Positions 1 through 35,342 of a stretch of 35,342 nucleotides of DNA are shown here, one piece after another. How positions within the stretch are numbered: the stretch's first letter is position 1; every line of letters begins with the position of its first letter. The stretch covers positions 1 to 35,342 of the forward strand of contig JAFGEX010000252.1 in assembly GCA_016931355.1 (NCBI GenBank), written 5' to 3'. Source of the DNA: a bacterium (GTDB lineage Bacteria > Zhuqueibacterota > QNDG01 > JABMRT01). The notes below the pieces were generated by a model that saw nothing but the letters and a program-made list of their open reading frames with translations, searched no databases and was not told where the DNA came from. The position numbers and the translations under genes are program-made.

Positions 1-2
1 GG

Positions 3-950
3 TGGGGAGCAAAGGCCTGGGAGATGTTCGACGATCTTCAGGCTGCGCCTGCGCTCGGGTACCGGGTCGTGGGTTTCGTCAGCCCCGAAAAGGAGTTCCG
101 GAAAGAGGAATACGGTCAAGTGCCGCTGGTCGGCCATATCGGGAATATGCGCCAGGTCATCCGCAGGCAGGGCGTGCAGGAGCTGATCATCGCCCTGCCC
201 AGGCGGTCCGAACGGCAGCTCGAGGAAATCATCCGCCAATGCGACGGCACGCCGGTCGGCATCAAGATCGTTCCGGACCTGTACCAACTCATCACCGGCC
301 AGGTCCGCACCAACCAGCTTTACGGTTTTCCGCTCATCGAGATTCTTCCCCAGCTCATGCCACAGTGGGAGAAGCTCGTCAAGCGGACAGGCGATTTTTT
401 GACCGCGTTCGCAGGACTGATTTTGTTCCTGCCTGCCGGGCTGCTGCTGGCCGGCCTGATCAAGATCGATTCGAAGGGTACTGTTTTTTATCTGCAGGAA
501 AGGGTGGGGAGAAACGGAAGGCGCTTCCGCATCGTGAAGTTCCGATCCATGGTTGCGGATGCGGAAGAGCATTCAGGGCCGGTCTGGGCCGCCAAGAGGG
601 ATCCGCGTATCACACGTGTCGGAAGATTCATGCGAAAACTCCGGCTTGACGAAGTGCCGCAGCTTTTCAACGTGCTCACGGGCGACATGTCCCTGGTCGG
701 ACCAAGACCCGAGCGGCCGTATTTTGTCGAAAAGCTCTCAAAGATTTTTCCCCTGTATGCCAGGCGCCTGCGGATACAGCCGGGCATTACAGGATGGGCG
801 CAGGTCAAGGGTGGTTATGACACCAGCCTGGAAGACGTCAAAAAAAAGATCGAATACGATCTGTATTATCTCGAAAACATGTCCCTCCGCATGGACCTTA
901 AAATCATTCTCAGTACGCTGTACGTGGTTCTGAGAGGCAAGGGGCATTGA
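3..950 (+). CDS. Undecaprenyl-phosphate sugar phosphotransferase / exopolysaccharide sugar transferase (5' truncated by window edge)
   Basis: The frame of ORF 24..950 stays open to the window edge (WGAKAWEMFDD...). C-terminal bacterial sugar transferase motifs: KFRSMVADAEEHSGPVWA, DPRITRVGRFMRKLRLDEVPQLFNVLTGDMSLVGPRPERP, QPGITGWAQV. Confidence 0.9.
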   Translation, partial: WGAKAWEMFDDLQAAPALGYRVVGFVSPEKEFRKEEYGQVPLVGHIGNMRQVIRRQGVQELIIALPRRSERQLEEIIRQCDGTPVGIKIVPDLYQLITGQVRTNQLYGFPLIEILPQLMPQWEKLVKRTGDFLTAFAGLILFLPAGLLLAGLIKIDSKGTVFYLQERVGRNGRRFRIVKFRSMVADAEEHSGPVWAAKRDPRITRVGRFMRKLRLDEVPQLFNVLTGDMSLVGPRPERPYFVEKLSKIFPLYARRLRIQPGITGWAQVKGGYDTSLEDVKKKIEYDLYYLENMSLRMDLKIILSTLYVVLRGKGH

Positions 951-984
951 CCGATTTTGGAACCCAAAAGACAGGAATTGATGC

Positions 985-2250
985 ATGCTTGACTTGAAAT
1001 TTATACGCGAGAATCCCGAAACAGTCAGGAAGGGGCTCGAGGCAAAACATGTGAAGGCGGATCTGGACGGGCTTCTGAAGCTCGACGAATCCCGGAGAGC
1101 GCTGATTCAGAAGGCGGACCAGATGAAGGCCGAGCGGAATCGCGTGACGGACGAGATCGCGGCGCTCAAACGCCAGGGCAAGGACGGGACCGCATTGATC
1201 GAGCGGATGCGGTCCGTCTCGGACGGCATCAAGGCGTTGGACGAGGAGATCCGGCAGGCAGACCAGGGAATACACAAAATCCTGATGAGCATCCCGAACA
1301 TCCCCCATCCGAGCGTTCCGGTCGGAGATCCCTCCCACAACCTGATCGTCCGCACATGGGGCGAGGTCCCGTCTTTTGATTTCAAGGCGAAACCCCACTG
1401 GGATCTGGGCGCTGATCTCGGGCTGATCGAATTCGACCGCGGCAGCCGGCTTTCAGGGTCCAATTTCGTCGCGTTCAGCGGGAACGGGGCCAGGCTGGTG
1501 CGCAGCCTGATCAACTGGATGATCGACCTGCATGTTGAGAAACACGGTTACCGGGAGGCCTGGGTGCCGGTCATCGTCCGGCGGGAAATGCTCGAGGGCA
1601 CGGGCCAGCTTCCCAAACTTGAGGAGGACATGTACCGCGTCGAGGCGGACGACCTTTTCCTGATCCCGACTGCTGAAGTACCTGTCACCAATCTGCACAG
1701 GGAGGAGATGCTGGACGGCAAGGCGCTTCCCCTGTATTACACCGCCTATACGCCGTGCTTCCGCAGGGAAGCCGGCAGTTACGGGGCTGATACGCGGGGA
1801 CTGATGCGCATACACCAGTTCGACAAGGTGGAAATGGTAAAATTCGTCAGGCCCGAGGCATCCTACGACGAACTGGAATCGCTGGTCGGCAATGCCGAGG
1901 AGGTGCTCCAGCTCCTGGAGATTCCTTACCGCGTCCTGTGCCTGGCTTCCGGGGACCTCTCCTTCGGTGCAGCCAAATGCTATGACATCGAGGCCTATGC
2001 GGCCGGCATCAACAAATGGCTGGAAGTGTCCTCGTGCTCGAATCTGGAGGATTTCCAGGCGAGGCGCATGAACATCCGTTTCCGCAGGGAAAAGGGGGCC
2101 AAGCCGGAATTCGTGCACACGCTGAACGGCTCGGGCCTGGCCCTCCCGCGTACGCTGATCGCCATTCTGGAAAATTACCAGACAGACGAAGGCACCGTGG
2201 TCGTGCCCAAGGTGCTCAGGAAATACATGGGGATTGATGTGCTGAAATAG
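985..2250 (+). CDS. serS: Seryl-tRNA synthetase
   Basis: MLDLKFIRENPETVRKGLEAK N-terminus, coiled-coil arm, class II motifs (TAEVPVTNLH, CFRREAGSYGADTRGLMRIHQFDKVE, NGSGLALPRTLIAILENYQ). Confidence 0.97.
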   Translation: MLDLKFIRENPETVRKGLEAKHVKADLDGLLKLDESRRALIQKADQMKAERNRVTDEIAALKRQGKDGTALIERMRSVSDGIKALDEEIRQADQGIHKILMSIPNIPHPSVPVGDPSHNLIVRTWGEVPSFDFKAKPHWDLGADLGLIEFDRGSRLSGSNFVAFSGNGARLVRSLINWMIDLHVEKHGYREAWVPVIVRREMLEGTGQLPKLEEDMYRVEADDLFLIPTAEVPVTNLHREEMLDGKALPLYYTAYTPCFRREAGSYGADTRGLMRIHQFDKVEMVKFVRPEASYDELESLVGNAEEVLQLLEIPYRVLCLASGDLSFGAAKCYDIEAYAAGINKWLEVSSCSNLEDFQARRMNIRFRREKGAKPEFVHTLNGSGLALPRTLIAILENYQTDEGTVVVPKVLRKYMGIDVLK

Positions 2251-2314
2251 GCGGTATTACGGATCAATTCCGATGGGCCGCGGCTTCACAACCACGGGCT
2301 GAATCGTCTTCCAA

Positions 2315-2337
2315 GCTCCCGGCGGGATGTCGGGAGC
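2315..2337. other. Perfect 7-bp inverted repeat (GCTCCCG-9 nt-CGGGAGC) downstream of serS
   Basis: GCTCCCG 2315-2321 / CGGGAGC 2331-2337. No T-tract follows, so it is not called a terminator. Confidence 0.5.
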
Positions 2338-2377
2338 GGATCAATGACATGCCTCTTCGGTTCATGGGTAAACCATC

Positions 2378-3058
2378 GTGAAGGATGTCCTGCGTAAGAT
2401 CAAAAAATTCATCATCGGCTCGCTCCTGTTCACCGGCCTTCCGCTGCTGGCCTGGGGTATCCGGGATGCTTCCGGATACTTTGAGAATCCCGCTCGAACC
2501 ATTTACACCGTCTTGATGATCGTCTCAGCGCTGCTGGTCGTTCTGTTCGTCCCGAATGAGGGCACGGGTAGCGGCAAGGGCGAAAAACAGATGAAGAGGC
2601 AGAAATGGACCATTCTGCTGCTGCAGGTCACCTCGATCGCGGTTCTTTTCGTTTCGCCCTGGTCCGACAGGCAGGCAGTCGCGGTGATGGGGGGATCTGC
2701 ACTGATCCGGTATGCAGGACTTGTGTTGACGTTTCTGGGATATGCATTGATGAGCCTGGCTGTGGTCGGGCTGGGGCGTCAGTTCAGCCTGGACGTCACG
2801 GTGCAGAAGGATCATCAGTTAGTCACGGGCGGCCTTTACCGGTATGTCCGTCATCCGCGGTACCTGGGGATCGTTTGTTTCATGTCCGGGATTGCGCTCG
2901 TTTTCCGTTCATGGCTGGGGCTCGTGCTGGCGATCGTCACACTGGCAGTCCTGATCTGGCGCATCAGCGACGAGGAAAAGCTGATGCATCGCGAGTTCGG
3001 AGCTGCCTGGGAAGATTATGCGCGGAAATCGAAGCGGTTGATACCGTTCTTCTATTGA
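2378..3058 (+). CDS. Isoprenylcysteine carboxyl methyltransferase (ICMT)-like integral membrane methyltransferase
   Basis: GTG start; several TM segments; C-terminal GGLYRYVRHPRYLGIVCFMSGIAL...EEKLMHREFGAAWEDYARKSKRLIPFFY is typical of ICMT/PEMT-like families. Confidence 0.8.
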   Translation: MKDVLRKIKKFIIGSLLFTGLPLLAWGIRDASGYFENPARTIYTVLMIVSALLVVLFVPNEGTGSGKGEKQMKRQKWTILLLQVTSIAVLFVSPWSDRQAVAVMGGSALIRYAGLVLTFLGYALMSLAVVGLGRQFSLDVTVQKDHQLVTGGLYRYVRHPRYLGIVCFMSGIALVFRSWLGLVLAIVTLAVLIWRISDEEKLMHREFGAAWEDYARKSKRLIPFFY

Positions 3059-3062
3059 TCTT

Positions 3063-3095
3063 GATCGCGCTGCGGCTGTACGCTTCAGCGCGATC
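3063..3095. repeat. Perfect 10-bp inverted repeat between convergent genes
   Basis: GATCGCGCTG (3063-3072) and CAGCGCGATC (3086-3095), 13-nt loop. Confidence 0.7.
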
Positions 3096-3098
3096 TTT

Positions 3099-3127
3099 GC
3101 GGCAGCAAGCTGCCGCACTCCAAAATC
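3099..3127. repeat. Short palindromic repeat, copy 1 (GCGGCAGC-AA-GCTGCCGC-ACTCCAAAATC)
   Basis: Matches 35052-35080 over 29 nt except for the 2-nt loop (AA here, TT there). Confidence 0.7.
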
Positions 3128-3155
3128 GTACCTTAAAAGTGCGTGGCAGTTTTAA

Positions 3156-3536
3156 TCAATCCGGCTTGAGTATCTGCATCTTCCTCACCACCGCGTCCCT
3201 TCCCTGAATCCATTCGATGCGGCTGGAGCCGCATTTCGGGCATGCCAGGCTGGGCAGGGCCAGATGCGAGCCTGTATCCATTTCAGCAGAAGGCCTGCCG
3301 GAAAATCCACAGGCATCGCATTGAAGCCTGGCTTCGACAGAGGTGAACTTTATTTCAGCTTCCCCTGCGGGCGTATCCTTGAATTCCATGTCCAGCCAGA
3401 ACTTCAGCTGATCAAAGGAGAGGAAGGTCAGCTCTCCGATTTCGATTTCAATGGAGAGTATTTTTTCGGCGCCCTCTGCCCCTGCGTGGTGGAGCACGGT
3501 GTCCGCGATCGCCTTTGCGATGGAACCTTCATGCAT
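3156..3536 (-). CDS. hypA: Hydrogenase/urease nickel incorporation protein HypA
   Basis: N-terminal MHE Ni-binding motif; two CxxC zinc pairs (CDAC, CPKC); overlaps hypB by 8 bp. Confidence 0.88.
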   Translation of the reverse strand: MHEGSIAKAIADTVLHHAGAEGAEKILSIEIEIGELTFLSFDQLKFWLDMEFKDTPAGEAEIKFTSVEARLQCDACGFSGRPSAEMDTGSHLALPSLACPKCGSSRIEWIQGRDAVVRKMQILKPD

Positions 3537-4194
3537 GGCGGGGCGGTTTCAGATTCAATGCGTCAATCAGATTTTCTATGCCTTCGCCGGTCTTGGCGTT
3601 CGTAAACACGACCTTGATATCAGGCTTGATCTGCAGCGCCTCGGATTTGAGCCGGTTCATGTCCACGCCCATGATTTCAGCCAGATCCATCTTGTTGATG
3701 GCCAGGACAGAGGCGTCCATGAAAATGTAGGGATGCTTCACGACCATGTAGGGGCCTTCGGTGACGGACACGACGACCATGCGGTCATGTGTACCGAGAG
3801 GGAACGAACCAGGGCAGATCAGGTTCCCAACATTCTCGATCAGGATAAGGTCCAAATCATCCAAATTTAGCGATTTCAATGTCTTACCTATGACTGCCGC
3901 ATCGAGATGACACTGCCCGCCCGTGTTGATCTGCAGGACTGGCGCCCCTTCCTCTTTAATCCGGTCCGCATCGATGGTGGTGGTCAGATCGCCTGCAATG
4001 GCCGCTATCCGATAATCCTTCTTAAGACGGCGTATGCATTGCTTCACAATGGACGTTTTTCCGGATCCTATGGAACCCAGAATGTCCAGGCTTCGGATAT
4101 GCTTCCGGTTGAGCGTATCCAGATTGGCCAGGGCCAGCCTGCGGTTTGCGTCCAGGACATTTTCTTCAACCGTAATTTCTTTCTTTTCAGGCAT
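3529..4194 (-). CDS. hypB: Hydrogenase nickel incorporation GTPase HypB
   Basis: P-loop GSIGSGKTS, GGQCHLDA metal site, ENVGNLICPGSF, NKMDL, followed by hypA. Confidence 0.93.
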   Translation of the reverse strand: MPEKKEITVEENVLDANRRLALANLDTLNRKHIRSLDILGSIGSGKTSIVKQCIRRLKKDYRIAAIAGDLTTTIDADRIKEEGAPVLQINTGGQCHLDAAVIGKTLKSLNLDDLDLILIENVGNLICPGSFPLGTHDRMVVVSVTEGPYMVVKHPYIFMDASVLAINKMDLAEIMGVDMNRLKSEALQIKPDIKVVFTNAKTGEGIENLIDALNLKPPRHA

Positions 4195-4265
4195 GTGGAC
4201 CTCTTTTCTTTCAATGGAAAAAATTAAGTGATTTTCTCCTGAAAAGCAACAGATTTCGTTTCCGC

Positions 4266-4294
4266 TTGACTTTTTGGGTAAATTATTTCATATT
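4266..4294 (+). promoter_or_regulatory. Sigma70-type promoter for the aldolase gene
   Basis: TTGACT (4266-4271), 17-bp spacer, CATATT (4289-4294); upstream of the ATG at 4332. Confidence 0.55.
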
Positions 4295-4331
4295 GATAAG
4301 ACGTAAAAACGATACAAACGGAGGCTTAGCA

Positions 4332-5456
4332 ATGGCTGAAAAAACCATACAGCTTTTATCCATGGTGCCGATTCTCAGGGCTGCAGAGGAATCCGCGCTT
4401 CAGGGGAAACCCGCTGCGGTCGGTGCCTTCAACGTCAATTTTTTCACGCAGGCAGTTGGGATTCTGAACGGCCTGAAAAAGGCCCAGGGTCCGGGCATCA
4501 TACAGGCCAGCAGGGGAGCGAACAAATTCCAGGGCGGTCCGGACAAGATTTCGGCCATGCTGCTTGCAGCCATGAAAAAGACCGGGCATCATCTCCCTGT
4601 GGCGCTTCACCTGGACCACGGCGACGAGGAACAGGCGAAGATCTGCATCGAAAAAGGATTCAGTTCAGTCATGATCGATGCTTCGAAGCTGGAACTTCCC
4701 GAGAACATCGCACTGACCAAAAAGATCGTCGAGATCGCGCATGGCAGGGGAATCAGCGTGGAAGGCGAATACGGGAAACTGGCCGGCGTGGAGGAGGATA
4801 TCGTCTATGAATCCACCACGTACGGGGATCCTTTCCTAGTGCCGTATTTTTTCAATGAAACAAAGGCGGATGCGCTGGCCGTGGCGTACGGCACTTCGCA
4901 CGGGCCCAACAAGGGAAGCAAGGGCGGTGTGGAAAAGCTGGCCATTTCGATCATGCAGAAAAGCTATGACGGCATGAAGGCCTACGGCCAGAACAGGGAT
5001 CATTTTCTGGTCAGCCACGGCTCCTCGACCGTTCCGAAGGAACTAGTCGCTGAGATCAACCAATACGGCGGGAATGTCAAGGACGCCCAGGGGATCCCCC
5101 TGCACAAGATCCAGGAAGCTGTGGTCGCCGGAGTCCGGAAAATCAACATTGATACGGATCTCAGGCTGGGCATCACAGCCACGTTCAGGAAGTATTTTTC
5201 GGAGCATAAGGGTGTGGAGGACAAGTCCCCCGATGTGCTCAAGCCGATCAAGAAATCCCTGGATGAACAACCCGGCGCCATTGATCCCAGGGATTATCTG
5301 AAAACAATAGACATCGAACTGCTCAGGAAGGATCCGGCTGGAACCGACCTGGAAGAGGTCATGGTCCTGATCGAGAAACGCATTTCCGACCACGTGGCCA
5401 TGCTGGTTGAAAAGTTCGGTTCAGCCGGGCTGGCAGGCAAGGTCGGGCAGGCATAG
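4332..5456 (+). CDS. fba: Class II fructose-bisphosphate aldolase
   Basis: VGAFNVNF, ALHLDHGDEEQ, SVEGEYGKLAGVEED, AVAYGTSHGPNKG, LVSHGSSTVP, KINIDTDLR. The ORF-track start at 4266 overlaps the -35 element, so ATG 4332 is preferred. Confidence 0.93.
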   Translation: MAEKTIQLLSMVPILRAAEESALQGKPAAVGAFNVNFFTQAVGILNGLKKAQGPGIIQASRGANKFQGGPDKISAMLLAAMKKTGHHLPVALHLDHGDEEQAKICIEKGFSSVMIDASKLELPENIALTKKIVEIAHGRGISVEGEYGKLAGVEEDIVYESTTYGDPFLVPYFFNETKADALAVAYGTSHGPNKGSKGGVEKLAISIMQKSYDGMKAYGQNRDHFLVSHGSSTVPKELVAEINQYGGNVKDAQGIPLHKIQEAVVAGVRKINIDTDLRLGITATFRKYFSEHKGVEDKSPDVLKPIKKSLDEQPGAIDPRDYLKTIDIELLRKDPAGTDLEEVMVLIEKRISDHVAMLVEKFGSAGLAGKVGQA

Positions 5457-5457
5457 C

Positions 5458-6183
5458 TTGCTGAATCGGCCCGGTCAAACATCCCGTTCTCCGAAACTGC
5501 TCCTGTTCGACATTGATGGAACCCTGATCCTTTCCGGAGGTGCAGGGCGCAGGGCCATGAGCCTCGGTTTTCAGGAGGTTACGGGCATCGCCGGGGGATT
5601 CGAGACGGTTTCCATGATGGGAAGGACGGATACCGGAATCCTCAGGGAAGTGCTGGACAAGCATGGGATGGCCTGGGAAGAGGATCTGGTCCGGCGTTTC
5701 AAGCAAAGTTATTTCAGGATTCTGGCTGAAGAACTGGGCCGGTCCCGCGACGGCCAGAAGATATGCCCGGGTGTGGTTCCGCTCCTGTCCGGTCTGGAAA
5801 AGCGGGATGATGTGCTGCTCGGCCTTTTGACCGGAAACTGGATGAAGAGTTCCAGCATCAAGCTCAGGCATTTCAGTCTAGACCGGTTTTTCCCCATCGG
5901 CGTATTTGCGGATGATTCGGCTAAGCGGGAGGACCTGGTACCCATCATGCTTGAACGCATGCAGAAGAAGCGGGGTATCACTGTGCCGGCGAAGGATGTT
6001 TTTGTCATCGGCGACACCCCGCTGGACGTTCAATGCGGAAAACCGCATGGAGTCAAAACCATGGCCGTGGCCACCGGCATTCATTCCCTTGAAGAGCTGA
6101 AGCAGGCGGAACCGGATCATCTGTTCGAAAATTTTTTGGATCAAGGGGCGTTCTTCAGCGCGATCGGTATTGCGGGGCCGTAG
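5458..6183 (+). CDS. HAD-superfamily hydrolase, phosphoglycolate phosphatase-like
   Basis: LLLFDIDGTLILSGGAGRRAM (DxDGT motif I), LLTGNW, FVIGDTPLDVQCGK. In-frame TTG at 5458 just after the fba stop; alternative start 5407. Confidence 0.85.
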   Translation: MLNRPGQTSRSPKLLLFDIDGTLILSGGAGRRAMSLGFQEVTGIAGGFETVSMMGRTDTGILREVLDKHGMAWEEDLVRRFKQSYFRILAEELGRSRDGQKICPGVVPLLSGLEKRDDVLLGLLTGNWMKSSSIKLRHFSLDRFFPIGVFADDSAKREDLVPIMLERMQKKRGITVPAKDVFVIGDTPLDVQCGKPHGVKTMAVATGIHSLEELKQAEPDHLFENFLDQGAFFSAIGIAGP

Positions 6184-6196
6184 CGGCGCATCCGGA

Positions 6197-6311
6197 GCGA
6201 ATCTGACGGCGTGTGCCTTCCCTGCGGCTTGTTGCGGGATAAGCGGGCGAATAAAATTTCACATTCCCGACAGATCGAAGACTCTTCGCAAGTTTTCGTG
6301 AAGTGCTTCAA
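6197..6311 (+). repeat. Dispersed palindromic element, copy F (degenerate)
   Basis: GCGAATCTGACGGCG...CCTGCGGCTTGTTGCGGGATAAGCGGGCGAATAAAA...CCCGACAGATCGAAGAC...GCTTCAA aligns along its length with copies at 30925 and 33821. Confidence 0.7.
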
Positions 6312-6314
6312 AAC

Positions 6315-6343
6315 AAAAAAGGAGGCTTGGCCTCCTTTTTTTT
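6315..6343. terminator. Bidirectional Rho-independent terminator between the HAD gene (+) and citrate synthase (-)
   Basis: AAAAAA-GGAGGC-TTG-GCCTCC-TTTTTTTT: 6-bp GC-rich stem flanked by A and T tracts. Confidence 0.85.
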
Positions 6344-6434
6344 ATTTCCGGCCGGGCCGGATCCCGGATCCGCCGGCTGTCTCATTCCACGGGGCTTCCA
6401 TCGCCGGAAGTTGAGGCACGATGGGAAAAAGGCA

Positions 6435-7583
6435 TCATCCCCGCTTTCCCAGGGGAACGAACGGGATGCCCATCTCACCGGTGTATTTGGATGTCGGCCG
6501 TATCAGCCTGTTGTCCGAGTATTGTTCGATGATGTGGGCCAGCCATCCGGGCGTGCGGGATGCGACGAAAATGGTGGTGAAATACGCCGCGGGGATGCCC
6601 AGCGCGTGCTGAACAGTGGCCGAATAGAAATCCACATTCGGATAGATGCCCTTCTGCTCGAAAACAATCTTTTCGATGCGGTGCGACATTTCGAACAGAT
6701 GCTTCTGCGACGTCTTTTCACACAGCAGTTCGGAGTATTTTCTCAAATGCTTGGCCCTGGGGTCTTCGGTCCGGTACACGCGGTGGCCGAATCCCATGAT
6801 CCGTTTCTTGTTTTCGAGCATGCCTTCGATGTATTCCTGTATCCTGTCGATATGATTGATCTCGTGCAGCATGCCCATGACCTTTTCGTTGGCCCCGCCG
6901 TGGAGGGGGCCCTTCAGGGCGCCGATGGCTCCCGTGACCGCTGAATGCATGTCGCTGAGCGTCGAACAAATCACACGCGCGGCGAACGTGCTGGCGTTCA
7001 GGCCGTGATCCGCATGGAGAATCATCAGGATGTCCATCGCTCTTTTTTCGAGTTCGTCGGGGATGTTGCCTGTCAGCATATGGAGAAAATTGGCGGACAG
7101 CCCCAGTTCCGGTCTTGGGGTCAGCAGGGGAAGTCCGTTCCTCAGCCTGTGCAGATGCGCGATAATGGTGGGGATCTGCCCGGCCAGCCTTTTGGCTTTT
7201 CTGTAATTGGCAGACGGCGTAGTGTCATCCGCGTCCGGATCGAAACAGGAAAGCAGGCTGACTGCGGTTCTCAGCACGGCCATGGGATGGCTTTTCTCCG
7301 GCGAGGCTTTCAGCAGTTCGAGCACTGCATCCGGCAGTTTCATCTCGCCGACAATGGCGTTTCTCATCTCGTCGCATTCCCGGCGGTTCGGCAGGCGGCC
7401 GTTCCACAGGAGGAAAATGCATTCGATAAAGGAGATCTGCTCTGCAATGTCATGGATATCGTATCCCTGATAGTACAACCTCCCATGCACGCCGTCCACA
7501 TACGATATGCTCGTTTCAGCGGCCACCACGCCTTCCAAGCCGCGTACAACAATTTTTTCAACAGGTTTTTCCTGGGATCCCAT
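6435..7583 (-). CDS. gltA: Citrate synthase
   Basis: GLEGVVAAETSISYVDGVHGRLYYQGYDI, LHADHGLNASTFAARV, GPLHGGANEKVM, MGFGHRVYRTEDPRA, DFYSATVQHALGIP. Confidence 0.95.
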   Translation of the reverse strand: MGSQEKPVEKIVVRGLEGVVAAETSISYVDGVHGRLYYQGYDIHDIAEQISFIECIFLLWNGRLPNRRECDEMRNAIVGEMKLPDAVLELLKASPEKSHPMAVLRTAVSLLSCFDPDADDTTPSANYRKAKRLAGQIPTIIAHLHRLRNGLPLLTPRPELGLSANFLHMLTGNIPDELEKRAMDILMILHADHGLNASTFAARVICSTLSDMHSAVTGAIGALKGPLHGGANEKVMGMLHEINHIDRIQEYIEGMLENKKRIMGFGHRVYRTEDPRAKHLRKYSELLCEKTSQKHLFEMSHRIEKIVFEQKGIYPNVDFYSATVQHALGIPAAYFTTIFVASRTPGWLAHIIEQYSDNRLIRPTSKYTGEMGIPFVPLGKRG

Positions 7584-7833
7584 CTCGCATCCTCTTTATT
7601 CGATATGGAAATTTTCAATCTTAAAATATTCAATGAATATACAAAATATGCAAAAATAATACGAGTAATTCAAGTAAAATCGTTTTTACGCTCCTTTTTG
7701 AAATAATGCATGAAAGCAATCACCGGCAAACCCGTTCCTAAAGACTCCCGCATTGCAGCCTGTTCGTCCTTTTTTGCTTTTCTTTTAACGGTGTTTTCTA
7801 TATATTTATTACGCCGGCAACAAAATAGTTGAC

Positions 7834-7907
7834 ATGAGGCGCGCGCAATGGCCGGTATTGCCTGTTGCGACGAGCAAAAGGCGCTGTAAACTTTTTATCC
7901 GCCTCAT
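7834..7907 (+). other. Candidate structured leader/ncRNA: 8-bp closing stem with two internal hairpins
   Basis: ATGAGGCG (7834-7841)/CGCCTCAT (7900-7907); internal GCAAT/ATTGC (7845-7861) and TTGC/GCAA (7865-7877). Confidence 0.35.
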
Positions 7908-8035
7908 CAGTAAATGCTTTGAGCGATGAACCGCCCGGATGTCTGCGGCGGTAAATCTTGAAAAGAGTATATCATGAGGCACCCCAGGGGCGGAGAATGA
8001 TGCCCCGGGAGATTTTAAAGAGGGATGGATATCCC

Positions 8036-9208
8036 ATGAAGAACCTTTATCCTGTCAGTGTTCAATCCTATATGCCGAGGAACACGGAATTGAATGTCCG
8101 GCAACCGAATCCGAAACTGTTCCTCCTCCTCGTTTTGACAGGCACAGCATTGTTCATTGCCAAGATTTTTCTTGGTTTGAGGGTTTTTTCAATCAGCATG
8201 CTGGCCGATGGTCTGATGACAGCGGCCTTTCTCCTCGATATGATCAATGCCAGAATACGGCCGTCCTCACCCGGCAGGCAGAGATTCAAATACGAAACGG
8301 CGATTGACAATCTAAAAAGGCTTTTCCCGCTGGCCATCGCAGTCTTTCTGGCAGCCGGTGTTTTTGAACTGTTCAGGGAGGCCATCAGGCGCTTCATGCA
8401 GCCTGACGGGATCCGCTTGACCCATGCTGCATTGTGGTCTTTCATCGGGATTGCATGGGTGCAGGAAGCCGTATTTTTGCTGAGCGGAAAAAGAATGGAA
8501 TCGGACCGTTCCTGGAAGAATTGCATCCGGGCATGTTTTCCTCCTCACCGCATTTCCATCCTCCTGGTCCTGGTCAACCTGATCGCTTTGCGGTCCCTGG
8601 CTCAGATTGCCGATCCGGTCGCAGCCTGCCTGATCGGCATCCTGATCCTGAGCCAGATTTACACCTGGATCTACCACAGCCTTTATTTGTTCTTCGGGAC
8701 CGATTGTCCCGGCCCGTTGAAAGAAACAGTGACCCGGGCGGTCTCCAGCCTTCCCGATGTGCAGGAAGTCCACGATATTCTCATCCATCCGGGGATTCTG
8801 AACCAGACCCTGTCCTTTCATGTCGGGATATCGGAGGAAGCCACGCTCAGGCATGCCTATCTTGTGTCCGAGCAGGCGGAAAAGGCGGTATTCAAGAAAA
8901 TAGGGATTCATTCGGTTGTTTCAATTGATCCGATCAACACCCATGATCCGGAAATCAAGAAAATCAGGCATTTTCTGATCGGGCAAGTCAGGAAGAGAAA
9001 GCAGATATCAGCTTTTTTCAACCTGCACATCGAACAAAAGGAAGGAGCGCGTTACGTTTTCTTTGATCTCCAGGTTGAGCCCGGGGAATATGGGACTGCT
9101 GAAACAGCGAAGGAGCAAATGCGGGCCGCGTTGCTCCGGGCCTTTCCGGATCTGGCCGGAGTGGTGATCGAAATGCAATCCGGGAAGAATCGAGGCGTTC
9201 ATGAATGA
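8036..9208 (+). CDS. Cation diffusion facilitator (CDF)-like membrane protein with degenerate metal sites
   Basis: CDF topology and signature context (ISMLADGLMTAAFLLDM, ADPVAACLIGILILSQIY, LPDVQEVHDILIHPGILNQTLSFHV); C-terminus appears to hold two ferredoxin-like domains. ORF track begins at TTG 7958; ATG 8036 preferred. Confidence 0.7.
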   Translation: MKNLYPVSVQSYMPRNTELNVRQPNPKLFLLLVLTGTALFIAKIFLGLRVFSISMLADGLMTAAFLLDMINARIRPSSPGRQRFKYETAIDNLKRLFPLAIAVFLAAGVFELFREAIRRFMQPDGIRLTHAALWSFIGIAWVQEAVFLLSGKRMESDRSWKNCIRACFPPHRISILLVLVNLIALRSLAQIADPVAACLIGILILSQIYTWIYHSLYLFFGTDCPGPLKETVTRAVSSLPDVQEVHDILIHPGILNQTLSFHVGISEEATLRHAYLVSEQAEKAVFKKIGIHSVVSIDPINTHDPEIKKIRHFLIGQVRKRKQISAFFNLHIEQKEGARYVFFDLQVEPGEYGTAETAKEQMRAALLRAFPDLAGVVIEMQSGKNRGVHE

Positions 9209-9290
9209 TTTTCGAATCCGTCTGCGGGCGCATTCACTGCCGGTTGCATCCGGGGGGGCAGGCGGCCGGCATACTCCTTCACAATTCAGG

Positions 9291-12200
9291 ATGAAGATTG
9301 CTCCCGCGGGCTTCCCGGGAAGGTTCATCCCGGCCTTTTCGCTTCTCTTGCTGGCTGCGTTTGCGCCGGCTGCAGGGTCCGCCCCTCCGGATGTCCGGCT
9401 GGAGTCGTCGTCTGCGAAAGGCCTTGTCGCAGTTGTTTCAATCCCTTCCCCGGATTTGGACTCGCTGCGCATCCAAGGCCGCATGTATCAGTCCGTGCGG
9501 CTTCCGGGATTTGAAAACGCAGGGGATCCGGGGGATCCGCAATTGCCCATGACTGTTCTGGTGGTCGGACTCCCTCCGGAGGGCGATGTTCAGGTACGCG
9601 TGCAGGCCGGCTCTTTTACCGAGAGAGAGGGCGTGAGGCTTGTCCCATGCCCGGCATATGACAACCGTGATCTGGGATGGGAACAGAAATTCGAGGAAGG
9701 GCCTGTTTACCGCAGCAGTGATTTCTGGCCGGATGCGGTTTATACGGCCGGACAGCCTGAATGGTACGGCAGACAGCGTATCCTCCGGATTGCCTTATTT
9801 CCGGTTCAGGTCCGGCCCTCCACCGGAACCCTGCGCATGTATGAAAAGATGCGCGTGGAGGTTGTGTTCGAAAAGGCGGGCAGGACCGTTCCATCTGCAG
9901 GCAAGGCTGCGGAATCCGCTGCTGAACCGTCCTTCCTTCTCAATCCGGAACAGGCGAGACATTGGGTGCTGCAGACCGGATCTGTTTTACGGAAACCTTC
10001 TTTCTCCTTTGCCGCGGGGGAGTGGTTCCGTATTTCCGTTTCCGAGGAGGATGTCTATCAGATCACGGGTGCCTTCTTAAAGAATAAAGGCGTGGATCTG
10101 TCCTCCATTGTGCCTTCGACCCTGAAAATCTACAACAACGGGGGACGGCAGCTTCCGGTCGACGCCTCGGCGGCCAGGCCGGATTCACTCATTCAGAATC
10201 CCGTTTTGGTCAGCGGGATCGAGGACGGCCGTTTCGATGAGTCCGACTACCTTCTTTTTTACGGCAGGGGGGTCGCGGGTTGGGATTTCGACGCATCGGC
10301 CCGAAGATGGATGCACAACAACAACATATTCACCGACCGAAATGTTTACTGGCTGGTGTTCAACGACGGCATCCCCGCCGTGAACATGCCTCAAAAGCCC
10401 TTCAGCAGCCAAAACGGGAGTACGGTCACACGGTTCAGGGACCGCATTTTTTTCGAACAGGACAACATCAATCCCTACAGCGGAGGGATTCACTGGTACG
10501 GACATCAGTTTCTTTCCCCGGCCTCGTCCAGGAATTTTGAAGTCCTGATGCCGGATCCGGTGCCGGGCGAATCCATGGACCTCCGGATCCGGACCAAATA
10601 CGGGGACAACACGTCCAGGCAGTTTACGTTCAATGTGAGCCTGAACGGGGTTCCATGGACCGCATTCAGCCTGTCTGCCTCCCTGCCCAAGGAGGATTCC
10701 CGATCCGCCCCCGCTGACCCGGCGAATGGAATCAATACCATTCAATTCGAATACCGCAGCACCGTATCGCCGTCCAGTGCCTACCTGGACTGGTTCGAAG
10801 TGTCGTATGTCCGGGAATTGAGGCTGTCGGGCGGGAAACTGGCCTTTTATTCCCCGGATGAGCCGGGAAATTATTTTTATCCGGTGGGGGATATGGCGGC
10901 CGATGCTGTGATACTGGACGTCACGGATCCACTTCAGGCGGCCAGGCTTGTGCCCGGCGTTTCCGGGGGCGCAAACGGATTTTTTGATGCGGTCGGGGAA
11001 AGCCCCCGGCGCTATCTCGCTGTGAATCCATCCCGCCTGAGGCAGCCGGAAAACCTTGAGATCAAGGAGCAATGGGCCGATCTCAGGATATCCGGCCCGC
11101 CGGCTGATCTGATCATCCTGACCCACCGGGATTTTTCTTCACAGGCAGAGAGACTGGAGGACCACCGGGAAACCCGGGACAGCCTTTCCGTTTGGGTGGT
11201 GGATGTCCAGGATGTATTCGACGAATTCGGGTGGGGTATACCGGATCCGGCCGCCATACGCAATTTCATGCAATATGCCTTCTGGAATTGGAATCCGCCC
11301 CCCGGGTATCTCCTGCTGTTCGGGGACGGGGATTACGACTACAGAAACCGTTTGTCGGACCGGGACAAGAACTGGATTCCCCCGTTCGAGCAGAACGGAT
11401 ACAACGAACAGGATGGATCGACCCGGGCCATGGATGACTTTTACGGGTATCTGACGGGTTCGGACAGGGTTCTGGATGTTGCGATCGGCCGGCTGCCCGT
11501 ACAGTCCGCATCCGATGCCGAAGCGGTCGTTGATAAGATCATCGCGTATGATACGAACGATGATTTCGGCGACTGGCGGGCGCATGCAACGGTCATCGGC
11601 GACGATGAGATCGGCGAGCCGAATTCCAGGAATGAAACCGTCCATATCGAGGACGCAGAAACCATCGCCGAAGAGTACATCCCCCCGTACCTGAATGTCC
11701 GGAAAATCTATCTGACGGAATACCCGATTGTTTATGCGGCCGACGGCCGCCGCAAGCCTGCGGCAACGGAAGACCTGCTGGACCAGATCAACAGGGGGAC
11801 ACTCATCGTCGATTTCCTGGGTCACGGACATGAGGCGATCTGGGCGCACGAGGCCCTGTTTCTGCTGTCGCGCGACATGGACAGGCTGGAAAACACGGCG
11901 CGCTGGCCGCTGTTCTATGCCGCCACATGCGAATTCGGATTGTACGACGATTTTTTGAAGCAGAGCTTTTCCGAGGTCCTCGTGAACACGCAGGAAAGGG
12001 GCGGCATCGCCGTCATTTCGGCCTCGAGGCGCTGCAGCCCCACTCCCAATGCGGCGCTGAACCGGTCCTTTCTGAGGAGCCTGTTCGCAGGTCCGCGGCC
12101 GACCGAACGTATCGGCGAAGCCCTGAGAAAGGCCAAGGTCCTGCGGATGGAATCCTATCCCAACAACGAGCAGTACCACCTGTTCGGAGATCCGTCCATG

Positions 12201-13253
12201 CGTCTTTCCGCGCCGCGACACAGGGCGGTTTTTTCGGACATCGAACCGGACACGTTCCAGGCTCTGGGAGTCGTCACGGTAAAAGGCCGGGTGGAGGACA
12301 ACGGGGGGCCGGGTGAAACCTTTCAGGGACATTTGACCCTGAGGGCCTTCGATGCCCGCAAACCGGTCGCATATACCAATGTATCCGGCACAGTCATGAA
12401 ATATACCCTGCCGGGCAATCCCCTATTTCTGGGCCGGGCCGCGGTTCAGAACGGACAATTCACCCTCTCATTCATCGTGCCGAAGGATATCTCCTACGGC
12501 GGGAATACGGGACGCCTCAGCGCCTATCTGTGGGACGGGCTGCAGGACGGCGGCGCGTATCAAAACCGGATCGCTTTGGGCGGCAGCGCCGGTTCGGAGG
12601 ATGAAACAGGGCCTGAGATACAGATATCCTTCTCCGGCCGGGATCCTTTTATGCCCGGCGACATGGTCACCGGGGATCCGGAGCTGGTCGCCGTGATACG
12701 GGACGAGGATAGCGGCGTGAATATCACGGGCGAGATCGGTCATAAGATGGTTTTGACCATTGACGAAGACCGGCGCGAAGACGTTTCAGAATATTTCTCC
12801 TATCTGGAGGGGAGCTACACCGAAGGAGAGCTGCGCTATGTGATCGACGGGCTTGCTGAGGGTGATCACAGGCTTCTTCTCAAGGCATGGGACAACGCCA
12901 ACAATTCCAGCGTACAGGATCTGACGTTCAGGGTCGTATCCGGCGAAGACTTGCGGCTGGAAGAAGTGTATCCCTATCCCAATCCCATGCAGGAATCCAC
13001 GCATATCACTTTCAAGCTGAGCTGCGACGCCGAAGTGTCCATCCGCATCTTTACGGTCGAAGGCCGTATGATACGCGCCCTGGACGCCGTTTCAGGCTCA
13101 GCCGGATTCAATATGGTCTTCTGGGACGGCCGCGATGCGTTCGGAAACGTGCCTGCCAACGGCGTTTATTTTTTCAAGGTTTCCGCGGTTTCCCGTAGGG
13201 GCGACAAGACCCTCAAGGCGGAAAAAATCGAACGGATACTGGTGGTGAGATAG
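9291..13253 (+). CDS. PorU-like C25 (gingipain-family) cysteine peptidase with C-terminal FlgD/T9SS-type domain
   Basis: Signal peptide MKIAPAGFPGRFIPAFSLLLLAAFAPAAGSA from ATG 9291 (ORF open from 9201); VDFLGHGHEAIWAHE His region and FYAATCEFGLYDD Cys region 35 residues apart; RGGIAVISASR; QYHLFGDPSMRL; C-terminal VYPYPNPMQESTHITFKL...NGVYFFKV. Confidence 0.85.
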   Translation: MKIAPAGFPGRFIPAFSLLLLAAFAPAAGSAPPDVRLESSSAKGLVAVVSIPSPDLDSLRIQGRMYQSVRLPGFENAGDPGDPQLPMTVLVVGLPPEGDVQVRVQAGSFTEREGVRLVPCPAYDNRDLGWEQKFEEGPVYRSSDFWPDAVYTAGQPEWYGRQRILRIALFPVQVRPSTGTLRMYEKMRVEVVFEKAGRTVPSAGKAAESAAEPSFLLNPEQARHWVLQTGSVLRKPSFSFAAGEWFRISVSEEDVYQITGAFLKNKGVDLSSIVPSTLKIYNNGGRQLPVDASAARPDSLIQNPVLVSGIEDGRFDESDYLLFYGRGVAGWDFDASARRWMHNNNIFTDRNVYWLVFNDGIPAVNMPQKPFSSQNGSTVTRFRDRIFFEQDNINPYSGGIHWYGHQFLSPASSRNFEVLMPDPVPGESMDLRIRTKYGDNTSRQFTFNVSLNGVPWTAFSLSASLPKEDSRSAPADPANGINTIQFEYRSTVSPSSAYLDWFEVSYVRELRLSGGKLAFYSPDEPGNYFYPVGDMAADAVILDVTDPLQAARLVPGVSGGANGFFDAVGESPRRYLAVNPSRLRQPENLEIKEQWADLRISGPPADLIILTHRDFSSQAERLEDHRETRDSLSVWVVDVQDVFDEFGWGIPDPAAIRNFMQYAFWNWNPPPGYLLLFGDGDYDYRNRLSDRDKNWIPPFEQNGYNEQDGSTRAMDDFYGYLTGSDRVLDVAIGRLPVQSASDAEAVVDKIIAYDTNDDFGDWRAHATVIGDDEIGEPNSRNETVHIEDAETIAEEYIPPYLNVRKIYLTEYPIVYAADGRRKPAATEDLLDQINRGTLIVDFLGHGHEAIWAHEALFLLSRDMDRLENTARWPLFYAATCEFGLYDDFLKQSFSEVLVNTQERGGIAVISASRRCSPTPNAALNRSFLRSLFAGPRPTERIGEALRKAKVLRMESYPNNEQYHLFGDPSMRLSAPRHRAVFSDIEPDTFQALGVVTVKGRVEDNGGPGETFQGHLTLRAFDARKPVAYTNVSGTVMKYTLPGNPLFLGRAAVQNGQFTLSFIVPKDISYGGNTGRLSAYLWDGLQDGGAYQNRIALGGSAGSEDETGPEIQISFSGRDPFMPGDMVTGDPELVAVIRDEDSGVNITGEIGHKMVLTIDEDRREDVSEYFSYLEGSYTEGELRYVIDGLAEGDHRLLLKAWDNANNSSVQDLTFRVVSGEDLRLEEVYPYPNPMQESTHITFKLSCDAEVSIRIFTVEGRMIRALDAVSGSAGFNMVFWDGRDAFGNVPANGVYFFKVSAVSRRGDKTLKAEKIERILVVR

Positions 13254-13289
13254 ATCTTCAGGCGGGCCCGGTCTGCAAAGGATTCGAAG

Positions 13290-13643
13290 ATGTACAATGC
13301 CACGGTCAGGGATCATTTCCTGAATCCACGCAACGTGGGCGACCTGGAAAATCCGGACGCTTCCGGGGAGGCGGCCAATGCCTCGGACGGGGACAGGGTG
13401 CAGTTGCAGCTCCGGATACGGGATGGTTTCATTTCCGATGTCCGTTTTCGGGTCATGGGATGCGTGGCGGCCATTGCGGCCGCGAGCTGCCTGTCGGAGA
13501 TGTTGATCGGCAAAAGTCCGGAAGAGGCGGCCGCCATATCGAAAACCGATCTTGTTCAGAAGCTGGGCGGCCTGCCCGAAGCAAAAATCAAGTGTTCATT
13601 GACCTGCATCAACGCCCTGCATGCCGCATTAAAGGTTGAATGA
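13290..13643 (+). CDS. NifU N-terminal/IscU-like Fe-S cluster scaffold (variant)
   Basis: MYNATVRDHFLNPRNVGDLENPDASGEAANASDGDRV...VMGCVAAIAAASCLSEMLIGKSPEEA...GGLPEAKIKCSLTCINALHAAL. Confidence 0.85.
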   Translation: MYNATVRDHFLNPRNVGDLENPDASGEAANASDGDRVQLQLRIRDGFISDVRFRVMGCVAAIAAASCLSEMLIGKSPEEAAAISKTDLVQKLGGLPEAKIKCSLTCINALHAALKVE

Positions 13644-13755
13644 TCCCGGGTGTCGTTCGGCTTTCATCCTTCTTTTCACAGGACTTGTCCCTCTAGTCAG
13701 GAGATGCACCGGAAGCGCGCTGACGGGGAGATCGAGATGCCGGGAGAGGCTTTCC

Positions 13756-14385
13756 ATGATGCGGGATGATTCTTTTTTCACCCTTCAAGACGATGTGACA
13801 TTCGAAATGAAGGTGCGGGATTCCCGGTTCATCGGTCATGCGGCGCCCATCGGTGATCTGCAGGAATCAGAATCGGTCATCCGCAAGATCCGGAAGGAAC
13901 ATCACGATGCAGCGCATCATGCCTTTGCATACCGGCTGGGTACGGGCGCGGACTCTCGGTACAGGTCCAGCGACGCCGGCGAACCGTCCGGAACCGCAGG
14001 CAAACCCATACTCGATGCAATGGACGGCCGCAGCCTGACGGATGTGGTCTGTGTCGTCACACGGTATTTCGGAGGGACCAAGCTGGGCACAGGCGGACTG
14101 ATCCGGGCATACGGCGGCTGTGCGGCAGGGACACTCGACCGCGGGACAACCGTCGTCAAATACAGGACCGGCCGGTTTCGCATCGCCTTCGGCTACGAGT
14201 GGACCGGTGCCGTCATGCAGGTGATCAGGCGGTTCGAATCGGAGATTTTGAATACGGCCTACGGCGGCCGTACGGAAATGAGCCTGCGTATCCGTCTCTC
14301 GCGCCTGGAACCGTTTCAACAGGCCCTGCGCGACGGCACATCCGGGCAGGTCCGCATGATGGGGGAGGACAAGGATGATCTTTAG
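13756..14385 (+). CDS. YigZ/IMPACT family protein
   Basis: DSRFIGHAAPI, HHAFAYRLG, SSDAGEPSGTAGKPILDAM, VVTRYFGGTKLGTGGLIRAYG. ATG 13756 preferred over 13636. Confidence 0.88.
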   Translation: MMRDDSFFTLQDDVTFEMKVRDSRFIGHAAPIGDLQESESVIRKIRKEHHDAAHHAFAYRLGTGADSRYRSSDAGEPSGTAGKPILDAMDGRSLTDVVCVVTRYFGGTKLGTGGLIRAYGGCAAGTLDRGTTVVKYRTGRFRIAFGYEWTGAVMQVIRRFESEILNTAYGGRTEMSLRIRLSRLEPFQQALRDGTSGQVRMMGEDKDDL

Positions 14386-15592
14386 GCCGGTCCTGCTCGT
14401 CACGGCTCTCTTGTTGTCCGCCTTTTTTTCCGGATGCGAGACGGCCATGCTCGGGGCGCGCCGGATCAAGCTGGAAATCTGGGCCAAGCACGGCATGCGC
14501 AGGGCCAAGGATGCCCTTGCCATGGTGGAGAATCCCGAGCGGACCCTCGTGACGCTGCTGGTGGGCACCAACATCGCCAATGTGCTTTTCTCTTCACTCA
14601 TGGCCATGATGTTCACAGCCTCCTGGAGCGGCTGGACGATCACGGCCGTCAGCTCGCTGGCCGTGCTGATATTGGGCGAAATCATTCCCAAATCCCTGGC
14701 CACGGACAGGGCTACGTTGTGGACCGCCCGGGCCTCCTACGTTCTGCGTTTCTTTTACGCTCTCTTTTACCCTCTTGTCAGGGTTTCCATGGAATTTTCC
14801 CGTTTGATGATGAGGCGCATCGGGCTGCGGTACCTGGAACTGCAGCGCTTCCTCAGCAGGCGGGAGATCGAAGCCCTGGTGCGGGAGGGCCATAAATACG
14901 GCGTGGTGAACTATAGACAGCGGGAGCTCATTCTCAACTTCATCCTCAAGGGAAATCAGAAGGTCAGGGATCTCATGATCCCGCGTACGGAAATCACGGC
15001 CGTCAGGGCGAACACCCCTGTTTCCGATATTGTTTCCATACTCATCAAGACGGGTTATTCGCGTCTCCCCGTTTTCGGGAAGGATCTGGACGACATACGG
15101 GGATTCATCATGGGCAAGGACATCCTGGTGAAAAAACCCAGGCGGATCAGGAGCATCATCAGGGACATCCTGTTCGTCCCGGAATCCCGCGGTATTGCCA
15201 GTTTCCTCAAGGAAATGCAGGAGGCCGGCATCGGAGCCGCCATCGTTGTTGACGAGTACGGGGGCACGGCCGGCTTCGTGACCATCGAGGATATTGTGGA
15301 GGCTTTCTTCGGGGACATACAGGACGAACATGACGAGGTTGATAATCTGTTCCGGAAGGTGACTCCGAACCAGATAGACGTTCTGGCGCGCATCGAGATC
15401 CGCGAACTCAACGAACGTTTTCATCTCGGCCTGCCGGAGGGGGGGTATCAGACCCTGAGCGGTCTGATACAGGAAGAATTGGGGCATATCCCGAGACCGG
15501 GGGAAAAAATCGACCTGCCGGACTGCACGGTTGCCGTGCTGACGAGCACGCGAAAATCCGTTGGCTGGGTCCGTGTCAGCAGGAAAACCTGA
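14375..15592 (+). CDS. CNNM/CorC-type (DUF21 + CBS pair + CorC_HlyC) membrane protein
   Basis: SAFFSGCETAMLGARR, VGTNIANVLFSSL, GEIIPKSLA, RDLMIPRTEITAV, SRLPVFGKDLDDIRGFI, VVDEYGGTAGFVTIEDIVEAFFGDI; overlaps yigZ by 11 bp. Confidence 0.9.
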   Translation: MIFRPVLLVTALLLSAFFSGCETAMLGARRIKLEIWAKHGMRRAKDALAMVENPERTLVTLLVGTNIANVLFSSLMAMMFTASWSGWTITAVSSLAVLILGEIIPKSLATDRATLWTARASYVLRFFYALFYPLVRVSMEFSRLMMRRIGLRYLELQRFLSRREIEALVREGHKYGVVNYRQRELILNFILKGNQKVRDLMIPRTEITAVRANTPVSDIVSILIKTGYSRLPVFGKDLDDIRGFIMGKDILVKKPRRIRSIIRDILFVPESRGIASFLKEMQEAGIGAAIVVDEYGGTAGFVTIEDIVEAFFGDIQDEHDEVDNLFRKVTPNQIDVLARIEIRELNERFHLGLPEGGYQTLSGLIQEELGHIPRPGEKIDLPDCTVAVLTSTRKSVGWVRVSRKT

Positions 15593-15829
15593 TGCGTGCA
15601 GGAGGTCCTGTCGTTGAGACGCACCGGCAGTTCGCTGCGGGGAAAGCGTTCATGTTCGAGGAAAAAAGAGAGCATTCCGCACATTTGACGCGCGGCCTGG
15701 TTCAATGTGAACATTCGCTGAGAAATCCGGGAACCCGGCTAAAATCGATCTATCTTAAGATATTTATAAACATTTAATTAATGTTCCATTTTTTTGGACT
15801 GGAGTAATCCGGAGAATTGCCAATTTCCC

Positions 15830-15858
15830 TTGAACTTTAGCGCAAAAATGCTTATAAT
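15830..15858 (+). promoter_or_regulatory. Sigma70-type promoter upstream of dnaN
   Basis: TTGAAC (15830-15835), 17-bp spacer, TATAAT (15853-15858). Confidence 0.65.
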
Positions 15859-15869
15859 AAACAAACAAA

Positions 15870-15987
15870 TTGAAGCTCCCCGGCAGTGAGCTGCCGGGGG
15901 ATCTTTGATCTCCAAGGGAAAAAACATTTGGATTTGCCCGCTTGCCCCGAGGCTTGCCGCGGGGAGAGCGCTCGCTATCAGATTCAT
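15870..15987 (-). repeat. Dispersed palindromic element, copy A (reverse orientation)
   Basis: Its reverse complement ATGAATCTGATAGCGAGCGC...CCCGGCAGCTCACTGCCGGGGAGCTTCAA matches copy C (33821-33940) end to end. Confidence 0.9.
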
Positions 15988-16014
15988 CTCCAATCATCCC
16001 GTTAGGAGTATGCC

Positions 16015-17133
16015 ATGAAGTTTTCCATCCTTCAGAGCGATCTGCTTGCAGGTCTCCAAAAGGTGTCAGGAGTCATCCCATCCAAGTCGCCGACACCCGT
16101 GCTGGAAAACGTCCTGTTTGAGTTGGGAGACGGCGGGCTCGACCTGACAGGTACGGATCTCGAGGTGTCCATCACCACAAGGGTCAAGCCTCAAAAAGTG
16201 AATTCAAAGGGCAGCCTGGCGCTTCCGGCCAGAGTCATTACGGAGATGATGAGGACCTTACCGGACATCCCGATTCATTTCGAGGCCGATGACAACAACC
16301 GCCTGAAGATCACGACGGATCAGGGATTTTACCAGATCGGCGGCATCTCCAGGGAGAATTATCCGGAAATACCGTCCATCCGTTCGGACCGCCATGTGGA
16401 GGTGGAGAACCGGCGCCTCGCCCGCATGTTCTCAAAAACCATTTTTGCGGTATCTGCGGACGAATTGAGGCCGGCCCTGATGGGCGTATTCATTCAGATT
16501 ATGGACAATGAATTCCGCATGGTGGCGACGGACGGGCACAGGCTGTCCAAGATCGTTTATTCGCCGTTCCCGTTCAAGGAATCCTCGGTACGGATGATTG
16601 TTCCGCCGAAAGCGGTTCAGCTCGCGCTCAAACATTTCGGCGATGAGGGGACGACGCGAATCTGCATGGACGACAAGAGCCTTCGTTTCGAATTCGACGG
16701 CACCACGCTCTACACCCGTCTCGTCGAGGGTCAGTATCCGGATTACGAAAGGGTGATCCCCCGGGACAACGACAAGACGCTGGTTACGGACAAGAACACG
16801 CTCATCGCCTCGGTCAGGCGCGTTTCCCTGTTTTCCAGCCAGATGAACCGCCAGATCCGTTTTTCCCTGACCCCGGGCAAGCTGGCCGTTCTTTCCGAGG
16901 ATCTGGATATGGGCGGGGCGGCGAGGGAGGAATTGCCGGTCGAGTACAATGCGGAAGCCATGGAAATCGGATACAATGCCCAGTACCTGATGGATCTGTT
17001 GAAGCAGGTGGACACCGAAGAGGTGCAGTTCAATCTTAAAACGCCGGTGAATGCGGCTCTGGTTTCTTCTCCCAGCCAGGAAGAGAATGAATCCTTCCTC
17101 ATGTTGATCATGCCGATCAAGATGGGTTCCTGA
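16015..17133 (+). CDS. dnaN: DNA polymerase III beta subunit (sliding clamp)
   Basis: MKFSILQSDLLAGLQKVSGVIPSKSPTPVLENVLFE; DLTGTDLEVSI; FRMVATDGHRLS; C-terminal FLMLIMPIKM. Confidence 0.97.
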   Translation: MKFSILQSDLLAGLQKVSGVIPSKSPTPVLENVLFELGDGGLDLTGTDLEVSITTRVKPQKVNSKGSLALPARVITEMMRTLPDIPIHFEADDNNRLKITTDQGFYQIGGISRENYPEIPSIRSDRHVEVENRRLARMFSKTIFAVSADELRPALMGVFIQIMDNEFRMVATDGHRLSKIVYSPFPFKESSVRMIVPPKAVQLALKHFGDEGTTRICMDDKSLRFEFDGTTLYTRLVEGQYPDYERVIPRDNDKTLVTDKNTLIASVRRVSLFSSQMNRQIRFSLTPGKLAVLSEDLDMGGAAREELPVEYNAEAMEIGYNAQYLMDLLKQVDTEEVQFNLKTPVNAALVSSPSQEENESFLMLIMPIKMGS

Positions 17134-17136
17134 TTG

Positions 17137-19360
<2,224 letters not shown>

Positions 19361-19378
19361 CCGGCCAGGGAATACCAT

Positions 19379-21829
19379 ATGACTGACAAGCGCGACCGGA
19401 TCGTTCCGGTTTACATTGAAGATGAAATGAAGAACTCCTACATCGATTATTCGATGTCGGTCATTGTGTCCCGCGCGCTCCCGGACATCCGGGACGGACT
19501 CAAGCCGGTGCACCGCCGCATTCTTTACGGGATGCACGAGCTGGGGCTTCGCTACAACAGGCCGTACCGGAAATCCGCCCGCATCGTCGGCGATGTGCTG
19601 GGGAAGTTCCATCCGCACGGCGATATGGCCGTTTACGACGCCATGGTCCGCATGGTGCAGGATTTTTCGCTCCGGTACACCCTGGTGGACGGACAGGGCA
19701 ATTTCGGATCCGTAGACGGCGATTCAGCGGCGGCCATGAGATATACGGAAGCGCGGTTGAATCAGGTTTCCGAGGCCATCATCCAGGACCTGGAGAAGAA
19801 CACGGTCGATTTTGTTCCCAATTTCGACGAATCGCTTCAGGAACCCTCGGTTCTTCCGTCCGCGTTTCCCAATCTCCTGGTCAACGGCGCATCGGGCATC
19901 GCGGTCGGCATGGCCACGAACATCCCCCCGCATCACCTCGGCGAAATCGTTGATGCGCTGACCGCCTTGATCGGAAGACCGGACCTCAAGGATGAAACGC
20001 TGATGAATTACGTCAAGGGTCCGGATTTCCCCACCGGCGGGATCATCTACGGGGTAACCGGCATCCGGGACGCTTATCTGACCGGCAGGGGCCGGATCAC
20101 GGTTCGGGCCAAGGCAGCGCTTGAGAAGGGCCGGCAGGGCAAGGAAGCCATCATTGTCACGGAAATTCCGTATCAGGTCAACAAGGCCAATCTCATCAGC
20201 GCCATTGCGGACCTGGTCAAGGATAAAAAGCTCGAGGGGATCTCCGACATCCGGGATGAATCGGACCGCGACGGCATGCGCATCGTCATAGAACTCAAGC
20301 GCGACGCCGTGCCGCAGGTCATTCTGAACCAGCTTTACGCGCACTCCCAGATGCAGACCACTTTCGGAATCATCATGCTCGCCCTGGTGGACGGCGTGCC
20401 GAGGGTGCTGCCCCTCAAGGGATTTCTCCAGCATTTCATCGACCACAGGCACAAGGTCATCCTCCGGCGCACCCGTTTCGAGCTGGAAAAAGCGGAGAGG
20501 CAGGCCCATATTCTCGAGGGGCTCAAGATCGCACTGGACCACATCGACGCGGTCATCGCCCTGATCCGGAAATCCAGGGATCCGGAAACAGCCAGAGCGG
20601 GCCTCATGAAGACCTTCAAACTCTCTGAAATACAGGCCCAGGCCATCCTCGACATGCGGCTCCAGAGGCTCACCGGCCTTGAGCGCAAGAAGATCGAGGA
20701 GGAGTACCTGGCGCTCATCAAGCTCATCGAAAAGCTCAAGGGAATCCTGGAGAGCAAGGACAAGCAGATGGCGCTGATCCGGGATGAGCTCAAGGAGATC
20801 AAGGAAAAATTCGGGGATGAGAGGCGCACGGAGATCGTCTCCCAGACGGAGGAATTCTCCGTGGAGGATTTCATCGCCGAAGAGGACATGGTCATCACCG
20901 TGTCCCATTCCGGGTACATCAAGCGCTTCCCGGTCTCCGGATACAAGCGTCAGGCCCGCGGCGGCAAGGGCGTGATCGGGGCGGAGACGAAGGAAGAAGA
21001 CATCATTGAGCTTCTTTTCATCGCCTCCACGCATCATTATATCCTGTTCTTCACCAATCAGGGCAAGTGCTACTGGCTCAAAGTGCATGCCATCCCGCAG
21101 GCGGGCCGCGGATCCAGGGGCAGGGCCATCGTCAACCTCATCGAGGTCGGCAAGGATGAAAAGATATCCGCCGTTGTCCCGGTGAAGTCCTTCGAGGAGG
21201 ACAAGTACTTGTTCATGGCCACCCGGAACGGACAGGTCAAGAAAACACATCTCAGCGCCTACAGTCATCCGAAGCGGACCGGCATACAGGCGATTCTTTT
21301 ACGTGAAGGAGATACGCTCATCGATGCCGCTTTAACAGACGGGTCGCAGGAAATCGTTCTCGGAACGCGCGGAGGACAGGCCATCCGTTTCCATGAATCC
21401 GAGGTTCGGCCCATGGGCCGAACCGCAAGCGGCGTGCGTGGCATAGCCCTTTCCAAGGGCGATGTGGCCGTGGGCATGGTGGTCATTCGCAGGGACGGGA
21501 CGCTGCTCGTGGTGACTGAAAACGGCTTCGGCAAGCGGTCGGAGATCGCGGATTACCGCATCACGCGCCGCGGCGGCAAAGGGATCATCACCCTGAAGGT
21601 TTCTTCAAAAATCGGCCGGATGATCACGATCATGGATGTGCTGGATACGGACGATCTGCTCATCATCACGGCCAAGGGGCAGGTAATACGGCAGCAGATA
21701 CAGCAGATCAAGGTGATCGGGCGGAACACGCAGGGCGTCAGGCTGATCAGGCTCAATGCCGAGGATGTGGTGGCGGATGTCGCCCGCGTGGTTCGCGAGG
21801 ATGAATCCGAAGAGGAAAACGGCGGCTGA
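19379..21829 (+). CDS. gyrA: DNA gyrase subunit A
   Basis: [31 protein letters not shown]; catalytic Tyr in [10 protein letters not shown]; gyrA-box-like QARGGKG in the C-terminal domain. Confidence 0.96.
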
Positions 21830-21856
21830 GCCGTCGGTCGGCGGGGATCGTTTTTC

Positions 21857-22297
21857 GTGAGCGGCGGGTATAAGATTCTGGAGCATACGGCGGACCTCGG
21901 CCTTCAGGTATGGGGTAAAACGCCGGAGGAACTGTTCGCGGAGGCGGCCCAGGCCATGATGGCTCTGTGTGTGGACCCGAAATCCGTGACAGAACAGGAA
22001 GCCTGCCCGCTCCGTATCGAGGCCGACAGCCTGGAGGAAACGCTTCATGTCCTGCTTCGGGAAATTCTTGCGGAAATGCAGGCTAAAGCATGGGTTTTCC
22101 GCAGATTGCAAATTGAAAAGACAAATATTTCAAAAAATGGCGAAAAAACCTATTTTTTAGAGTCTAAACTGTGGGGAGAGCCCGTTGATCTGAAAAGGCA
22201 TGATATTTGCTTAGAAATCAAGGCGGTTACCCGTCACAATTTTTATATCAAGCGCAACAATCCGTGGTGGGAAGCAAGTATCCTTTTTGATGTCTAA
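21857..22297 (+). CDS. Archease (SHS2-domain protein)
   Basis: YKILEHTADLGLQVWGKTPEELFAEAAQAMMAL...SLEETLHVLLREIL...IKAVTRHNFYIKR..WWEASILFDV. Confidence 0.88.
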   Translation: MSGGYKILEHTADLGLQVWGKTPEELFAEAAQAMMALCVDPKSVTEQEACPLRIEADSLEETLHVLLREILAEMQAKAWVFRRLQIEKTNISKNGEKTYFLESKLWGEPVDLKRHDICLEIKAVTRHNFYIKRNNPWWEASILFDV

Positions 22298-23771
22298 AGA
22301 GGAAAAGATCATGTGGGAAAATGAAACCGTCGTGCTGATCACAAGCCTGAAGAAGCGGCTTCTCGGCTCCTCCAACAAGGCCCGCTATGCCCAGATTACA
22401 GCGGACAACGCCATCCCGCCGTTCATCAAGGCCCTTTTTCAGAAACGCGTCGAAGAGTATCTGATCCAGGAAAATCCCTTCTCCGTCACTGCCACGCCGC
22501 ATTTCGAGCTGACCCGGAGCGATCTGGAATCCATGCGCGGCCGTTTCCTGGACGTGCTCCGGGAGGCGGCGGTTTTCCCGAAGGACGAGGTCGAAGAGAT
22601 ACTCCGCACAGCCCTGGTTCTGCGGCTGGACTACGTGGTCAAGCCTGCGGACACCATGCGGCGCCTGTTTTTCGAAAAGAACCGTTCCATCGAATTGGCG
22701 GCCATGCAGGCCGTTTTGGAACCCTTTTCAAAGCTGCTGCCGTATGCCGATCAGCTCGTCAAGGAATGCAGGAGGCTGAGCTATACGGAGCTTGAACCGG
22801 ATGAATACAACCGGATGATCGTGGACCTCTTCCAGCAGGCCACCCAGGCCGATCCCGTGAAGGTCGTATTGAGGGATTTCTCAGTTCTGACGGACTACCT
22901 CTCGGAGACCAAGGGAGAGGAAATGTCCAGGGTTGAAGGCCGCATCATCGGCGAATTCCTCGCAGACCGGAATTTATGGGGCTTCCGCCGCGCGCTGGAC
23001 GTAGAATTGAAACTGGGGAAAAAGGATTTTACGGCCGCAGACCTGGAAATGACGCTGAAGCGCTACATCGAGCTCAAGGCCGAGTTTTCGCGGGAAGCGG
23101 AACCCGCCCCGGAACCGACCGTCCGCGGGAAAGAAAAAACAGTCGCGGAGGAAATGCCGGCGCTTGAGGATATTTCAGAATTGAAGGAAGCGGATGACGG
23201 ATGGGACCTTCAGGATGTGTTGTCCGGTGAACCTCTGGGACTGATCACAGAGGAGAAACCGGAACCCGAGCCGGAACCGGAAATCGATCTTGACCTGAAA
23301 CCGGTCGCGGCCCAGCCTGCGGCCCGGGAACCGGAGCGCATTGTGCCTGAAGAAACCGAGAAACCGTCCAGGTCTCCGGAGCCGAAGAAGTCAAAGGAAG
23401 AACCCAAGAGCCAGATGCGGATCATCCGGAGGGACCAGAAGGAAGAAGTGCTCAAGAAGAAGGATGTTCTGGCTGAGGAACCGGCCGGCCGTCAGACCAG
23501 GAAAAGCAATGCGGTTTCCGGCCTCAGGAGCCTGATCGACGAGAAATCGGAAAAAGTATTCATCAAAAAGCTGTTCAACGGTGAAAAGGGATCCTACGAG
23601 AAGCTCCTCCTTCAGCTGGAGGAAGCCGAGAGCTGGCGCGTCGCCAAGATACTGATCGACAATGAGCTTTTCAAACGGGACGTGGATCCCTTCTCCAGGG
23701 AAGCCATCAAGCTGGTGGATCTGGTTTATGGAAGATTTTATCCGGAAGAAGGAGTGGGAGGCCGATCATGA
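22290..23771 (+). CDS. Uncharacterised protein: helical N-terminal domain, acidic/proline linker, conserved-looking C-terminal segment
   Basis: Long ORF overlapping the archease stop and the FecR start. Low-complexity linker around EEKPEPEPEPEIDLDLKPVAAQPAAREPERIVPEETEKPSRSPEPKK. No family recognised. Confidence 0.8.
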   Translation: MSKEEKIMWENETVVLITSLKKRLLGSSNKARYAQITADNAIPPFIKALFQKRVEEYLIQENPFSVTATPHFELTRSDLESMRGRFLDVLREAAVFPKDEVEEILRTALVLRLDYVVKPADTMRRLFFEKNRSIELAAMQAVLEPFSKLLPYADQLVKECRRLSYTELEPDEYNRMIVDLFQQATQADPVKVVLRDFSVLTDYLSETKGEEMSRVEGRIIGEFLADRNLWGFRRALDVELKLGKKDFTAADLEMTLKRYIELKAEFSREAEPAPEPTVRGKEKTVAEEMPALEDISELKEADDGWDLQDVLSGEPLGLITEEKPEPEPEPEIDLDLKPVAAQPAAREPERIVPEETEKPSRSPEPKKSKEEPKSQMRIIRRDQKEEVLKKKDVLAEEPAGRQTRKSNAVSGLRSLIDEKSEKVFIKKLFNGEKGSYEKLLLQLEEAESWRVAKILIDNELFKRDVDPFSREAIKLVDLVYGRFYPEEGVGGRS

Positions 23772-24541
23772 AACGCTTTTTTGTTTTGTCCGGCGCCGCG
23801 GTTTTCATTCTGGCAGCGGGAGCGGTCCTGTTCGCCAGGATCGGTGAGGATAAAAAGGGGCTGGTGACTTTTGCGGACGGCCAGGTGAAGCGGCAGGCCA
23901 TACAGAAGGAGGACTGGGTCAACGCGCCCATCAATACGGAGGTCATCAGCGGCGACAAGGTCAGAACCTACCAGCAATCCAGGGCCGAATTGGACCTTGC
24001 CAAGCTGGATGTCATCCGCCTCGCGCCTAAAACAATTGTTTTGCTCGACAAATTGTACGAGGAAACCAAAGACAAGAAGATGCAGACCTCCGTCAAACTG
24101 GAGGAAGGAGAGCTCTGGGCCGCGGTGCACCAGATCGAGCCGACCACACAGTTCGACCTGTCCGCTCCGATCACGGCGGCCGCCATCACGGGCACGGTGC
24201 TCAGGATGAACGTGGCCGACGACAGCACCACCCAGCTCAAGGTCTATGAAGGCGAAGTGAAGTTGAAACCCTACCGCGTTGCACCGCCCACAGCGGTACA
24301 GTCGCTGAAGCCTCAGCAGATCCCCGGACCCGGCCAGTTGCCGGGGCCGCGGGAAGTGACGGTGGAGGAGTGGATACAGATCGTCAAGGCCATGCAGCAG
24401 GTGACCGTCAATTCCAAGGGACAGATCGTCTCCTCCGGCAGTTTTTCGAGCAAGGATGCGGATGAGAATACATCCTGGGTCGAGTGGAACAAGCGGCGGG
24501 ATGCCCTCAGGTTCAAGAGGATCAAACCGCGCCAGGAATAG
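23768..24541 (+). CDS. FecR-domain protein with N-terminal membrane anchor/signal
   Basis: Single N-terminal hydrophobic segment; GLVTFADGQVKRQ...INTEVISGDKVRTYQQSRAELDL...DLSAPITAAAITGTVLRMNV...QLKVYEGEVKL. Confidence 0.8.
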   Translation: MKRFFVLSGAAVFILAAGAVLFARIGEDKKGLVTFADGQVKRQAIQKEDWVNAPINTEVISGDKVRTYQQSRAELDLAKLDVIRLAPKTIVLLDKLYEETKDKKMQTSVKLEEGELWAAVHQIEPTTQFDLSAPITAAAITGTVLRMNVADDSTTQLKVYEGEVKLKPYRVAPPTAVQSLKPQQIPGPGQLPGPREVTVEEWIQIVKAMQQVTVNSKGQIVSSGSFSSKDADENTSWVEWNKRRDALRFKRIKPRQE

Positions 24542-24569
24542 ACAATTGCAGCGGATATCGGTTTTATCC

Positions 24570-24606
24570 ATCCCCGTCTTCCGGCAGGAGGACGGGGATT
24601 TTTTTT
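24570..24606 (+). terminator. Rho-independent terminator after the fecR-like gene
   Basis: ATCCCCGTC (24570-24578)/GACGGGGAT (24591-24599), perfect 9-bp stem followed by a T-tract. Confidence 0.9.
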
Positions 24607-24886
24607 ACCCGGATCCGCTGTGTGCAGGGGACCCTGAAGCGTTGATACCCGCTTTCCAGATGGACCGGCCGCTGCCTGCGACGGTCACAGAGGTCCCCGG
24701 TCCTGTCCATCCGAACCCTGCTTGACTATGCCTACAGAGGCAGCCGGGGCTGTCTTCTTTAAACATCAGATCTGAGGGCGCCCTTCATCCCCTTCGCGGA
24801 TTTCAGGGCAGGCTCTTGAGTCCGAAGCATACGGGGAGATGCCTTTTTAAAACAAAATTTTCCGTGTGATGGAAGTGATTGTATTT

Positions 24887-24904
24887 ATACCAAAAGAATG
24901 GTAT
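24887..24904. promoter_or_regulatory. Possible operator-like inverted repeat ATACCA-N6-TGGTAT
   Basis: Perfect 6-bp arms upstream of the beta-propeller gene; AT-rich surroundings. Confidence 0.3.
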
Positions 24905-24953
24905 TTTATCACTTGAAAAATGTCCAATGACTCACCGAGCATACGGGAGCATC

Positions 24954-25059
24954 ATGAATCTGTTGGCGCGCATATTCCCTGCGGCAAGCTGCAGTGTCGT
25001 TCAGCGAATCCAAAAGTTTTTTCCCCTGCACATCGAAGATCCCCCGCATAAAAAATGGC
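24954..25059 (+). repeat. Dispersed palindromic element, copy E (degenerate, terminal hairpin lost)
   Basis: ATGAATCTGTTGGCGCGCATATTCCCTGCGGCAAGC...CAGCGAATCCAAAAGTTTTTTCCCCTGCACATCGAAGATCCCCCG aligns with copies A-C up to the terminal hairpin; the trailing AAAATGGCG also follows copy B. Confidence 0.65.
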
Positions 25060-26714
25060 GTATAGGTCAGCCGCCTTCGGCGAGGATTTTCAAACGGCCG
25101 GATGCAGGTCTGATCATTGCCTTCTCCATTTGTTCAATCCTCTATTCTCAGGATCAACTGATCGACCGGCAGGTTCAGTACAGGCCCGGCGACTGGACGA
25201 ACTGGCCTTCCGTCCGTTTCGTCACGTCCATCACACTGGATTATGAAAGGGTTTATTTCGGCACCACGAACGGCATAGCCGTGTACAATTTTTATCAGAA
25301 TGACTGGGAGCCGGCAGTCACCTGGAGCGACGGGCTGGAGAACGATTCCATCCGGGATGTTCTGTTCGACTTCAAGACCGGCAGCCTCTGGTGCATCACG
25401 GGACACGGCGTGAGCTGCCGCGAGGAGGCCTCCGGGCGCTGGATCAACTACGGGCGGGAGGAAACGGGGCAATCCGTCCCGGTCAGTCTGGGCGAGGGGC
25501 GGACCCATCTGTGGCTGAAGGGTTCTGCAGGCATCACGCTTTTGGACCGTTTCACGGCCGTTTTCCGGCAGTCGGGCGAGCAGGAGTCCGAGGCGGATGA
25601 GGTGCAATGGGACAATCCGTCCAGCGCCAGAAATATATCCGATTTTTTTCTGGATCCCGGATATTTCACTCCTGAGCAGAACATCATACAGGATGTGCAT
25701 CTGCGGAGATATCCGGTCACCGCAACGTTCGCGGACCGGTTCCAGAGCCTCTGGATAGGTACCTGGGGGCTCGGCGCAGCAGTGGCGGACCTGAAAACGC
25801 TGCGACTGAAGTTTCTGCGCTTCGGCCCCTATATCTCGGACGTCGAGGTTATGGCCTGGGACGGGGAGTATATGTGGATCGGCGGGAGCGGCGGGGGACA
25901 GGAGACCGGCGCGGTCAGCAGGTGGAATCTGGAAAACGGGGAATGGGATTACTTCGAGGCGCTGCTGGATCCTGGATTGCGCAGCGACGCGGTCACAGCC
26001 ATCCTTCCCCTGGACGAAGAAGTCTGGTTCGGCACGCGCTACGGCCTGGCGCGATATGACAGGCGCAGCGGTTCCTGGAGAACCTTCGGGATCCATCAAA
26101 ATCTCTGGGATGACGAAATCACATGCCTGGCTGTACAGGACTCCGTACTGTGGGTGGGGACCAGATTGGGGATAAACCGCGTTTTACTGAAGCCCATGAT
26201 CATCGAGCAGGTGCGCGATTCCAGGCTGGTCCGCAGGATGATATATGACCTGAAGACGGACGGGGAAAATGTTTGGGCCGGCACTGAACTGGGGATTTTC
26301 CGGCATGCCGAAGAGTCAGGCACATGGGAGCCGGTTCCCGGTTATCCGGGCATGGTTCCGCTGGAAATTACTGCTGTTTCGGTTTACGGCGACGAGGTCT
26401 GGTTCGGAACGGACGACGGAGTGGAGATGCTGGATCAGGCAACCGGAGTCTGGAAGGGATTCCCGGCCGCCCATTTCCCCACAGACGAGATCATGCATGT
26501 GATATTGGCCGATTCCCAAGCCGTGTGGGTTGGCACGGACAACGGCGTACTCAAGTACAACAGAGAGGAGGACCGCTGGCGCCTGTTTTCCACGGAGGAT
26601 GGGCTTCCCGGAAATTCGGTACGCTGGATCCTTCCGGACGGCGACTGGATCTGGTTCGGCACGGATCGCGGGCTGACGCGGTTTTACTGGAACGCGCCGC
26701 ACAGGATGGATTGA
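24954..26714 (+). CDS. Secreted beta-propeller protein with two-component-regulator-propeller-like (Reg_prop) repeats
   Basis: Repeated WFGTxxGLxRYD-type units (VWFGTRYGLARYD, VWVGTRLGINRV, VWAGTELGIFRH, VWFGTDDGVEML, VWVGTDNGVLKYN, IWFGTDRGLTRF). Hydrophobic LIIAFSICSILYSQ resembles a signal peptide. True start uncertain because the 5' end overlaps repeat copy E. Confidence 0.75.
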   Translation: MNLLARIFPAASCSVVQRIQKFFPLHIEDPPHKKWRIGQPPSARIFKRPDAGLIIAFSICSILYSQDQLIDRQVQYRPGDWTNWPSVRFVTSITLDYERVYFGTTNGIAVYNFYQNDWEPAVTWSDGLENDSIRDVLFDFKTGSLWCITGHGVSCREEASGRWINYGREETGQSVPVSLGEGRTHLWLKGSAGITLLDRFTAVFRQSGEQESEADEVQWDNPSSARNISDFFLDPGYFTPEQNIIQDVHLRRYPVTATFADRFQSLWIGTWGLGAAVADLKTLRLKFLRFGPYISDVEVMAWDGEYMWIGGSGGGQETGAVSRWNLENGEWDYFEALLDPGLRSDAVTAILPLDEEVWFGTRYGLARYDRRSGSWRTFGIHQNLWDDEITCLAVQDSVLWVGTRLGINRVLLKPMIIEQVRDSRLVRRMIYDLKTDGENVWAGTELGIFRHAEESGTWEPVPGYPGMVPLEITAVSVYGDEVWFGTDDGVEMLDQATGVWKGFPAAHFPTDEIMHVILADSQAVWVGTDNGVLKYNREEDRWRLFSTEDGLPGNSVRWILPDGDWIWFGTDRGLTRFYWNAPHRMD

Positions 26715-26789
26715 CATCCCCTGCCGTCTTCAGGGAAGGAGGACTTGAAGAATCCCCCTGTGGTCTCCTTTTGGGAAAGAAGGACAGGT

Positions 26790-27314
26790 TTATTTAACCT
26801 TCGCGTACAGCAGCTGGTCCGTGATCACGCCGTCCTTGATCACGCTGTTTTTCAGCCTGCCTTCCAGGACAAATCCTGCTTTCTCCAACACCCGGCATGA
26901 AGCCGCATTGTAAGCATACGGCTCCGCGTATATCCTCACGAGTCCGAAATGTTCCAATGCAAAGTCCGTGAATTTGGCGACTGTTTCTGTCATGATCCCC
27001 TTTCCCCAGAAAGGCTCTGCCAGCCAGTAGCCCATTTCAGCGGTCAGGCGGTGGACGTCCATGTTCGGGGTTATCCCGATCGCGCCGATGGCTTCTTCCT
27101 GTGTCGCGATGGCAAAAAAGGTTTTCGGATCCTGGCGTCCCACCATTTCAAGGAATGCCCTGGCATTCTCCAGGGTATATGGATGCGGAAAACCGTCGCG
27201 CAGGTTCAGCCAGATCTTCCGGTTGTTCGCGTGTTTTGCAAGGGCAGGGGCGTCCGCATCGCTCCAGTGACGGATGCCGCCGTATGAGGTTTCGACAATC
27301 ATGATCATCTTCAT
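26790..27314 (-). CDS. GNAT-family N-acetyltransferase (RimJ/RimL-like)
   Basis: IRHWSDADAPALAKHANNRKIWLNLRD, EMGYWLAEPFWGKGIMTETV, RIYAEPYAYNAASCRVLEKAGFVLEGRLKN. ATG at 27314 gives an ATGA overlap with the upstream GH95 gene. Confidence 0.9.
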   Translation of the reverse strand: MKMIMIVETSYGGIRHWSDADAPALAKHANNRKIWLNLRDGFPHPYTLENARAFLEMVGRQDPKTFFAIATQEEAIGAIGITPNMDVHRLTAEMGYWLAEPFWGKGIMTETVAKFTDFALEHFGLVRIYAEPYAYNAASCRVLEKAGFVLEGRLKNSVIKDGVITDQLLYAKVK

Positions 27315-29713
27315 TGCCAGTCCAGCTCCATTTTCTGGTTTTTCTTCATGCTGATTTCCCTTTGTCTGTCCCCGTAAATCAGAGTGGTTGTTCCGCCTTC
27401 CCTGGAAAAAACCTTGATTTTCTGTGGGATTTTGTTCTTCCATTCCATCGAGACCACGAATCCGCCGCGCGCGCAGATCCCCTTCACGGAACCCGAATCC
27501 CATGCGTCCGGCAGAGCGGGCAGAAGCCGGATCTCCTTTTCGTTTGACTGCATCAGCATTTCCACAACCGCTGCAGTGCCGCCGAAATTCCCGTCAATCT
27601 GGAAAGGCGGATGCGCATCGAACAGATTGGGATACGTGCCGCCTCCGCCTGAACGGCCTTTTCTCCTGCCGTCCGGTTCCACATAGCGGAGCAGTTCTCT
27701 GTACATCTTATATGCGCGATTTCCGTCTCTCAGCCTGGCCCAGAGATTGATGCGCCATCCCTTGGACCAGCCTGTCGTTTCATCACCCTTTATTTCGAGT
27801 GTTCTCCTGCAGGCTTCAGCCAGTTCCGGAGTCTTTTCGGGCGTGATTTGATGCCCGGGGTACAGGCCGAAGAGATGCGATTGATGCCTGTGGCGCGGGT
27901 CCTGGTCCTCCCAGTCATGGTACCATTCCATGAGCTGCCCTTTTTTGCCGATCTGATACGGATGCAGGAGTGAAAGGGCGAGTTCCAGGCTGTCCCGGAA
28001 CGCTGCATCCGCGTCCAGCATCCTGGAAGCCTTCATAGTCTGTTCCATACATTCCCGGACCATGGCCAGGTCTGCCGTGCCTCCGTAAAGGGTTGCTCCG
28101 TGATAACCCTCAGGGGTCACATACCTGTTTTCCGGCGAGGTGCAGGGAGAAGTGATCAGCCTGCCCTCCTGATCCTCCACCAGCCATTCCAGGCAGAATC
28201 GGGCAGCGCCTTTCATGATTTCATAGGCTTGATCACGCAGAAACGTCTTGTCCTGCGTGAACAGGTAATGTTCCCAGAGATGCGTGGACAGCCATGCGCC
28301 TCCCATGTACCAGTTCGCCCAGACTGGATCGCCTTCTCCGAAATTTCCGACCGGATTGCTCATGGCCCAGATGTCGGAATTGTGGCAGGCGGCCCATCCT
28401 CCGGTACCGAAAAAGGTCCTTGCCGTGATTCGGCCCGTTTCCGAGATGTTCCTGATGAAACTCAGCAGCGGCGCGTGCATCTCTGGAAGATTGGCGTTTT
28501 CCGCAGGCCAGTAATTTTCCTCAGCATTGATGTTGATCGTGTAATTGCTGCTCCACGGCGGCCGGATGTATGGATTCCAAATTCCCTGAAGATTCGCCGG
28601 TACGCCCATTGTGCGGGAGCTGCTGATCAGCAGATACCGGCCGTACTGAAAATAGAGGATTTCCAAATTTCTGTCCTCATGGCCTTCCGCGTACCGCCTG
28701 AGCCGTTCGTCCGTTGCCAGATCCGGTGCACTGGTTTTGCCGAGATTCAGGCTCACCCGGTTGAAATAGGTTTGATGATCCTTGACATGATCCTTTTTTA
28801 ATATTTTGTAGGATTTGAAGGATGCCTTCTCCAATGGATCGGCCGCCAGCCCTTCATCATCCAATCCTTCTTTCGACGGATCCCTGTCAAATCCGTTGAA
28901 GCTCGTGGCCACAGAGACCAGTATGACCGCTTCCGTGGCGTTTCTCATCCCGATGGTGCTGTCTGTTACCGTCATCGCGCCGTCCGACGAAACGATTTTT
29001 GATAAAAAGGTAAACCGCGTACCCCTGTCGTCGTCGAAAACAACGGCGTCTTTCTTCTTGCCCCTGTAATCCGGCTCCGAGTGAACGGGCGCACGGCCTT
29101 TTGCCTGGAGAATGCCGCTCTCCGTCATGAGGGTGTGTCGGAGCTGGCTGTCGAATCGGATGTCAAAGCTCAGCATGCCCTTGCGGCCTGCGGTCAACCG
29201 GATCGCCATGATCGGATCCGGATGCGAAACAAAGTATTCTCGCGTGTAACGGACACCGCCCGCTTCATAGCGGATCTTCGAAACCGCTTCTCGGATGTTC
29301 AACTCGCGGTAATAGTTGTCCGGTGTTCCGGCATGATGAAAATGAATGAACAGCGTGCCGAGCGGCGCATAGGATTCGGAAAATTTGCCCTGCACTTTCC
29401 GCTGCAGCTCGTCCGCCAGCTTGTAATTTTCATTTTTCAGCACTTCCCGGATGGCCGGTATGGCCTGATGGGCGTCCGGATTCATGTGAGCGTCCACCGG
29501 CTCCCCGGACCAGAGCGTGATGTCGTTCAGGAAGATTTTATCCGAAGGGACCCCGCCGAACACAGATACACCCATCCGGCCGTTTCCGAGCACCAGAGTT
29601 TCCTCAAAAAATTCCGCAGGTTGCCGGTACCACAACCGATCGTTCGATTGGGGATGGATTGAAGAGGTGCACACCAGGGCAAGGGGAATGATCAGAAGGC
29701 CTGATTTTTTCAT
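27311..29713 (-). CDS. Glycoside hydrolase family 95 (alpha-L-fucosidase-like), secreted
   Basis: WYRQPAEFFEETLVLGNGRMGVSVFGGV...NDITLWSGEP; TININAEENYWPAENANLPE; SPCTSPENRY; FQIDGNFGGTAAVVEML; N-terminal signal. Confidence 0.9.
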   Translation of the reverse strand: MKKSGLLIIPLALVCTSSIHPQSNDRLWYRQPAEFFEETLVLGNGRMGVSVFGGVPSDKIFLNDITLWSGEPVDAHMNPDAHQAIPAIREVLKNENYKLADELQRKVQGKFSESYAPLGTLFIHFHHAGTPDNYYRELNIREAVSKIRYEAGGVRYTREYFVSHPDPIMAIRLTAGRKGMLSFDIRFDSQLRHTLMTESGILQAKGRAPVHSEPDYRGKKKDAVVFDDDRGTRFTFLSKIVSSDGAMTVTDSTIGMRNATEAVILVSVATSFNGFDRDPSKEGLDDEGLAADPLEKASFKSYKILKKDHVKDHQTYFNRVSLNLGKTSAPDLATDERLRRYAEGHEDRNLEILYFQYGRYLLISSSRTMGVPANLQGIWNPYIRPPWSSNYTININAEENYWPAENANLPEMHAPLLSFIRNISETGRITARTFFGTGGWAACHNSDIWAMSNPVGNFGEGDPVWANWYMGGAWLSTHLWEHYLFTQDKTFLRDQAYEIMKGAARFCLEWLVEDQEGRLITSPCTSPENRYVTPEGYHGATLYGGTADLAMVRECMEQTMKASRMLDADAAFRDSLELALSLLHPYQIGKKGQLMEWYHDWEDQDPRHRHQSHLFGLYPGHQITPEKTPELAEACRRTLEIKGDETTGWSKGWRINLWARLRDGNRAYKMYRELLRYVEPDGRRKGRSGGGGTYPNLFDAHPPFQIDGNFGGTAAVVEMLMQSNEKEIRLLPALPDAWDSGSVKGICARGGFVVSMEWKNKIPQKIKVFSREGGTTTLIYGDRQREISMKKNQKMELDWQ

Positions 29714-29731
29714 GTCTCCGTTCCTTTCAGG

Positions 29732-30442
29732 TCAAAAGGAGGATTGCCTGCGTCCGCGATGAACAGCCATGGACCCCAGCATGAGACGGCGGAAACGCAC
29801 GGACCTGAATCCGGCCTGCCGCATGATTTCAGCGATCTCTTCCGCAGACTTGAATTCAGCGGTGCTTTCCGATAAATACGAATAGGCATCCGGTTCTCCG
29901 GAAAGAATCCGGCCGATCAGCGGCACAAGCGTGTTGATATAGAAGCGAACAGGCCGATGAAACAGGTCCGCCGGAGGGGGTGTTGTATCCAGATTCACGG
30001 CAAATCCGCCGGGTTTCAGAACCCGATGCTGCTCTTGAAACGCTTTTTTAAGATCAAAGACGTTCCGCAGGATATATCCTGAGACAACGGCATCGAAACT
30101 TGCGTCGGGGAAAGGCAGATCCAGGGCGTCCGAACGGATCCATTGAATGCGAAGGCCCCCATTCCGGCTCCTACCCCTCATCATCATCTCTTTCGTAAAA
30201 TCCACTCCCCAGGCCGAAGCAGTCGAATCCTGCCGGAGGGCTTCCAGCGCCAGTTCGCCTGTGCCTGCGCCCATGTCCAGAAACCTCCCGCTGCGCGGAA
30301 TACGGGCCAGATGAACGGCCTTCCGCCGCCAGGTCAAATCCTGCCCCAGGGACAGGATGCGGTTCATCCGGTCGTATTCGCCTGTCAGGCGGGTGAAGAG
30401 TTCCCGCACTTTTTCCGAATGGTATTTTTTGTCCGAATGCAC
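29732..30442 (-). CDS. menG: Demethylmenaquinone/ubiquinone methyltransferase (MenG/UbiE)
   Basis: VRELFTRLTGEYDRMNRILSLGQDLTWRRKAV; LDMGAGTGELAL; DALDLPFPDASFDAVVSGYILRNVFD; RVLKPGG. Confidence 0.9.
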   Translation of the reverse strand: MHSDKKYHSEKVRELFTRLTGEYDRMNRILSLGQDLTWRRKAVHLARIPRSGRFLDMGAGTGELALEALRQDSTASAWGVDFTKEMMMRGRSRNGGLRIQWIRSDALDLPFPDASFDAVVSGYILRNVFDLKKAFQEQHRVLKPGGFAVNLDTTPPPADLFHRPVRFYINTLVPLIGRILSGEPDAYSYLSESTAEFKSAEEIAEIMRQAGFRSVRFRRLMLGSMAVHRGRRQSSF

Positions 30443-30468
30443 GCTGTTGCCGTTCTCTGCAAAGCAGG

Positions 30469-30891
30469 CTACTTGACGCTCAGCTTGATCCTGATCAGGA
30501 TTCCAGCGTATTCGACATCCTTTTTGTTTCTGAACAAAACGGTGAGGCCGCGGATCTTGCCGTATTTCTTGCCGCTCCGGAATTGTTCCTTTAACTCATC
30601 GGAGAGAGCGCTGTTCATGACGGCTTCTTGGGCACTGTCGTTGAGATAGAAAGTCATTCGAAAGGAACCCGGTATAACGGATAGCCAGAATATGGTCTTT
30701 TTCTTTCTCGTCGCCTTGAGGAGCCAGCTCTTTCCGTCATTGTAATACCGCCATTCCGTCAGGATATCGGGATGATGGGCATGAAGGCTGTCGAAAACGG
30801 AAATCCACAACGGTTTGGATTTCCCGATATGCGAAAAAACGACCTTGTCAGCCGGAAATGTATTTTTATCTCCCAGGACAGGCTGTTCCAT
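30469..30891 (-). CDS. DUF3788-like protein
   Basis: About 140 aa; WRYYNDGKSWLLKATRKKKTIFWLSVIPGSFRMTFYL...KYGKIRGLTVLFRNKKDVEYAGILIRIKL. Confidence 0.6.
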   Translation of the reverse strand: MEQPVLGDKNTFPADKVVFSHIGKSKPLWISVFDSLHAHHPDILTEWRYYNDGKSWLLKATRKKKTIFWLSVIPGSFRMTFYLNDSAQEAVMNSALSDELKEQFRSGKKYGKIRGLTVLFRNKKDVEYAGILIRIKLSVK

Positions 30892-30924
30892 CTCTTCCTC
30901 CCGGTTTACTGCTCAGGGCAACAT

Positions 30925-31043
30925 TTGAATTTGTCAGCGAGCGCATTCCCCTTAGGCTTGCCGCGGGGTAAGCGAATGAATCTAAAAGTCTTCTTCCCTA
31001 CAGATCGAAGATTTCCCGGCAGCTCAATGCCGGGGAGCTTCAA
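30925..31043 (+). repeat. Dispersed palindromic element, copy B
   Basis: TTGAATTTGTCAGCGAGCGCATTCCCCTTAGGCTTGCCGCGGGGTAAGCGAATGAAT...TTCCCTACAGATCGAAGATTTCCCGGCAGCTCAATGCCGGGGAGCTTCAA. Confidence 0.9.
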
Positions 31044-31099
31044 AATGGCGTTCGATTTGAAAATGGGAGGAGACCAGTCCGCCCGGAGGTGGGCATGAT

Positions 31100-31124
31100 A
31101 ATCCACAATCCAAAATCCGCAATC
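31100..31124. repeat. Degenerate AATCCxCAATCCAAAATCC motif, overlapping the DUF1295 stop codon
   Basis: AATCCACAATCCAAAATCCGCAATC; close relative at 34992-35017. Confidence 0.6.
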
Positions 31125-31908
31125 AAATGCGACTGTCCTGACGGGATTTTTTCGGGAACCAGGGGATGAAGATGGACGTCCTTGCGGCGTATTCCTGGTA
31201 TTCTGCATTGTCCTTGTAATGTTTTTCGAGCAGGGGGACGCCGGAGACCCTGATGAGCAGAAAATCAATCAACAGGGGGCTGATCGCTGCAAGCCAGCCG
31301 TTTTGACCCGGCACAGCCATGAAAAAAAATCCCCACCAGAGCAGGGCCTCGCCGAAATAATTCGGGTGGCGCGAGTAGCGCCACAGGCCGGTCTGGAGGA
31401 TTCGGCCCGGCCCGGACCTGTAGCGCAGAAACTGTTTCAGCTGCAGATCTGCCGTTGTTTCAATCAACAGGCCAATTCCCCAGACAATGATGCCGATGAT
31501 GTCCCATGCGCCGATTGAATCCCTGTCATCACGCATGATCATGAGAATGGGGAAGGCGATGAGAAAGAGCAGGATGCCCTGGAGCATGAACACATGGGTG
31601 TAACCGAAAATTCCTGCCCGCTTCCCCCAATTTTTGCGCATCTTCGCATAGCGGAAATCCTCGGATTTTGAAAGTCTGGGCAGAATATGCAGGATGAGCC
31701 GCAAGGCCCAGACGCTCGTCATGACCGCAACGATCCAGTCCCGGAAAGAGGGGCCGGGATCCAGCAGCAGGCCGGTCCAGGCCACGAGTGCGAATCCGCC
31801 GCCCCAGGCGAAGTCCGCGAGGCCGAAATTTTTTATTTTCTGGGCAATGAAATAGAACAGGGTCATATAGACCCATAAGGTGACGCCCGATGCGAGAAAA
31901 GTGTTCAT
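31123..31908 (-). CDS. DUF1295 / steroid 5-alpha-reductase-like membrane protein
   Basis: MNTFLASGVTLWVYMTLFYFIAQKIKNFGLADFAWGGGF; YFGEALLWWGFF; LWRYSRHPNYFGE; C-terminal LLEKHYKDNAEYQEYAARTSIFIPWFPK. Confidence 0.87.
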   Translation of the reverse strand: MNTFLASGVTLWVYMTLFYFIAQKIKNFGLADFAWGGGFALVAWTGLLLDPGPSFRDWIVAVMTSVWALRLILHILPRLSKSEDFRYAKMRKNWGKRAGIFGYTHVFMLQGILLFLIAFPILMIMRDDRDSIGAWDIIGIIVWGIGLLIETTADLQLKQFLRYRSGPGRILQTGLWRYSRHPNYFGEALLWWGFFFMAVPGQNGWLAAISPLLIDFLLIRVSGVPLLEKHYKDNAEYQEYAARTSIFIPWFPKKSRQDSRI

Positions 31909-31918
31909 AATAGAATGA

Positions 31919-33694
31919 TCAAAGGATAGCCACGGCGATGGCGCCCAATCCTGCGTGGGATCCGATCGCAGGCGACACATCCACGATGTGATCCGCGCGT
32001 TTACCGATGATGGGTATCAGGCGGTCCTCCAGATCAAGGGCCTTTTCCCGCGCGCCGGCTGAAGCAACGATGTAATTCTCCACCGGCAGGCGGTGATGCC
32101 TCTCCCTGATGAATCCGATAATTTTCCGGACCTGGCCTTCATGATTAAAGGCCTTGCCGCACATGGAGGCTTTTCCGTACTCGTCAAGGGATATGATGGG
32201 CTTGAGACGCACTGTATTTGCGATTGCACCCTTCAGATGGCTGATCCGGCCGCCGCGCATGAGGTATTTCAGCGTGGGCACGGTCACGTAAACACGGACG
32301 TCCCGGATCCATCCGGCCGACCGGTCGAGGGCGTGCTCATGGGTGCAGCCCTCCTGCAGGATGCGGGCCATTCTTTCCACGATGAGGGCGAGCGATAAAG
32401 ACAGATTCCGGGAATCGATCACGGATATTCTCGCGTCCTTCAGACTTTCCGCAGCGGTTTTCGCCGCCTGGAATGTACCGCTCAAGCCGGATGAAAGATG
32501 GACGGACAGGATGGAATCATAGTGTTCGGCCAGGAATCGGTACAGGGCTGCAAACTGCTGTACGGCCGGCTGCGATGTTTTGGGAAAATCCGGAGAGGTT
32601 TCCGCCTTGGCATAGAACTGGTCCGGGGAAATGGCCACCTTGTCCAGATATTCGGTTTTTCCGAAATTGAGGTGCAGAGGCACAATGTGTATTTGGTATC
32701 GATCCAGCACTTCCAGGGGCAGATCGCAGGATGTGTCCGTGACCAGGGCGATCCGGGCGGCCCGCCTGTGAACGGCTTCAAACTGCCGCTTCATGTCGTC
32801 GATTTTGGGGACTTGGATCGCGCCGAGCGGTCCAAGCCGCTCATAGATTTTAGAAGGATCGTTGGTGTGGATGTGTATCTTCAATCTCTCCTGTGTGCCG
32901 CTGACGACGAGGGAATCCCCCAGGTCTTCGATCAGGACCTGGGCGACTTCCGGTTTGAGGCCGTTTCCGGAGAGAAACATTTCACAGCAGTACCGTTGTG
33001 TGATGGATTCGCCGGACACGACCGGGTGGATATCCTCGAAGTTCTCATGGACGGTTTTTTCGGAGGGAGTTTCCGCTTTTTTCCCGTGCTTGACGAAATG
33101 CGTGATGCCTTCCAGAAAATGGACGAATCCCTGGGCGCCGGCATCGACCACGCCGGCTTCCTCGAGCTTCTTGAGCTGTTTCGGCGTTTCCTTCAGGGCC
33201 TTCCTGGCGGACTCCAGGGAATGATGCATGAGATCATTGAAATCCGACATTTTCTCATGCCCGGCATGAAGGGCATTGCTCCAGGCTTTCATCACCGTCA
33301 GGATGGTCCCTTCAACCGGTTTGCTCAGCGCATGATAGGCCCTGTCCACTCCGGACCGGACCGCATGGGCGAATTCCCTGGCGGTCAGCGCTTCCTTATC
33401 CTGCATGGCCTCGCTGAGGCCGCGGATGAACTGCGCTAAAATGATGCCGGAATTTCCCCTGGATCCGGCGAGCGCCGCATCTGCAAAGCCCTTGCTGACC
33501 GCGGCTACAGAGGGATTGCTGGATGACCCGAGCATGGTTGAATTCAGGGTGGCCGCCAGGTTGGTTCCCGTGTCTCCGTCCGGGACCGGGAACACATTGA
33601 TCCGGTCCAGAAACCTGCGGTTCCTTTCCACTTCGCGGGACCCGTGCAGGAAAGCAAAATAGAGCTTTTCACCGTCTATTCTTTTGAGTTTCAT
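31919..33694 (-). CDS. DAK2-domain (FakA-like) fused to DegV-domain (FakB-like) protein
   Basis: FakA-like NVFPVPDGDTGTNLAATLNS, GSRGNSGIILAQFIRG, VDAGAQGFV; then DegV-like ALVTDTSCDLPLEVLDRYQIHIVPLHLNFG, TSQPAVQQF, SSGLSGTFQAA, LMRGGRISHLKGAI, AIGSHAGLGAIAVAIL. ATG at 33694 preferred. Confidence 0.92.
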   Translation of the reverse strand: MKLKRIDGEKLYFAFLHGSREVERNRRFLDRINVFPVPDGDTGTNLAATLNSTMLGSSSNPSVAAVSKGFADAALAGSRGNSGIILAQFIRGLSEAMQDKEALTAREFAHAVRSGVDRAYHALSKPVEGTILTVMKAWSNALHAGHEKMSDFNDLMHHSLESARKALKETPKQLKKLEEAGVVDAGAQGFVHFLEGITHFVKHGKKAETPSEKTVHENFEDIHPVVSGESITQRYCCEMFLSGNGLKPEVAQVLIEDLGDSLVVSGTQERLKIHIHTNDPSKIYERLGPLGAIQVPKIDDMKRQFEAVHRRAARIALVTDTSCDLPLEVLDRYQIHIVPLHLNFGKTEYLDKVAISPDQFYAKAETSPDFPKTSQPAVQQFAALYRFLAEHYDSILSVHLSSGLSGTFQAAKTAAESLKDARISVIDSRNLSLSLALIVERMARILQEGCTHEHALDRSAGWIRDVRVYVTVPTLKYLMRGGRISHLKGAIANTVRLKPIISLDEYGKASMCGKAFNHEGQVRKIIGFIRERHHRLPVENYIVASAGAREKALDLEDRLIPIIGKRADHIVDVSPAIGSHAGLGAIAVAIL

Positions 33695-33820
33695 TGAGCC
33701 CCCGAATGAAATGCCCGGAACGGTCATGGAGCTGCAAGATTTTATTGATTGCGCGCAATATAAATGCTTTACGGATCATTGTCAAACGGTTTGTTGGATC
33801 AGGGAAAATATATCCATTCC

Positions 33821-33940
33821 ATGAATCTGACAGCGAGCGCATTCTCCCTTAGGTTTGCCGCGGGGTAAGCGAGCGAATACAAATAAATTTTTCCCTACAG
33901 ATCGAAGATTCCCCGGCAGCTCACTGCCGGGGAGCTTCAA
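33821..33940 (+). repeat. Dispersed palindromic element, copy C
   Basis: ATGAATCTGACAGCGAGCGCATTCTCCCTTAGGTTTGCCGCGGGGTAAGCGAGCGAAT...TTCCCTACAGATCGAAGATTCCCCGGCAGCTCACTGCCGGGGAGCTTCAA. Confidence 0.92.
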
Positions 33941-34000
33941 TCCAGACGGGGAGCATCTCATGGAAGGAGGTTTCCTGCCTTTGCCGCATGATGTGAATGC

Positions 34001-34029
34001 TTGACAATCCCGATGAAAACGCATAAATT
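34001..34029 (+). promoter_or_regulatory. Sigma70-type promoter upstream of the Met-rich secreted protein
   Basis: TTGACA (34001-34006), 17-bp spacer, TAAATT (34024-34029). Confidence 0.6.
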
Positions 34030-34140
34030 CCCCTGTTGCCTCCGGCAGGGAAGGGAACTCTTTTCCTGGGGGGACAGTCTAAAAGAGTCGGCGGTATGCT
34101 GCCGGAAATGAAACGATAACGGATTTCGAAAGGAGAAGAA

Positions 34141-34902
34141 ATGAAGAAAAACAGGGCGAAGGGATGGATCGCTCTCCTGGCGATGGCGGTTCTGGTGTCA
34201 GGGATGTCGGCCGCGGACACCATGATGAAACAGAAACAGCATACGGACGCATTCAAGATGATGGGTCAGGAGCAGCCGGCCAAGGATATGATTCAGACCT
34301 TCTGGTTCACAGATGATAAAATGGTCAGCCAGTCTGATGAACAATCCATACTCGTCAGGCTGGACAAGAATGCAATCTACATGATCGACCATGTCCAGAA
34401 AGTCTATTCCGAGCTGCCTCCCAACCTGTTCGAAGCCATGGCCGAGGAAGCCGGGGCAGAGGATGAAGAGGCCATGAAGGCCATGCCGGAATTCATGAAA
34501 AACATGATGAAAATGAAGGCTACGGTGCAACCCACGAACGAGGGCAAAAAGATCAAAAATTGGAACGCCAAAAAGTATCTGCAGACCATCGAGATGGCCA
34601 TGGGTAAAACCACATCCGAAATCTGGGCCACGGAAGACATCAAGATCAACAAGGATCTTTATTTGAAATTTTCTACTGCCATGTTCGCCATGCAGCCCGG
34701 CATGAAAGAGATGATGGACGACATGATGAAGGAGATGCAGAAAATCAAGGGTTTCCAGGTTCAGTCCTCGTCCGTCTCGGACATGATGGGGACGCAGCTC
34801 AAATCATCCATGGAACTGCTTGAGTACAAGGAAGGCAATCCCCCGGCCGGCACCTATGACATTCCAGCCGGATACAAGCAGAAAAAATGGTCGGGGAAGT
34901 AA
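34141..34902 (+). CDS. Secreted Met-rich protein, DUF4412-like
   Basis: Signal peptide MKKNRAKGWIALLAMAVLVSGMSAAD; RBS AAAGGAGAAG upstream of ATG; Met-rich tracts (MPEFMKNMMKMKA, MKEMMDDMMKEMQK). Confidence 0.75.
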   Translation: MKKNRAKGWIALLAMAVLVSGMSAADTMMKQKQHTDAFKMMGQEQPAKDMIQTFWFTDDKMVSQSDEQSILVRLDKNAIYMIDHVQKVYSELPPNLFEAMAEEAGAEDEEAMKAMPEFMKNMMKMKATVQPTNEGKKIKNWNAKKYLQTIEMAMGKTTSEIWATEDIKINKDLYLKFSTAMFAMQPGMKEMMDDMMKEMQKIKGFQVQSSSVSDMMGTQLKSSMELLEYKEGNPPAGTYDIPAGYKQKKWSGK

Positions 34903-34915
34903 TCGCATCCATTAA

Positions 34916-34943
34916 AAAAGCGGCGTGTCACAGCGCCGCTTTT
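34916..34943 (+). terminator. Rho-independent terminator
   Basis: AAAAGCGGCG (34916-34925)/CGCCGCTTTT (34934-34943), perfect 10-bp inverted repeat ending in T. Confidence 0.8.
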
Positions 34944-34957
34944 CAATTTAGATCGCG

Positions 34958-35017
34958 GATTGTGGATTTTTGATTTCGGAAAATTTCTTTTCAATCCGCA
35001 ATCCAAAATCCACAATC
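34958..35017. repeat. Inverted repeat of the AATCCACAATCCAAAATCC motif
   Basis: GATTGTGGATTTT (34958-34970) is the exact reverse complement of AAAATCCACAATC (35005-35017). Confidence 0.7.
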
Positions 35018-35051
35018 GAAAATCCCGATCTCCTATTCGATAACCCAACAC

Positions 35052-35080
35052 GCGGCAGCTTGCTGCCGCACTCCAAAATC
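35052..35080. repeat. Short palindromic repeat, copy 2 (GCGGCAGC-TT-GCTGCCGC-ACTCCAAAATC)
   Basis: Same as 3099-3127 apart from the 2-nt loop. Confidence 0.7.
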
Positions 35081-35186
35081 CGAACTACTTTTTTTGCGAT
35101 GCCCGATGCCCGAACTCATTTCCGATTGAAGGCGGCCGATTGACGATTTTCCGATCCCCGAACCCCAAGTCCCGATACCCGTTTTT

Positions 35187-35342
35187 ACGAAGCACGCGGC
35201 ACGTCTTTTTCGATCATTTATCGACAATCGTCAATCTTCAATCGAAAATCCTTATTCCCGATCCCCTTCTTTCACGATGCCCGATGCACGAAGCACGAGG
35301 GCCGTCTTTTCCCGAACGCCAATCGACAATCGTCAATCTTCA
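35187..35342. repeat. Degenerate direct-repeat array (about 100-bp spacing) running off the window end
   Basis: ACGAAGCACG...GTCTTTT...ATCGACAATCGTCAATCTTCA at 35187-35240 and 35288-35342; the 21-mer ATCGACAATCGTCAATCTTCA is exact at 35220 and 35322. Confidence 0.75.

Follow-up and report, generated by a model that had tools for sequence, protein, structure and literature searches.

A high-copy bacterial repeat probably undergoes recurrent micro-inversion of its hairpin loops, by polymerase template switching. The two bases of the loop change as a unit, to their reverse complement, in both hairpins of the repeat and regardless of how closely the flanks of the copies are related; the evidence for this joint change is statistical and comes from paralogous copies. 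The result bears out the loop inversion between copies that a sequence-only reading of this DNA had proposed.

Genome and repeat family

The window analyzed here (35,342 nt) is an entire contig of a 3.89-Mb draft genome in 412 contigs, which is 84% complete and comes from a relative of candidate phylum KSB1. The DnaN encoded in the window is 69% identical to the DnaN of a candidate-division KSB1 bin and to that of an unclassified bacterial bin. About 117 bp in length, the repeat starts with TGAATC, ends with CTTCAA, and contains two GC-rich hairpins with short loops (consensus TGAATCTGACAGCGAGCGCATT-CCCCGCGGCTTGCCGCGGGG-TAAGCGAGCGAATCC...CAGATCGAAGATT-CCCCGGCAGCTTGCTGCCGGGG-AGCTTCAA). Its core, CAGATCGAAGAT, has 364 matches in the genome (≤1 mismatch) vs 2 for a reversed control pattern. 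We gathered 337 copies from about 1.39 Mb sampled out of the 3.89 Mb, with at most two CTTG-type hairpins per copy. The contigs were sampled partly for presence of the core motif, and loop state played no part in the choice.

Folded as single-stranded DNA, the consensus scores well (z=-4.2) and copy A, described below, has z=-2.5; copy B, which has an asymmetric arm, folds no better than shuffles. An Rfam scan of the window at the curated threshold gave no match, and a tRNA scan of the window was empty. In some copies the region of the 5′ hairpin is expanded to two or three hairpins (e.g., CCCCGGGGCCTGCCCCGGGCTTTGGCCCGGGG; L058:9407-9548, L070:16616-16752, and L049:18946-19085 are among them).

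No congeneric genome was found among the 38 relatives searched, the closest being from other genera. Two genomes from the same order but a different family (G004 and G009) also carry the repeat, and G002 and G007 have one partial match each. Some of the copies in G004 and G009 contain additional short insertions, within or beside the hairpins (L198, L201, and L195).

Copies in the window

Copy A (15870-15986, minus strand) matches across the whole profile in BLAST/nhmmer with E about 1e-30. It is located between a gene for a CNNM/CBS-domain transporter (14375-15592) and dnaN. Its outer end is 28 bp ahead of the dnaN start codon (16015), and the copy is probably within the dnaN leader or promoter region. 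Direct reading of its 5′ hairpin, CCCCGCGGCAAGCCTCGGGG in element orientation (15945-15964, minus strand), and comparison with the 337 copies identify CAAG, with a flipped AA center at 15954-15955. Copies B (30926-31043) and C (33822-33940), both on the plus strand, have the common TT orientation; the 5′ hairpin of B is CCCCTTAGGCTTGCCGCGGGG (30948-30968), with CTTG, and that of C is CCCTTAGGTTTGCCGCGGGG (33846-33865), with TTTG. Copy E (24955-25047, plus strand) is truncated at its 3′ end and has the 5′ hairpin CCCTGCGGCAAGCTGCAG, with CAAG and an AA center. Copy F (6199-6311, plus strand) is degenerate and has CCCTGCGGCTTGTTGCGGGA, with CTTG and a TT center. These five copies, with their collinear flanks, are present as the sequence-only reading had described them; a sixth, very degenerate copy (9214-9327, plus strand; nhmmer E=7e-6) was absent from it.

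The 5′ hairpin is an almost perfect palindrome, and its orientation shows only at the two central bases and at occasional mismatches in the arms. The earlier description of the copy A loop as close to the reverse complement of the B and C loop is right as to the AA vs TT center and the collinear flanks, but it rests on a few bases of this near-palindrome. Reverse-complemented, the 20-mer of copy A is identical to the hairpin of L005 and L145 (CCCCGAGGCTTGCCGCGGGG), and its orientation can be read only from the central AA/TT and one mismatch, the T in GCCTCGGGG. L049 and L052, both unflipped, share this T, and copy A thus fits either reading of the tract that turned over. In copy A the 2-nt loop is flipped; turnover of the whole CCCC-to-GGGG segment is not demonstrated by this copy.

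Coupled changes in the hairpin loops

Loop orientation was tabulated across the 337 copies, as had been suggested from the sequence. Across 302 aligned copies, the center of the 5′ loop is TT in most (217), followed by CT (30), AA (14), AT (5), and TA (3). Scored as purine (R) or pyrimidine (Y), columns 32-33 of this loop are YY in 257 copies, RR in 22, RY in 12, and YR in 11. Columns 98-99 of the 3′ loop are YY in 190, RR in 70, RY in 24, and YR in 11. Separate mutation of each loop base, which the expected counts assume, would give 3.7 double-purine copies at the 5′ loop (p=4.5e-17) and 25.8 at the 3′ loop (p=6e-35); these p-values overstate independence because the copies are kin, and the neighbor test described below serves as a guard. 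Among the adjacent column pairs tested along the element, those of the two loops come first and third for coupling. States of the 3′ loop include TT/AA (94/19), TC/GA (73/32), CC/GG (11/15), and CT/AG (12/4), and the mixed pairs that are not self-complementary (TG, CA, GT, and AC) come to 7 in total. The G009 genome has AA at one locus (L187) and TT at another (L183), with arms identical between both.

If a relaxed loop simply accumulated point mutations, two independent pyrimidine-to-purine transversions would be needed to turn CTTG into CAAG, and the coupling would come from shared ancestry or from selection on loop stability. We regard this as unlikely. The loop is variable, with many further states in the family (CCTG, TTTG, ATTG, and CTCA), and coupling made by ancestry does exist in the family, at columns 63-64. 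However, the double changes are about 6-fold (5′) and 2.7-fold (3′) above expectation, and single-step intermediates at the 5′ loop are rarer than the double change. In co-directional contexts, with ORFs called crudely, loop orientation showed no association with the sense of transcription (Fisher P=1.0 and 0.13), which is evidence against selection in favor of a single RNA tetraloop. Single copies that differ by AA/TT alone may each reflect two close transversions, the tract being 2-8 nt.

Recurrence among copies

Shared ancestry of the coupled changes is also at odds with the flanks, by which the RR copies are unclustered. At the 5′ loop, the RR share among the five flank-nearest neighbors of RR copies is 0.057 vs 0.075 permuted (P=0.66), and at the 3′ loop it is 0.154 vs 0.228 (P=0.92). 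The control columns 63-64, second in rank for coupling, have a variant that clusters by flanks (0.30 vs 0.086, P=0.0025). There, AACAAATT replaces AATGTCTT (columns 59-66), a shared subfamily motif that is clustered by flank similarity. Because the flipped loops are not clustered by flanks while the control columns are, the loops appear to have inverted repeatedly and independently, and the flipped copies appear to form no subfamily. For nearly every flipped 5′ loop, the closest flank relative is unflipped. For example, L137:751-867 has CCCCGCGGCAAGCCGCGGGG (CAAG), and a neighbor with 2.8% flank difference has CCCCGCGGCTTGCCGCGGGG (CTTG) with the same arms. A search for duplicated unique flanks, dominated by tandem copies, gave no usable pair with both loop states at the same locus among the matches listed. 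Ancestral and derived states, and an origin in a single step, are presumed from paralogous copies.

Extent of the inverted tract

Some copies with a flipped loop have an asymmetric left arm that is still on the left: TTAGG in L011/L127 (CCCCTTAGGCAAGCCGCGGAG), ATTCGG in L060 (CCCCATTCGGCAAGCCGCGGGG), and TCAGG in L148:10153 (CCCCTCAGGCAAGCCGCGGGG). No fully turned arm was found among the copies examined, nor were outer flanks that had turned over completely (GCTTA...AATGC). Together with the ambiguous T of copy A, these unturned arms suggest that inversion took in just the 2-nt loop or, at most, the perfect 8-nt core GGCTTGCC (2-8 nt). The sequence-only reading had the whole segment flip between CCCC/GGGG arms, which the data do not support, since the three informative copies with flipped loops keep their arms. 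Of the mechanisms it had listed (recombination, template switching, or an enzyme), template switching fits and nothing indicates a dedicated enzyme. An enzyme-driven invertible switch, operated by a site-specific recombinase, would turn over the whole segment between the inverted arms and finds no support here: the arms are unflipped in 3/3 informative copies and no fully flipped arm was found.

Proposed mechanism

In the proposed mechanism, DNA that becomes single-stranded, probably in replication (or in transposition, should the repeat be mobile), would fold into the hairpin. The polymerase would move to a new template, either the facing arm or the other strand, read through the loop, and return, turning the 2-nt loop into its own reverse complement. 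A switch placed further out would copy one arm onto the other. The outer 5+5 nt are perfectly complementary in 9/172 copies vs 4.6 expected (P=0.007), a modest excess; an example of such arm homogenization is GCATT...AATGC where other copies have GCATT...TAAGC. Template switching at short inverted repeats yields both arm homogenization and spacer inversion, and the yeast SPO75 gene has a recurrent, reversible AA/TT flip of a 2-bp spacer (PMC8604942). Loop inversions are also reported in rRNA, including bacterial rRNA (PMC8794818). Loop inversion with fixed arms and complementary outer arms have both been ascribed to template switching; from these we infer the mechanism, as we also infer the strand involved and the rate.

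The window contains a second, unrelated hairpin repeat, GCGGCAGCNNGCTGCCGCACTCC (GCGGCAGC-NN-GCTGCCGCACTCCAAAATC), that has 17 matches in the genome (≤2 mismatches) and the loop AA in most of them. Its first copy (3099-3127, plus strand; GCGGCAGCAAGCTGCCGCACTCCAAAATC) has the common AA loop. The other copy (35052-35080, plus strand; GCGGCAGCTTGCTGCCGCACTCCAAAATC) has the inverted loop, TT, and is otherwise identical; within the window the TT loop occurs only at 35052. This AA/TT difference indicates that loop inversion probably extends beyond one element.

Mobile-element features

High copy number, hairpins, sharp ends, and head-to-tail arrangement are traits of REP/REPIN and IS200/IS605-type elements. 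The repeat resembles REP or IS200/IS605-type non-autonomous elements and is a candidate member of such a group. As judged from the boundary profile and the consensus DNA fold, its hairpins are subterminal and its ends fixed, and it lacks long terminal inverted repeats. Tandem head-to-tail copies with a 4-bp overlap occur, for example, at L026:2357-2583 and L023:1462-1617.

If the repeat is an element of this kind, its loops could invert in single-stranded transposition by a Y1 (HuH) transposase, not in chromosomal replication. We consider this improbable. The two subterminal hairpins are compatible with it, as are the right-end GAAG (before the hairpin) and CTTC (after it), which are able to pair in the consensus fold. 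So are the sharp boundaries (TGAATC on the left and CTTCAA(T) on the right), the high copy number, and the head-to-tail copy pairs, which have one exact 4-bp overlap in 35/60 close pairs. However, the genome, at 84% completeness, yielded a single Y1-transposase match, to a partial domain close to the beginning of a contig (L096:84-272), and no element copies were detected around the Y1 genes of relatives. Moreover, loop inversion requires no transposase, and the unrelated second hairpin repeat shows the same AA/TT difference. It is in our judgment quite improbable that the repeat is a mobile element transposing as a single strand and that successive transpositions incidentally invert its hairpin tips; if true, the orientation of the loops would be a record of how each copy had been replicated or transposed.

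Hairpins are recognized trouble spots, and the genome is a draft of 412 contigs. An artefact of the library or the short-read metagenome assembly (fold-back reads) is nevertheless very improbable, as the pattern is seen again in a second genome, G009, and the inversion is so short that a majority consensus should call such sites correctly. An old split of the family into two subfamilies that differ in their flanks and have their hairpins in opposite orientations is also very improbable. Flank-defined subgroups exist (the columns 63-64 cluster), but in both hairpins the flipped loops are scattered, with unflipped copies as their closest kin by flank, and the neighbor test, which addresses the different-flank subfamilies that the sequence-only reading had set against inversion, revealed no clustering of flipped loops and so does not refute it.

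Comparison with known systems

The loop flips attributed here to template switching are real, are seen again in a related genome, and probably belong to a known mutational process; new is the instance in an uncatalogued bacterial repeat. The copies suggest that 2-nt loops invert repeatedly while the arms stay unmoved. Hundreds of similar hairpins per genome represent a natural replicate experiment on template-switch mutation, and the hairpin tips of bacterial repeats are unsuitable as subfamily markers.

Plastid genomes have minute inversions associated with hairpins, usually with longer loops. In PMC2903610 (an example being the trnH-psbA spacer), these are recurrent small inversions associated with palindromic sequences, as here; the plastid loci are compared between plants, whereas we compare copies of a bacterial repeat. 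The REP/REPIN and IS200/IS605-type non-autonomous elements (PMC3116915, PMC8266576, PMC6006769) are similar to the repeat in copy number, hairpins, sharp ends, and head-to-tail order. The repeat described here differs in its length of about 117 bp with two hairpins, its putative mobility, and in that no linked cognate Y1 transposase was found. Template switches in rRNA that invert only the loop (PNAS 2022, PMC8794818) include 69 loop inversions, mostly in four-nucleotide, partially self-complementary loops, with bacterial cases among them. Those genes are under RNA-level constraint, whereas ours is an interspersed repeat without a known RNA role. Spacer inversion and arm homogenization at short inverted repeats (Abraham and Hazkani-Covo 2021, PMC8604942) share with this repeat the short arms, the recurrent 2-bp AA/TT flip, and the homogenized arms; that work used orthologous yeast loci with ancestral reconstruction, whereas our reading of the process comes from paralogous bacterial copies.
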